Positions 1 through 64,000 of a stretch of 64,000 nt of DNA are shown piece by piece. This DNA is from Lysobacter niastensis (GTDB lineage Bacteria; Pseudomonadota; Gammaproteobacteria; Xanthomonadales; Xanthomonadaceae), in the NCBI RefSeq assembly GCF_015453285.1, contig NZ_JADLZT010000010.1, positions 62,001 to 126,000 of the forward strand. Direction: 5' to 3'. Below the pieces are notes generated by a model. That model ran no database searches. It was not told the DNA's origin and saw only the letters and a list, made by a program, of their open reading frames with translations. The position numbers and the translations under genes are program-made. The number at the start of each line of letters is the position of its first letter. Position 1 is the stretch's first letter.

Positions 1-597
1 ACCGGCATCACGCTGCTGCCAGCCGCTTTGCTGGGCCTCACCGCGTTCACCCGCATCATCATCGTGCTCGGCTTGCTGCGGCAGGCACTGGGAACCGGGC
101 AGACGCCGAGCAACCAGGTGCTGCTGGCGCTGGCGTTGTTCCTCACCGCGATGGTGATGACGCCGGTGTTCGACCAGGCCTGGGCCAGCGGCATCGCGCC
201 TTACCTCAACGACCAGATGGATTTCAAAAACGCGTGGACGGCGGCCTCGCAACCGTTCCGCGGCTTCATGCTGGCGCAGGTGCGCGAAGGCGACCTGATG
301 ACCTTCGCCGGACTGTCCAACAGCGGCCCGTACGCGACGCCGAACGACGTGCCCTTCAGCGTGCTCGCGGCGTCGTTCCTGACCAGCGAGCTGAAGACCG
401 CGTTCGAGATCGCGTTCCTGATCTACATCCCGTTCGTGATCATCGACCTGGTCGTGGCCAGCGTGCTGATGTCGATGGGCATGATGATGCTGTCGCCAAT
501 GCTGATCTCGGCGCCGTTCAAGATCCTGCTGTTCGTGCTGGTCGACGGCTGGGTGCTGGTGGTCGGCTCGCTCGCCGCCAGTTTCAACCCGGTCTGA
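1..597 (+). CDS. fliP: Flagellar export gate protein FliP (5' truncated)
   Basis: FliP is an integral membrane subunit of the flagellar type III export gate, where it assembles with FliQ and FliR in the centre of the basal body. The reading frame is open from base 1, so the signal peptide and N-terminal part lie outside the window; 198 C-terminal residues are present. The conserved family stretch FTRIIIVLGLLRQALGTGQ follows almost at once, and TPSNQVLLALALFLTAMVMT comes next. The C-terminal hydrophobic segments (IAFLIYIPFVIIDLVVASVL and the MLSPMLISAPFKILLFVLVD region) are typical. fliQ follows after 13 nt, giving the usual fliP-fliQ-fliR order. Identification is very secure. Confidence 0.97.
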   Translation, partial: TGITLLPAALLGLTAFTRIIIVLGLLRQALGTGQTPSNQVLLALALFLTAMVMTPVFDQAWASGIAPYLNDQMDFKNAWTAASQPFRGFMLAQVREGDLMTFAGLSNSGPYATPNDVPFSVLAASFLTSELKTAFEIAFLIYIPFVIIDLVVASVLMSMGMMMLSPMLISAPFKILLFVLVDGWVLVVGSLAASFNPV

Positions 598-610
598 GCA
601 GGAACCGCGC

Positions 611-880
611 ATGACGCCCGAAACCGCCCTGACCGAAATCGGCCGCGGCCTGCAGATGGCGATGCTGCTCGGCGCGCCGCCGCTGATCGCGGTGCTGGTG
701 ATCGGCGTGGTCATTGGCGTGGTGCAGGCCGCCACGCAGATCAACGAACCGACGATCGGCTTCGTCGCCAAGGCCATCGGCCTGGTGGCGACGCTGGCGC
801 TGGCTGGCAACTTCCTGCTCGGCAAGCTGGTGTCGTTCACGATCGACCTGTTTCATCGGATTCCGCAGTTGATCGGGTGA
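611..880 (+). CDS. fliQ: Flagellar export gate protein FliQ
   Basis: This is a small inner-membrane component of the flagellar type III secretion export gate. The product is 89 residues, the normal FliQ length, with two transmembrane helices at roughly residues 16-42 and 53-75. The conserved sequence VIGVVQAATQINEPTIGFV between the helices is diagnostic. It lies 13 nt after fliP. Its distance to fliR is 193 nt, unusually large for this operon, and is filled by a palindromic repeat. ATG start at 611. Confidence 0.96.
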   Translation: MTPETALTEIGRGLQMAMLLGAPPLIAVLVIGVVIGVVQAATQINEPTIGFVAKAIGLVATLALAGNFLLGKLVSFTIDLFHRIPQLIG

Positions 881-917
881 TGGTGCGAGCGCCCACAATG
901 CTCGGCCCTGATGCTTC

Positions 918-1034
918 ACCGTTCGTCCTGAGCGTAGGCGCACCGCGCCGGAGTCGAAGGATGAGCGGGTCGGACACGTTCTCCCGCCCGCCCTTCGACT
1001 CCGGGCCTGCAGCCCTACGCTCAGGACGAACGGT
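918..1034. repeat. Palindromic repeat pair between fliQ and fliR
   Basis: Two copies of a roughly 45-bp unit lie in inverted orientation. The left copy (918-962) begins ACCGTTCGTCCTGAGCGTAGG and runs to the GTCGAAGGATG end. The right copy (990-1034) is its near reverse complement, ending CCTACGCTCAGGACGAACGGT. Each unit contains its own small GC hairpin (GGCGC-ACC-GCGCC in the left, GGGC-CTGCA-GCCC in the right). The same unit recurs, oppositely arranged, at 8635-8736. It looks like a REP-type dispersed element. It has no coding capacity and interrupts an otherwise compact operon. Confidence 0.85.
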
Positions 1035-1073
1035 GCTGGAGTACCGTGAGTCTCCTGACGGCCACAACGCCTG

Positions 1074-1862
1074 ATGGACACCGTCACCCTCACCACCACC
1101 GACGGCCTCAACCTGTTCGGCATGCTCGGCGCCGTGCTGTGGCATGCGATCCGCATCGGCGCGGCGATGCAGGCGCTGCCGATGATCGGTGGCCGCGGCG
1201 TGCCGGCACGGGTGCGGCTGGTGCTGACGCTGGCGCTGTCGGGCGCGTTGTCGGCGCTGCTGCCGACGCCACCCGCCGCTGCGGTCGATGCGATGACGGT
1301 GCTGACCGTGCTGCGCGAGTTCGCCGTCGGCATCGCCATCGGGCTGATGCTGCGCCTGGCGTTCGAGGCCGGACAGTTCGCCGGCGAATTGGTATCGCAA
1401 GGCATGGGCTTGTCGTTCGCGACGATGGCCGATCCGCTCAGCGGCGCGTCGTCGCCGGTGCTGGCGCAGTGGTTCTACCTCGTCTTCGGATTGCTGTTCT
1501 TCACCCTCGACGGCCACCTCGCGCTGGTGCGGCTGCTGCTGGACAGCTACCACGCGCTGCCGATCGGCACGCCACTGGCCGACGTGCAGGAGTTCCTTGC
1601 GGTCGTGCCGACGTTCTTCTCGACCTGCCTGCGCGCCGGCCTGCTGCTGGCGTTGCCGGTGATCGTCGCCCTGCTCGCGGTCAACCTCGCCTTCGGCGTG
1701 CTCTCGCGTGCGGCTTCGCAGCTCAATCCGATGCAGCTGGGCATGCCGGTCGCGCTGCTGGTCGGCCTGGTGCTGCTGATGCTGCTGGCACGCGAGATGC
1801 AGGGACCGGTCGAGCGGCTGTTCGAGGAGGCATTCTCCGCGGCCCGCACATTGACCGGATAG
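1074..1862 (+). CDS. fliR: Flagellar export gate protein FliR
   Basis: FliR is the third membrane component of the FliPQR export-gate core. The product has 262 residues and about six hydrophobic helices. Family landmarks include the N-terminal IRIGAAMQALPMIGGRGVPA region, the EFAVGIAIGLMLRLAFEAGQ segment and a C-terminal ASQLNPMQLGMPVALLVGLV stretch. The ATG at 1074 is chosen because the FliR N-terminus aligns from there and because the upstream DNA is the non-coding palindromic repeat. flhB begins 42 nt downstream. Confidence 0.95.
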   Translation: MDTVTLTTTDGLNLFGMLGAVLWHAIRIGAAMQALPMIGGRGVPARVRLVLTLALSGALSALLPTPPAAAVDAMTVLTVLREFAVGIAIGLMLRLAFEAGQFAGELVSQGMGLSFATMADPLSGASSPVLAQWFYLVFGLLFFTLDGHLALVRLLLDSYHALPIGTPLADVQEFLAVVPTFFSTCLRAGLLLALPVIVALLAVNLAFGVLSRAASQLNPMQLGMPVALLVGLVLLMLLAREMQGPVERLFEEAFSAARTLTG

Positions 1863-1904
1863 CAAGGACGGGCGCGCCTCGGCGGGTTCGGGACGGATGA
1901 GGCG

Positions 1905-3068
1905 ATGTCCAGCGAAGACCAGGAAGACCGCACCGAACAGCCATCAGAGAAACGATTGCGCGAGGCGCGCGAACGCGGCGACGTGCCGCGATCACGCGAG
2001 CTGGCAAATGTCGCGGTGCTTGGATGTGGCTCGCTGGCGCTGGTCAGCACCGGCTCGCACATCGGTTCGGCATCGCAGGACTGGCTGCGCAATGCATTGA
2101 CCATCGACCCGGCCGTGCTCGGCCAGCACGACCGCCTGCTGCCCTACGCCGCGAAGCTGCTCGGCGGCCTGGTCTTGCCGATGCTGCCGGTGCTGCTCGC
2201 CGCGCTGGCGGCGTGCCTGATCGCGCCGGCGCTGATGGGCGGCCTGCGTTTCGCGAGCCAGGCACTGCAGCCGGACTTCATGCGATTGAACCCGCTGTCC
2301 GGGCTCAAGCGGCTGTACGGAAAGGAAAGCCTCGCCGAGCTGGTGCGCTCGCTGTTGCGCGTAACGCTGATCGGCGGCATCGGCGCGCTGGTGGTGTACG
2401 GCGCATTCACGCAACTGCTGTCCATGGCGAAGATGCCGCTCGATGCGGCCGTCGGCCTGGGACTGGGCCTGATCACCCGGTCGCTGATGGCGATGGTCGG
2501 CGCGCTGGCGCTGCTGGCCGCGATCGACGTGCCGTGGCAGCACTGGCAATGGCGCAGCCGCCTGAAGATGACGAAGCAGGAGCTGCGCGACGAGTTCAAG
2601 GAAAGCGAAGGCAACCCGGAAGTGAAGGCGCGCGTGCGCCAGGTCGCCGCGCAGATGTCGCGCCGCCAGATGATGGAAGCGGTGCCGAAGGCCGACGTGG
2701 TGATCGTCAACCCGACCCACTACGCGGTCGCGCTGAAGTACGAGGCCGGCAAGATGCGCGCACCCCGGGTCGTGGCCAAGGGCGTGGACGAGCTGGCCCT
2801 GTCGATCCGCGACGTCGCCACCAAGAACCGCGTCAGCATCGTCGAAGCGCCGCCTCTGGCACGCGCCTTGTATCGGCATGCGCAGATCGACCAGGAAATC
2901 CCGGTGAAGCTCTACGCGGCCGTTGCCCAGGTGTTGTCCTACGTGTACCAGCTCAAGCGCTGGCACCCGTCGCATGGGCCGATGCCGTCGCTGGCCGGGG
3001 TCGAGGTCGATGCCGAACTCGCCGACGGCAACGGTAACGGTGGCGGCGCCGGAGAACCGACGCGATGA
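1905..3068 (+). CDS. flhB: Flagellar export switch protein FlhB
   Basis: FlhB is the substrate-specificity switch of the flagellar export apparatus, with a membrane domain and a self-cleaving cytoplasmic domain. The 387-residue product starts with the canonical hydrophilic segment containing EDRTEQPSEKRLREARERGD. It has four transmembrane helices up to about residue 210. The autocleavage motif NPTH lies at residues 269-272, the same number as in Salmonella FlhB, followed by YAVALKYEAGKM and the conserved DQEIPVKLYAAVAQVLSYVY. The Gly-rich C-terminal tail is variable in the family. The stop codon overlaps the flhA start by 4 nt (ATGA), which suggests translational coupling. Confidence 0.97.
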   Translation: MSSEDQEDRTEQPSEKRLREARERGDVPRSRELANVAVLGCGSLALVSTGSHIGSASQDWLRNALTIDPAVLGQHDRLLPYAAKLLGGLVLPMLPVLLAALAACLIAPALMGGLRFASQALQPDFMRLNPLSGLKRLYGKESLAELVRSLLRVTLIGGIGALVVYGAFTQLLSMAKMPLDAAVGLGLGLITRSLMAMVGALALLAAIDVPWQHWQWRSRLKMTKQELRDEFKESEGNPEVKARVRQVAAQMSRRQMMEAVPKADVVIVNPTHYAVALKYEAGKMRAPRVVAKGVDELALSIRDVATKNRVSIVEAPPLARALYRHAQIDQEIPVKLYAAVAQVLSYVYQLKRWHPSHGPMPSLAGVEVDAELADGNGNGGGAGEPTR

Positions 3069-5137
3069 GCCAGGCCGGCAGCCGGATCTCCGTCGCCTCC
3101 GTGGGCGAGGCCATGCGCAACGGCCTGGCGGCGCCGCTCGTGGTGCTGGCGATGCTGGCCATGGTGATGGTGCCGCTGTCGCCGCTGCTGCTGGACGGCC
3201 TGTTCACGATCAACATCGCGATGTCGCTGGTGGTGCTGCTGGCGGTCGTGTACGTGAAGCGGCCGCTGGAGTTCTCGGTGTTCCCCAGCGTGCTGCTGCT
3301 GGTGACGCTGCTGCGCCTGGCGCTGAACGTCGCCTCCACGCGCGTGGTGCTGCTGCACGGCCACCAGGGCCCGGCCGCCGCCGGCCACGTGATCGAGTCG
3401 TTCGGACAGTTCGTCATCGGCGGCAGCTTCGCGGTGGGCATCGTCGTGTTCGCGATCCTGACGATCATCAACTTCGTCGTCGTCACCAAGGGTTCGGGCC
3501 GTATCTCCGAAGTCTCGGCGCGGTTCATCCTCGACGCCCTGCCCGGCAAGCAGATGGCGATCGACGCCGACCTCAACGCCGGCCTGCTCTCGCGCGAGGA
3601 CGCCAAGGCGCGGCGCGAGGAAGTGCGCGCCGAGGCGGACTTCTACGGTTCGATGGACGGTGCCAGCAAGTTCGTGCGCGGCGACGCCATCGCCGGCCTG
3701 CTGATCCTGGCGATCAATGTCGTCGGCGGCATCCTGATCGGCGTGCTGCAGCACGAGATGGACTTTGCCGAGGCCGGCAAGACCTACGTGCTGCTCGCCA
3801 TCGGCGACGGCCTCGTCGCGCAGCTGCCGGCCCTGTTGGTATCGACCGCGGTGGCGATGCTGGTCACGCGCGCGACGCGCGAGCAGGAGATGGGCCCGGC
3901 GGTGAGCAAGCAGGTGTTCGGCTCGCCGCGTGCGCTGACCGTGGCCGCGTCCCTGCTCGGTCTGGTCGGCGTGGTGCCGGGCATGCCCAACATTCCGTTC
4001 CTGCTGCTGGCCGCGGTGCTGGGCTATGCCGCCTGGCGCCTGCACCAGCGCGGCGCGCAGGTGCAGGACGAAAAGGAAGAAGAAGCCACCGTCGCCGCGG
4101 CGGCACAACCGGAACTGAGCTGGGACGAACTGCGTCCGGTCGAGCCGCTGAGCCTGGAAGTGGGCTATCGCCTGATCGCGCTGGTCGACAAAACCCAGGG
4201 CGGCGAACTGCTGGCACGGCTGAAGGGCGTGCGCCGCAAGCTCACGCAGGACCTGGGCTTCCTGATTCCCGCCGTGCATGTGCGCGACAACCTCGAACTT
4301 GCGCCGGGCCAGTACCGCCTGCTCGTGCACGGCGTGCCGGTCGCGAGTGGCGAGCTGCATCCCGACCGCGACCTCGCGCTGGATCCGGGCCGCGTGTTCG
4401 GGCCGCTCGACGGAATTCCCGGCAAGGACCCGGCGTTCGGCCTGGACGCGGTGTGGATCCAGCGCAGCCAGCGCGCGCACGCCGAATCACTGGGCTACAC
4501 CGTGGTCGACGCCGCCACCGTGGTCGCCACGCACCTGTCCCATCTCGTGCGCGAGCGTGCCGCCGAAATGCTCGGCCACGACGAAGTGCAGCAGCTGCTG
4601 GCCACGCTCGGCCGCAGCGCGCCGCGCCTGGTCGAGGACCTGACGCCGAAGCTGTTGCCGCTGTCGGTGGTGGTGCGCGTGCTGCAGTCGCTGCTGGCCG
4701 AACGCGTGCCGGTGCGGCAGCTGCGCCAGATCGTCGAAGCGCTGCTCGAACACGGCGCGTCCACGCAGGACCCGGCGCTGCTGACCGCGGCTGTGCGCAC
4801 CGCCCTGGGCCGCTTCATCGTCCAGGAACTCAACGGCCTCGGCGCCGAGCTGCCCGTCTACACGTTGGCGCCGGCTCTGGAACGGGTATTGCAGGACTCG
4901 GTCAGCGGCCAGGGCGCCGCGCTGGAACCCGGACTCGCCGAGCGTCTGCATCAGAACCTCAGCGAGTGCGTGACCCGCCAGGAAGGCCGCGGCGAACCCG
5001 CGGTGTTGCTGGTACCGGGCGGAATCCGCGCGGCGATTGCCCGGCTGGTGCGGCACAGCGTTCCGGCGCTGACCGTGCTGGCCTACGGCGAAGTGCCGGA
5101 GGACAAGCGCCTGCGTCTGGTCGGGGCGATTGGTTGA
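3065..5137 (+). CDS. flhA: Flagellar export protein FlhA
   Basis: FlhA is the large export-gate protein that docks chaperone-substrate complexes through its cytoplasmic nonameric ring. The 690-residue product has eight predicted N-terminal membrane segments (about residues 22-325). The conserved FHIPEP-family loop GRISEVSARFILDALPGKQM follows the fourth helix, and AIDADLNAG comes next. The C-terminal cytoplasmic domain begins after a charged linker near residue 340 and includes the DLGFLIPAVHVRDN and GREPAVLLV-like segments typical of the family. The length matches the usual 690-700 residues. The ATG overlaps the flhB stop by 4 nt. Confidence 0.97.
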   Translation: MSQAGSRISVASVGEAMRNGLAAPLVVLAMLAMVMVPLSPLLLDGLFTINIAMSLVVLLAVVYVKRPLEFSVFPSVLLLVTLLRLALNVASTRVVLLHGHQGPAAAGHVIESFGQFVIGGSFAVGIVVFAILTIINFVVVTKGSGRISEVSARFILDALPGKQMAIDADLNAGLLSREDAKARREEVRAEADFYGSMDGASKFVRGDAIAGLLILAINVVGGILIGVLQHEMDFAEAGKTYVLLAIGDGLVAQLPALLVSTAVAMLVTRATREQEMGPAVSKQVFGSPRALTVAASLLGLVGVVPGMPNIPFLLLAAVLGYAAWRLHQRGAQVQDEKEEEATVAAAAQPELSWDELRPVEPLSLEVGYRLIALVDKTQGGELLARLKGVRRKLTQDLGFLIPAVHVRDNLELAPGQYRLLVHGVPVASGELHPDRDLALDPGRVFGPLDGIPGKDPAFGLDAVWIQRSQRAHAESLGYTVVDAATVVATHLSHLVRERAAEMLGHDEVQQLLATLGRSAPRLVEDLTPKLLPLSVVVRVLQSLLAERVPVRQLRQIVEALLEHGASTQDPALLTAAVRTALGRFIVQELNGLGAELPVYTLAPALERVLQDSVSGQGAALEPGLAERLHQNLSECVTRQEGRGEPAVLLVPGGIRAAIARLVRHSVPALTVLAYGEVPEDKRLRLVGAIG

Positions 5138-5184
5138 AGTGACGGAAACGTGGCGCCGGCGTAACGGCGCGGCAGGAGGAAGCA

Positions 5185-6972
5185 GTGAGAATCAAGCGTT
5201 TCATAGCCCCCGACATGCGCACCGCGCTGCGCATGGTGCGCGACGAGCAGGGCCCGGACGCGGTGATCCTGTCCAACCGCCCGATCGAGGGCGGCATCGA
5301 AATCGTGGCGGCCACCGACTACGACGAATCGCTGGCGCAGCAGGCGCTGCGCGCCGCCGTCCCGGCGCTGCAGCCGATGCAGCCTTCGGTGCCGATCGAG
5401 GCCAATACCGCCGAGCTGTACGCACCCTCGCACGGCACGCCTTCGTTCGCACGCACCGAATCGCCGGCGCGCCCGGCGCCGACGCTGGTCGCTGCGACGG
5501 CCAAGGTCGCGCAGGCCGCCATGTCCGAGCGTGCGATGCCGAAGGTCGCCGAAACCGCGATTCGCGGCCGTGCCGTGTTCTCCATCGACGACAGCCCGCT
5601 GCCGGACAAGCCGGCGCAGGCGATCGCGGAGCCGGCGCATCCGGTCACCGCGAATGTCGTCGCCGAAACGGCAACGCATGCGATGGACATCGAGGCCGCG
5701 CCGCCCTCCGCTGCGCGCCCTGAAGCATCGCGCTTCGAAGCGATGATGGCCGCGCTGATGCCGCGCCGCGCCGAACGTGCATCTGCGATGCCGGAAGCCT
5801 CAGCTCCCGCTCTGCACGCGGTGCCGGCCGCCAGCGCTCCGGCCGCATCCGTCGACCAGGTTCCATCCGCTCCGGCCGCCGCCGTCATCGCCGACGTCGT
5901 CGCAGCAGCTTCAGCCGCGACAGCATCCGAACCGGAAGACGCCATCGCGGCGGACGTGCAGGAAGCGCCCGAGCAGCCCGCCGCCGTGCAGGAAACCACC
6001 CCGCTGCTGCGCGCCGTCGCCGAGCCGCGTCACGACCCCGCGATCAACGCGATGCGCGACGAACTGGCATCGATGCGCCAGATGATCGAGCGCGAGCTCG
6101 GCCAGTTCGCGATCGAGCGCCTGCGCGGTTCGCCGGCACGTGCCGCCGCCTACGACGCGCTGATCGGTTATGGCTGCGACGAAAGCCTGGCGTTAACCGT
6201 CGCCGGCGCGATCGATGCGCGCCTGGATCCGGCCCAGGTGCACGAGCCGATGCTCGCCGAACTGGCGCGCCAGCTCAGCGTCGCTCGCCACGAACCGATC
6301 GACGACGGTGGCGTGATCGCGCTGGTCGGCCCGACCGGCGCCGGCAAGACCACCACGGTCGCCAAGCTGGCCGCGCGTTTCGCCCAGCGTCATCGCGCCC
6401 GCGATGTCGCCCTGGTCACCACCGACACCGAACGCCCCGGCGCCACCGAACAGCTGCACATTTTCGGTCGCCGCCTCGGCATCACCGTATGCGAGGCGGG
6501 CGGCGCCAGCGCGCTGGGCGAAGCACTGGACCAACTGGCGGATTACCCGCTGGTGCTGATCGATACCGCCGGGCACGGCCTGCGCGATCGCGCCCTGCTC
6601 AACCAGATCCTGTGGCTGCGCACGTCCCAGCGCGTGCGCAGCCTGCTGGTCCTGCCCGCCACGACCCATCCGCACGACCTCGGCGAGGTGGTGCGGCGCT
6701 ACCGCCCGGCGGCGCCCGGCGGCGTCGTGCTGACCAAGCTCGACGAAACCGGCCGCCTCGGCTCGGCGCTGTCGGTGCTGGTCCAGCAGGGCCTCAGCCT
6801 GGCCTACACCACGTCCGGGCAGCACGTGCCTTCCGACATCGAAGCCGCCGACGCCGATCGCCTCGTCGCGACACTGGAGAAAGTGCGACGTGCTGCCGTT
6901 AACGCTCTCGGGTCCCCGGACCCGCGTCCTGCGAACCTCCCCACCGAGGACCGACATGCCCTTGCCTGCTGA
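5185..6972 (+). CDS. flhF: Flagellar SRP-type GTPase FlhF
   Basis: FlhF is an SRP-family GTPase that sets the polar site of flagellum assembly. The 595-residue product starts with the FlhF N-terminal motif MRIKRFIAPDMRTALRMVRD. A long Ala/Pro/Glu-rich linker of about 250 residues makes it larger than typical 430-residue homologues. The G-domain motifs follow: GPTGAGKTTT (G1, about residue 380), DTERPGATEQL, DTAGHG and TKLDETGRLGSAL. The GTG at 5185 is chosen over other starts because AGGAGGA lies at 5174-5180 with ideal spacing. The 3' end overlaps flhG by 17 nt, as expected for partners acting together on flagellar number and position. Confidence 0.95.
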   Translation: MRIKRFIAPDMRTALRMVRDEQGPDAVILSNRPIEGGIEIVAATDYDESLAQQALRAAVPALQPMQPSVPIEANTAELYAPSHGTPSFARTESPARPAPTLVAATAKVAQAAMSERAMPKVAETAIRGRAVFSIDDSPLPDKPAQAIAEPAHPVTANVVAETATHAMDIEAAPPSAARPEASRFEAMMAALMPRRAERASAMPEASAPALHAVPAASAPAASVDQVPSAPAAAVIADVVAAASAATASEPEDAIAADVQEAPEQPAAVQETTPLLRAVAEPRHDPAINAMRDELASMRQMIERELGQFAIERLRGSPARAAAYDALIGYGCDESLALTVAGAIDARLDPAQVHEPMLAELARQLSVARHEPIDDGGVIALVGPTGAGKTTTVAKLAARFAQRHRARDVALVTTDTERPGATEQLHIFGRRLGITVCEAGGASALGEALDQLADYPLVLIDTAGHGLRDRALLNQILWLRTSQRVRSLLVLPATTHPHDLGEVVRRYRPAAPGGVVLTKLDETGRLGSALSVLVQQGLSLAYTTSGQHVPSDIEAADADRLVATLEKVRRAAVNALGSPDPRPANLPTEDRHALAC

Positions 6973-7849
6973 TTCCAACGCCAGTTCCCACACCACCCGT
7001 GCCCCGGTCCGCGTCATCGCGGTGGCCAGCGGCAAAGGCGGCGTCGGCAAGACCTCGGTCTCAGTGAACCTGGCGATGTCGCTGGTGCATGCCGGCCAGC
7101 GCACGCTGCTGTTGGACACCGACCTGGGCCTGGCCAACGTCGACGTGATGCTGGGCCTGTCGCCGCAGTTCACGCTGGCCGACGTTTTCGCCGGTCGCTG
7201 CGAACTTCGCGACACGCTGCTCGAAGGCCCGCGCGGCCTGTGGGTCGTGCCCGCCGCATCGGGCAAGCGCCACATGACCGAGCTGCTGCCGCAGCAGCAC
7301 ATCGGCCTGGTGCATGCCTTCTGCGAACTCGACCTGCCGATCGACGTGATGGTGGTCGACAACGCCGCCGGCATCGCCGACAGCGTGCTGACGTTCTGCC
7401 AGGCCGCGCAGGACGTGATCGTCGTGGTCTGCGACGAGCCGGCCTCGGTCACCGACGCCTATGCGCTGATCAAGGTGCTCAGCCGCGAGCGCGGCGTGAA
7501 CCGCGTGCAGGTGCTGGCCAATCAGGTCGCCAACGCCAACGAAGGCCGGCAGCTGTTCGAGAAGCTCGAACGCGTCAGCTCGCGCTTCCTCGACGTGACC
7601 CTGCACTACCTCGGCGCGATCCCGCGCGACGAATGGCTGCGCCGCGCCATCCAGCGCCAGGAAGCCGTCGTCGAAGCGTTCCCCGGCAGTCCGTCGGCGC
7701 TCGCATTCCGCGAGATCGCACGGCGCGCACGCCAGTGGCAGTCGCCGCAGGGCCCGCGCGGCCATGTCGAGTTCTTCATGGAACGCCTGATCACGCAGAG
7801 CGCCAACGAACCCGGGCACCACGATCCGCTGCGGAGCGCCGTCGCATGA
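6956..7849 (+). CDS. flhG: Flagellar number regulator FlhG (FleN), MinD-like ATPase
   Basis: FlhG is a MinD/ParA-family ATPase that limits flagellar number and antagonises FlhF. In Pseudomonas the orthologue FleN also restrains FleQ. The 297-residue product carries the deviant Walker A GKGGVGKTS near residue 28, the family segment LLLDTDLGLANVDVMLGLSP and an MVVDNAAGIADSV switch region. The ATG at 6956 has a GAGGA five nt upstream and leads directly into the conserved domain. An upstream in-frame TTG would extend into flhF coding sequence without homology. Its stop overlaps the fliA start (ATGA at 7846-7849). Confidence 0.95.
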   Translation: MPLPADSNASSHTTRAPVRVIAVASGKGGVGKTSVSVNLAMSLVHAGQRTLLLDTDLGLANVDVMLGLSPQFTLADVFAGRCELRDTLLEGPRGLWVVPAASGKRHMTELLPQQHIGLVHAFCELDLPIDVMVVDNAAGIADSVLTFCQAAQDVIVVVCDEPASVTDAYALIKVLSRERGVNRVQVLANQVANANEGRQLFEKLERVSSRFLDVTLHYLGAIPRDEWLRRAIQRQEAVVEAFPGSPSALAFREIARRARQWQSPQGPRGHVEFFMERLITQSANEPGHHDPLRSAVA

Positions 7850-8607
7850 ACGCCGCTGCTGCCGCCCAGTACCGCGCTGCGCAGCAGGGCAGCGCCACCG
7901 ACATCGTCGAGCGCCATGGCGAGCTGGTGCGGCGCATCGCCCACCACCTCGCCGCACGCCTGCCGGCCAGCGTCGAGATCGACGACCTGATCCAGGCCGG
8001 CATGCTCGGACTGATCGACGCGGCGCGCAATTTCCAGGCCGACCAGGGCGCGGCGTTCGAAACCTATGCATCGATCCGCATCCGCGGCGCGATGATCGAC
8101 GAGATCCGCCGCGGCGATTGGGTCCCGCGCTCGGTGCACCGCCGCTACCGCGACGTCGTCGCCGCCACGCGCGAAGTCGAGCAGCGCACCGGCCGCGCCG
8201 CCAGCCCTCAGGAAATAGCCAGCACGCTCAACGTGCCGCTGGACGATTACCACCGCATGCTCGAGGACGCCGCGCGCGGGCAGCTGATCAGCCTCGACGC
8301 GCACCTGGAAGAACACGACGGCGAACCGCGCCTGTCCTCGAACGTCAGTACCACGCCTGCGCGCGAGTTCGAGCAGTCCGCGTTCCGCACCGCACTGGGC
8401 GGCGCGATCGGCGACCTGCCCGAACGCGAACAGCTGGTGCTGTCGCTGTACTACGAGCAGGAAATGAACCTGCGCGAGATCGGCGCCGTGCTTTCCGTCA
8501 GCGAATCGCGCGTCTGCCAGATCCACGGCCAGGCCATGCTGCGGCTGCGCGCGCGCCTGGGCGAATGGCGCGGCTCGCACCAGGACGAAGAAGAACATGA
8601 TTACTGA
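7846..8607 (+). CDS. fliA: RNA polymerase sigma factor FliA (sigma-28)
   Basis: This is the alternative sigma factor for late flagellar and chemotaxis genes. The 253-residue product has sigma region 2 (SVEIDDLIQAGMLGLIDAAR, then FETYASIRIRGAMIDEIRRGDW) and region 3. Region 4 has the helix-turn-helix NLREIGAVLSVSESRVCQIH. It ends with an acidic tail. The ATG at 7846 overlaps the flhG stop by 4 nt and has GCGGAGC about 9 nt upstream. A longer in-frame reading from 7240 is antagonised by this coupling and by the absence of homology upstream. No clear sigma-28 promoter was recognised in front of cheY or the receptor gene. Confidence 0.96.
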   Translation: MNAAAAAQYRAAQQGSATDIVERHGELVRRIAHHLAARLPASVEIDDLIQAGMLGLIDAARNFQADQGAAFETYASIRIRGAMIDEIRRGDWVPRSVHRRYRDVVAATREVEQRTGRAASPQEIASTLNVPLDDYHRMLEDAARGQLISLDAHLEEHDGEPRLSSNVSTTPAREFEQSAFRTALGGAIGDLPEREQLVLSLYYEQEMNLREIGAVLSVSESRVCQIHGQAMLRLRARLGEWRGSHQDEEEHDY

Positions 8608-8634
8608 GCAACAAACTCGCGCTCTCTCTCCCGC

Positions 8635-8736
8635 CCATCCTTCGACTCCGGGCCATAGGCCCTACGCTCAGGACGAACGGTGAAATGAATCCGTTCGTCC
8701 TGAGCGTAGGCGCGAAGCGCCGGAGTCGAAGGATGG
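8635..8736. repeat. Palindromic repeat pair between fliA and cheY
   Basis: The same 45-bp unit as at 918-1034 occurs here in the opposite arrangement: the GTCGAAGGAT ends face outward and the ACCGTTCG ends face each other across 8 nt. The outer arms CCATCC (8635-8640) and GGATGG (8731-8736) pair perfectly. The inner hairpins are GGGCC-ATA-GGCCC and GGCGC-GAA-GCGCC. The full palindrome is over 100 nt and occupies most of the fliA-cheY gap (8608-8791). It could attenuate or stabilise the transcript at the boundary between flagellar assembly and chemotaxis genes; that role is an inference. Confidence 0.85.
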
Positions 8737-8791
8737 ACGGACCGCCAACACGCCGCCACACACCAATATCACCAGCACCGGGCAATACCGA

Positions 8792-9184
8792 ATGGACAAG
8801 AACATCCGCATCCTGATCGTCGACGACTTCTCGACCATGCGCCGCATCGTCAAGAACCTGCTCAACGACCTGGGCCTGCACAACACCGCCGAGGCCGACG
8901 ACGGCACCACCGCCCTGGCCGAGCTGCGCAAGGCACCGTACGACCTTGTCATCACCGACTGGAACATGCCCGGCATGCCCGGCATCGACCTGCTCAAGGC
9001 GATCCGTGCCGACGCGACGCTGTCGAAGATCCCGGTGCTGATGGTGACCGCCGAAGCCAAGCGCGAGCAGATCATCGAAGCCGCGCAGGCCGGCGTGAAC
9101 GGCTACGTCATCAAGCCGTTCACCGCGGCCACGCTGGAAGACAAGCTCGGCAAGATCTTCGAGCGCCTGGGAGCCGCCGCTTGA
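8792..9184 (+). CDS. cheY: Chemotaxis response regulator CheY
   Basis: This is a single-domain response regulator whose phosphorylated form binds the flagellar switch to change rotation. The 130-residue product has the acid pair D12-D13, the phosphoacceptor D56 (VITDWNMPG), T86 and K108 (VIKPF), the standard active-site set. The sequence around [15 protein letters not shown] is typical of polar-flagellate CheY. Its stop TGA overlaps the TTG start of cheZ. It sits between fliA and cheZ-cheA, the usual order. Confidence 0.97.
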
Positions 9185-9804
9185 GTTCCTTCCAGCCGCC
9201 GTTCGACCGCCAGGCGCTGGTCTCGCGCCTGCACGCCGCGTTGTGGGCGCTGGAGCACGACGACCTCGCCGGCTGGCGCGCCAACGTCGATGCGCTGATC
9301 GAGTGGCGCAGCCAGCCGCTGGTGCAGGGACTGGCGCGGCTCGCGCGCGAACTCGAACACGCGCTGGGCGATACCGCGGGCGGCCAGTCCAACGGCTCGC
9401 TTCCCGAAGCGTGCGCGCGGCTGGAACACGTGGTGCGCGTCAGCGAGGACGCCAGCCACCGCACGCTCGACCTGATCCAGGATTGCGGCGTGCTGCTGGG
9501 CACGTTGCCCGGCGCCAATGGCGACGAGCAGGCCGCCACCATCGCCGCAATCCGCAGCCGCCTGTCTGAGATGACGGCGGCGCAGGGTTACCAGGACCTC
9601 ACCGGCCAGATCATCCTGCGCGTGGTGGAACTGGTGCGCGCGGTGCACGCCGGACTCGGCGAGGTCGGCGAAGCCGGCGGCACCGGGGATCGTCCGCTGC
9701 AGTCGCCGAACTCGCGTGGCTACGGTCCGGCGGTGACCGGCGTCGATGCCGCACCGGCGACGCAGGACGACGCCAACGAACTGCTGTCCGCGCTGGGGAT
9801 CTGA
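9181..9804 (+). CDS. cheZ: CheY-P phosphatase CheZ
   Basis: CheZ dephosphorylates CheY-P. The 207-residue product has the catalytic motif [13 protein letters not shown], in which D139 and Q143 correspond to the acidic residue and the catalytic glutamine of CheZ. It ends with the CheY-tethering peptide [12 protein letters not shown], like the C-terminal amphipathic helix of enteric CheZ. The start is a TTG at 9181 overlapping the cheY stop by 4 nt (TTGA). This is plausible through coupling, and no ATG lies nearby in frame. Most of the rest is helical. Confidence 0.93.
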
Positions 9805-9806
9805 CG

Positions 9807-11594
9807 ATGGCCGAGCTGGCATCCGACATCTGCGCCGACTTCCTCATCGAAGCCCGCGAGATCCTCGACCAGCTCGGCGAGCAGATGGTCGCGCTGGAAC
9901 ATGCGCCGGCCGACCGCGAGTGCCTCAACACGGTGTTCCGCGGCTTCCACACGATCAAGGGCGGCGCCGGCTTCCTCGACTTCGCGCCGATGGTCGCGAT
10001 CTGCCACGCCGTCGAGGATCGCCTCAACGTCGCGCGCGACGGCAGCGTTCCGATGGACGCGTCCGCGTTCGACGGCGCGCAGCAGTCGCTGGACCTCCTG
10101 GTCGACATGCTGCAGGCCGTGGCCGCCGGCGAGGAGCTGGAATCCGCACCGCAGGCACTGCTGGCGTCGCTGCGCGAAGGCGCCAAGCCCAAGGCCGCGC
10201 CCGCCGCGATGGCGTCGCTTGCCATCCCAGCGGGCGACGGCATCGACGACCTCGATTTCGAAGCGCTGCTCGACAGCCTGCATGGTGTCGGTGGTTTGCC
10301 GGGTGCGCCTTCCGACGCGCCCGCTCCGCCTCCTGTCGCTCCTCCGTCCCATCCGGATACTCCGAAGCGCGCGGCGCCGTCACGCACGGCAGCACCCGCG
10401 ACGACCGAGGCCAACGACCCGACCGTCCGCGTCGATGTACGCCGTCTCGACGCGATGGTCGACCTGGTCGGCGAACTAGTGCTCGCGCGCAACCGCCTGA
10501 AGACGATCCGTCCGCGCCTGCGCGACGAGGACCTCGATCGCGCCGTCACCGCGCTTGACGTCGCTACCTCGCGCCTGCAGTCGGCGGTGATGATGGTGCG
10601 CATGCAGCCGGTCGGCCGCGTGTTCGCGCGCTTCCCCAAGCTCGCGCGCGACGTTGCGCGGCAAGTGTCCAAGCAGGTCGAACTCGACATCGTCGGCGCC
10701 GACACCGAACTCGACCGCAACCTGGTCGAGGCCCTCGCCGATCCGCTGGTGCACCTGGTGCGCAACGCGATCGACCACGGCATCGAATCGCCGCAGGCGC
10801 GCCGCGCCGCAGGCAAGTCCGAAACCGGCCGCGTGCGGCTGTCGGCGCAGCAGGAAGGCGACCACGTCGCGATCGAGGTCAGCGACGACGGTGGCGGGAT
10901 CGACCCGGAAAAGATCCGGCGCAGCGCCTGCAGCAAGGGCCTGATCGAGAACGACGCGGCCGCGCGCCTGTCGGCGGACGAATGCCTGCAGCTGATCTTC
11001 TTGCCGGGCTTCTCCACGCGCAGCGAGGTCAGCGACCTGTCCGGTCGCGGCGTCGGCATGGACGTGGTGCAGTCGAAGATCCGCGAACTCAGCGGCCAGG
11101 TGCAGATCCATTCCGAGGTCGGACACGGCACGCGTTTCGTCATCCGCGTGCCGCTGACGCTGGCGATCCTGCCGACGCTGCTGGTCGAACTGGACGACGA
11201 CGTCTACGCGCTGCCACTGGTACGCGTGGTGGAAGTGCTGGCGCACGAGCGCGTCGAGGCGCTGTGGATCGACGGACAGAGCATGCTCGACCTGCGCGAC
11301 GAGCCGCTTCCGCTGCTAAGCCTGCGCGGCTGGCTGGGCCTGCCGGACGACGGCCACGGCAACGGCACCTGCGTGGTGCTGCAGTCCGGCGAACAGCGTT
11401 TCTGCCTGACGGTGGACCGCGTGCGCGGCCGCGAAGAGGTGGTCATCAAGGCGCTACCGCGCACGCTGCGCGGATTGGCCGGCTACGCGGGCGCCAGCCT
11501 CGTCGGCGACGGCCGCATGGCGCTGATCCTCGACGTCGATGCGCTGCTGCGCACCGGCATGCGCGGCTCAAGTAAGGCGCCGCGCGACCGATAA
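9807..11594 (+). CDS. cheA: Chemotaxis histidine kinase CheA (flagellar cluster)
   Basis: This is the sensor kinase of the flagellar chemotaxis pathway, which phosphorylates CheY. The 595-residue product has an HPt domain with phospho-accepting H48 (GFHTIKGGAGFL). A linker region with a Pro-rich segment (about residues 165-200) follows, then the dimerisation helices, an HATPase domain with the N-box LVHLVRNAIDHGIES and the GGGIDPEKI and GRGVGMDVV boxes, and a C-terminal CheW-like regulatory domain. It begins 2 nt after cheZ. No cheB follows, unlike the Pseudomonas order cheA-cheB-motC. Confidence 0.96.
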   Translation: MAELASDICADFLIEAREILDQLGEQMVALEHAPADRECLNTVFRGFHTIKGGAGFLDFAPMVAICHAVEDRLNVARDGSVPMDASAFDGAQQSLDLLVDMLQAVAAGEELESAPQALLASLREGAKPKAAPAAMASLAIPAGDGIDDLDFEALLDSLHGVGGLPGAPSDAPAPPPVAPPSHPDTPKRAAPSRTAAPATTEANDPTVRVDVRRLDAMVDLVGELVLARNRLKTIRPRLRDEDLDRAVTALDVATSRLQSAVMMVRMQPVGRVFARFPKLARDVARQVSKQVELDIVGADTELDRNLVEALADPLVHLVRNAIDHGIESPQARRAAGKSETGRVRLSAQQEGDHVAIEVSDDGGGIDPEKIRRSACSKGLIENDAAARLSADECLQLIFLPGFSTRSEVSDLSGRGVGMDVVQSKIRELSGQVQIHSEVGHGTRFVIRVPLTLAILPTLLVELDDDVYALPLVRVVEVLAHERVEALWIDGQSMLDLRDEPLPLLSLRGWLGLPDDGHGNGTCVVLQSGEQRFCLTVDRVRGREEVVIKALPRTLRGLAGYAGASLVGDGRMALILDVDALLRTGMRGSSKAPRDR

Positions 11595-11603
11595 AACGGG
11601 AGA

Positions 11604-11633
11604 CCGTCATCCCGTCCTTCGCGGGAAAGACGG
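11604..11633. repeat. Small imperfect hairpin between cheA and motC
   Basis: The 75-nt cheA-motC gap contains CCGTC (11604-11608) paired with GACGG (11629-11633), enclosing CCCG-TCCTT-CGCGGG. It resembles a degenerate short dispersed hairpin. There is no T-tract, so it is a poor terminator candidate. The function is unknown. Confidence 0.35.
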
Positions 11634-11669
11634 CAGCCAACCAACCTCCCACGACGACATCCCCACTCG

Positions 11670-12410
11670 ATGGACAGACTCAGCCTTACCGGTGTCGTAC
11701 TTGCGCTGGTCGCCCTGATCGGCGGCAGCGTGCTCAAGGGTGCGGGCCTGTCCGGGCTTTGGTCGCCGGCCGCGTTCGTGATCGTGATCCTCGGCACCAT
11801 CGCGGCGATCCTGCTGCAGACGCCCATGACCACGTTCAAGCGCGCGCTCGCGATCGTGCGCTGGGTATTCCGCCCGCCCCTGCAGGACCGCCCGGCGATG
11901 ATCGCGAAGATCGTCGAGTGGAGCACGGTCGCGCGCCGGCAAGGCCTGCTCGGCCTCGAAGCCGAAGTCCAGGCACAGGACGACCCGTTCCTGCGCAAGG
12001 GCCTGCAGATGGTCGTCGACGGCCTCGAGCCGGAAGCGATCCGGCAGATGCTGGAGATCGAACTGCACGGCCAGTCGCAGCGGGACCTCGCCGCGGCCAA
12101 GGTGTTCGAGGGCATGGGCATCTATTCGCCGACGCTGGGCATCATCGGCGCGGTGCTGGGCCTGATGGCGGTGATGAAGAACCTCGCCGACCCGAGCAAG
12201 CTCGGCCACGGCATCGCCGCGGCGTTCACCGCCACGATCTACGGCATCGGTGCGGCCAACCTGTTGCTGCTGCCGATGGCGAGCAAGCTCAAGGGCCTGG
12301 TCAACCAGCAGACCGGCGAGCGCGAGATGATGGTCGAAGGCCTGATCGCGATCGCCCAGGGCGAGAACCCGCGCAACATCGAGGCGCGGCTCAACGGCTT
12401 CGTCCACTGA
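11670..12410 (+). CDS. motC: Flagellar motor stator protein MotC (MotA family)
   Basis: This is the proton-channel stator subunit of the MotA/TolQ/ExbB superfamily. The 246-residue product has four hydrophobic helices: two near the N-terminus (about residues 5-20 and 30-48) and two after residue 145 (YSPTLGIIGAVLGLMAVM and a following GHGIAAAFTATIYGIGAANL). These last segments are the conserved MotA core. It is paired with motD, which begins 9 nt downstream. The position between cheA and motD, followed by a ParA-type gene, matches the Pseudomonas motC-motD locus rather than a motA-motB pair. No obvious Shine-Dalgarno is seen before the ATG. Confidence 0.92.
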   Translation: MDRLSLTGVVLALVALIGGSVLKGAGLSGLWSPAAFVIVILGTIAAILLQTPMTTFKRALAIVRWVFRPPLQDRPAMIAKIVEWSTVARRQGLLGLEAEVQAQDDPFLRKGLQMVVDGLEPEAIRQMLEIELHGQSQRDLAAAKVFEGMGIYSPTLGIIGAVLGLMAVMKNLADPSKLGHGIAAAFTATIYGIGAANLLLLPMASKLKGLVNQQTGEREMMVEGLIAIAQGENPRNIEARLNGFVH

Positions 12411-12419
12411 CACGCGCGC

Positions 12420-13526
12420 ATGGCCGGCCGTCGCCACCAGCATGAAGAGCACGCCAACCACGAAGCCTGGGCGATCCCCTACGGCGACCTGGTGACGCTG
12501 CTGCTCGCCTTCTTCGTGGTGATGTACGCGATCTCCTCGCTCAACGAAGGCAAGTACCGCGTGCTCGCCGATGCGCTCTCCACCGCGTTCGGCGGGCCGC
12601 CGCGCACGGTCTCGCCGATCCAGCTCGGCATGCACCAGTTGCGCGGCTCGGCGTTCGACCGGCCATCGCTGGCCACGCCCGGCTCCAAGTCCGGACCCTC
12701 CTCGTCCAGCCCGATCAGTTCGCTGCAGATCCGCCAGGTGCTGGACATGCCGACTTTCGGCAAGCAGCACCAGAAGCAGGGACAGGGCGGTGCCGGCAAC
12801 GGCGGCAATAGCAATGGCGGCAGCAGCGAAGGACAGGCGGGCGAACAGCTGCACTCGATTGGACGCCGTATCCAGGATGCCCTGTCGGAACTGGTGAAGC
12901 AGCGTCTGGTCACGGTGCGCCGCAGCTACAGCTTCCTGGAAGTGGAGATCCAGAGCGACATCCTGTTCGCCAGCGGCGTCGCCGATCCCAATCCATTCGC
13001 CACCGACACGGTGCGCAAGATCGCGCAGGTGTTGCGCGAGGAGCCCAACGCACTGCGCGTGGAGGGGTACACCGACGACGTGCCGATCCGCACCCCGCAG
13101 TTCCGCTCCAACTGGGAACTCTCGGCCGCGCGTGCGGCCAGCGTGGTCCACGTACTCACCGAGGCCGGCGTCGCGCCGCAGCGCCTGGCGGTGGTTGGCT
13201 ACGGCGAGAACCAGCCGGTCGCCGACAACCTGACGCAGGCCGGGCGCAACGCGAACCGCCGTGTGCTGCTGGTGATCCTCGCCAGCCCGCAAGGTCCGGA
13301 CGCGATCGAAGAGCGTCGCGGACCGGTGATCGCGATGGCAGCAGACGACGTGGCGCCTGCCGATCCGCATGGTGCAGCGGGCTTCGCTCCTGCGACGTCG
13401 GTGCCTGCAACGGCCGCACCGGCCGCGGCTTCCGCCGCTGCCAAACCCGACAGCACCGGCGCGTCCGGTCATCCACGCGCCGCCGTCGCTGCGGCGCAAT
13501 CCTCCACCCTTCCGGGAGCGGGCTGA
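12420..13526 (+). CDS. motD: Flagellar motor stator protein MotD (MotB family)
   Basis: This is the peptidoglycan-anchored stator partner of MotC. The 368-residue product has one N-terminal transmembrane helix containing the proton-carrying aspartate (IPYGDLVTLLLAFFVVMYAI). A long low-complexity Gly/Ser/Asn-rich periplasmic linker follows (about residues 85-140). The OmpA-like domain spans about residues 160-290, with VEGYTDDVPIRTPQFRSNWE and LSAARAASVV. A Pro/Ala-rich tail of about 70 residues ends the protein, longer than in usual MotB proteins. Its TGA shares one base with the ATG of the downstream ParA-type gene. Confidence 0.93.
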   Translation: MAGRRHQHEEHANHEAWAIPYGDLVTLLLAFFVVMYAISSLNEGKYRVLADALSTAFGGPPRTVSPIQLGMHQLRGSAFDRPSLATPGSKSGPSSSSPISSLQIRQVLDMPTFGKQHQKQGQGGAGNGGNSNGGSSEGQAGEQLHSIGRRIQDALSELVKQRLVTVRRSYSFLEVEIQSDILFASGVADPNPFATDTVRKIAQVLREEPNALRVEGYTDDVPIRTPQFRSNWELSAARAASVVHVLTEAGVAPQRLAVVGYGENQPVADNLTQAGRNANRRVLLVILASPQGPDAIEERRGPVIAMAADDVAPADPHGAAGFAPATSVPATAAPAAASAAAKPDSTGASGHPRAAVAAAQSSTLPGAG

Positions 13527-14314
13527 TGCGCGCCTGGGCAATCGCCAACCAGAAAGGCGGCGTCGGCAAGACCACGACGTCGCTGTGTCTCGCACGTGGC
13601 CTGGCTACAACCGGCCATCGCGTGCTGCTGCTCGACCTCGACCCGCACGCATCACTGACGCGCGCATTCGAGGTGCCATCGGATCCTCCGCCGGCCGGCA
13701 CGCACGACCTGTTCAACAACAGCAACTCGACGCTGCTCGAGCTGGCGCGCTACACGCAGATACCCGACCTGCAGCTGGTCGCCGCGCAGCCGGCGCTGGC
13801 GACGCTGGAGCGCCGCGGCGCCAGCCAGCCTGGTCTCGGCCTCGCGCTGGGCCGTGCGTTGCATGGCGTGCGCGAGCTGTACGACTACGTGTTAATGGAC
13901 TGTCCGCCAACGCTGGGCCTGCTGATGGTCAACGCGCTCGCCGCTGCCGATCGCCTGGTCGTGCCGACGCAGACCGATCCGCTGGCACTGCATGGCCTGT
14001 CCGACATGCTTCGCACCGCCGAGATGGTCGAGCGCTCGCGACGCAGGCCGCTGCCGCGCCATGTGCTTCCGACGCTGTTCGATCGCCGCACGCGCTCGGG
14101 CGTTCAGAGCCTGGACCTGCTGCAGGATCGCTACGGCGACCGCGTCTGGCCCCATGCGGTGCCGATGGACACGCGGCTGCGCGATGCCGCGTCGCTCACC
14201 CGCGCGGAACCGCCCGACGGCCGCGGCGTCGACGCGTATCGCCGCGCGCTCAAGTGGCTGATGACGCACGAGCCGGACGGCAACGACGTGACCCACAAGC
14301 GCGAGGCCGCATGA
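13526..14314 (+). CDS. ParA-family ATPase, chemotaxis-array segregation type (ParC-like)
   Basis: This is a ParA-type ATPase of 262 residues. It has a deviant Walker A (NQKGGVGKTT, residues 8-17), LLLDLDPHASLT and a DYVLMDCPPTLGLLMVNAL switch. It sits inside a chemotaxis operon with no ParB and no centromere-like repeats, so plasmid or chromosome partition is unlikely. In Vibrio and Pseudomonas the ParC ATPase encoded at this position localises chemotaxis arrays to the pole through ParP, a CheW-domain protein. The next gene encodes a CheW-domain protein and overlaps by 4 nt. The role is therefore inferred from family plus context. Confidence 0.85.
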   Translation: MRAWAIANQKGGVGKTTTSLCLARGLATTGHRVLLLDLDPHASLTRAFEVPSDPPPAGTHDLFNNSNSTLLELARYTQIPDLQLVAAQPALATLERRGASQPGLGLALGRALHGVRELYDYVLMDCPPTLGLLMVNALAAADRLVVPTQTDPLALHGLSDMLRTAEMVERSRRRPLPRHVLPTLFDRRTRSGVQSLDLLQDRYGDRVWPHAVPMDTRLRDAASLTRAEPPDGRGVDAYRRALKWLMTHEPDGNDVTHKREAA

Positions 14315-15039
14315 ACTCTCCGGTCATCGATGCGTATCTGGAAGCGCTGCTCGACGCGGGCCCGGGCCAGGACGCCATGGCCGATTCGTTGCCTGTCGTC
14401 GTGCCGACGGCATCCACGCTCTCGACGACGGAGATTCCCACACCCGAGGTCGCGCCTGTCGAGGTGATCGCGGCGCCGGTCGTACCCGCACCCGTCGCGG
14501 ACGAGCCCGCACGCGCCCGCCCGCCGATCCCGCCTCTGGTCATCGAACGATTGGAGCCGCGTCCGCTGGCGGCCCCGCCAGCCGCAGCACCGCGGGCACC
14601 GTCGCGCAGCGCCACACCGTCTCCGATCGCCAGCACGCATCGCTGGCTGCGCGTCAACGTCGGCCATGACAGCTATGCGATCGAACTGCTGCGCGTGCAG
14701 GAAGTCGGGCGCACCGCACCGATCGTGGCGATGCGCGGCGCTTCGTCGGCCGTGCTTGGCGCGATGAACCTGCGCGGCCGCATCGTTCCGGTGTTCGACC
14801 TGGGCCTGTGGCTGGGCACTCACGGAGTCGAGCCCGATGAGCGCGCGCGCATCGTCGTGGTGGAGCGCGACAACGAACTGATCGGCGCGCTCGTATCCGC
14901 CGTCGAGGACGTGGTCACGCTGGGACCCGACGGCATCGAGCCGCCGCTGATCAGCAGTCCGTCGCAGGCCATCGTGGGTGTTGCGAGAGTCGGCGCGAAA
15001 CCGACCGTCCTGCTCGATGCGAATGCGCTGTTCGGGTGA
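14311..15039 (+). CDS. CheW-domain protein, ParP-like array tether
   Basis: This 242-residue protein has an N-terminal region rich in Ala, Pro, Val and Glu (about residues 1-108). A CheW domain follows at about residues 110-240, with WLRVNVGHDSYAIELLRVQE, GAMNLRGRIVPVFDLGLWLG and VSAVEDVVTLGPDGI. Adjacent to a ParC-type ATPase, it fits ParP, which links the ATPase to CheA arrays in polar flagellates. An ordinary CheW with an N-terminal extension is the alternative. The ATG overlaps the upstream stop by 4 nt. It is the last gene of the flagellar block before a repeat hairpin. Confidence 0.8.
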   Translation: MNSPVIDAYLEALLDAGPGQDAMADSLPVVVPTASTLSTTEIPTPEVAPVEVIAAPVVPAPVADEPARARPPIPPLVIERLEPRPLAAPPAAAPRAPSRSATPSPIASTHRWLRVNVGHDSYAIELLRVQEVGRTAPIVAMRGASSAVLGAMNLRGRIVPVFDLGLWLGTHGVEPDERARIVVVERDNELIGALVSAVEDVVTLGPDGIEPPLISSPSQAIVGVARVGAKPTVLLDANALFG

Positions 15040-15048
15040 GTGGAACAG

Positions 15049-15086
15049 CCCCTTCCCGCCTGCGGGAGAGGGGTTGGGGTGAGGGC
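15049..15086. repeat. GC hairpin repeat after the ParP-like gene
   Basis: CCCCTTCCCGC (15050-15060) pairs imperfectly with GCGGGAGAGGGG (15062-15073), and GTTGGGGTGAGGG follows. A closely related copy lies after dps at 54459-54496. It starts 9 nt after a stop codon, so it may act as a transcript 3' hairpin, but it has no T-tract. This looks like a dispersed Xanthomonad-type short repeat. Confidence 0.7.
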
Positions 15087-15164
15087 AAGGGGCGACCGAA
15101 GTCACATCCTCAAGTCCTGTCCCACGCCGCCGTTATCCAGATCGAACGACCACGGCCGACGCCC

Positions 15165-15449
15165 ATGACCGCACTGCCCCTTCCTTCCGATCTTGGTATC
15201 GAACACGTCGCCGACCTGCAGGCGTCGCTGCGTCCGCACCTGGACGAGGCCGAGCCGCTGGCACTGAACGGCGATCGCGTCGAACGCGTGCACACGGCGG
15301 GACTGCAACTGCTGCACGCCTTCGTCCGCGAACGCGCCGAGCAGGGCCGCCACACCGTCGTCACCGATGCGTCCCCGGTCCTGCGCGATGCCGCGCGCCA
15401 GCTCGCCCTCGCCGTCAGCCTCGGCGTCGATGCGCCGGCCGGCTCCTGA
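15165..15449 (+). CDS. STAS-domain protein
   Basis: This small 94-residue protein has a single STAS fold, with GDRVERVHTAGLQLLHAFVR carrying the conserved residue-AG-LQLL motif of anti-anti-sigma-type domains. The phosphorylatable position before AG is threonine. STAS proteins often open chemotaxis clusters of the order STAS-CheY-CheA-CheW-MCP in proteobacteria, as here, but their biochemical role there is unclear. The ATG at 15165 is preferred because an upstream in-frame ATG at 15036 would translate through the repeat hairpin. The next gene starts 26 nt later. Confidence 0.8.
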   Translation: MTALPLPSDLGIEHVADLQASLRPHLDEAEPLALNGDRVERVHTAGLQLLHAFVRERAEQGRHTVVTDASPVLRDAARQLALAVSLGVDAPAGS

Positions 15450-15475
15450 AACCACCCAACCGACAAGCCGCCCCG

Positions 15476-15841
15476 ATGTCCAAGAACCTGCTGATCGTCG
15501 ACGACTCCACCTCCATGCGGCAGATGGTCGCATTCGCCCTGAGCGGCGGCGGTTTCAACGTGCGCGAGGCCGAGGATGGCCAGGCCGCACTCGACATCGC
15601 CCGCACGCAGCGATTCGATGCCGTCGTCACCGACGTCAACATGCCGCGCATGGACGGCATCGAACTGATCCGCCAGTTGCGCCAGCTGCCGGACTACCGC
15701 TTCACGCCGCTGCTGATGCTGACCACCGAGTCGGGCACCGACAAGAAAATGGAAGGCAAGGCCGCCGGCGCGACCGGCTGGCTGGTCAAGCCGTTCGATC
15801 CCGAACAGCTGCTGGCCACCGTCCGCAAGGTCCTGAGCTGA
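15476..15841 (+). CDS. CheY-like response regulator of the second chemotaxis set
   Basis: This is a single receiver domain of 121 residues with D9-D10, phosphoacceptor D53 (VVTDVNMPRMDG), T83/T84 and K105 (LVKPF). It is probably phosphorylated by the CheA encoded 19 nt downstream. The receiver differs clearly from CheY at 8792. Whether it binds the flagellar switch or acts as a phosphate sink cannot be told from sequence. Confidence 0.93.
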   Translation: MSKNLLIVDDSTSMRQMVAFALSGGGFNVREAEDGQAALDIARTQRFDAVVTDVNMPRMDGIELIRQLRQLPDYRFTPLLMLTTESGTDKKMEGKAAGATGWLVKPFDPEQLLATVRKVLS

Positions 15842-15860
15842 GCAACGGGAAAACACGACG

Positions 15861-17831
15861 ATGGACATCACCCGCTTCCATGCCGCGTTCTTCGAGGAAA
15901 GCCGCGAAAACCTGGATGCTATGGAAGCCGGCCTGCTGGCGATGGAGTCCGGCGCCGCCGATGGCGAAACCATCAACGTCGTGTTCCGCGCCGCGCATTC
16001 GATCAAGGGCGGCGCGGCGACGTTCGGCTTCACCGCGATCAGCGAGCTGACGCACCAGCTCGAAACCCTGCTCGACGAAGCCCGCAGCGGCCGCCGCCAG
16101 CTCGACGGCGACGCGATCGGCGTGCTGCTGATCGCCGGCGACGCATTGCGCGGCCTGCTGGCCGCCGCCGAGCACGGCGATGCCATCGACGAAGCCGGGC
16201 TGCGCCGCGCGCACGACGGACTGGCACAGATGATGGGCCGCACGTCCGCTGCACCGAAGGCGGCCCAAGCCAAGACCGAACCCGCGGGCGAATGGCGCAT
16301 CGGCTTCAAGCCGGCCAAGTCGCTGTTCCTCAGCGGCAACGATCCGCTGCGCATCCTGCGCGAGCTCGGCAGCCACGGCGAACTCGGCGTCACCTGCGTC
16401 GACACGAACCTGCCGTCGTTCTCCGACCTCGACCCGTTCGAGGCCTACCTCGCCTGGGATTTGATGCTGCCCGGTAGCGTGCCGCGCGGTGCCATCGACG
16501 AAGCTTTCGCCTGGGTCGAGGACGAGTGCGAGCTGGCGATCGAATCCGTGCCCGCGGCGTCGATGGTCGCGCCGGCCCCGACCACGCTCGAAGCGGACAA
16601 TGTCGTCGCACTCGATCCGCGCCGCGCCACCGATGCGCGCAGTCCGGGGACCGACAGTGGCGACAGCTCGATCCGCGTCGCGGTCAACAAAGTCGATGCG
16701 CTGATCAACCTGGTGGGCGAACTGGTCATTACGCAGGCGATGCTGCGCCAGCGCTCCACACTGCTGGATCCGGTCAGCAACGAGACGCTGCTGTCGGGCC
16801 TGGAACAGCTCGACCGCAACACCCGCGACCTGCAGGAAGCGGTGATGGGCGTGCGCATGCTGCCCGTGGAGTTCGCCTTCAGCCGCTTCCCGCGCATGGT
16901 CCGCGACCTCGCCGCGCGCCTGGACAAGAAGGTGCGGCTGCGCACCAGCGGCGAAGCGACCGAACTGGACAAGGGCGTGATCGAGAAAATCGTCGATCCG
17001 CTCGTGCACCTGGTGCGCAACTCCATCGACCACGGTCTGGAGTCGCCCGCCGATCGCCGCGCCGCCGGCAAGGACGAGACCGGCACGATCAGCCTGAGCG
17101 CCGCGCACCAGGGCGGCCACATCATCATCGAGATCAGCGACGACGGCCGCGGCCTGGATCGCGAACGCATCCTGCGCAAGGCCGCCGAGCGCGGCCTGCC
17201 GATCGCCGACAATCCCAGCGACGCGCAGGTGTGGGACCTGGTGTTCCACCCGGGCTTCTCCACCGCCGAACAGCTCACCGACCTGTCGGGCCGCGGCGTC
17301 GGCATGGACGTGGTCAAGAAGAACATCGCCGCGCTCGGCGGCCAGGTCGAGATCCGCAGCCGCCAGGGCGCCGGCACCACGGTGTCGATCCGCCTGCCGC
17401 TGACGCTGGCCATCCTCGACGGCATGACCGTCGCGGTCGGCGGTGAGGTGTTCATCGTGCCGCTCAATGCCGTGATCGAATCGCTGCAGCCGGCCGCCGA
17501 CGACATCCGCACCATCGCCGGCGATGCGCGCGTGCTGCGCGTGCGCGAGGACTACCTGCCGCTGCTGGACCTTGCCGAACAGTACGGCCTGCCCACCGTC
17601 GCGCGCCAGAGCGCACCGATCGCGGTGGTGGTCGAGAGCGATGGCCAGCGCCTCGCGCTGGAAGTCGACGAACTGCTCGGCCAGCAGCAGGTCGTCGTCA
17701 AGAACCTCGAAGCCAATTACCGGCGCGTGCGCGGCGTGTCCGGCGCGACCATCCTCGGCGACGGTCGCGTCGCGCTGATCGTCGATGCCGGCGGGTTGTC
17801 GCAGAACGCCCGAACCCGCGCCGCCGCCTGA
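15861..17831 (+). CDS. Second chemotaxis histidine kinase CheA
   Basis: This is a complete CheA of 656 residues, distinct from the kinase at 9807. It has an HPt domain with H46 (AAHSIKGGAATFGF) and a P2-like regulator-binding domain at about residues 150-235 (WRIGFKPAKSLFLSGNDPLR). The dimerisation and HATPase domains follow ([36 protein letters not shown]), then a C-terminal CheW-like domain. It lies between a CheY-like gene and cheW, so it forms the core of a second signalling complex. Two full kinases 6 kb apart on the same strand suggest two parallel or mixed arrays. Confidence 0.95.
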   Translation: MDITRFHAAFFEESRENLDAMEAGLLAMESGAADGETINVVFRAAHSIKGGAATFGFTAISELTHQLETLLDEARSGRRQLDGDAIGVLLIAGDALRGLLAAAEHGDAIDEAGLRRAHDGLAQMMGRTSAAPKAAQAKTEPAGEWRIGFKPAKSLFLSGNDPLRILRELGSHGELGVTCVDTNLPSFSDLDPFEAYLAWDLMLPGSVPRGAIDEAFAWVEDECELAIESVPAASMVAPAPTTLEADNVVALDPRRATDARSPGTDSGDSSIRVAVNKVDALINLVGELVITQAMLRQRSTLLDPVSNETLLSGLEQLDRNTRDLQEAVMGVRMLPVEFAFSRFPRMVRDLAARLDKKVRLRTSGEATELDKGVIEKIVDPLVHLVRNSIDHGLESPADRRAAGKDETGTISLSAAHQGGHIIIEISDDGRGLDRERILRKAAERGLPIADNPSDAQVWDLVFHPGFSTAEQLTDLSGRGVGMDVVKKNIAALGGQVEIRSRQGAGTTVSIRLPLTLAILDGMTVAVGGEVFIVPLNAVIESLQPAADDIRTIAGDARVLRVREDYLPLLDLAEQYGLPTVARQSAPIAVVVESDGQRLALEVDELLGQQQVVVKNLEANYRRVRGVSGATILGDGRVALIVDAGGLSQNARTRAAA

Positions 17832-17879
17832 TTCCGTCCTTCTACTCCCATCCGCGCGCCGCCACAGGACACCACGAAC

Positions 17880-18383
17880 ATGAGCGAAGCCAGACACCAC
17901 GCCGCGCGCAACGACGCCTCGGCCGAATCCGCCAACGAGTACCTGACCTTCGCACTGGGCCAGGAGGAATACGGCGTCGACATCCTGAAGGTCCAGGAAA
18001 TCCGCGGCTACGACACCGTCACCCGCCTGCCTGACGCGCCGGACTACATCAAGGGCGTGATCAACCTGCGCGGCACGATCGTTCCCGTCATCGACATGCG
18101 CCTGAAGTTCCGCCTGGAGCGCGCCGAGTACAACGCGCTGACGGTGATGATCGTGCTCAACGTCGCCGACCGCGTGGTCGGCATGGTGGTCGACAGCGTC
18201 TCCGACGTGATCCAGCTGGAAGCCGCGCAGATCCGTCCGGTGCCGGATATCGGCTCCGCCATCGATCGCCAGTTCATCACCGGCATCGGCACGCAGGGCG
18301 AACGCATGCTGATCCTGCTGGAGATCGAGCGCCTGATGTCGAGCGCGGAAATGGGCCTGGTCACGCAGGCCGCCGCAGCCTGA
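17880..18383 (+). CDS. cheW: Chemotaxis coupling protein CheW
   Basis: This adaptor links receptors to CheA. The 167-residue product is a standard CheW fold: LTFALGQEEYGVDILKVQEI, then PDYIKGVINLRGTIVPVIDM, VGMVVDSVSDVIQLEAAQIR and ITGIGTQGERMLILLEIERL. The family landmarks are complete and unusually well conserved. It follows the second CheA by 48 nt and precedes a soluble receptor, so it most likely serves that complex. The flagellar CheA may share it, since only the ParP-like CheW domain is encoded next to that kinase. Confidence 0.95.
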   Translation: MSEARHHAARNDASAESANEYLTFALGQEEYGVDILKVQEIRGYDTVTRLPDAPDYIKGVINLRGTIVPVIDMRLKFRLERAEYNALTVMIVLNVADRVVGMVVDSVSDVIQLEAAQIRPVPDIGSAIDRQFITGIGTQGERMLILLEIERLMSSAEMGLVTQAAAA

Positions 18384-18572
18384 CATCCACGCAACTCCTT
18401 TCGAGCCTCAACGGAGCAGCGCCCCGACCAATCGCAGCACACCAACACGGACGGACTCGCCGACTCCCCAGGCGATCTCTCGTGAAGTCCCCACTGCCGC
18501 CGTACTGCACCACTCCGCGCCCACGCCGACGCGCACGAAACCTTTGGCATTCACAGGACATCGAGGATCTTC

Positions 18573-20531
18573 ATGGTCAAGCAGACCCCTGGACATCACC
18601 AACACGACCACCATGCGGGCGATGCGGCCCGCGGTTCGATTCCGCAGCTTCTCGCCGGCCTGTTCCGTGGCGGCGCAACCGCCAGCAGTGCCGCCAGCCA
18701 TGGCAGCGCGGCGCGCATCGTCGACCTGGAAGGCCAGATCGCCGCGCTCAACCGCGTACAGGCCGTGATCGAGTTCGACCTCGCCGGCAACATCCTGCAC
18801 GCCAACGAGAACTTCCTCGCGGCGATGGGCTACCACCTGGATGAAATCCAGGGCCGCCATCACCGCATGTTCGCCGATCCCGCCTACGCCGACAGCCCGG
18901 CCTATCGCGAGTTCTGGGCCAAGCTCGGCCGCGGCGAGTACGACGCCGGCCAGTACAAGCGCCTGGGCAAGGGCGGACGCGAAGTCTGGATCCAGGCCTC
19001 CTACAACCCGGTGTTCGACGCATCCGGGCGTGCGCGCAAGATCGTCAAGTTCGCCACCGGCATCACCGCACAGATGCAGCAGGCCGCCGACTTCCAGGGC
19101 CAGATCGCGGCGATCGGAAAGGCGCAGGCGGTGATCGAGTTCGGTCTCGACGGCCGCATCCTCGGTGCCAACGACAACTTCCTCGGCGCGATGGGTTACA
19201 CGCTCGATGAGATCCGCGGCCAGCATCATTCGATGTTCGCCGAACCCGACTATCGCCAGAGCCACGAGTACCGGCTGTTCTGGGACAAGCTCGGCCGCGG
19301 CGAATACGACGCAGGCCGCTACAAGCGCCTCGGCAAGGGCGGGCGGGAGATCTGGATCCAGGCCTCGTACAACCCGATCCTCGACATGAACGGCAAACCA
19401 TTCAAGGTGGTGAAGTACGCCACCGACGTGACCGCGCAGGTGCGCACGCAGCAGGCCCTGGAACAGGCGGTCGCGCAGACCCAGGACGTGGTGGCCGCGG
19501 CGCAGGACGGCGACCTCACCCACCGGATCCCGACCGAAGGCAAGACCGGTTCGATCGCCGAGCTGTGCGGCGGCGTGAACTCGCTGGTCGATGCGATGGC
19601 CGACATCGTCGGGCAGATAAAGTCCGCCGCCGACAGCATCAATGGCGGCGCGCGGGAAATCGCCGCCGGCAACAGCGACCTGTCGCAGCGTACCGAGCAG
19701 CAGGCCGCGTCGCTGGAGGAAACCGCGTCGTCGATGGAGGAACTGACCTCGACCGTGCGCCAGAACGCCGAGAACGCGCGCCAGGCCAACCAGCTCGCGA
19801 TCGGCGCCTCGGAAGTGGCGATCAAGGGCGGCCAGGTGGTGCACGAAGTGGTCTCGACGATGTCCCAGATCAGCGACTCGTCGAAGAAGATCGTCGACAT
19901 CATCGGCGTCATCGACGGCATCGCATTCCAGACCAACATCCTGGCGTTGAACGCTGCGGTCGAGGCGGCGCGCGCCGGCGAGCAGGGCCGCGGTTTCGCG
20001 GTGGTCGCCTCGGAAGTGCGTTCTCTCGCGCAGCGTTCCGCGGCCGCCGCGAAGGAAATCAAGACGCTGATCGGTGATTCGGTCGAGAAGGTCGGCGCCG
20101 GTACGCGGCTGGTGGAAAGCGCAGGCCGCACGATGGACGACATCGTCGGCAGCGTGAAGCGCGTGACTGGCATCATCGCCGACATCAGCGCGGCGTCGCA
20201 GGAGCAGAGCGCCGGTATCGAGCAGATCAACCAGGCCATCGTGCAGATGGATGAAGGCACGCAGCAGAACGCGGCGCTGGTGGAAGAGGCCTCCGCCGCG
20301 GCGCGCAGCATGGAGCAGCAGGCCGGACAGCTGATCCAGACGGTGGCGGCGTACCGCCTCTCCGGCGAAAGGGCATCGGCTGCACCGGCGCGTGCGCATG
20401 GCGTGATCCAGATGCCGCAGGCAGCGACGCTGCGTCCGGCGCAGGTGTCGACCGTGGCCCGGGCTTCGCACAAGCCGCATCGCGGCAATGGCGCGGCCAA
20501 TCACGGCGGGGCGCACTGGCAGGAGTTCTGA
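18573..20531 (+). CDS. Soluble methyl-accepting chemotaxis protein with two PAS domains
   Basis: This is a cytoplasmic receptor of 652 residues with no transmembrane helix. Two PAS domains (about residues 50-165 and 172-290) are near-duplicates: both contain GRGEYDAG and [10 protein letters not shown] followed by a WIQASYNP motif. This layout resembles BdlA and Aer-like redox or energy sensors. A HAMP-like stretch and the signalling domain follow, with the hairpin tip [20 protein letters not shown]. The C-terminus ends HWQEF, fitting the CheR/CheB-docking pentapeptide pattern (aromatic residue at position 2, F at 5). The ATG at 18573 has a CGAGGA upstream. No cheR, cheB or cheD is nearby. Confidence 0.93.
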
Positions 20532-20551
20532 TCGACGGTCGTGAAGACAGT

Positions 20552-20576
20552 ACGGCGCGGCTTCAGGCCGCGCCGT
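20552..20576 (+). terminator. Hairpin after the receptor gene, probable terminator
   Basis: A perfect 10-bp stem, ACGGCGCGGC (20552-20561) with GCCGCGCCGT (20567-20576), has a 5-nt loop and is followed by TCTGGTT. It lies 20 nt after the receptor stop. The U-tract is weak, but the stem is very stable and the site marks the end of the chemotaxis run. Confidence 0.6.
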
Positions 20577-20666
20577 TCTGGTTGATGGGATCGACGACTG
20601 CGCAACACGCTCCATCCACGCCTTGCATGCTTTCATCCGACCAGCGGAGGGTGAAGGCGCGCTGTG

Positions 20667-21335
20667 ATGGATTTCGAACAGGCCCGCCGGCGCATGGTGG
20701 ACATGCAAATCGAAGGCCGCGGCGTTCGCGACGAAGCGGTGCTGGCGGCGATGCGCGAGGTGCCGCGCGAACGCTTCGTGCGCACCGGCACGGAGGAGCT
20801 CGCGTACGAGGACTGCCCGCTGGCGATCGGCGAAGGACAGACGATCTCGCAGCCGTTCATCGTCGCGTTGATGATCGAAGCCGCGACGGTACGCACCGGA
20901 GCCCGCGTGCTCGAGGTCGGGGCGGGCTCAGGCTACGCATCGGCGCTGCTCAGCCGCATCGCGGCCGAGGTGTATGCGATCGAGCGCATTGCCTCGCTGG
21001 CGCACGAGGCGCAGCAGCGTTTCGATGCATTGGGCTACTCCAACATCCACCTGATCGTCGGCGATGGCAGCCGCGGGTGGTCGGAGCATGCGCCGTTCGA
21101 TGCCATCCTGGTCGCGGCGAGCGCGCCCGAAGTGCCACCGGCGCTGCTCGAACAGCTGGCTATCGGCGGGCGGCTGGTGCTGCCGGTCGGCAGCGGGTGG
21201 GGCGGCCAGCGCCTGTGCCGCGTCGTCCGCAACGGCATGCACGACTACGAACACAGCGACCTCGGCGGTGTGGCCTTCGTGCCGCTGATCGGGGAACAGG
21301 GCTGGGACGAGGATGGCCGGCGCGGTGGTGCGTGA
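20667..21335 (+). CDS. pcm: Protein-L-isoaspartate O-methyltransferase
   Basis: This SAM-dependent enzyme repairs L-isoaspartyl residues in damaged proteins. The 222-residue product has the PCMT signature: early RRRMVDMQIEGRGVRD, the EDCPLAIGEGQTISQPFIVA substrate loop, the SAM motif VLEVGAGSGYASALLSRI and a later GGRLVLPVG strand. A GTG three bases earlier (20664) is also possible; the ATG at 20667 is preferred, with GAAGG about 9 nt upstream. It converges with the Chp cluster, whose last gene ends 6 nt beyond its stop. It lies where a cheR-type methyltransferase might be expected but is not one. Confidence 0.95.
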   Translation: MDFEQARRRMVDMQIEGRGVRDEAVLAAMREVPRERFVRTGTEELAYEDCPLAIGEGQTISQPFIVALMIEAATVRTGARVLEVGAGSGYASALLSRIAAEVYAIERIASLAHEAQQRFDALGYSNIHLIVGDGSRGWSEHAPFDAILVAASAPEVPPALLEQLAIGGRLVLPVGSGWGGQRLCRVVRNGMHDYEHSDLGGVAFVPLIGEQGWDEDGRRGGA

Positions 21336-21341
21336 GCGCGA

Positions 21342-22418
21342 TCAGATCTTGAAATGGATGCGCCGCGAGTCCAGCCAGCGCACGACGCCCCACCACAGTG
21401 CGACGAAGGCCAGCGCGTACGCCAGCGACGGCAGGTAGGGGCCGAAACGCGGCGTCATCCAGTCGGCGAACGCATGGCGGTACAGCGGCTCCAGCCAGCC
21501 AGCCGCGGCGAGTGCGTAGAGCATGAAGGCCGAACCGGCGTAGGCCGCGATCGCATTGACGCCGAATGCGCGGCCCAGCGCCGGCCAGCCACGCCGGTCG
21601 ATCAGCACATGGAATGCGCCCAGCAACCAGCAGGCGATGCCGCCGGTCCACAGCACGTACGCCGGGGTCCACAGGTTCTTGTTGAAAGGTTGCCACAGCG
21701 ATACCGCGTAACCCGCCGCCATCGCCACGGCGCCGCCGATCCACAACGCGCGCAGTTGGCCCCGGCGCAGCCAGTCGCCCGCGCGCAATCCCAGCAGCGT
21801 CGTCGCCAGTGCGCCGAGCGTGCTGACCAGCCCTTCGGGGTCGTGCCCTCGCCCGCTGGCGGCGTCGAGCTGGTAGACATGCACGCCGAGCACGGCGTGA
21901 TCGATCCGGCTGGCGATGTTTTCGAACGGCGCATACGTGCCACCGGCAGCCAACAGCGCGGCGTAGCCCAGCAGCAGCGCGGCCAGCACCATCCATTGCG
22001 TGCGTGGCCGCGTGTACAAGGCCAGCAGGCCGACGGCAGCGAAGCACAAGCCGATGCGCTGCAGCACGCCCATGATGCGGTAATGCGCCAAATCGAAGGC
22101 CCACAGCGCGCACAGGTGCAGCAGCAGGCCAAGTCCGAAGATGCGCAGCGCGCGCTTGAGCACGGTGGCGGCGAGCGGCGACAGCTCGTCGCCGCGCTCC
22201 ACGCGCGGCGTCAGCGCCAGCGCGCTCGATACGCCGACGATGAAGAGGAACATCGGGAAGATCAGGTCGGTCGGCGTGCAGCCGTTCCACTGCGCGTGCA
22301 GCAATGGTGCATACACGTGACCCCAGTCGCCCGGATTGTTGACCAGCAGCATCGCCGCGACGGTAACGCCGCGCAGCGCATCGACGGAGGCGTAACGGGC
22401 CGGAGCGGCCGCGCTCAA
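21342..22418 (-). CDS. NagX-like membrane acyltransferase (HGSNAT/DUF5009 family)
   Basis: This is a polytopic inner-membrane protein of 358 residues with about ten hydrophobic helices. It resembles heparan-alpha-glucosaminide N-acetyltransferase and bacterial NagX proteins. The start YASVDALRGVTVAAMLLVNN carries the family DALRG motif, and TPTDLIFPMFLFIVGVSSAL is also characteristic. The QPFNKNLWTPAYVLWTGGIA segment is conserved. The expected role is transfer of an acyl group to a sugar or cell-wall fragment at the membrane; the substrate is unknown. The ATG overlaps the chpC stop by 4 nt, so it is translated with the Chp genes, an unexpected partner. Confidence 0.85.
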   Translation of the reverse strand: MSAAAPARYASVDALRGVTVAAMLLVNNPGDWGHVYAPLLHAQWNGCTPTDLIFPMFLFIVGVSSALALTPRVERGDELSPLAATVLKRALRIFGLGLLLHLCALWAFDLAHYRIMGVLQRIGLCFAAVGLLALYTRPRTQWMVLAALLLGYAALLAAGGTYAPFENIASRIDHAVLGVHVYQLDAASGRGHDPEGLVSTLGALATTLLGLRAGDWLRRGQLRALWIGGAVAMAAGYAVSLWQPFNKNLWTPAYVLWTGGIACWLLGAFHVLIDRRGWPALGRAFGVNAIAAYAGSAFMLYALAAAGWLEPLYRHAFADWMTPRFGPYLPSLAYALAFVALWWGVVRWLDSRRIHFKI

Positions 22419-22891
22419 GCCGCCTGCGCCAGCGCTTCGCCGATCAGCGTTTCCACGGCCTGCAGATCGGGCACGAACGCCGAGTCTTCATTGAGGCGGA
22501 CCTTGGCCAGCACGCCGGACGGCAGCTCGCTGCCGTCGTCGTCCACCAGCAGACCGTCCTGCGACACCGTCACCAGGCGTGGGAAGCCCTGCGTCAGCAT
22601 CGCGAAGTACGGCGCCTTGGCATTGCCGCCGAGTGCCTTCAGCACGACGACCTTGCTGCCCAGGCCGCCCTTCTCTTCGGCCAGGCCCGACATGCGTGCA
22701 AATGCCACCAGCGGCAACTGCCAGCCGCGCCAGCGCATGCGGCCGAGCAGCCAGTCCGGCGCGTTCTCGACCGCGTCCGGCTCGGCGTAGGACAGCACCT
22801 CGGCGATGGTCGCGTTGGGCAGCAGCAGACGTCCGCCGGCGACCTGGATCAGCACGCCGCGGATATCGGATTGTTGGACAGCTTGTTTCAT
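22415..22891 (-). CDS. chpC: CheW-like protein ChpC
   Basis: This is a CheW-domain protein of 158 residues in the type IV pilus chemosensory cluster. Recognisable stretches are IRGVLIQVAGGRLLLPNATI, an LPLVAFARMSG segment and FAMLTQGFPRLVTVSQDGLL. The fold is CheW-like, but the canonical NLRGxxxPVxDL is replaced by a WQLPLVAF version, as in ChpC proteins. It probably links an extra receptor or input to ChpA. It lies 11 nt after chpB and overlaps the downstream acyltransferase gene by 4 nt. Confidence 0.8.
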   Translation of the reverse strand: MKQAVQQSDIRGVLIQVAGGRLLLPNATIAEVLSYAEPDAVENAPDWLLGRMRWRGWQLPLVAFARMSGLAEEKGGLGSKVVVLKALGGNAKAPYFAMLTQGFPRLVTVSQDGLLVDDDGSELPSGVLAKVRLNEDSAFVPDLQAVETLIGEALAQAA

Positions 22892-22902
22892 CGCGCGATT
22901 CC

Positions 22903-24456
22903 TCAGCTCGGCCAGCGCTCGGCCAGTCGGCGCGCCAGTTCGACCGGCTGCCCCGCCGTGCCGCCGCGCGCAATCAATGCATTGGTGGCGGCCGCGTCGT
23001 AGCAGCCTTCCGGTGCCTGGCCGGCGACCAGCGCGCCCGACCAGCCCTGGTTGAGCACGGTGTCGACCACGGACGGATCGGCACCGCTCAGCAACAGCAC
23101 CGCGGAGTGCGCGGTTGGCAGCGAAGCCAGCACTTCGGCCGGACGGTCGTTGAAGACGATACCGTCATCATCGCCCGCCACGCCGACGTCCGCCGGCAGG
23201 ATGTAGATCTCGCCCGCGGATGCGCGCATGCCCGGCTCGGCCAGCTTCACCGGCAGCGAGGTGGCGCGCTGCATCTGCGTGACCAGGCGGTCGTAGCGGC
23301 CGCCATCGAGTCGCTGCTGCACCAGCACCGGACGCGAGAAGCTGCCCGGCAGCGCGCCGAGCAACTGGCGTACCGCATCCGGGCCGCCGATGCCGGCGAG
23401 CACCAGCACGGCGCCGTGTTCGACGGCGGGCGCGGACTTGGCCGCAGGCGCGGGTGCCGCATCGACCAGCTCCATCGAAGCGATGCGGCGCTCCAGGTCG
23501 GCGATATCGCGGCGGAAGCGATCGCTTTCGCCACGGCTGTCCTCGGCCGGAGCCGATGGTGCCTCCATCGAAGGCACGGTGAAGGACAGGTCCTGCACGG
23601 CTTCGCCGGAAGCGGAGAGTTCGTTGACGTCGTAATCGTGCGCGACCAGTTCGATGCCGGCGACATCCAGGGCCGAATCGGCAGGAATGCCCCCCGCCAG
23701 CTCGGCATCGGACGACTCCATCGTGATCTCTTCGATCGTCATGCCTTCCAGCGAGGCGACATCGAACGACACGCGCGCCGTCATGCCTTCCAGCGACACG
23801 CTGTCGAGGGGCACGCTGTCGAGAGCCACATCGACAGATACGTTGTCGAGCGACTCATTGTCGATCGGCTCGCCGTCGAGCGTGATGCTGTCGAGCGAAA
23901 CGCTTTCAAGCGCCGCGTCGTCGAGCTCGATGGCTCCGAGCTTCACGTCGTCGAGGGTGATGCCGCCCAGCGCGATGTCGTCGGCGGAGAAGGCGATGGA
24001 CATGTCGTCCTCGGCATCCACCACCGCCACCGGCGACATGTCGTCCAGTTCCAGTTCGGCCGTCGCTGCTGTGAGCGCCGCCGCGGGTTCCCAGTCGCTG
24101 TCGTCGCGGCGCGGCGGCAGGACGTCGCCATGGCGGTGCAGCTTGGCGGCCAGGTGGCGCACCCAACGCGCCGCGTCCCAGCCCTCGCGGGTCAGCGCGA
24201 GGTCGGCTTCCTCGAAAATCACTTCGATCGACGAGTCGGACAGAACGCTCTCGAAGCGGTCGATCGATTCCTCGATCGCCGGGTCCAGCACCACCAGCAC
24301 CACCTCGGCCGACGCATCGCTCACCGCCGACGGCTCGATCCGCGTGGGATCGGCCTCCAGCACGATGCGGGCCCCGGCATCGCCGAGGGCGCCGCGCATC
24401 CTGTCGAGCGCGGCGCCAGGGCGTGCCAGCAGTGCCACGCGGCGTGGTTCAGTCAT
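22903..24456 (-). CDS. chpB: ChpB: CheB-like protein without catalytic residues, with repeat insert
   Basis: In position this is ChpB, the CheB-type methylesterase of the Chp pathway, but it looks catalytically dead. The 517-residue product has an N-terminal degenerate receiver-like domain (about 1-115). A striking period-5 segment follows (about residues 160-245) with units such as [20 protein letters not shown] and LDSVP, like a pentapeptide-repeat beta-helix. The C-terminal CheB-like domain runs from about residue 345. There the GASTGG motif is LAGIGG (no serine), the catalytic histidine of QHM is arginine (QQRL), and the GMGxDG aspartate motif reads SGADPS. The ATG at 24456 overlaps the chpA stop by 8 nt. 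An upstream extension has no support. Confidence 0.8.
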
Positions 24457-27400
24457 GGCGGTATCCGTCTTCGTCGGCACGCTGCTGTGCCAGGAGTTCG
24501 AACACGTTGCGCAGCAGTTCGTGCTCCTGGTACGGCTTGCCGAGGTAACGCTCGACGCCAATCTCGAACGCGCGCTGGCGATGCTTGTCGCCGGTACGCG
24601 AGGTGATCATTACGATCGGCACGCGGCGCAGGCGCGGATCGGCCTTCATCGCCGACGCCAGCTCGTAACCGTCCATGCGCGGCATTTCGATGTCGAGCAG
24701 CATCAGGTCCGGCACGACGTCGACCATGCGCTCGAGCGCGTCGAGGCCGTCCTTCGCGGTGGCGACTTCGAAGTTGTGGCGTTCCAGCACGCGGCCGGTG
24801 ACCTTGCGCATGGTGACCGAGTCGTCGACCACCATGACCAGCGGCACGCGGCGCGTTTCGGCGACCGGCACCTGCACGACGAGCTGATCGCGCGGCAGCA
24901 GTGCCTGGCGGCGCACCAGCGGTGCGACGTCGAGGATCACCACGACTCGGCCGTCACCCATGATGGTGGCGCCGAAGATGCCCGGCAGCGAAGCGACCTG
25001 CGGACCGACCGGCTTCACCACGATTTCGCGGTTGCCGACCACCTGGTCGACGCACACCGCGGCACGCAGGTCGCCGGCGCGGATCAGCAGCAGCGGCATC
25101 TGCAGGTGGCCTTCTGCCTTGGCCGGCGACTGGCCGACCAGGTTGCCGAGGTCATGCACTGCGTAGTCCTCACCGCCGTAGCGGTAGACCGCATCCGTGG
25201 CGCTGCCGTCGGCCGCGACCAGCTGGTCGCGTCCGATGCGGCCCACGCCGCGTACCGATGCGATCGGCACCGCGAACGTGGTCTCGCCGATGCGCACGAA
25301 CACGGCCTCGGTGACCGCCAGCGTCTGCGGCAGGCGCAGCGTGAAGGTGACCCCGCGCCCCGGCGTGGAACGGATGTCGAGCGTGCCGCCGAGCTGGCGC
25401 ACTTCGCTGGCGACCACGTCCATGCCGACGCCACGACCGGCCAGGCGGCTGACTTCGTCGGCGGTGGAGAAGCCCGGCTCCAGGATCAGCGCATCGAGTT
25501 CCGCATCGCTCAGCACCGCGTCGCTGCGGACCAGACCACGCTCTTCGCCGCGTCGGCGGATCGCGTTGCGGTCGAGGCCGGCGCCGTCGTCACCGACTTC
25601 CAGCACGACTTCCGAACCTTCGCGGCGCACCGCGATGTGGATCGTGCCTTCTTCCGGCTTGTGGGCCTTCTTGCGCTTCTCCGGTGTTTCGAGGCCGTGC
25701 GCGACTGCGTTGCGGAGCATGTGCTCCAGCGGCGCGGTCATGCGGTCGAGCACGTTGCGGTCGAGTTCGCCCTGCGCTCCGTCGAGCTTGAGCTGGACCT
25801 GCTTGCCCAGCTCGCCCGAGGCCTGGCGCACGACGCGGCGTAGACGCGGCTGCAGGACCTCGAAGGGCACCGTACGGGTGCGCATCAGGCCTTCCTGCAG
25901 GTCCGAGCTCACGCGCGACTGCTGCAGCAGCAGGGTTTCGTACTGGCGCGTCAGGTCGTCGAGCGTGGTCTGCAGGCTGACCTGGTCGGCGGCCGATTCG
26001 GCCAGCGCACGGGACAGCTGCTGCAGCGTCGAGAAGCGGTCGAGTTCGAGCGGATCGAACGTGGTGTCGGTGGTTTCGTGCTCGCGCTGGTAGCGCGCGA
26101 TGATCTGCGCCTCGGTCTCGATATCGAGGCGGCGCAGCTGGTCGCGCATACGCGTGTTGGTAGCGGCCATTTCCGCGATGGCGCCGCGGAACGCACCCAG
26201 CTGCTGCTCCAGGCGGGCGCGATAGATCGCGACCTCACCGGCGTAGTTCACCAGGCGGTCGAGCAGGTCGGCACGGATGCGGACCTGTTCCTGCGGCGCG
26301 CGCACGCCGATGTCGTCTTCGTCGCCGGTGGAGGCTTCGTCGATCGGCGCCGACAGCGGCTTGAGCTCCGCCTTCGGAGCGGCAGGCACGGCGGACGCAG
26401 CGGCCACGGGAGCCGAAACCGGCATCGCAACGACGGTCTCGCCGCGCGAACGCGCGTCGAACTCGGCGATCAGGGCCGCCGGCATGGCGATCGCGCGACG
26501 CTCGCCGACGCGGGTGATCATCGCGTGCAGGCGGTCGAAGCCGCGCTCCAGCAATGGCACGCCGTCGCTGCCGAACTCGCCGCGGCGGTCCACGACCGCT
26601 TCCAGCAGCGATTCCATGGCGTGGCCCAGCTCGCCCACGGCCATGATGCCGGCCATGCGGGCGCCGCCCTTCAGCGTGTGCAGGTCGCGCTGCAGGCCGG
26701 CCAGCATTTCGCGGTCTTCCGGCGTCTCGCGCAGGCGCGCCAGCAGACCGTCGGAATGATCGAGCAGGTCGACGCCCTCTTCGACGAAGATGTCGACCAG
26801 TTCCGGATCCAGTCCGGTCAGGTCCAGCGCCTCGTCCGGATCCTCGCTCGTGGCCAGGGCGTGGGCGATGAGTTCGGCAACCGCGGGCTCGTCGGCAGCA
26901 ACTTCGGCGACTGCAGCCTCGTCGGCCTCGATCTGGGCCAGCTCCACGACCGGCACCTGCACCGGCTCGATCGCCTTCGATGCTTCGAGCGCTGCGGAAG
27001 CGGCTTCGGCCTGCTCGCGTGCCAGGCGCTCCGCTTCCGCGTACTCGGCTTCGAGGCGGGCGTACTCACGCTCCTCCTCGGCCAGACGGTCGGCTTCTGC
27101 GCGCTCGGCTTCGACGCGTTCGGCTTCGAGACGTTCGGCTTCGAGACGTTCGGCTTCGAAGCGCTCTGCTTCGAGGCGTTCGGCTTCGAGACGCTCGGCT
27201 TCGAGACGCTCGGCTTCGAGACGTTCGGCTTCGAGGCGCTCGGCTTCGAGACGTTCGGCTTCGAGACGTTCGGCTTCGAGACGTTCGGCTTCGAGACGTT
27301 CGGCTTCGAGACGTTCGGCTTCGAGACGTTCGGCTTCGAGACGTTCGGCTTCGAGACGTTCGGCTTCGAGGCGTTCGGCTTCGAGGCGCTCGGCTTCGAG

Positions 27401-30400
27401 GCGCTCGGCCTCGGTACGTTCGGCTGCGGCGGCTTCGAGACGCTCAGCCTCGAGGCGTTCGGCTTCCGCACGCTCGGCTTCGAGACGCTCGGCCTCGGTA
27501 CGTTCGGCTGCGACGCGCTCCGCTTCGAGACGCTCGGCCTCAAGGCGCTCGGCTTCCGCGCGCTCCGCTTCGAGACGCTCGGACTCGATGCGCTCGGCTT
27601 CCGCGCGCTCCGCTTCGAGACGCTCAACCTCGAGGCGCTCGGTTTCGAGCAGGCCGGTTTCGACGGCCTCGACCTCGGCCAGCGTCGCCACGTCGCCATC
27701 GGCGGCGTTGGCGAGCATCGTCGCGGACATCCAGCGCGAGTCGACCACGAACTGGTCGCCGATGGCGGCCGCTTCGTCGCTGAACTGCATCGGCAGGACG
27801 TCGGTCTTGACGTGCTCTTCCTGCTCGCCGGCATCGAAGACGATATGGGTCGGCGCTTCGCTGATGGCTTCGCCGCTGAAGGCGCTCAGGTCGATCGCAC
27901 TGAACTCGGCCTCTTCGGCCGCGAAATCGGCTTCGGTGTATGCCTGGACCGCCGGTTCCAGCGGCATCGGCGCACGCGCGTCGGGCAGGCTGTCGCGCAA
28001 TGCCACCATCCGCTCGGCCAGGCCGGAGAACAGCGGCACACGCGGGCGCTCGGACTGCAGCGCGGCCAGGGTCTGGCGGATCGCCAGCACCACCGCGGCG
28101 AGCGCGGCCAGCCCTTCTTCGCTGGCCGGTGCGCCGGAGGCGAGCAGGCGCTTGATATAGGCTTCCGTCGGCGCGGTGATCTCGGTGATCACCGGCACTT
28201 CGGTCATCGCGAACGCGCCGTTGAGCGTGTGGATCGCACGCTGCAGGCTGTCGTCGGCCGGAATCGGCGCGGCGTTGGCGGCGATCAGCCACTGGTCGAT
28301 CGTGGCCAAGTGGCCGTTGACCTCGATGCCGAGGATTTCCAGCAGCACCTGGTCGATCGAGGCCGGCATGCCAGCGGGTTCGGCGACGGGTTCCGCCACC
28401 TCGGCCACGGCCATCTCGAACTCCGCCGCTTCGACGGTTTCGGTGGCTTCGGCCGCCAGTTCAATGGCTTCTTCCGGCGCCTCGACCACCGCTTCGACGG
28501 CGGCGTCGGCGCGCGCCGCGGACGGCACGTACATCGCTTCGTCGCCGGCAGCGAGCCGGTCGGCATGATCCTGCATGCCGGCGAGGTCGGCCGTGATCGC
28601 GCCCTGGTTGCGCAGCGCGTCATGCAGCTGCGGCAGCACGGCGTAAGCGTGCTCGACCATGCCGATCACGGCGGGACTCGGCGGCCGCGTGCCGTCCAGC
28701 ACGCGGTTGAGCATGTTCTCGATCTTCCAGCTGAACTCGCCCAGCGTCTTGGCGCCGACGAGGCGGCCACTGCCCTTCAGGGTGTGGAAGACGCGGCGGA
28801 TCGGACGCAGCTTCTCGCTGTCTTCCGGCGTGTCGCGCCAGGCCGGCAGCAGTTCGCCGAGGTGGGCGATCTCTTCCTCGAGCTCTTCCAGGAAGACTTC
28901 GCGGATTTCGTCGTCGATGTCGTCGCTATGCTCGAAGCCACCGGCGGCAACGCCTGCGGCCGTGGTCGCGACCGGTGCGGGCGCGGCTGCCACGGGCGCG
29001 GGTTCCGGCGTCTTCGGCGGCTGCGGCGCGGACTCGACCATCTTGGCGGCTGGCGCCAGGTCGATCTCGTCCTCGAGCTGCGGCTCCAGGGACTGGGTGT
29101 CGAAGCGCGGCGCCTTCGCCAGTTCCTCGGCGGTGATCGGCGACGGCGCGGCCCACGTATCCGGCAGCGGCCAGTAGTTCAACGTCTCCAGGCTCTGCCG
29201 GGCGATGTCGAGGATGTTGTCGCGGTTCGGGCGCTGCGCACGCAGCGCTTCGAGGTAGTACTCCAGGCTCGACAGCGCATCGGCCAGGGTGTCGAGCTGC
29301 TGGCCGTTGGGCACGCGCCGGCGCTCGATCAGTTCGTATTCGGTGAAGCGCTTGATCGCGGCGAGATAGCCGGCCGGGATCGGCAGGTCGAGGATGCGCA
29401 GCGCACCGGAGACTTCGTCGAGGAGGCGCGGCACTTCGACCAGTTCGGCGTGGTCCCAGCCGGTCTCGACGAACGCGACGAAGGACTGGCGGGCATCGCC
29501 GAAGTTGGCGATCGCTTCGCGCACGACCACGTCGAGCACCTTGCGCGACTCGCTGGCCAGCAGGTCGTCGTCGGCCTTGTCGTCGGGCAGGCCGAGACGG
29601 CTGACCTGGTCGTCGAGCGAGGCATCGACGTAGAGCAGCGCGCCGGCGATGTCGAGCAGCGCGCCCTCGTCGGCCGGACGCTGGCCACCGACGATCTCAC
29701 GCATGGCGTCACGCTGTTGCAGCACGACGTTGCGGGCGACGCCCAGGCCCATCATGCCGAGCGTGTCGCCGACGCGGCCGAGCGCCTCGACCTGCGGCTG
29801 CAGGTCGGCGACATCGGTCTGGCCGGTGCGCAGGTGCAGGTCGAGCGTGTCCTTGACCCGCAGCAGGTCTTCCTTGATCGCCGCCGACACGGTGTCGAGC
29901 AGCGCGCGGTTGCGGCCGCTCAGGCTGCCGCGTGCATGTTCCAGCTCCGATTCGCTGGGCAGGTGCGCGTCGAGATCGAAGGTCTCGCGCAGGTGCTCCA
30001 GGGCCGGGTGCGGCGCCGTGCTGTGCGCGACGTGGTAGAGCAACTGGCGGGTCGGCTCCGCGGCGGGTTCGCTGCGCGGCGCGCTGAAATCGTTGTCGGA
30101 CAGGATCTGGCGTGCTTCGCGCTCGACGCCGGCGAAAGCCTGGCGCAGCGTACGCGTCGCCGGCAGGGCGCCGTCGCCCATCGCGGCGGCGACCGAGGAG
30201 GCCACCCACAGCATGCGACGCACCGGTTCGAACACGACATCGCCGAGCAGGCCGTCGATGGCCTTGGCCAGGCGCGCCGGATCGGAGGGCGTGCTGTCTT
30301 CCGGCCAGGCATTGAGTGCTTCACGCAGTGCCGTCAGGTGCGGCGCTGCGGAATTGCGCGCCGCCTGCGTCGAGGTCACTACCGGCGTGGGCAGGTCCTG

Positions 30401-30853
30401 CGGCAGCGGACGGTCGAGGTCAGGCGAGAACAGCACGCTCTCGTTGAGACCCGGTTCGCCGCGCGCCGCGCGCAGCTCGTTGAGCAGCGGCAGCAGCACG
30501 ATGGGAATATCGCGGTGGCCGCCCTGCAGGCGTTCCAGGTAGTCAGGCAGCAGCACCACGCCGCGCATCAGCGCCGCGCAGGCATCGTCGCGATCGCTGA
30601 CCTGGCCGAGCTGCAGCGCCAGCGACAGGCGCTCCATTTCCTCGGCCACCATCGCCGGCGCATACAACTCGACCATGCGCAGCGTGCCGTGCACCTGGTG
30701 CAGGTGGCTGGCGCACATGCGCATGCGGCTGGCGTCGACCGGATTCTCGGCGTAAGTCTCGATCTCCTGGCGCGCCTGGCGCAGGGTTTCGTCCAGCTCC
30801 GGCTTGATCCAGCCGAGCGTGGTGGTATCGATCGCCTCGCGCATTACGGTCAT
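24449..30853 (-). CDS. chpA: ChpA (PilL), giant hybrid histidine kinase of the pilus chemosensory system
   Basis: This is the CheA-type kinase controlling type IV pilus motility and surface sensing. At 2134 residues it is intact and in one frame. It has an N-terminal histidine-containing helical domain, HPt-type sites at H690 ([10 protein letters not shown]), H875 ([10 protein letters not shown], degenerate) and H1392 ([12 protein letters not shown]). A charged rod of ERLEA repeats spans about residues 1068-1257. The dimerisation region, an HATPase domain ([20 protein letters not shown]) and a CheW-like domain follow, then a C-terminal receiver with phosphoacceptor D2054 ([13 protein letters not shown]). 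Several more degenerate HPt-like regions are likely. The ATG at 30853 has GGGGA at 5-nt spacing. chpB overlaps its stop by 8 nt. Confidence 0.95.
27085..27650 (-). repeat. 15-bp tandem repeat array inside chpA (ERLEA rod)
   Basis: A degenerate array of the 15-bp unit CGGCTTCGAGACGTT (plus strand) encodes ERLEA on the minus strand. Eight perfect consecutive units lie at 27241-27360, flanked by units with one to three changes (acgct, gcgtt, gcgct endings and GTA variants). The phase is always a multiple of 15 and keeps the frame open. Period 5 does not match a heptad coiled coil. The highly charged E/R pattern suggests a long single helix separating the HPt domains from the kinase. Near-perfect central units suggest recent expansion, so length may vary between strains. 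Confidence 0.95.
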
Positions 30854-30877
30854 CGCGGTCCCCGCATGTCATCGGGG
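30854..30877 (-). promoter_or_regulatory. chpA ribosome-binding site within a small hairpin
   Basis: On the minus strand the sequence before chpA is CCCCG-ATGACATG-CGGGG followed by accgcg and the ATG. The 3' arm supplies the Shine-Dalgarno GGGGA at 5-nt spacing, so a 5-bp GC stem (30860-30864 with 30873-30877) would hide it. This may lower chpA translation relative to pilJ. The stem is short, so the effect is uncertain. Confidence 0.4.
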
Positions 30878-30934
30878 CCGAGTCGACTGCGCCGGCCGGT
30901 GAGGAAACTGTTCATCCGCGGTGCAATCCCGTCC

Positions 30935-32956
30935 TCAGGCCGGCAGCTTGAAGTCGGCGACCGAGCGACGCAGGTCGGCGGCGAGCTGTGCCAGGTTTCC
31001 AATCGATGCCGCCGTCTGGTTCGCACCCTGCGAGGTCTGCGCGGTAATCGACTGGATCGTGTTCATCGTGGCGGTGATGTTCGACGCCGCGCTGGACTGC
31101 TGCTGCGCCGCGCTGGAGATGCCCTGAATGAGGTTGGACAGGTCCGACGACACCTTTTCGATCTCGCCCAGTGCGGTACCGGCGTCCTCGGCGAGGCGTG
31201 CACCGGCGACCACTTCCGAGGTCGTCTGTTCCATCGAGCTCACCGCTTCGTTGGTGTCGGACTGAATCGTCTGAACCAGCGTTTCGATTCGCTTGGTCGC
31301 GTTGGACGCGCGCTCTGCGAGTCGCTGCACTTCGTCGGCCACGACCGCGAAGCCGCGGCCCGCTTCACCCGCCGAGGCTGCCTGGATGGCCGCATTCAGC
31401 GCGAGGATGTTCGTCTGTTCCGAGATGTCGTTGATCAGTTCAACGATCGAGCCGATTTCCTGCGAGCTTTCGCCCAGACGCTTGATTCGCTTCGACGTTT
31501 CCTGGATCTGGTCGCGAATGCTGTCCATGCCGGCGATCGTCTGGCGCACCACGCCCGCACCCTTGGTCGCGATCTGCACCGAGCGCTGCGCCACGTCCGC
31601 CGATTCGGCCGAGTTGCGCGACACCTGGTTGATGCTCGCCGCGATTTCGCTGATACGGTCGGAGGCGGAGTTGATTTCCTGCGCCTGGTGCTCGGCGGCT
31701 TCGGCCAGGTGCATGGCGGTGGCCTGCGTCTCCTGCGCGCTCGACGCCACCTGCACCGAGGTGTCGGTAATCGTCTGCACCAGGCTGCGCAGCTGCTCCA
31801 CGGCGAAGTTGATCGAGTCCGCGATCGCGCCGGTCATGTCCTCGGTGACCGTCGCCTTCACCGTCAGGTCGCCTTCTGCGAGCGAACCCATTTCGTCCAG
31901 CAGGCGCATGATCGCCTCCTGGTTACGGTCGTTGAGTTCCTTGGTGCTTTCGTAGCGCTTCTTCTGCGCGCTGTTGAGCGAGAAGAGCAAGCCGGCGATG
32001 GCGATCAACGCTGCGATACCGGACAGGATCGACAGCCAGATGTTGCCCATCACGCTGGTGTCCTTCAGCGAACCGAAGGCGGTGAAGGCGCGGAACAGGC
32101 CCTGGCTGTCGGCCAGCAGCTTGTTCGAACCGGTGGTGATCGAGGCCGCCGCGGACTGCGCGCGGAACAGGTTCTGCGAGCTCGACAGGATCGCGTCGAG
32201 GTCCTTCTTCATTTCCAGCCACAGCGTCTCGGCCTGGGTGAGCGCGGCCAGCGCGCTGCCGTTGCCCAGCGGGGTCACGCCGAACGCGGCGTCGCCCTTG
32301 CGCAGGCCGGTGAGGACGTTGCCGAACACCGAGGCGTCGCGGCCCAGGGCTTCACCGGCGAGTGCGGCGCCGCTGCCACCGGCGCGGATTTCGGTGATGC
32401 GGCGGGCCATCGTTCCCGACAGCACGACCTGGCGCAGGGCGATGTAGACCTGCGAGGACGGCGAACCGGAGGCCGACATCGCGCGCACCAGTTCGTCCAG
32501 GCGCGCCTGCAACTGCGGCACGCGGCTGGCGAAGCTGTCGGCGCGGCCGGCCAGGCCCAGCACCGCCTGTTCGCTGGCGATCACCTGGTCGGCGCTCTGG
32601 CCCAGCGTGCTCCAGGTCGAGGCCACGGTCTCGATCGGGCCGGACACGCCGGCGGTGGTGCCGAAGTTCTTGGAAAGCTGCGAGACGTTGTTGTCGATCT
32701 CGCCCTTGGTGGCCTTGAAGGTCTCGAACATCTTGGCGTCGCCGCCGACCGCTTCCTGGCCCTGCACCGCCAGCTGCTGCGAGAGCACGCGCAAGTCCGA
32801 GGCCGCGGTGCTGGCACCGCCGAGGCGCTGCGCCTTCCAGGTCGCGTAGCCGGTATTCAAACCGAATACGAGCACCGAAACGCCCAGTACGACCAGCCAG
32901 GTATTGACGCCGAGATTACGGCCCTTGCCGGCCACGGAATCCATCACAGTGCTCAT
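30935..32956 (-). CDS. pilJ: PilJ, type IV pilus methyl-accepting receptor
   Basis: PilJ is the membrane receptor feeding the Chp kinase. The 673-residue product has a first transmembrane helix at about residues 18-38 and a helical periplasmic domain with two PilJ-type modules. A second membrane helix lies at about 305-327 ([20 protein letters not shown]), followed by a HAMP-like linker. The signalling domain has the tip [20 protein letters not shown], the PilJ variant of the MCP hairpin. There is no docking pentapeptide at the C-terminus (ends ADFKLPA). A GAGG lies about 7 nt before the ATG. The gap to pilI is 52 nt. Confidence 0.95.
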
Positions 32957-33008
32957 GGTTCAGCCTCGAATGTATTGCTGCTTTTGCGGCAGACGTTTTG
33001 TTGGACGG

Positions 33009-33569
33009 CTAGGCCGCGGCTTGTCGGAATTCAGGTGTGCGGGCCAGCCGTTCCAGGCTGAAGATCCCCCACGGGTGGTCGCCCAGGCGGTAGGCCCGGT
33101 CGATGAAATGGGCGTAACGGCCATCGCTCAGCTGCACGGCGTCGGTTTCCTCCGCGCCGAGCTGCTGCTGGTCGGTGAAGCTGCGCTGGCCGTAGAGCTC
33201 GTCGATCAGGACGGCGACGTCGCCGCCGGGCTGGCGCACCAGCAGGATGCGCTGGCCTTCGTGCAGGACCGTGCGCTCGCCTTCCAGGAACTGCTTGAGG
33301 TCGACGATCGGCAGCAGGTTGCCGCGCACGTTGGCCACGCCGAGCATCCAGGGCTGCGCGCCGGGGACCGCGGTGACCTGCGGGATCGGGAGGATTTCCA
33401 GCACTTCGCCGAAGTTCGAGGCGAGGCGGCGCGAGCCGATGCGGTAGCCGACGCCGCGCCACAGGCCCGGTGCGTCGAGCTGCTCGGGCAGGCCGGCCAC
33501 GTGCGCCAGGCTCCGGCGCTCGTAGTCCGCCAGTACGTCGAAGGGCGATTGGGTCGCGTGCTTGCTCAT
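33009..33569 (-). CDS. pilI: PilI, CheW-like adaptor of the pilus chemosensory system
   Basis: PilI couples PilJ to ChpA. The 186-residue product is CheW-like, with GYRIGSRRLASNFGEVLEIL, MLGVANVRGNLLPIVDLKQF and LIDELYGQRSF. The ATG at 33569 (MSKHATQSPFDVLADYERRS) is preferred over an upstream TTG at 33590, which would overlap pilH by 11 nt and add seven unconserved residues. It lies 10 nt after pilH, consistent with cotranscription in the pilGHIJ-chpA order. Confidence 0.93.
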   Translation of the reverse strand: MSKHATQSPFDVLADYERRSLAHVAGLPEQLDAPGLWRGVGYRIGSRRLASNFGEVLEILPIPQVTAVPGAQPWMLGVANVRGNLLPIVDLKQFLEGERTVLHEGQRILLVRQPGGDVAVLIDELYGQRSFTDQQQLGAEETDAVQLSDGRYAHFIDRAYRLGDHPWGIFSLERLARTPEFRQAAA

Positions 33570-33579
33570 CACCACGGAC

Positions 33580-33945
33580 TCAGGCGCCAATCAGGTCGTT
33601 GATCCGTGCGATCAGCTCGTCTTCGCGCGGCGGCTTGACGATGTAGTCCTTGGCGCCCTGGCGCATGCCCCAGGCCTTGTCGGTGTCCATTCCCTTGGTG
33701 CTGACGATGAGGACCGGAATGGCCTTGGTGTCCACGTCGCGCGACAGCGCGCGGGTCGCCTGGAAGCCGTTCATGCCCGGCAGTACGACGTCCATCAGGA
33801 CCAGGTCAGGGCGCTCGCGGCGGCAGACCTCGATGCCGTCCTCGGCGCTGCCGGAAGCCAGCACCTGGTGGCCGTTGCGCTCCAGGAGCTGGGTCAGGAC
33901 GGCCGTGTCGGTCGGCGAGTCCTCGATCAGAAGAATTCGTGCCAT
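33580..33945 (-). CDS. pilH: PilH response regulator
   Basis: This is a single receiver domain of 121 residues. Its active site is E8-D9, phosphoacceptor D52 (LVLMDVVLPGMNGFQATR), S82-T83 and K104 (YIVKPP). The VKPPRED ending and the VVLPGMNGFQATRAL region are typical of PilH, which opposes PilG in controlling pilus extension and retraction. It lies 18 nt downstream of pilG. Confidence 0.95.
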   Translation of the reverse strand: MARILLIEDSPTDTAVLTQLLERNGHQVLASGSAEDGIEVCRRERPDLVLMDVVLPGMNGFQATRALSRDVDTKAIPVLIVSTKGMDTDKAWGMRQGAKDYIVKPPREDELIARINDLIGA

Positions 33946-33963
33946 GGATGCCTTACCCCCCGG

Positions 33964-34362
33964 TCAGGCGTTGACGTGCTTTCGGATGGCGTCGAGGAGT
34001 TCCTCGCGCGTAAATGGCTTGGTGAGGTATTGCTCGGACCCGACAATACGTCCGCGCGCCTTGTCGAACAGGCCATCCTTGGAAGACAGCATGATGACCG
34101 GCGTGCCCTTGAACAAGTGATTGTTCTTGATCAGCGCGCAGGTCTGATAACCATCCAGTCGCGGCATCATGATGTCCACGAAGATGATCTGTGGTTGCTG
34201 GTCGGCGATCTTCGCCAGTGCCTCGAAGCCGTCGGTAGCCGTGACTACCTCGCAGCCTTCGCGCTTCAGCAACGTCTCGGCGGTTCGACGGATGGTCTTG
34301 GAGTCATCGATGACCATGACTTTCAAGCCGTCGAGGCTGCCGCTTCTGACCTCGTCAAGCAT
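33964..34362 (-). CDS. pilG: PilG response regulator
   Basis: This is the first gene of the Chp operon, encoding a receiver protein promoting pilus extension and cAMP control in Pseudomonas. The 132-residue product is strongly PilG-like: VMVIDDSKTIRRTAETLLKR, IIFVDIMMPRLDGYQTCALI and GSEQYLTKPFTREEL. The ATG at 34362 is chosen because GGGGGAA lies about 6 nt upstream and the conserved N-terminus starts nearby. A GTG at 34401 would sit only a few bases after the predicted transcription start. It lies on the opposite strand to gshB, as at the Pseudomonas locus. Confidence 0.96.
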   Translation of the reverse strand: MLDEVRSGSLDGLKVMVIDDSKTIRRTAETLLKREGCEVVTATDGFEALAKIADQQPQIIFVDIMMPRLDGYQTCALIKNNHLFKGTPVIMLSSKDGLFDKARGRIVGSEQYLTKPFTREELLDAIRKHVNA

Positions 34363-34415
34363 TTGTATTTCCCCCGTGCGGTGCTGCGCTGGCTCAGGCA
34401 CACCGCGAAAGTGAC

Positions 34416-34444
34416 TTTATTCCAAGGTGTGTGCGGGCTGTCAA
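34416..34444 (-). promoter_or_regulatory. Sigma-70-type promoter of the pilG operon
   Basis: Reading the minus strand, a perfect -35 hexamer TTGACA (34444-34439) is followed by a 17-nt spacer and AATAAA (34421-34416) as the -10, matching TATAAT at four of six positions. The predicted start is near 34408, giving an untranslated leader of about 46 nt before the pilG ATG. The spacing is optimal and the position agrees with the chosen pilG start. Confidence 0.7.
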
Positions 34445-34479
34445 GCTCGAAATCAGGCCCGGACCGGCTGAATGCGTAG

Positions 34480-34499
34480 AAAAAAACGGCTTCGGCCGT
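34480..34499 (-). terminator. Minus-strand hairpin with T-run upstream of pilG
   Basis: On the minus strand, ACGGC-CGAA-GCCGT is followed by a run of T (complement of the A-run 34480-34486). It has the form of a rho-independent terminator but lies about 35 nt upstream of the pilG promoter. It would stop antisense transcription coming from within gshB and insulate the pil operon. Confidence 0.5.
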
Positions 34500-34675
34500 C
34501 GTCCGCCAGCATCGCCCGGACCCACGGCCAGCGGCCAGCCGGGCACGGCCGATCCGGGTCCCAGGTCACTGTTCGGCGCCTCGCCGGCGCCTGGCGGGAT
34601 GAACCGCCCGGAAACCGGTCGGCGGCTCCCGGGACGCCTGCTACCATCGTGCCATTGCCCTGCCCGCCGCCCCCA

Positions 34676-35628
<953 letters not shown>

Positions 35629-35632
<4 letters not shown>

Positions 35633-36522
35633 GTGCCGTCGCGATCGACCGCGTGGCGGCTCCGGCGCCACCCGACATCGGAAGCAACGGCCGTTTCAGC
35701 GCGACGCTGGTGCTGTCGATGCTGGTGCACGGCATCTTCCTGCTCGGGGTCGGCTGGACACTGGAGAACGCCGCGCCGGTGATGCCGACGCTGGACGTGA
35801 TCCTGACCCAGACGACGAGCGCGCTCACGCCGAAGCAGGCCGACTTCCTGGCGCAGGCCAACAACCAGGGCGGCGGCGAGCACGACAAGAGCACCCGCCC
35901 GCGCGAGGCGCAGTCCGGCCCCCTGCCACAGGCCGCCTCGGGCATCGCGCCGCGGCAGTTGCGCGCGCAGTCGCCCGCACCGCAGCCGGCGCCGCAGACG
36001 CGCGTGGTCAGCAGCGCGCGCGGCGAAACGACCACGCCCACGCCGCGCGCCACGCCGACGCCCAGCGAGCGGCCGCTGCCGCAGGGCCAGGAGAAGATCG
36101 AGCGCGACGTCGAGATGGCGCGCCTGGCGGCGGAGATCCACATGCGCTCGGAACGCTACGCCAAGCGCCCGACGCGCAAGTTCGTCTCCGCCAGCACGCA
36201 GGAGTACGCGTGGGCAGGCTACCTGCGCGAATGGGTCGACCGCGTCGAACGCGTCGGCAACCTCAACTACCCGGACGAGGCGCGACGCCGCCGTCTCGCC
36301 GGGCAGGTGGTGATCAGCGTCGCGATCCGCCGCAACGGCTCGGTCGAACGCGCCGACATCATCAAGACCAGCGGCATCGCACTGCTGGATGCTTCGGCGC
36401 TGCGCATCGCCAAGCTGGCGGAGCCCTACCCGCCGCTGCCGCGCACCGACGACAACCCCGACATCCTGCACGTCACCCGCACCTGGAACTTCCTGCCGGG
36501 CGGGCAACTGATCGACGAGTAG
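35629..36522 (+). CDS. TonB-family energy transducer (TonB3-like by synteny)
   Basis: This inner-membrane-anchored periplasmic protein has 297 residues. The N-terminal helix (about residues 23-45) carries the S30-MLV-H34 spacing that matches the SxxxH motif of TonB. A Pro/Thr/Gln-rich periplasmic linker follows. The C-terminal TonB domain has LNYPDEARRRRLAGQVVISV and IIKTSGIALLDASALRIAKL. Classical EP/KP repeats are absent. Translationally coupled to gshB and close to pilG, it matches tonB3 of P. aeruginosa, which has been linked to twitching motility. A dedicated role in pilus function rather than iron uptake is an inference. Confidence 0.88.
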
Positions 36523-36547
36523 AGGCCGGCGTTGCGGCCCTGAGTGA

Positions 36548-37261
36548 TCAGCGCGATTCGCGCAGCGCGCGTTGCTGTTCGATCGTCAGCGCGACGTTGT
36601 TGCGCAGGTAGGCCGGCTCGACCGACTCCGCCGCAACCGCTTCGCCGCGTGCGAATGCATGCACGGCCAGCCACGCAACGTCGGCCGCATGCGGCAAGGC
36701 GTTCGCGTCGATGGATTGCAGGCGTGAAGCCAGGCGCTGCGCCAGCACGCCTTCGGCAGCCGCGAAACCCGTGCCCACGCCGAGCCAGCCGGCGTCATCG
36801 CCTGGTATCGCCACCTGCGCCGGCGCCATGACCGCTTCTTCGCCGAGCGCCTGGACGCGATCGCTCCCGATCACGAACGGAGCGGCGTAGACCTCGCCCA
36901 TGCGTGCATCGATGGCAGCCAGGACGCGCGCGCCCTCTCCCGCGCCGGACGCCCTGGCTCGCATGGCCAGCGCAGCGAGCGTCGACACCGGCACGACCGG
37001 CCGGTCCAGCGCCAATGCAATGCCCTGCGCCAGTGCGATCGCCAGGCGCACACCGGTGAAGGCGCCCGGGCCGCGGCCGACCGCGATCGCATCGAGCTGC
37101 GAGCGCGCGAGGCCCGCGTCGGCCAGCAACTGCTCCGCCCACGGCAGCGCCAGTTCGGCGTGGCGGCGTGGCGCCAGGTCGAAACGCTCGCGCACGTCGC
37201 CGTCGATCGACAAAGCGACCGACAGCGCTTCGGTGGAGGTTTCGAAGGCGAGGAGCTTCAT
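36548..37261 (-). CDS. tsaB: tRNA threonylcarbamoyladenosine biosynthesis protein TsaB
   Basis: TsaB (YeaZ) is the non-catalytic partner of TsaD in forming the t6A modification at position 37 of ANN-decoding tRNAs. The 237-residue product has LLAFETSTEALSVALSIDG at the N-terminus. It also has the conserved HAELALPWAEQLL and AVGRGPGAFTGVRLAIALAQ motifs and an AAIDARMGEVYAA segment. It converges with tonB (25-nt gap) and lies 36 nt downstream of the helicase gene on the same strand. Confidence 0.96.
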   Translation of the reverse strand: MKLLAFETSTEALSVALSIDGDVRERFDLAPRRHAELALPWAEQLLADAGLARSQLDAIAVGRGPGAFTGVRLAIALAQGIALALDRPVVPVSTLAALAMRARASGAGEGARVLAAIDARMGEVYAAPFVIGSDRVQALGEEAVMAPAQVAIPGDDAGWLGVGTGFAAAEGVLAQRLASRLQSIDANALPHAADVAWLAVHAFARGEAVAAESVEPAYLRNNVALTIEQQRALRESR

Positions 37262-37297
37262 TCCGGGACTCGGCAGCGGGGGCGCACTGGCGCGCCG

Positions 37298-39373
37298 TCA
37301 GGCGGATTCTACCGGCCCAACCTGCTCTGCCGGCGCGAAGAAGGCCTGCACGTCCTCGATGCGCCGGGTCTTGGGAAGCGGCGGCAGCGAATTGAGGAAC
37401 ACGCTGCCATAGCTCTTGCTGCTCAGGCGCGGATCGCAGAGCACCAGAACGCCGCGGTCGCTCTCGTTGCGAATCAGCCGGCCGGCGCCCTGCTTCAGCG
37501 CGATCACCGCCTGGGGCAGTTGCTCGTCACGGAACGGGTTGCCGCCATTGCGGCGGATCGCATCGAGCCGTGCTTCGAACACCGGATCGTCCGGCGCGGC
37601 AAATGGAAGCTTGTCGATGATGACCACGCTCAGCGCCTCGCCGGCGACGTCGACGCCTTCGCGGAAGCTGGCAGCGCCGAGAAGCACGCCGTTTCCGGAG
37701 GCGCGGAAGCGTTCCAGCAACACTAGCCGCGGCGCTTCGCCCTGCACGAACAGCGGCCACGGCCCGTCGCGCAGCAACTCGGCCGCCTCGCGCAGCGCGC
37801 GATGCGAGGCGAACAGGACGAACGCGCGTCCGCCCGAGGCCTCCAGCACCGGCCGCAACTTTTCGACCATGCTTTCGTTGTAATGGCGCACGATCGGATC
37901 CGGCAATCCGCGCGGCAGGTAACACAACGCCTGCTCCTGCCAGTCGAACGGGCTGGGGACCAGCAGTGTCTGCGGCGGGTCGTCGCCCTTGAGGAACAGG
38001 CCGAGCTTGATCGCGAAGTGTTCGAAGCGGCCGCCCACGGCCAGCGTCGCCGACGTGAACACCCAGGCCGCCTGCGAACGTGCGCGGTGCTGCGCCAGGG
38101 GGCCGGCCACGTCCAGCGGCGTGCGGCTCAGGCGGAAACCGCGCGCGGTCAGTTCGTACCAGAGGACGCTGCCGTCGTCGCGCGGCTTCTTCTTCGGTGA
38201 TTCGGCATCGTCCTGCGACGAATCTCCGGCATCGACGTCAGCGAAATCCTCGGCGAACTCGTCTTGCTGATCGTGCGCCGGATCGCCGCCATCGTTGCGC
38301 CAGCGCCGCAGGCGCCCTTCGAATTCCACTGCTCGCGCGGCGCAGGCATCGAATCCCGGCGACGTCGGCGCCAGTGGCTGCAGCACCGCCTGCAACTGGC
38401 GCAGCGCGTCCTCGAGCGCATCGAACGCGTCCTCGACCGCAGGCACTTCAGCGGCGCGGCGGCGCGTGCCGCGCACCGGAAGCTCATCCATGGCCGCGCG
38501 CAACGAGCGCACGCTTTGTTCGAGCACGCGCGCCGGTTCCTGCACGGCTGCGAGTGCCGAGGATACGTTGCGGCATTCGGTCAGCGCATCGCGCGCGAGT
38601 TCCACCAGCGGCCGCGCGCTGATCGCCTCACCGAAGAACTGCGCGGCGAGGTCGGGCAACTGGTGCGCTTCGTCGACGACGAAGGTCTGCGCGCCCGGCA
38701 GGATCTCGCCGAAGCCCTCCTGCTTGAGCGCCAGGTCGGCCAGCAGCAGGTGGTGGTTGACGACGACCAGGTCGGCGGCCTGCGCGCGCTGGCGCGCCTG
38801 CACGACGAAGCAGTCGCCGAACAGCGGGCACTCGCTGCCCAGGCAGTTCTCCGCGGTGCTGGTGACCATCGGCAGCAGCGGCGATTCGTCGGGCAGCGCT
38901 TCCAGTTCGGCCAGGTCGCCCATGCGGGTGCGACCCGACCAGGCGACGATACGCTGGAACTGCGCGGCGAGTTCGCGCGTGCCGAAGCGTGGCTCGCCCT
39001 GCGCCTGGCGCATGCGGTACAGGCACAGGTAGTTCGCGCGCCCCTTCAGGAGCGCCGTCTTCAGGCCGATACCGAGCGCATCGCGCACGCGTGGCAGGTC
39101 GCGGTGGTAGAGCTGGTCCTGCAGCGCGCGCGTGCCGGTCGAGACGATCGTCTTCTTGCCCGACAGCAGCGCCGGGACGAGGTAGGCGAAGGTCTTGCCG
39201 GTGCCGGTGCCGGCTTCGGCCAGCAGCGTGCCGCGCGTGTCGACGGCGTCGCTGATCGCGGCGGCAAGGTCCTGCTGGGCTTCGCGCACGGCGAAGCCGG
39301 GAATGTTGCGGGCGAGTTCGCCGCCGTCGGCCAAGGCCGCGCGGCTGGCCTCAGCGAGGCGGCTTCCGGTCAT
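37298..39373 (-). CDS. yoaA: Iron-sulfur DNA helicase of the YoaA/DinG family
   Basis: This is an XPD-like superfamily 2 helicase of 691 residues involved in DNA repair or replication-fork processing. Walker A is GTGTGKT around K60. Four cysteines C117, C177, C182 and C188 (ENCLGSECPLFGDC) fit the Fe-S cluster. The DEAH box is at residues 234-237. C-terminal helicase motifs include SFREGVDVAGEALSVVIIDK and QGAGRLIRNESDRGVLVLCD. The length matches YoaA better than the longer exonuclease-fused DinG forms. The start codon lies 3 nt from the boundary of the structured element at 39377-39641, which may have separated it from its former upstream gene. Confidence 0.92.
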   Translation of the reverse strand: MTGSRLAEASRAALADGGELARNIPGFAVREAQQDLAAAISDAVDTRGTLLAEAGTGTGKTFAYLVPALLSGKKTIVSTGTRALQDQLYHRDLPRVRDALGIGLKTALLKGRANYLCLYRMRQAQGEPRFGTRELAAQFQRIVAWSGRTRMGDLAELEALPDESPLLPMVTSTAENCLGSECPLFGDCFVVQARQRAQAADLVVVNHHLLLADLALKQEGFGEILPGAQTFVVDEAHQLPDLAAQFFGEAISARPLVELARDALTECRNVSSALAAVQEPARVLEQSVRSLRAAMDELPVRGTRRRAAEVPAVEDAFDALEDALRQLQAVLQPLAPTSPGFDACAARAVEFEGRLRRWRNDGGDPAHDQQDEFAEDFADVDAGDSSQDDAESPKKKPRDDGSVLWYELTARGFRLSRTPLDVAGPLAQHRARSQAAWVFTSATLAVGGRFEHFAIKLGLFLKGDDPPQTLLVPSPFDWQEQALCYLPRGLPDPIVRHYNESMVEKLRPVLEASGGRAFVLFASHRALREAAELLRDGPWPLFVQGEAPRLVLLERFRASGNGVLLGAASFREGVDVAGEALSVVIIDKLPFAAPDDPVFEARLDAIRRNGGNPFRDEQLPQAVIALKQGAGRLIRNESDRGVLVLCDPRLSSKSYGSVFLNSLPPLPKTRRIEDVQAFFAPAEQVGPVESA

Positions 39374-39376
39374 GCG

Positions 39377-39641
39377 CTAGGGCCTGTTAACGCCGATGGA
39401 CCAGGCCGCGCCGGACCGGAGCGCGTGCGAGGCAAGGAAGAGTGAGGAAGTGTATGTCGATCCACGCCCGGACGCCGCATCGCGCGCGCTCAGGTCCGGC
39501 CCTTCGGGTTGCTTCTCACAGGCCGCGATGCAGCGCCGCGCGGCTTGACCTTGCAGGCAGCAAGGCGCGGCGCCACGCAACACCACCTGGCGGCCTGTGA
39601 GAAGCAACGCGGACTGGTCCATCGGCGTTAACAGGCCCTAG
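39377..39641. mobile_element. 265-bp structured element with 33-bp inverted arms (MITE-like)
   Basis: The outer arms 39377-39409 and 39609-39641 are inverted repeats of 33 bp with one mismatch; the outer 28 bp are perfect and begin CTAGGGCCTGTTAACGCC. Inside are two more hairpins: 39410-39425 with 39485-39500 (imperfect), and 39508-39526 with 39590-39608 (perfect 19 bp). The second encloses 39533-39540 with 39566-39573 and the tip 39549-39554 with 39560-39565. The whole folds as a three-way junction. There is no coding capacity. The CTAG ends fit the YTAR target duplication of IS5-family elements, so a non-autonomous insertion is the best guess. Confidence 0.7.
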
Positions 39642-40213
39642 TAACGCGGCGGCGCGGCGACGGTACAGGCGTCGCGCTTCTGCCGGGCTTGCTGGATCGC
39701 GGACTGGCGCGTGGCGGCTTCGGCCTGCGCGGCGGCGTCCTGGTTGCGCCCCGCGGGCGTCGCGGCATGGCCGCGCATGTCTATCGCCTGCGCGACGGTC
39801 TCCCAGTGCCGACGGCACAGCGGCCCGACCTGCGAGCCCAGTCCGATCGCGCGCCGTGCGAACTGCTCGGCGGCATCGGCCTGTCGCATCAGCAGCGCGA
39901 CTTCGGCGCGCTCCTGCAGCAGCGCCGGATCTTCGGCATTGATCGCCAGCGCCTGGTCGAGCGCGGCAGCGGCTTCCGCGTCCTTGCCCTCCCGTTCCAG
40001 ACGCAAGGCGTCCTCACGCAGATCCTCGACCTGCGTGTCGCGCAGCGGCCGCACATCGAGCTCGCTGGATTCCGCACCGCCGGCAGCACGCACCGCGGCC
40101 ACCGCGGCTCGTGCGTCGAACGCAGGCTGCGGTGGCGCCGGGGGCGCCGTCGTGCACGCCGCCAGCAGCGCTGCGCCGGCCAGCAGGAGCATGCGCGGGC
40201 GCATCGACGTCAC
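39638..40213 (-). CDS. Putative outer-membrane lipoprotein with TPR-like helices
   Basis: This is a 191-residue lipoprotein candidate. A signal peptide with lipobox LLAAC (cysteine near residue 20) is followed by a helical Ala/Glu-rich region with TPR-like periodicity (AEAAAALDQALAINAEDPAL). The start is taken as GTG at 40213, which overlaps the mrcB stop by 4 nt (GTGA) and has AGGA 9 nt upstream; ATG at 40204 is the alternative. Its TAG stop is formed by the CTAG edge of the structured element. Coupling to PBP1B suggests a role as a cell-wall synthesis partner, but it does not clearly look like LpoB. Confidence 0.75.
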   Translation of the reverse strand: MTSMRPRMLLLAGAALLAACTTAPPAPPQPAFDARAAVAAVRAAGGAESSELDVRPLRDTQVEDLREDALRLEREGKDAEAAAALDQALAINAEDPALLQERAEVALLMRQADAAEQFARRAIGLGSQVGPLCRRHWETVAQAIDMRGHAATPAGRNQDAAAQAEAATRQSAIQQARQKRDACTVAAPPRY

Positions 40214-42618
40214 GGCGTTTCGTCCTGCGTCGCGGGCGTCGCCGGTTGTGCATCGGCCTGCGTCTTTTCTTCCTCGCGCTTGCCGAAGCCGAACCATTCG
40301 CGCCAACCCCCACTTTCTTCCTCGGCGATCGGCTCCGGAGCCGGGCACGGCGTGTACGACGGCGCGAACCCGGCGACGAAGGCGAAGCGGCGTGCGCTGG
40401 CGCAATCGGGATCGGTGGTGTGCGTACCGGTGACCCACTGCCAATCCAGGCCCTTGTCGCCCACCTTCAGCGGCGCGGTCGGCAGGCGCGAGAAGATCGA
40501 CGACCACACGCGCATCGCACCGGTGGCGCCATACAGGCCGGTTTCCTTGTTCTGGTCGTTGCCGACCCAGATCACCGCCAGGTGATCGCCGGTCCAGCCG
40601 GCGAACCAGCTGTCGCGGCCGTCGTTGCTGGTACCGGTCTTGCCGGCCGGCGACAGGCGTCCGAGGCCGTCGCGGATCAGCTGCGTGCCGGTGCCGTTGG
40701 ACACGGCCTGCTGCAACGCGACGGTGATCAGGCGCGCGGCAATGGCATCGCCTTCCTGCGCGGGCGCCGGGGCCTTGTCATAACGATTGACCGCCTTGCC
40801 GTTGGCATCGAGCACGCCACGCACGGCGTGCAGCGGCTGGATCTCGCCGCCCGACGCGAGGAACTGGTACAGCTGCGCCATCGCGTACGGGCTCTGGTCC
40901 ACCGCACCGAGGATCAGCGCCGGATTCGGCTCGGCCTCGATGCCGGCCAGCGTGCGGATCAGCGCGGCGATGCGCTCGGGATCGACCTGCATGCCGACGC
41001 GCACCGTCGCCTGGTTGTACGACATCGCCAGCGCATCGATCAGGTGCACGCTGCCATGGCTGCGGCCGTCGGAGTTGCCTGGATTCCAGTTCTTGCCCTT
41101 GCCCAGCTGGACCGTGACCGGGGTGTCGTCGACCCAGCTCGCCAGCGAGTACTTGCCGGGCTGCGCCAGCGCCAGCAGGTACACGAACGGCTTCAGCAGC
41201 GAGCCAACCGGTCGCTGTGCCTCTACCGCGCGATTGAAGCCGTGCTCGGCGATGCTGCGGCTGCCCACCACGGCGACGACTTCGCCGTTGTGCACGTCAG
41301 TGACCACCAGACCCGCCTGCAGCGGCGGACGCGTCTTGTGGTCCAGGCTCTTCAGCGTGCGCGTCACCGCCGCTTCGGCCAGGCCCTGAGCCGACGGCGA
41401 CATGCCGCTCATCACGCTCAGGCCGGCGCCGGACAGCGCATCGGCCGGATAGTCGCGGGCGAGCTGGCGGCGAACCAGGTCGACATAGGCCGGGAAGCGG
41501 TTGGCGGCGACGCTGCCGGGCGTGCTGGTCACGCCGAGCGGCGCCTTCAGCGCACGCTGGTATTCGGCGGCGTCGATCAAGCCGGTTTCATGGAACTCGC
41601 CGAGCGCGAAGTTGCGGCGCTCCAGCGCGCGCTCGGGGTTGCGACGCGGGTCGTAATACGACGGGCCGCGCACGATGCCGACCAGCAGCGCGATCTGCTC
41701 GGTGGAGAGGTCGCGCAGGTCGCGCCCGAACCAGAACTCGGAAGCGGCGGCGACGCCGTGGATCGCCTGCGCGCCGCGCTGGCCGAGGTAGACCTGGTTG
41801 AGGTACGCCTCGAGGATCGTGCGCTTGTCGTAGCGCGCATCGATCAGCAGCGCGTAGAGGATCTCCTTGCCCTTGCGGGTGAGCGTCTGTTCGCGGCCGA
41901 TGCCGAGCAGGCCGCTGCGGGCCAGCTGCTGGGTCAGCGTACTGGCGCCCTGCTTGCGGCCGGTGGCGGTCTTGAACGCCGCGCGCACCATGCCGGTGAC
42001 GTCGATGCCGAAGTGGGAGTTGAAGTCGCGGTCCTCGACCGCCTGCAGGCCGGTCACCAGCAACTCGGGGACCTCCTCGATCCGCACCAGGCGGCGCTCT
42101 TCCTGCTTCTGGCCATACAGCGTGGCGATGCGCGCCGGGTCCAGGCGCGCCGACTTCAACGACTGGCGGCGCGTGGCCTCGCGCAGCGACGCGACCCGGC
42201 CGCCGGACAGCACGACCTCGAGCCGGCGCGCGGGCACGGCGCCGTCGACGTCGTTGAAGCCGCGGCTGGAGATCAGCCAACGCCCGCCGTTGCGGGCGTA
42301 GGTGCCCTCACGCGCGCCGTCGCCGGCGTGGTAGGCCGCGGCGTCCAGCTCGGTCTTCAGCGTGGTGGCGTCGATCGTGAGGCCCGGCGCGAGCTCCAGC
42401 GGGCGTGCGTAGACGCGTGTAGGAATCTGCCAGCGCAACTGCCCGAAGCGCTCGCTGACCTCGTGGTTCAGGTACAGCGTGTAGGGGATCAGGAATCCGA
42501 GGCCTAGACCGGCGGCGGCCAGCACCCAGGTGACCAGGCGGCGGCGCCACTGCGGGTGTTCGCTGTCTTCGCTGGTTTCGTCTTCGTCGTAATCGATTCG
42601 GGCCACGGCATGGGACAA
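40210..42618 (-). CDS. mrcB: Penicillin-binding protein 1B (bifunctional transglycosylase-transpeptidase)
   Basis: This is a class A PBP that polymerises and crosslinks peptidoglycan. The 802-residue product has a short cytoplasmic tail and a transmembrane helix at about 28-50. A UB2H-like region follows, then the GT51 domain with catalytic E195 (QAVEDRDFNSHFGID) and STLTQQLARSGLL. The transpeptidase has S473-xx-K476 (GSLLKP), S533-Y-N and K660-TG. The start is a TTG at 42618 with GAGGG about 13 nt upstream; a GTG at 42606 is possible. The stop overlaps the downstream lipoprotein gene. The C-terminus is charged. Confidence 0.94.
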   Translation of the reverse strand: MSHAVARIDYDEDETSEDSEHPQWRRRLVTWVLAAAGLGLGFLIPYTLYLNHEVSERFGQLRWQIPTRVYARPLELAPGLTIDATTLKTELDAAAYHAGDGAREGTYARNGGRWLISSRGFNDVDGAVPARRLEVVLSGGRVASLREATRRQSLKSARLDPARIATLYGQKQEERRLVRIEEVPELLVTGLQAVEDRDFNSHFGIDVTGMVRAAFKTATGRKQGASTLTQQLARSGLLGIGREQTLTRKGKEILYALLIDARYDKRTILEAYLNQVYLGQRGAQAIHGVAAASEFWFGRDLRDLSTEQIALLVGIVRGPSYYDPRRNPERALERRNFALGEFHETGLIDAAEYQRALKAPLGVTSTPGSVAANRFPAYVDLVRRQLARDYPADALSGAGLSVMSGMSPSAQGLAEAAVTRTLKSLDHKTRPPLQAGLVVTDVHNGEVVAVVGSRSIAEHGFNRAVEAQRPVGSLLKPFVYLLALAQPGKYSLASWVDDTPVTVQLGKGKNWNPGNSDGRSHGSVHLIDALAMSYNQATVRVGMQVDPERIAALIRTLAGIEAEPNPALILGAVDQSPYAMAQLYQFLASGGEIQPLHAVRGVLDANGKAVNRYDKAPAPAQEGDAIAARLITVALQQAVSNGTGTQLIRDGLGRLSPAGKTGTSNDGRDSWFAGWTGDHLAVIWVGNDQNKETGLYGATGAMRVWSSIFSRLPTAPLKVGDKGLDWQWVTGTHTTDPDCASARRFAFVAGFAPSYTPCPAPEPIAEEESGGWREWFGFGKREEEKTQADAQPATPATQDETP

Positions 42619-42733
42619 TGACAGGGCTGCGCCCTCGTGAAGGCGAGTCTAGCGCAGCCGGCCCCGCCATCCCCGAGCGGCCGGCCGCACGAGCAATCGC
42701 AGTACGGAGTTCCTTCAGCATGGCGGTGAATCG

Positions 42734-44836
42734 ATGGGCATGACCTGGGGCGACCTCCGGTTCCTGCTGGACCGGGGCACCGGTCTGGCCCAACGCGGCA
42801 TGACCAGCCTGCGCACCCGGGGACTCCAGGCCACCTGGCAGCGAGTGCTCAAGCAACTTCAGCGTGTGCCGGTGGAACAGCGCGCGGCGCTGTACCTGCC
42901 GGAGGAGGCGCCGTTCGCGCCGTTCGCGGTGCCCACCAGCGCGTCGCCCAGGGCCAGCATCGTCATTCCGGTCTACAACCAGTTCGGTCACACGCTCGCG
43001 TGTCTGCGCGCGATCGCCGCGCATCCACCGCAGGCATCGATCGAATTGATCGTGGTCGATGACGGCTCCTCCGACGCCACCGAAACCTCGCTGCGCCAGA
43101 TCGAAGGGCTGCGTTACCACCGCCGCGCGACCAACGGCGGTTTCATCGCCGCCTGCAACGATGGCGCATCGCTGTCTCGCGGCGAATACCTGGTGTTCCT
43201 CAACAACGACACCGTGCCGCAACCGGGCTGGCTCGACACGCTGCTGGCGACGTTCGACCGTCATCCCGGCACCGGCCTGGCCGGTTCGCAACTGGTGTAT
43301 CCGGACGGACGGATGCAGGAAGCCGGCGGCATCGTGTTCGCCGATGCCAACGGCAACAACTACGGCCGTTTTGGCGCGCCCGACCACCCGCGCTACTCGT
43401 TCGTGCGCGAAGCCGACTACTGTTCCGGCGCGGCGATCGCCATCCCTCGCGACCTGTTCGCGAAGCTCGGCGCCTTCGACACGCGCTACGCGCCTGCGTA
43501 TTACGAAGACACCGACCTCGGCTTCGCGGTGCGTGCGGCGGGCCTGAAGGTGTTGTACCAGCCCGCCTCGCGCGTGCTGCACATGGAAGGCGTCACAGCG
43601 GGCACCGACCCGCGGCAGGGCGTGAAGGCCTACCAGGTGCGCAATCGCGGCGTGTTCGCGGAGAAGTGGCGCGACGCACTGAAGTCGCAGCCCGGGCCGG
43701 ATGCCGACGTCGACGCGGCCGCGCTGGCTGCGCGTCACGGCACGGTGCTGATCGTCGACAACTACACGCCGCGGCCCGATCGCGACTCCGCGTCGCTGCG
43801 CCTGATCAACCTGATGCGCCTGCTGCGCGAGGAAGGCGTGCACGTCGTGTTCTTCCCGGGCGACCAGGGCCATGCAGGTGCCTATACGCGCGCCCTGCAG
43901 GATCTAGGCGTGGAAGTCTGGCATTCCCCGTACGCGAAGGCGCCGCCTGCCTGGCTGCGCGAGCACGGCCATCGCTTCGACAGCGTCATGGTGAGCCGCC
44001 ACCACCTGATGCGCGAATGGCTACCGCTGCTGCGCCGCCATGCACCGCAGGCGCGCGTCGTGTTCGACAGCGTCGACCTGCATTACCTGCGCGAGCGCCG
44101 TGGCGCCGAACTGGCCAACGACCGCACGCTGCTGCGTGCCGCCGAGCGCACCCGCGCCCTGGAACTGGACATCATCGCCCGCAGCGACGCCACGCTCGTC
44201 GTCAGCGACGTGGAGCGCCAGTTGCTGGCTCAGGACGCACCGCAGGCGCAGGTGGACATCCTTTCCAACCTGCACGATGTCCACAGCTCGGGCCAGTCTT
44301 TCGAGCAGCGCCGCGACATCGTCTTCGTCGGTGGCTTCCGCCATCCGCCGAATGTCGGTGCCGTGCAGTGGTTCGCCAGCGAAGTGTGGCCGCGCGTGCA
44401 CGCACGCCTGCCGGGTGTTTCGTTCCACTGCATCGGTGGCGACGTGCCGCCGGCCATTGCCGAACTGGCACGCGTGCCCGGCATCGTCGTGCACGGCCAC
44501 GTGCCCGACCTGGATCCCTACATGGACGGCGCGCGCCTTGCGGTCGCACCGCTGCGCTACGGCGCGGGCGTCAAGGGCAAGGTCAACCTGAGCATGGCCC
44601 ACGGCCAGCCGGTGATCGCCACCACGTGCGCGGTCGAGGGCATGCACCTGCACGATGGCGAGGACGTACTGGTGGCGGACGACCCGGTCGCGTTCGCCGA
44701 CGCCGTGGTACGCGCCTACGAGGATGCCGCGCTGTGGCAGCGGCTTTCGGAGAACGGCCTGCGCAACGTGCAGGCGCACTTCTCGCTCGATGCCGCGCGC
44801 GAGGTCGTGCGCAGGCAGCTCCTGCGTCGCGCCTGA
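42734..44836 (+). CDS. Two-domain glycosyltransferase (GT2-GT4 fusion)
   Basis: This 700-residue protein is predicted to be cytosolic, with no membrane helix. The N-terminal GT2 (GT-A) domain spans about residues 72-310: ASIVIPVYNQFGHTLACLRA, IVVDDGSSDAT, the metal-binding FLNNDTVPQPGW and the acceptor-site region YYEDTDLGFAVRAAGL. The C-terminal GT4-like (GT-B) domain spans about 340-695, with TVLIVDNYTPRPDRDSASLR, DIVFVGGFRHPPNVGAVQWF, RYGAGVKGKVNLSMAHGQPV and IATTCAVEGM. Such fusions occur in O-antigen, capsule or glycan biosynthesis. No other sugar genes lie nearby, so the glycan is unknown. It ends 1 nt from the convergent TPR gene. Confidence 0.88.
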   Translation: MGMTWGDLRFLLDRGTGLAQRGMTSLRTRGLQATWQRVLKQLQRVPVEQRAALYLPEEAPFAPFAVPTSASPRASIVIPVYNQFGHTLACLRAIAAHPPQASIELIVVDDGSSDATETSLRQIEGLRYHRRATNGGFIAACNDGASLSRGEYLVFLNNDTVPQPGWLDTLLATFDRHPGTGLAGSQLVYPDGRMQEAGGIVFADANGNNYGRFGAPDHPRYSFVREADYCSGAAIAIPRDLFAKLGAFDTRYAPAYYEDTDLGFAVRAAGLKVLYQPASRVLHMEGVTAGTDPRQGVKAYQVRNRGVFAEKWRDALKSQPGPDADVDAAALAARHGTVLIVDNYTPRPDRDSASLRLINLMRLLREEGVHVVFFPGDQGHAGAYTRALQDLGVEVWHSPYAKAPPAWLREHGHRFDSVMVSRHHLMREWLPLLRRHAPQARVVFDSVDLHYLRERRGAELANDRTLLRAAERTRALELDIIARSDATLVVSDVERQLLAQDAPQAQVDILSNLHDVHSSGQSFEQRRDIVFVGGFRHPPNVGAVQWFASEVWPRVHARLPGVSFHCIGGDVPPAIAELARVPGIVVHGHVPDLDPYMDGARLAVAPLRYGAGVKGKVNLSMAHGQPVIATTCAVEGMHLHDGEDVLVADDPVAFADAVVRAYEDAALWQRLSENGLRNVQAHFSLDAAREVVRRQLLRRA

Positions 44837-44837
44837 G

Positions 44838-46394
44838 TCAATCGTGCGCGGCTGAGGCCGCGCGCACGCGGTTGGCGAACTCGGCCAGCCCGCTCGCCCC
44901 CGGATCCATCGTGCGCGCTGCGTTCAGCGCGGCATTGGCCGATTGCAGTTCGCCGGCGCCCAGTCGCTCGTAGCCGACCGCGATCCACCGCTGCGCCAGG
45001 CGCCGCCGCGCTTCCGCATTGACGGCGTTGCTGCCCTCCAGCAGCTGCCAGGCATCGAGGCAGGCACCAGCGCGGTTGAGCCGGTTGCTGCGCAGCTCGT
45101 CCTCGAAGCAGCGCTTGGCCGCGGGCAGCAGGCGCATCGATGCCGCCTGCACGCCGGCATCGCCCGGCGCCATCGCACGCGCCGCGCGCACCTTGTCGAA
45201 TGCGCTGTCACCGGGCGGCGTCAGCAGGTCGCCGCGCGCCTCGGCGGCGGCGGCATCGGAAAGCAATTGCTTCAGCCGGCGCTGGCGCTCGGCCGGCGGC
45301 AACGAAGTGGCATGCCGTTGCTGCGACTGCCGCGCACGCACGACATGGCGCCGCGCTTCCGCCAGCGATGGAGCATCGGGATCGATGGCTTCGGCTTCGC
45401 GCAAAGCGGCGTTGGCTTCCTCGAAACGGAAGTCGGACGCGAGCTTCTCGCCGCGCGCCGCGTACGCATCGGCCAGTTGCGAGATGCCGCGTTCGGCCTC
45501 GCTGTCCTCGGGGTTGGCGGCGATCAGGCTGCGGTATCCCTCCAGCGCCTGCGGCAGGCGGCCGCGGCGTAGGTCCTCTGCCGCCTGACGATGGCGACGG
45601 TCGGCCTGGCGTGCGAGGTCGGCCAGCGCATCGGGGAGTTCGACATGGCCGGGATCGGCGGCCTGCACTCGATGGATCTGCGCGGCGGCCGCGGCGAGTT
45701 CTCCGCGCGTGAGCATCTGCCGCGCCGACTGCAGCAGGTCGGCCAGCGTGTCCTCGCGCCCTTCCAGCGCCTGGATCTGGTCGGGCTGCAGCGTCAGCAC
45801 GCGCTGGTATAGCGGCAGCGCCGCGTTGGCATCGCCCTCGAGCCGGCCATCGCGGCGCGCCTGCGCGGCGCGCGCCAGGAGTTCGTCGGTGCCGGAGTCG
45901 GCGGCTTCGCGCGCGCGCAGCTCGTTGGCCAGCTTCTCGGTCTGCGCACGCGGCACCGCCAGCTCCTGTGCCAGCGCGAGCATCCTGTGCGCATCGGCGT
46001 AGCGGCCGGCCACGACGGCATCGCGCCCCTGCTTCAATGCGGCCTGGCCGACGCGGGCGAGTCCTTCGCGCGCATCCATGCGGTCGGGATCCAGGGCCAG
46101 CGCGGCCTCGTAGAGTTCGCGCGCGCCCTTGCGATCGGGCGAGGTCAGGCGTCCTTCGAACAGCGCCTGGGCCGCGTCGGCACGCAACTGCTGTGCACGC
46201 GTATCCGGCCACAGCAGGTTCGACAGCGGCTGGCGCAGCAACAGGAGCAGCACGATCGCCACCAGGCCGACCACCAGCCAGCGCGCAGCCGCGAAGGTCC
46301 GGTGCTGGCCGGTGCCTTCCTCGCCTTCGCGGAAACGCAGTGCGTCGATGCGACCGAGCCTGGGCTCGATCCTGGGCCGCGCCTTCACGGACAC
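44838..46394 (-). CDS. Membrane-anchored TPR protein of unknown function
   Basis: This 518-residue protein has a cytoplasmic N-terminus and one transmembrane helix at about residues 39-57 (LVVGLVAIVLLLLLRQPLS). A long helical periplasmic region follows, with at least five TPR-like units such as GARELYEAALALDPDRMDAR, ALPLYQRVLTLQPDQIQALE and ALEGYRSLIAANPEDSEAER. It probably scaffolds envelope proteins; no enzyme motif is visible. Its 3' end carries a GC hairpin (about 44846-44863) that could also end transcription of the convergent glycosyltransferase gene. It is downstream of relA on the same strand with an 89-nt gap. Confidence 0.75.
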   Translation of the reverse strand: MSVKARPRIEPRLGRIDALRFREGEEGTGQHRTFAAARWLVVGLVAIVLLLLLRQPLSNLLWPDTRAQQLRADAAQALFEGRLTSPDRKGARELYEAALALDPDRMDAREGLARVGQAALKQGRDAVVAGRYADAHRMLALAQELAVPRAQTEKLANELRAREAADSGTDELLARAAQARRDGRLEGDANAALPLYQRVLTLQPDQIQALEGREDTLADLLQSARQMLTRGELAAAAAQIHRVQAADPGHVELPDALADLARQADRRHRQAAEDLRRGRLPQALEGYRSLIAANPEDSEAERGISQLADAYAARGEKLASDFRFEEANAALREAEAIDPDAPSLAEARRHVVRARQSQQRHATSLPPAERQRRLKQLLSDAAAAEARGDLLTPPGDSAFDKVRAARAMAPGDAGVQAASMRLLPAAKRCFEDELRSNRLNRAGACLDAWQLLEGSNAVNAEARRRLAQRWIAVGYERLGAGELQSANAALNAARTMDPGASGLAEFANRVRAASAAHD

Positions 46395-46483
46395 GCCTTC
46401 ATGCAGGCCGCGCTCACTGTCTGGCCGTCGTTCATTGGGCCATCAGCATAAATGCGCGGCGTGCCTCCGGCATGAAGGCCGGT

Positions 46484-48655
46484 TCATTGTCGCTGGGCAT
46501 ATTCCACGCCGGGCAGAGACGACAGCTTCCCCAACAGGGTCGAGAGCTGGCCGTAGTCGGCCACGCGCAAGCGCAGGCGCAGCCTCACCTGCGCACCGTC
46601 GCGCTCGACGTCGCTGCGGATGCTGAGCACATGGGCGTTGCCCTGCGCGATCAGGTTGGTGACTTCCTTGAGCAGCCACTTGCGATCGAGCGCCAGCACT
46701 TCGACATCGACTTCGTAACCACTGCCGGCGCGCCCCCACTCGACCGGCAACACGCGCTGCGGCTGCGCGGCGGCCAGGCGCTGGAAAGCAGCGCAGCCGG
46801 GGCGATGCACGCTGACGCCACGGCCGCGCGTCAGGTAGCCGACGATCGGCTCACCCGGCAGCGGCTGGCAGCAGCGCGCCAGCTGCACCAGCAGGTTGCC
46901 CACGCCTTCGACGGTGAAGTCGGTGCTCTTGCTGGGCAGGCGCCGCGGTGCCGGCGCGGTAGTCGTGGTCGAGGTGGCGGCCGCAGATGCCTGCGGCGCG
47001 GCGGCCGCGCGCTCGTGCTCGAGCAGCGCGCGCACGACCTGGTGCGGGCCGATGTCGCCGAGCGCGACCTGCACGAGGACCTCGCCGTCGCTGGCCAGGT
47101 TGAACTTCTCGCGCGCCGGCGCGAGGTCCGCGCCGAGCAGGCCGACGCGGCGCAGTTCCTTGTCGAGCAGCTCCTTGCCCGCCGCCTCGTTGCGCGCGCG
47201 GTCGAGCTTGTGGAACCACGCGCGCACCTTGTCGCGCGAACGGCTGCTGGCGAGGAAACCGTTGGCCACGACCAGCCAGTCGCGCCTCGGCTCGCCGGTC
47301 TTGGCGGTGAGGATCTCGACACGGTCGCCGCTGTGCAGCTTGTGGTCCAGCGGCACGATGCGTCCGTCGACCTTGGCACCGCGGCAGCGATGCCCGACCT
47401 CGGTGTGCACGTGGTAGGCGAAATCCAGCGGCGTCGCGCCAACGGGGAGGTCGATCACCTCGCCCTTGGGGGTGAGCACGTAGATGCGGTCCTCCACCAG
47501 TTCGGTGTCGAACTCGCCCGACAGCGTCGCGTCCTCGCGCCCCGGCTCCGCCGACGCCTCGAGCAGGCGGCGCATCCACGCGATCTTGCGGTCGAACGCC
47601 GCATCGGCGCTGTGGCTCCCGACTTCCTTGTACTTCCAGTGCGCCGCCACGCCCAGCTCCGCCTGCCGGTGCATCTCGTGCGTGCGGATCTGCACCTCCA
47701 GCGTCTTGCCTTCCGGGCCGACCACGGCGGTGTGCAGCGAGCGGTAATCGTTACGCTTCGGCCGGGCGATGTAGTCGTCGAACTCGCTCGGGATCGGCGC
47801 CCACGTCGCATGCACCACGCCGAGCGCGGCATAGCAGTCGGCCAGGCTGTCGACCAGCACGCGCACCGCTCGCAGGTCGTAGAGCTCGCCGATCGGCACG
47901 TGCTTGCGCTGCATCTTCTTCCAGATGCTGTAGATGTGCTTGGGGCGGCCGGCGACTTCGGCGCGGACGCCCTGTGCGGCCATCGCGTCGCGCAGCGTGT
48001 GCTTGACCTCGTCGATGTAGCGCTCGCGATCCACGCGCTTCTCGTCGAGCAGGCGCGCAATCTGCTGGTACGTGGCCGGTTCCAGATAGCGGAACGCCAG
48101 GTCTTCCAGCTCCCATTTCAGCTGCCAGATGCCGAGGCGGTTGGCGAGTGGCGCATGGATGTCGCGGGTCAGCGCAGCCAGTTCGCGGCGCTCCTCTTCC
48201 GGCAACTCGTCGGCCCGGCGCATGCGCGCGAGCTGCCGCGCGAGCAGGATCGGCACGACGCGCAGGTCGCGCACGATCGCCAGCAGCAACCGGCGCAGAC
48301 CCTCGTTGCCCGCCTGGCCGTGGCGCTCGGCATGCAGCGCCCATACCTGCGCAGCGGCGCGCTGCCCTTCGAGCAGCACCGCGACCGAGGGGAAATCGCG
48401 CTCGATGTTGATGCCGAGCGCGGCCTGCCACCCCGGATGGGTGTGCAGGATCGCCGCACACACGGTGTCGCCATCCGCACCGAGCAGCGCCAGCGCGTCG
48501 AGCATGCTCGCCACGGTCTTCGGCGGATCGGTGGCCTCACTGTCGAGCGGCGCCGCCGTGGCCGCCTGCTCCAGCGCGCGACGCAGCGGCGCTGCGATCG
48601 CCGCGGCAGCGGGATGCGACAGCACGAGCTCGGACGTGGAAGGCGTTACAGCCAT
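46484..48655 (-). CDS. relA: (p)ppGpp synthetase RelA
   Basis: This is the ribosome-associated alarmone synthetase of the stringent response. The 723-residue product has an N-terminal pseudo-hydrolase domain without a functional HD motif. The synthetase domain contains E291-F-D-D, the acidic motif typical of monofunctional RelA rather than bifunctional RSH enzymes (RxKD). This is followed by YIARPKRNDYRSLHTAVVGP. A TGS domain (VLTPKGEVIDLPVGATPLDF), a Cys-rich region (RCCQPLPGEPIVGYLTRG) and a C-terminal ACT domain complete it. It is a single gene divergent from the small secreted protein gene at 48722. Confidence 0.96.
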   Translation of the reverse strand: MAVTPSTSELVLSHPAAAAIAAPLRRALEQAATAAPLDSEATDPPKTVASMLDALALLGADGDTVCAAILHTHPGWQAALGINIERDFPSVAVLLEGQRAAAQVWALHAERHGQAGNEGLRRLLLAIVRDLRVVPILLARQLARMRRADELPEEERRELAALTRDIHAPLANRLGIWQLKWELEDLAFRYLEPATYQQIARLLDEKRVDRERYIDEVKHTLRDAMAAQGVRAEVAGRPKHIYSIWKKMQRKHVPIGELYDLRAVRVLVDSLADCYAALGVVHATWAPIPSEFDDYIARPKRNDYRSLHTAVVGPEGKTLEVQIRTHEMHRQAELGVAAHWKYKEVGSHSADAAFDRKIAWMRRLLEASAEPGREDATLSGEFDTELVEDRIYVLTPKGEVIDLPVGATPLDFAYHVHTEVGHRCRGAKVDGRIVPLDHKLHSGDRVEILTAKTGEPRRDWLVVANGFLASSRSRDKVRAWFHKLDRARNEAAGKELLDKELRRVGLLGADLAPAREKFNLASDGEVLVQVALGDIGPHQVVRALLEHERAAAAPQASAAATSTTTTAPAPRRLPSKSTDFTVEGVGNLLVQLARCCQPLPGEPIVGYLTRGRGVSVHRPGCAAFQRLAAAQPQRVLPVEWGRAGSGYEVDVEVLALDRKWLLKEVTNLIAQGNAHVLSIRSDVERDGAQVRLRLRLRVADYGQLSTLLGKLSSLPGVEYAQRQ

Positions 48656-48721
48656 GGGTGGAACAACGGGCGGCCGGGGGGACGGTCTACACTAGCGAGC
48701 AAATGTCCCGAGGAACAGCGC

Positions 48722-49228
48722 ATGCGCCTGACCCGCAAACGCCCGCTTACCGCCGGCCTGCTCGCCACCGCCCTGGCCCTGTTCCTGCTCGCGCCTTGCG
48801 TGGCCGCCCAGCAGCGGATCGAGCAGCAGATGACGCCGGAACAGATCAAGGCCACCGGCCTGGACCGCCTGACGCCTGAACAGCTGGCCAATCTCAACGC
48901 CTGGCTGAACGGCAAGCTCGAACTCGAGACCACCAAGGCCGCGGAGTCCGCCAAGAAGAAGGTCGAGCAGGAAAACCGCGGCTTCGCCAGCTTCGGCTCC
49001 AGCGAGCCGGTGACCGGCCACATCAGCGGCGACTTCCGCGGCTTCGGCCGCGGGCGCAACTACACACTCGACAATGGCCAGGTCTGGGAACAGGTCGACG
49101 ACGCCACGCTGGCCGGCACGCGCCTGACCAGCCCCCAGGTCAAGATCAGTCCGAGCCTGGTCGGCAACAGCTGGTACATGTCGGTCGAGGGCTTCAACAC
49201 CCGCGCCAAGGTCCGGCGCGTCAAGTGA
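48722..49228 (+). CDS. Small secreted protein, first of a tandem paralogous pair
   Basis: This is a 168-residue exported protein of unknown function. The signal peptide covers about residues 1-29 (cleavage after CVAA). A helical stretch follows (MTPEQIKATGLDRLTPEQLA then NLNAWLNGKLELE), then a basic linker and a beta-rich C-terminal domain with YTLDNGQVWEQVDDATL and GNSWYMSVEGFNTRAKVRRV. The C-terminal domain is shared with the next gene. AGGA lies 7-8 nt before the ATG. Very long alternative frames over this region are not real. Confidence 0.85.
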   Translation: MRLTRKRPLTAGLLATALALFLLAPCVAAQQRIEQQMTPEQIKATGLDRLTPEQLANLNAWLNGKLELETTKAAESAKKKVEQENRGFASFGSSEPVTGHISGDFRGFGRGRNYTLDNGQVWEQVDDATLAGTRLTSPQVKISPSLVGNSWYMSVEGFNTRAKVRRVK

Positions 49229-49266
49229 CACGATACGAAACGACACCGCCCACGGATCCCCCTTCC

Positions 49267-49749
49267 ATGCCCAAGCGCTCCCGCATTACCGCACTGTCCC
49301 TCGCCCTGTTCGCCGCCGCGGTCCAGATGCCCGCGATGGCCGAGAAGCCTTATGTCGCACTGGAAAAGCGGCTGAGCGCCGAGCAGTTGCACGCGACCGG
49401 CCTCGACACGCTGTCCACCGAGCAACTCGCACTGCTGAACCGCCTGCTGAGCGATGAGCAGGTGGCACGCGATACGCAAAAAGCCCGCGACAGTGCCGGG
49501 CTGCGCGAGAAGCGCGACGCCGCCACCGAATCGTTCACCGCGACCGTCAAGGGCGACAGCCGTGGCTGGTCGACCGGCGACGTGGTGACGCTGGACAACG
49601 GCCAGCGCTGGCGCGTCATCGACGGCGAGCTGTACCTGGGCAAGTCGGTCAGCCAACCCAAGGTGACGGTCTCGCCGGGTGCGTTCGGCTCCTGGTACCT
49701 GCAGGTCGAAGGCCAGACGCCGAAACTGAAGGTTCAGCGCGTGCCCTGA
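49267..49749 (+). CDS. Small secreted protein, second of a tandem paralogous pair
   Basis: This 160-residue exported paralogue of the previous product has a signal peptide of about residues 1-25 ending in AMA. It shares the helical ERLSAEQLHATGLDTLSTEQ-type segment and the C-terminal domain (VTLDNGQRWRVIDGELYLGK, FGSWYLQVEGQTPKLKVQRV) with its neighbour. The ATG at 49267 is chosen because a signal peptide begins there. A GTG at 49225 overlapping the upstream stop would put 14 non-signal residues in front. The function is unknown. It ends beside a hairpin within the convergent hrpA gene. Confidence 0.85.
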   Translation: MPKRSRITALSLALFAAAVQMPAMAEKPYVALEKRLSAEQLHATGLDTLSTEQLALLNRLLSDEQVARDTQKARDSAGLREKRDAATESFTATVKGDSRGWSTGDVVTLDNGQRWRVIDGELYLGKSVSQPKVTVSPGAFGSWYLQVEGQTPKLKVQRVP

Positions 49750-49750
49750 G

Positions 49751-53821
<4,071 letters not shown>

Positions 53822-53904
53822 CGATCGCACTGCAAGCTAAAAACCATTTCACACCGCGGGCGGCAATGCCTATTGTCACCGCAATACCCCCCAGGGAGAT
53901 GCCC

Positions 53905-54441
53905 GTGGCAAAACAGAAGACCGCCAAGACCAGCAGCCCCAAGGCCCCGGCCGGGAACGCCTCGCCCGCCATCGATATCGGGATCAGCGGCAGCGACCGC
54001 AAGAAGATCGCCGAAGGGCTGTCGCGCTTCCTGTCCGACAGCTTCACGCTGTACCTGAAGACCCACAACTTCCACTGGAACATCACCGGCCCGATGTTCA
54101 ACAGCCTGCACGTGATGTTCGAGGCGCAGTACACCGAACAGTGGAACGCGCTGGACGAGACCGCCGAACGCATCCGCGCACTGGGCTACAACGCACCGGG
54201 TTCGTACGCGGAGTTCATCCGGCTGAGCTCGATCCCCGAGGAACCGGGCCTCACCGAGACCCTGGACTGGCGCGAGATGGTACGCCAGCTGACGGTCGGC
54301 AACGAAGCCGTGGCGCGCACCGCGCGCAAGGTCCTCAAGATCGCCGACGATGCTGGCGACGATCCGACCGTGGACCTGATGACCCAGCGCCTGCAGACCC
54401 ACGAGAAGTACGCCTGGATGCTGCGCTCGCTGCTGGAGTAA
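53905..54441 (+). CDS. dps: Dps-family DNA-binding ferritin
   Basis: This is a dodecameric iron-storage and DNA-protecting protein. The 178-residue product has a Lys/Ala/Pro-rich N-terminal tail suited to DNA binding, then the ferritin fold. The ferroxidase signature is LKTHNFHWNITGPMFNSLHV then MFEAQYTEQWNALDETAERI, with the conserved H, W, D and E positions. The GTG at 53905 is chosen because AGGGAG ends 6 nt upstream. The nearby ATG at 53899 would leave no spacing to this Shine-Dalgarno, and 53812 is too far upstream. It is divergent from hrpA and followed by a hairpin repeat. Confidence 0.93.
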   Translation: MAKQKTAKTSSPKAPAGNASPAIDIGISGSDRKKIAEGLSRFLSDSFTLYLKTHNFHWNITGPMFNSLHVMFEAQYTEQWNALDETAERIRALGYNAPGSYAEFIRLSSIPEEPGLTETLDWREMVRQLTVGNEAVARTARKVLKIADDAGDDPTVDLMTQRLQTHEKYAWMLRSLLE

Positions 54442-54458
54442 CCCAAAGGAGCGGATTG

Positions 54459-54496
54459 CCCCCCTCTCCCGCGCGCGGGAGAGGGTCGGGTGAGGG
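54459..54496. repeat. GC hairpin repeat after dps
   Basis: CCCTCTCCCGC and GCGGGAGAGGG (within 54462-54485) form an 11-bp stem, and TCGGGTGAGGG follows. It belongs to the same family as 15049-15086. It lies about 20 nt after the dps stop and may serve as its 3' hairpin. It occupies much of the dps-recQ gap (54442-54571). Confidence 0.7.
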
Positions 54497-54571
54497 TGAA
54501 TGCGGCAACCGCCCTCCGGCAGTTCAGGTATTTCCGGCAGCCCCGGCCCTCGCCACCGGTAAACTAGGCGC

Positions 54572-56389
<1,818 letters not shown>

Positions 56390-56578
56390 ACACCGCCGCA
56401 TGGCTCAGGGATGAGGTGCACCCGTCGCCATCGCCGGCATTGGGACGCTGAGCCCATGTCCGGGGCCCTTCGCGCGCCCCGTTAGACCTGCCGTGCGGGA
56501 GCGTTTCCCGCGTGGCGTGATGCGTCGGCACGATTTTCTCCACGCATTAACGCGAAGCCACGGCACGAGCAACGGCCC

Positions 56579-56893
56579 ATGAGCAAGGACACCGACCGAC
56601 GCCGCAATCCCCGCCAGGACGTGTTGATGGCGGCGATGGTCACGCCCAACGGCGGGCAGCACGAGGCCACCATCCTGAACCTCTCCCGTGGCGGGGCGTG
56701 CGTCGCATTGCCCACCGACTGGATGCCCGGCGACGGTGCGCCGCTGAAACTGTTCTTCCAGAAGGACAACGATGAACCGATCATGGTCCACGCCCACGTC
56801 GCGCGCATCGCGGTGGACCACATGGGACTGTCGTTCGACCCGGGCCAAGGCACGCGCATCCGCGACCTGCTGGAGCTGACGCGGCCGCATTGA
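56579..56893 (+). CDS. PilZ-domain protein (c-di-GMP binding type)
   Basis: This single PilZ domain of 104 residues has the c-di-GMP-binding motifs intact: RRNPR (RxxxR) at residues 8-12 and NLSRGGACV (D/NxSxxG) about 30 residues later. It is therefore a likely cyclic-di-GMP effector, unlike the pilus protein PilZ itself, which lacks these residues. The partner is unknown. The 189-nt gap from recQ contains a GGGGC/GCCCC hairpin near 56462-56480 but no clear promoter. Confidence 0.88.
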   Translation: MSKDTDRRRNPRQDVLMAAMVTPNGGQHEATILNLSRGGACVALPTDWMPGDGAPLKLFFQKDNDEPIMVHAHVARIAVDHMGLSFDPGQGTRIRDLLELTRPH

Positions 56894-56912
56894 TTGACCT
56901 GCGTGCCACCTA

Positions 56913-57410
56913 TCAACGCAGGACGTAGCCTGCGAAGCGCCAGGTTCCGTCCTCGTCCTTGCGGAATGTCACCAGTTCGGTTCCGACGCGGTTGCCCGCG
57001 AACTGCACGATGGTTTCGACGCTGGCGTACTCGCCGGCTGGAACGTCGTCATTGCCGGGATTGCGCTGCCGGCGCACCACGCTCCACTCACGCGCCGAGA
57101 CCGCGCCCAGCGGCTTGCGCGCAGCCTGCACGGCCGCGATGAATTCCTCACGCTTCACCTGCTTCTTCGCGACAGCGGAGGCGCCGTCCCAAAGTTGCGC
57201 GAGTTGGCCGGCGTCGATCAGCGCGATCGCCTGACCAGCCCAGCCGGCAATCGAGTTGGGATCGACGACAGCCGCCGCAGGCGGCACCCGTTGGGCCTGT
57301 GGCGAGGGCTGCGAAGGCTGCGCTTGACGGCTCTGTGCCGAAGCCGGTGCGGCGCCAAGCAAGCTCGCGACAAGCACGGCGGGAAGGACGATAGCTACTG
57401 CACGTTTCAT
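56913..57410 (-). CDS. DUF4019-like periplasmic protein
   Basis: This exported protein has 165 residues, with a signal peptide at about 1-26 (ending PASA) and a Gln/Pro/Ser-rich linker. The C-terminal domain (IDAGQLAQLWDGASAVAKKQ, KPLGAVSAREWSVV, VPAGEYASVETIVQFAGN) resembles DUF4019 proteins of unknown function. The ATG at 57410 starts the signal peptide. An upstream in-frame extension is the antisense of the autotransporter end and is not coding. The gap to the autotransporter gene is 100 nt. Confidence 0.75.
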   Translation of the reverse strand: MKRAVAIVLPAVLVASLLGAAPASAQSRQAQPSQPSPQAQRVPPAAAVVDPNSIAGWAGQAIALIDAGQLAQLWDGASAVAKKQVKREEFIAAVQAARKPLGAVSAREWSVVRRQRNPGNDDVPAGEYASVETIVQFAGNRVGTELVTFRKDEDGTWRFAGYVLR

Positions 57411-57459
57411 GCGGTTCCAACCAGAAAAAAAGCCATCTTCGGTAATCGTGGATCCTCGC

Positions 57460-57488
57460 GGCCGGCCGGTGCCGGAGACCGGCCGGCC
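57460..57488 (-). terminator. GC-rich hairpin after the autotransporter gene
   Basis: An 11-bp stem, GGCCGGCCGGT (57460-57470) with ACCGGCCGGCC (57478-57488), has a 7-nt loop. It lies about 20 nt past the autotransporter stop. A T-run on the minus strand follows some 30 nt later (57424-57431), too far for a textbook terminator but a plausible end of this transcript. Confidence 0.45.
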
Positions 57489-57510
57489 GGAGGACTTCAC
57501 GCTCTGCTGC

Positions 57511-60500
57511 TTACAGGTCCACGCCGAAGCCGACGCCGGCGGACTGGTCGTCGCTGCTGAAGGCGCCGCCGATCGAGAACGACGCGCGTTCGCCGATCGC
57601 CTTCGAGTAACCGACCGACAGCGCGCTTTCGCCGTTCTGCCAGCCAGCACCGACACCGAGGCGGCCACGCTCGCTGCGCGTGTTCGCAGCGTTCATCGCC
57701 ATGTTCATCATTGCGGCGTTCATTGCACCCTGGCGGTCGATGCGCTCGTCCTGCTTGCCCAGGCGCATGCCGATCTCGTTGCTGAGGCCGGTGAACTGGT
57801 CACTCAGCGCCTGGAAGCGGCCGTCGGTGTAGGTATTGGCACGCGTCAACGTCTGCGTCGCGGTGGTGTCGGTGTAGGCACGGGCCGTGGCCACGGCCTG
57901 CGCATCACCGGCCTGCATCTGGCCGACGTTGGCAGCATCGGTCGCAGAGGTGCCAGTGGCGACGTTGGTCACGCGGCGCTGCTGCGTCGCGCTGCCCACC
58001 GACACGGTGTTGGCCTGATCCGCCACCGAGCCCTGGCCGAGCGCAACCGCACCCTGCGCGGACACCGAGGCACCCTGTCCCACTGCCGTACCGCTGGCCG
58101 CGGTCACGCTGGCATCGGCACCGACCGCGACCGCGTTGGTCGCCGCTGCACTGATCGACGTATTGCTGCCGACCGCCGTGCTGCCGTCGGCATCGACGCG
58201 GGCGCCGGTGCCATAAGCCGTGTCGCGGCCGTCCTGCGCATGGCTGCCTTCACCAATCGCCAGGCCGGCACCATCGCCCATCGGCAGGCCCAGTCCCGGC
58301 GCCTGCTCGAGATTGAACACTCGCGTGGTCAGGCTGCCCAGAAGGCCATCGACGGCCGCGAACGCATCGCCCACGTTGCCGTAGGTGCTGCCCTGGATGG
58401 CATACGCAGGGCTTCCGAACAGGCCGTTGCCATAGGACTCGACGCCACCACCGAGGAGCGCCGCCACCGACGACAACTGCTCGAAGTTGACCGCCTGCAG
58501 CGCGCTGGTGCCGGCTTTGACGTTGTTCAGCACGGTGCCTTCGGCGCCACCCAGCGTGATCGCATCCTTGGTCGTCGAGTCGTCGTACTTGACCGCAGCG
58601 GCATCGAGCACGCCGACGTTACCGCCGACGGTGGCGATGGCGTCGTCCAGTTGTCCCTTGTTCACCGCGTCGGTCGCTTCCGTACCGGCCGCGACGTTGG
58701 TGATCTGGCGGTCGATGGCGGCGTGCACCACGCCGGCCGCATCGGTCCAGTTGTTGTCGGCACCGACCGACACCGTGTTGGCACGATCGGCCAGCGAGCC
58801 GGCACCGAGCACGACGCTGTTCGTCGCCCCCTTCGTGGTCCAGGCATTGGAACCCAGCACCGTCGAGTTCACGGCCTGCGCGTAGCTGTTGTAGCCCAAC
58901 ACGCTGGCACCGTCTTCGGTGGCCCATGCTTCCCCGCCAACCGCCGTCGTGAAATCGGCATTGGTGGCGCTCTGCAGGTCCTTGCCAGCCAGGCTGTGCG
59001 TGCCCAGGCCCGTCGCGTAGCGGGCGGTGCTGGTGCTGCCTGCACCGAGCGCCACGCCGAACGCACCGGTCGCTGCGGCCGAGGTGTACGCATCGAAGTT
59101 GCCGCCGATGGCGACCGTGGACTGACCGCTGGCCACGCTGGCCGCGCCGAGCGCGACGGAGTAGTGGGTCATCGCCTTGGCACCGTAACCCATCGCGGTC
59201 GAGTATCTGCCCCGGGCAACGGCATTGATGGCAGAGGCGCCGTAATCAGTAGCCAGGGAGCCGTTGCCCATCGCCACGGCGCCGACGTAGGCCTCGGTAT
59301 TGATGCCGACGGCGATGCCGTAGGCGCCCGTGGTCTTGGCGTTGAAGCCGATCGCGACCGACACGCCGCCGTTCGCGCGCGCGTTCCAACCGGCGGCCAC
59401 GCTCTGCCCGTTGCCGTAGGCACCCTGGCCGATGACGGTGGAGCCTGCATCGGACGCGGCCATGTAGCCGATGGCGATGTCGCGGAAGTTGCCTGCGGCC
59501 GCTCCGTAACCCTGGGCAATGCTGTAGTCGCCGACCGCGGTGGAGGTGTAGCCGAGCGCGACCGAGCCAGCCCCCAGCGCGAAACTCTGGCCGCCCATCG
59601 CCATCGACTGGTTACCCAGCGCATTGCTCTGATAGCCGAACGTCACGCTCTGGCTGCCCACGGCGACGCTGCTGCTGCCGACGGCCGCGCTGTCGTCGCC
59701 GATGGCTGCGGCATTCACGCCGATCGCCGCGCTGTTGATGCCGATAGCGCCGTCGTTGGCCCAGTTGCCGCCGGCGGTACCGCCGTCATTGACGCTGGCG
59801 TAGTGAGAAGTTGCTTCCGCCTGCGCTGCCTGCAGCTGCGCGACGTTGACCGCATCAGTGGCTTGCGTGCCCGCGGCCACGCCGCTGACCTGCCGAGTGC
59901 TCTCGAACACGCCGTCGCCATTGGCATCGGCGCCGATGCTGACCGCGCCGAGCGTGCTGACCCAGGCGCTGCCGGTGTTCGTGGACGGCAAGCCCGTCGA
60001 AGGATCGAAACCGATCGCACCGGCGGCGGTGCTGGCCAGCGAGCCGCTGCCGATGGCGACACCGTCGGTGACGGTGACCTTTGCGTTGGTCCCCAGCGCC
60101 ATCGCGCGGTCCTGGTTGGCCAGCGCGCCGTTGCCGATGGCGACAGTGTCGTCGACCGTCAGCGTCGTGATCAGCGGGTCGTCGTTGATGTCGATGATGC
60201 CGTCACCGTTGCTGTCGACCGGGACTGCGACGCCGCTGCCGGCGGCGCGGCCGAGAGCGATGTTGTCGTTGCCCGTAACATGCTGGCCGGCAAGCGTGCC
60301 TATGCCGACGTTGTCGTTGCCGAAGACATCGGAACCGGCGCCAGCGATGTCGTTCTTGTCAATCGCCCCCTGCGTCATCGCGCCGTCGCCGCCCATGGCG
60401 ACGTTGCCAAAGCCGTCCACCTTCTGGCCCGCCTGCGCACCCACCGCGGCATTGTTGACGCTGTTGTTCAGCGTGCCATCCGGGGTGGCGAATTGACCCG

Positions 60501-61854
60501 CTTCATAGCCGATCGCGACCTGCTGGTCGCCAAGCGCCTTGGCTCGGGTACCCACTGCCGTGCCCACGCGGCCTGCAGCGGTATCGGTGCCGAGCGCAAC
60601 GCCGCCATAGGACTCTTCACCGAAATTGGTGGAACCGAATGCGTTGGCGCTGGACAGGTATCCGATTGCAACCGAATACACGTAGGACGCCTTGGACTGC
60701 GAACCGATCGCGACATTGCCGAAGTCGCCCGGGTTGGCCAACTGGCCGGCCGTTGATGCGTAGCCCAGCGCGACGCTTTGTTGAGAGTACACACTCGCCC
60801 CCACACCGACTGCGGTGCCCTGGCCGACGAAATCCGCACCGCCAGCCGTGCTTGCAATGCGCCCGACGCGCGCACCCGCGCCCAACGCCGTGGACTCGTG
60901 GCCATTGACCGACGAGGAGTCACCCACGGCGGTGGTGCTGGTGCCATTGGCCTGGCTGAGCCCGCCAATGGCCACGCTCCAGGTGCCGAGGGCGCGGGTG
61001 GCCGAGCCGATCGCGATCGACTCATAGCCATTCGCCAGGCTCGACTGGCCCATGGCGACGCCGTTGGTGTTCGTCGCGGATGCGCCGTAGCCGACGGCCG
61101 AACTCTTGGTACCGGTGGCGGTCGTGTTGTAGCCCAACGCCGTGCTGCCCAGGCTCATTGCGAAGCTGTTGCCGCCGATCGCGGTGGCATAGTTGGCGAG
61201 CGTGTTGCTCTGGAAGCCGACCGCGGTGCTTTCCAGACCGAGCGAGGCGCTGCGAACGCCAAAGGCCATGCTGTTGTCATCGAGCGCAAACGCACCGTCT
61301 CCGATGCCGATCGCGCTGGTGCCGAGCGACGTCGCGCCGGTTCCGATCGCGATGGTGTTGATATTGGCCGCCGACGCCGCCGAGCCGATCGCGGTGGCAT
61401 TGCCACCCGTGGCCGAGGTCACGTCATTGCCGATACTCATGTTGCCACTCGCGCCGCCACCCAGGTTGACGTGGCCGCTGTTGACGCTGAGCACGCCGCC
61501 CAGGCTGAGCGAGTTGGCGTCCGAGCCGCTACCGTAGAACAGTACGCGGCTGGTCTGAGTGGAGGCATCGGCGGTGCCGCAACGCACGGCATCGGATACC
61601 GGCGTCACCGCGGCGGTGCCGTCATCGTGCACGGCGACGCAGTCCGCGTCGGTGCCATCGCTGATATAGACGCCCTCGCCGGCCTTTGCGGCGCCCGATG
61701 ACAGCATCAGTACCAGCGCAATCGCGAGGGGATGCCGGGCCAGCGATGCGCGTGCGGCTCCGGTCGTGCCGACGGTGTCGCTGCTGGCCAGTTCCGACGC
61801 CACGACCACCTGGCCGAGCGCCGCGTTCCAAACCTTGCTGTAGATCTTGTTCAC
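57511..61854 (-). CDS. YadA-like trimeric autotransporter adhesin
   Basis: This is a type Vc secreted adhesin of 1447 residues. The extended signal peptide begins MNKIYSKVWNAALGQVVVAS and leads to a hydrophobic core (LAIALVLMLSS) near residues 40-55. The head is a long run of YadA-type beta-roll repeats (AIGTGATS, SVALGYASTAG-like units). There are four neck motifs (ATDAVNVAQL, ATDAVNKGQL, LQAVNFEQL, ATDAANVGQM). The C-terminal stalk and beta-barrel anchor run from about residue 1360 to a final GVGFGVDL. Two Asp/Gly loops resemble calcium-binding sites. The GTG at 61854 has AGAGGA at 8-nt spacing and begins the signal peptide. Confidence 0.95.
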   Translation of the reverse strand: MNKIYSKVWNAALGQVVVASELASSDTVGTTGAARASLARHPLAIALVLMLSSGAAKAGEGVYISDGTDADCVAVHDDGTAAVTPVSDAVRCGTADASTQTSRVLFYGSGSDANSLSLGGVLSVNSGHVNLGGGASGNMSIGNDVTSATGGNATAIGSAASAANINTIAIGTGATSLGTSAIGIGDGAFALDDNSMAFGVRSASLGLESTAVGFQSNTLANYATAIGGNSFAMSLGSTALGYNTTATGTKSSAVGYGASATNTNGVAMGQSSLANGYESIAIGSATRALGTWSVAIGGLSQANGTSTTAVGDSSSVNGHESTALGAGARVGRIASTAGGADFVGQGTAVGVGASVYSQQSVALGYASTAGQLANPGDFGNVAIGSQSKASYVYSVAIGYLSSANAFGSTNFGEESYGGVALGTDTAAGRVGTAVGTRAKALGDQQVAIGYEAGQFATPDGTLNNSVNNAAVGAQAGQKVDGFGNVAMGGDGAMTQGAIDKNDIAGAGSDVFGNDNVGIGTLAGQHVTGNDNIALGRAAGSGVAVPVDSNGDGIIDINDDPLITTLTVDDTVAIGNGALANQDRAMALGTNAKVTVTDGVAIGSGSLASTAAGAIGFDPSTGLPSTNTGSAWVSTLGAVSIGADANGDGVFESTRQVSGVAAGTQATDAVNVAQLQAAQAEATSHYASVNDGGTAGGNWANDGAIGINSAAIGVNAAAIGDDSAAVGSSSVAVGSQSVTFGYQSNALGNQSMAMGGQSFALGAGSVALGYTSTAVGDYSIAQGYGAAAGNFRDIAIGYMAASDAGSTVIGQGAYGNGQSVAAGWNARANGGVSVAIGFNAKTTGAYGIAVGINTEAYVGAVAMGNGSLATDYGASAINAVARGRYSTAMGYGAKAMTHYSVALGAASVASGQSTVAIGGNFDAYTSAAATGAFGVALGAGSTSTARYATGLGTHSLAGKDLQSATNADFTTAVGGEAWATEDGASVLGYNSYAQAVNSTVLGSNAWTTKGATNSVVLGAGSLADRANTVSVGADNNWTDAAGVVHAAIDRQITNVAAGTEATDAVNKGQLDDAIATVGGNVGVLDAAAVKYDDSTTKDAITLGGAEGTVLNNVKAGTSALQAVNFEQLSSVAALLGGGVESYGNGLFGSPAYAIQGSTYGNVGDAFAAVDGLLGSLTTRVFNLEQAPGLGLPMGDGAGLAIGEGSHAQDGRDTAYGTGARVDADGSTAVGSNTSISAAATNAVAVGADASVTAASGTAVGQGASVSAQGAVALGQGSVADQANTVSVGSATQQRRVTNVATGTSATDAANVGQMQAGDAQAVATARAYTDTTATQTLTRANTYTDGRFQALSDQFTGLSNEIGMRLGKQDERIDRQGAMNAAMMNMAMNAANTRSERGRLGVGAGWQNGESALSVGYSKAIGERASFSIGGAFSSDDQSAGVGFGVDL

Positions 61855-62060
61855 GTAGTTTTCCTCTCGCGGATATCGGGCCCGGATGGCGCTCTGGCCA
61901 GTCGTCGGAAGCCCGTTTCCCCTGAAGTCAGCGACGCAACCGCCCGCTCCGGCGCCGATGGAGCCAGATGACAGGTGCATTGCTTCGCTGACGGCGGATT
62001 TCGAAGGCAGAGACCGAGGAGATACGCCTCCCCGGTCGACTCACCTGCCGTGCGGTGCGA

Positions 62061-64000
62061 TCAGAACGCGGCCAGGACGTACTCGTCCGCGGAGGCCTTG
62101 GTGTTCACCACCAGCACGTAGTAATTGCCTGCCGCCGGATTGGTCAGCATCACCGTTTCGGCGGTACCGGCCTTGTCCGACTTGAAGTCGTAGTCGGTGG
62201 TCGTCGGCGCCGCATCGCGCTTGACGTAAATGGCCACGTCGCTGGTGCTGGTGCCGCCGTAGGTGCGGAAGTTGATGCTGGCCTTGCCGGCCGGCACGTT
62301 GCTCAGCAGGAACAGGTTGCTACTACCCGCGGTCGTGTTGAAGACCGGGCTCTTGCTGGCGACGGTGATCTGGCGCGCCGAACGGTTTGTCAGCACAGTC
62401 GCCGGGTCCGGCGTCACTACGCCCTTGGCCATCAGCACCGCCGCATTGGCGTCGACGATGCCCACGCCCATCGGGTATGGCGGCGTCACCGCAGACGGGA
62501 AGCTGCGCGCGGTCTTGGTCAGCACCTGGCGCACCAGGGCCGGCGTCAGCGCCGGCTGGCCGGCGGCCACCGCGGTGCTCTGGATCAGCGCGACCACGCC
62601 CGCCACGTGCGGCGAAGCCATCGACGTGCCGACATAGCCGGCATAGATGTCGCCGCCATCGGCGCTGGCCACCGGAGTGGTGGTGCCGCTGTTGAGCGTG
62701 GACCAGATGACGTTGCTGGCATCCAGCGCCGTGCCGCTGGCCGTGGCGCCGCCGCCCGGTGCGGACAGGGTCACGTTGAGGCCGTAGTTGGAGTAGTACG
62801 CACGCGAGGCGTCGACGCCGGTGGCACCGACGGTGATCACGCCCGCGCAGGACGCCGGCGTCTTGCTCGATGCATCGGCGTTGTTGTTGCCCGCGGCCAC
62901 GACGACGGTAGTGCCGCGTGAAATCGCGCCGTTGATGGCCAGCTGCGTGACCGAGGTGGACAGGCAGGTGCCCGAACCACCCAGGCTCATGTTGATCACT
63001 TCGGCGGGGTCATTGTTGACCGGCACGCCCGGCACGGTGCCGCCCGAGGCCCAGGTGATGGCATCGGCGATGTCGGAGGTCAGGCCGCCGCAATGACCGA
63101 GCACGCGCACCGGCATGACCTTGGCGTTGTAGGCCACGCCCGCGACGCCCTTCGCATTGTTGGTCACCGCTGCGATCGTGCCGGCCACGTGAGTGCCATG
63201 CCAGGAGCTGTTGCTCGAGCCACCGCACCAGGCCATCGTGCTGTCGACCCAATCGCCGGGGTCGTGCGCGTCAGCGTCACGGCCGCCGCCGTCGCCGGCC
63301 ACGTTCGGGTTCTGCGGGTCCTGGCCGTAGGCGCTGATGAAGTCGTAGCCCGGCACGATGTTGGCGGCGAGGTCGCCGTGATCGACATAGCCGGTGTCCA
63401 GCACGGCCACGACCACACCTGCGCCATTGGGCGTCGGCACCGTGTTGCCGGCATTGGTGATCGCTGCACTCCAGGCCTTCGGCATGTTGATGCCGCCGGC
63501 GCTGTTCGGCGGAGCGCCGGCACCGATGGCGCCGGAGACATTGCGGTAGTGCCACTGCAGCGTGCCGTAGTGGTTGTCGTTTGGATTGAAGTCCACCGCC
63601 TGCATCATCAGGTCCGGTTCGGCGTAGGCGACAGCCGGATCGGAACGCAGCTGCGCGAGCAGCGCATTGGCTTCGGCGGCGTCGAGCTTGCGCGACAGTT
63701 TGATGACGTCGGCACCGACGCCCATCTTGCGAACGTACTGTGAGGTGAGCCCGACGGCGACGCCGTTGGCGCCCATCTTCAGGCCGGCCACGCCGGCGCG
63801 CTGGGCATGAGTGTTGAACGAACTCATGATGGCAGCCTGCGTGCGCGGGGCGGCGGCGCCATCCTTGTAGCGGACGATGAAGCGGTCGAACTGGGTCTGC
63901 ACGCGCTCGGCAACGAGGCCTTTGACACGCGGCGCCGCGGAAGACGGAGCAGCGTTGCCCGGGGTTGCAGACAGCACGCCGACGACGGCAACCGCCAACG
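62061..64000 (-). CDS. Secreted subtilisin-like serine protease (S8), 5' truncated
   Basis: This is a secreted peptidase running off the right edge; only the end of its signal peptide (VGVLSATPGNAA) is inside. A propeptide of I9 type follows (FIVRYKDGAA to AVAYAEPDLM). The catalytic triad is D at codon 63396-63398 (AVLDTGYVDHGD), H at 63198-63200 (WHGTHVAGTIAA) and S at 62622-62624 (GTSMASPHVAGV). A prepeptidase C-terminal domain (about 62061-62400; YVLVVNTKASADEYVLAAF) ends the protein. Xanthomonadaceae secrete such enzymes by the type II route. It lies upstream of the autotransporter on the same strand, with a 206-nt gap in which no feature was recognised. Confidence 0.95.
   Translation of the reverse strand, partial: LAVAVVGVLSATPGNAAPSSAAPRVKGLVAERVQTQFDRFIVRYKDGAAAPRTQAAIMSSFNTHAQRAGVAGLKMGANGVAVGLTSQYVRKMGVGADVIKLSRKLDAAEANALLAQLRSDPAVAYAEPDLMMQAVDFNPNDNHYGTLQWHYRNVSGAIGAGAPPNSAGGINMPKAWSAAITNAGNTVPTPNGAGVVVAVLDTGYVDHGDLAANIVPGYDFISAYGQDPQNPNVAGDGGGRDADAHDPGDWVDSTMAWCGGSSNSSWHGTHVAGTIAAVTNNAKGVAGVAYNAKVMPVRVLGHCGGLTSDIADAITWASGGTVPGVPVNNDPAEVINMSLGGSGTCLSTSVTQLAINGAISRGTTVVVAAGNNNADASSKTPASCAGVITVGATGVDASRAYYSNYGLNVTLSAPGGGATASGTALDASNVIWSTLNSGTTTPVASADGGDIYAGYVGTSMASPHVAGVVALIQSTAVAAGQPALTPALVRQVLTKTARSFPSAVTPPYPMGVGIVDANAAVLMAKGVVTPDPATVLTNRSARQITVASKSPVFNTTAGSSNLFLLSNVPAGKASINFRTYGGTSTSDVAIYVKRDAAPTTTDYDFKSDKAGTAETVMLTNPAAGNYYVLVVNTKASADEYVLAAF

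Follow-up and report, generated by a model that had tools for sequence, protein, structure and literature searches.

Between two minus-strand genes of the window, i.e., the whole 64,000-nt stretch of Lysobacter niastensis DNA analyzed here, lies a block of nested palindromes, which raises the question of what this block is and how it came to separate its neighbors. The original prediction offered two options, a non-autonomous IS5-type MITE and a structured RNA gene. Our analysis indicates that the block is very probably one copy of a non-autonomous IS5-type MITE. The first option is favored by dispersed copies whose flanks are of the CTAG type, by uninterrupted sites in the relatives of another bearer and by a group of autonomous IS5-family elements with ends of the same type, whereas the lack of an Rfam match, of an orientation preference and of a continuous distribution speaks against the second. 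Here we present the anatomy of the window copy and its relatives in other genomes, together with an account of its putative partner transposase and of the conservation of its fold.

The window copy and its flanking genes

The window copy comprises 265 nt (39377-39641) and carries CTAG on both edges (39377-39380 and 39638-39641), as predicted. Its arms are 34 nt long, 97% complementary and 197 nt apart; inverted arms had been foreseen correctly, with a size of 33 bp (28 of them perfect) that is here revised. A second inverted repeat (39505-39544 / 39572-39611; 78% over 40 nt) corresponds to hairpin B. When the minus strand was folded as RNA, a free energy of -197.2 kcal/mol was obtained vs. -119.2 (sd 5.05) for 200 dinucleotide shuffles (z -15.45; 0 of the 200 shuffles as good), and the plus strand folded as DNA gave z -14.37. 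In the predicted minus-strand fold, the outer arms enclose hairpin B, hairpin A and, between these two, a small CCC/GGG hairpin, which gives three long helices plus a central 9-base hairpin. The three-way junction of the original prediction thus stands as far as the two long enclosed hairpins are concerned, but strictly there is an extra, tiny fourth arm. The first 17 bases of the left repeat (39377-39393) are identical to the end of a plasmid-borne IS5-family element (CTAGGGCCTGTTAACGC at L318:1501). Feature coordinates are given in Table 1.

Table 1. Features of the window copy and its neighbors (window coordinates)
Feature	Position	Strand	Basis
Downstream gene, helicase (Pfam Helicase_C_2 and DEAD)	37298..39373	-	flanking frames and Pfam
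Upstream gene, lipoprotein-like by eye, true start uncertain	39638..40507	-	flanking frames
Mobile element proper, 259 bp, between the two TA copies	39380..39638	.	TA-only doubling at L128 and L129; GGGCCTG..CAGGCCC ends of the IS5-partner type
Left TA of the putatively duplicated target, within C-TA-G	39378..39379	.	sequence; duplication as in other copies
Right TA of the putatively duplicated target	39639..39640	.	sequence and flanking frames; duplication as in other copies
Left terminal inverted repeat, outer stem P1	39377..39410	+	inverted-repeat search
Right terminal inverted repeat, outer stem P1	39608..39641	-	inverted-repeat search
Hairpin A, approximate bounds	39411..39499	.	helices 5-7 of the covariation model and RNA fold
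Small hairpin CCC-TTC-GGG between hairpins A and B	39500..39508	.	sequence; helix 4 of the covariation model
Hairpin B, approximate bounds	39508..39608	.	inverted repeat; helices 2-3 of the covariation model

The downstream gene, which we take to encode a DinG-like helicase, has its ATG (39371-39373) three bases outside the left CTAG, and the TAG stop of the upstream gene (minus strand, 39638-39640) lies on the right edge of the element, where it is composed of the right TA and the element's terminal base. The element is hence the 3' end of one gene and the 5' boundary of the next, as had been proposed. Excision of one CTAG plus the interior yields TAC TAG CGC ATG on the minus strand, which places the stop of the lipoprotein-like gene three nt before the helicase start, in agreement with the original prediction. 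A Pfam search of the upstream gene (223 aa submitted) gave no match, and no promoter-like or terminator-like match of the sigma-70 and intrinsic types was found at the window copy.

The gene pair was found in 11/11 congeners searched, with a spacer of 24 nt in one of them (G001). No match to the element occurred at this junction in any of the 11 (E 1e-10, a threshold below which a decayed relic could lie). Of the empty CTAG site looked for between the two genes, the absence of the element was thus observed in all 11 congeners, whereas a base-exact empty site is unreadable because the congener spacers have diverged.

Dispersed copies, target sites and mobility

The genome of the strain itself (4.03 Mb, 15 contigs) contains four near-full copies, namely the window copy plus L002, L003 and L004, and in the genome search each of these three shows 76-77% identity to the first. 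A single copy sitting at the same place in all relatives, with no empty site anywhere, was the outcome that had been named as speaking against mobility, and it did not occur; several copies with complementary arms and CTAG-type flanks were found instead, both here and in dispersed copies elsewhere. The same genome holds five shortened relics (L005, L006, L007, L015 and L027), in which one hairpin or almost the entire interior is gone and most ends are still recognizable. By eye, hairpin A is missing from L005 and hairpin B from L006, and L007 keeps hairpin A with unrecognizable ends.

Within the genus a match at 1e-10 was obtained in 3/12 genomes, and within the bacterial family a match at 1e-8 in 59/297 genomes and 25/54 genera, just two candidates having been scored per genome. 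A deeper search of 12 chosen positive genomes gave 2 to 22 matches each, partial ones included. A scan of species genomes with a 17-base end returned at least 118 stretches; among the matches listed were Variovorax, Methylibium, Thiomonas, Malikia, Pelomonas, Pseudomonas, Stutzerimonas, Vogesella, Solimonas, Luteimonas and Lysobacter, as well as a few records of Desulfovibrio, Verrucomicrobia and Zetaproteobacteria that may be chance single ends. End pairs 255-300 bp apart numbered 42 among the stretches listed, the commonest spacing being 265-270, and shorter and longer pairs were also present. No element-sized end pair was found in 11 viral contigs with a 15-base end, and copy L002 had no match in plasmids and phages. 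A Variovorax copy had one match in plasmids, although insertion sequences are common there. Two loci, L029 (G005) and L031 (G002), appear by eye to represent one old insertion in common, with the same flanking sequence, hairpin B having been lost in G002; their ends (GGAGCCTGTC) are unlike those of the main group.

For a closer description, 120 stretches from 119 loci were reduced to 116 distinct candidates, and 88 of these, 240-310 bp long, were kept because both of their ends carried an octamer close to the consensus and no fewer than 22 of 32 arm positions were complementary. Ends and minimal pairing are hence present in this set by construction. Arm complementarity within it was 25-32 of 32, some arms being alike in little past the first eight bases. 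Most full copies measure 262-270 bp (73/88); they contain no transposase gene, and the hairpins fill the element (259 bp in the window copy). Directly before the left end there is a T in 54/88 copies, and before that a C in 50/88; directly after the right end there is an A in 63/88, followed by a G in 52/88. The flank combinations CT..AG (21 copies, the consensus), CT..AA (5), TT..AG (5) and CT..AC (3) are as expected from a two-base TA duplication inside YTAR, whereas others, such as CT..GA (3) and CT..GG (3), contain no intact TA pair.

Gene context was determined with a home-made gene caller based on codon usage. Where both neighbors were called, the genes on either side are codirectional for 57/73 copies, convergent for 10 and divergent for 6; a further 15 had no call on one side. 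A called frame overlaps the copy by more than 60 bases in 13 loci, mostly frames that start inside the copy, and in one case (L170) a called frame runs through it. The orientation of the element relative to codirectional genes is even (25 to 32, p 0.43). In 34/88 copies a flanking TAG stop lies exactly on the element edge; regarding the codirectional cases, the upstream stop is on the edge in 26/57 and the next start is at most 20 bases away in 35/57. The family accounts for a class of 260-270 bp spacers that often begin at a TAG stop codon. Special targeting of stop codons was considered and set aside: 42/198 (21%) background CTAG sites outside frames coincide with a stop (p 2e-4), a modest excess for the copies in a comparison between differing taxa, most of which CTAG preference and loss of intragenic insertions may explain.

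Mobility was assessed by using the joined flanks of the copies in genome G190 (seven whole sites and one left flank; 1650/1760 bases) as queries over 20 genomes of the same genus. At the L129 site, a single match ran straight across the junction in 19/19 relatives. At the L128 site, matches ran straight across in 12/19 and consisted of two pieces approximately 85 bp apart in 7/19, an element-sized gap being seen in 0/19. Several relatives matched across the L131 and L132 sites, and at L130, L133 and L135 the matches were one-sided or barely crossed. At base level (30 fetched loci, at most nine relatives per site), the place where the gene of the L129 copy stops reads TAG in eight relatives and TAA in one. 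The L128 site has a single TA in 9/9 relatives (ACTACG in six, ACTAGG in three), whereas the copy reads CTA-element-TAC, which corresponds to a two-base duplication. The uninterrupted sites read CTAC/CTAG at L128 and GTAG/GTAA at L129, and in comparison with them only TA is doubled at either place.

Among the congeners, the L003 site was matched straight across in 3/11 and in two pieces with short gaps in 7/11, the base-level alignment being ambiguous, and at the L002 site the matches were essentially confined to the right flank. At the place of L003, genome G010 carries some 400 bp of other repeats (L398), i.e., different interspersed repeats with GGAGCGGCG-type units and a CCGTCATTCCCGCGAAGGCGGG-like stretch in the same spacer.

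One Variovorax genome yielded 29+29 end matches (at most one mismatch). Regarding the 20 copies fetched from it, 17 differ from their consensus at no more than three positions and 18 have CT..AG flanks. Variovorax sp. MHTC-1 is among the bearers of many copies. Because uninterrupted sites occur in relatives and TA alone is doubled, and because one Variovorax genome carries a young burst, the element family is mobile.

Putative IS5-family partner and known relatives

A search of plasmids with the 34-base end of copy L002 (L002:1501-1534) led to a candidate partner, the IS5-family element L318, which shares 19 identical bases with that end (17 for the window copy). It measures 830 bp between its CTAGs, and its transposase extends over two frames, the first piece matching the Pfam domain DUF4096 and the second DDE_Tnp_1. 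The first piece is present in 13 plasmid records (1e-20). Ten loci were examined, comprising eight of the other twelve plasmid records, L318 and L319; seven of them (L318, L320-L323, L325 and L326) have YTAGGGCSTGTTMACRCTA-type left ends and, at a distance of 818-830 bp, right ends that match them, whereas no such ends were found at L324 and L327. L320 belongs to a plasmid of Polaromonas JS666. These seven resemble the MITE in their CTAG/TTAG edges and in the type of their ends, and differ from it in that they are several times the length and code for a DUF4096 and DDE_Tnp_1 transposase (domains determined for L318).

The second transposase piece was not found at E 1e-10 in 15 of 16 element-bearing genomes, several of which are drafts; the sixteenth has a relative with 39% identity and other ends. 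This relative (L319:1068-1983; Pseudomonas daroniae genome G300) is IS5-like, measures 916 bp, has CTAG edges as well as perfect CTAGGTTCTGTACGAAAAG ends, and is possibly a partner for other end types. DUF4096 was detected in 1/14 element-bearing genomes, as a fragment without matching ends in the genome of the strain itself, a control being matched in 5/14 named genomes. The fragment (L408, C13:62935-63156) belongs to an IS5-type transposase, has no recognizable ends and lies near a frame that by eye resembles a sigma factor.

No convincing autonomous copy was found among exact 15-mer end pairs at insertion-sequence length in 297 genomes (places listed for 21 positives), nor in 129 loci, nor in three genomes with one mismatch allowed, and by eye the longer end spans L195, L283, L316 and L269 contain no transposase-like frame. 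When 363 flanking proteins of 130 copies were clustered, no transposase was among the clusters of three or more, of which there were three, by eye response regulators, GGDEF proteins and an efflux-type lipoprotein. Since the partner was not found in 15 of the 16 bearers, the present mobilizer is putative, even for the young burst.

On the pattern of the family, an IS5-family two-frame DDE transposase supplied in trans would bind the 17-19 base ends, its presence perhaps being transient, e.g., from a plasmid, and would insert the element into CTAG/YTAR with doubling of TA. Intragenic insertions would mostly be lost and intergenic ones would survive, often at a TAG stop because the doubled TA and the terminal G of the element rebuild TAG, by which the gene would end cleanly. 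In the window, a tight stop-CGC-ATG junction would in this way have been turned into two genes approximately 265 bp apart. The branched fold would be kept by selection in copies that still move, either as an aid to movement or by making insertions in operons tolerable, and a copy would decay after insertion.

Elements of this kind are already known. The nearest is MITEPsy1 of Pseudomonas syringae pv. phaseolicola, a non-coding element of 100 nt labeled 'IS5?' with 18-nt ends (GGAAGGTCTGAAAAAGCC), which inserts at CTAG or YTAA; fresh insertions were trapped experimentally and a 4-nt duplication was reported (PMC3189936, available text). It is like the window element in being non-coding, in its IS5-type assignment and in its CTAG target, and unlike it in length, ends and size of the duplication, and the available text of that paper describes no branched covarying fold in it (PMC3189936). 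To judge by the title of its report, IS870 of Agrobacterium gains a stop for its own frame from a CTAG target, whereas the edge of the MITE gives a stop to host genes.

REP and REPIN elements are moved by an unlinked enzyme, and BOX elements show compensatory changes. The former are interspersed intergenic palindromes of 20-40 bp tagged by GTAG or CGTC, as described in the available text of two papers (PMC3733652, PMC2817692), and are like the window element in lying as dispersed palindromes between genes; the latter differs from them in its 259 bp, CTAG edges, TA duplication and IS5-type ends. Pneumococcal BOX elements, in the available text likewise small mobile repeats with folding transcripts, have other ends and other hosts (PMC10969869).

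A literature search by title and abstract start (ISfinder, supplements and most subscription papers being outside its scope) gave no description of this MITE family, and 13 papers containing one of four 11-12-base strings of the ends were unrelated by title. What sets this family apart from the known kind is that its structure is so deeply conserved and that it persists with no partner in sight.

Conservation of the fold and competing explanations

Covariation was examined in an alignment of 35 diverse, hand-picked copies, including the window copy, with 103 predicted pairs. Cells are paired in 96.9% vs. 76.3% (sd 0.4) in shuffled controls; as this alignment also served to derive the structure, the percentage is raised, though not to this extent. 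Changes on both sides were found in 85/103 pairs vs. 53.4 when shuffled, and the covariation score was 0.578 vs. 0.178, or at most 0.098 with partners slid by 1-3 columns. The compensatory hairpin changes that the original prediction had proposed to look for are thus present and very strong, which indicates that the fold matters in some way.

Mismatches were tallied in 80 of the 88 copies (length 255-285), related copies causing the p values to be overstated. In the outer stem they are near even (63 G-T, 50 A-C, p 0.26). In hairpin B, on the minus strand of the window, G-T exceeds A-C by 108 to 23 in the outer part and 278 to 18 in the inner part (80 to 21 and 36 to 10, respectively, without fixed-wobble columns), with no difference at the tip once fixed columns are dropped (3 to 6). 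Hairpin A has slightly more A-C (70 to 35; 54 to 35 without fixed columns, p 0.056). On the minus strand, several T-G wobbles within hairpin B hardly vary from copy to copy, a strand asymmetry that the outer stem lacks.

Such pairing could be that of a structured RNA with a host function, either an independent sRNA or a regulatory RNA inside operons, spread by chance or selection. The extent of pairing, the two-sided changes, the excess of G-T in hairpin B as in a folded single strand and the prevalence of codirectional neighbors agree with this explanation, which we nevertheless consider improbable: a search of Rfam with 18 loci (E up to 1) gave a lone match, Xoo5 (E 0.43), outside the element in L005, neither the orientation to genes nor the outer stem shows a strand preference, presence is patchy even within the genus, the apparently shared insertion has lost hairpin B in G002, and the window copy lacks promoter-like and terminator-like matches of the types searched. 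HuH transposition is not known to leave a target duplication. This, together with ends common to DDE-type IS5 elements and the two-base TA duplication, makes it highly improbable that the family is REPIN-like and mobilized in single-stranded form by a HuH (RAYT) transposase to which it is not linked, despite the long hairpin with its CTAG foot, the failure to see a linked transposase and the near absence from plasmids.

The MITE reading leaves the pairing to be accounted for, since some 100 covarying pairs are more than an ordinary MITE would need. Arm-to-arm correction, i.e., template switching in the hairpin by which one arm is rewritten from the other, would keep the palindrome near-perfect while its letters drift, with no selection. 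Such correction is known in principle for imperfect palindromes, and the near-equal mismatches of the outer stem are what a DNA-level process would give. It would, however, be expected to erase the fixed T-G pairs of hairpin B, and the stem substitutions of the young Variovorax burst (gaps excluded) are 21 one-sided and 0 two-sided, which argues against fast correction only, as burst copies differ by 1-3 positions and slow correction would leave no sign at that level. We regard arm correction as unlikely, and selection on the fold as the better reading, in line with the one-sided changes of the burst. These changes make it more probable that pairing over the long term mirrors which copies continue to proliferate. 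We therefore put forward, tentatively and with rather less than even confidence, a MITE with fold-dependent proliferation, in which selection acts, across beta- and gammaproteobacteria, on the whole branched structure, beyond the ends, in the lineage of copies that still move. Such a fold may work at the DNA level, by bringing the ends together in a single strand or a cruciform, or as RNA that renders insertions between co-transcribed genes harmless.

MITEs are usually seen as decayed transposons constrained only at their ends. Here an architecture of 103 pairs is kept while the letters turn over, and the family is spread across many beta- and gammaproteobacteria with no visible enzyme in most hosts tested. 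This raises the questions of whether folding of mobile DNA or of its transcript matters for transposition or for host tolerance, and of how a non-autonomous element persists without its transposase. If fold-dependent proliferation holds, the element could outlive a transposase met only occasionally on visiting plasmids.

An origin of hairpins A and B as inverted copies of one unit was tried and is kept only as a lead. In the genome_contigs set of 42 the signal was weak (local scores averaging 13.6 for inverted, 10.6 for direct and 9.2 for shuffled comparisons), and in the set of 88 there was no support (10.5, 10.7 and 10.4, respectively); an exact 7-mer occurs in both hairpins in 4/88 and 2/42, and a relaxed 7-mer in 21/88 and 3/42.

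Structural variants were also observed. The outer palindrome alone, 46-56 bp long, occurs in several genomes (L203:4145-4199, L178:801-846, L189:7132-7178, L283:260-315 and L304:704-758) and represents either deletion products or a minimal mobile form. Copies of approximately 290-300 bp with 25-35 additional bases are found at L154 and L155 (G164), L273 and L282; the insert in the last two adjoins the small central hairpin and contains GAGCCTGCCCCGTACTTGATACGGGGGCCG.
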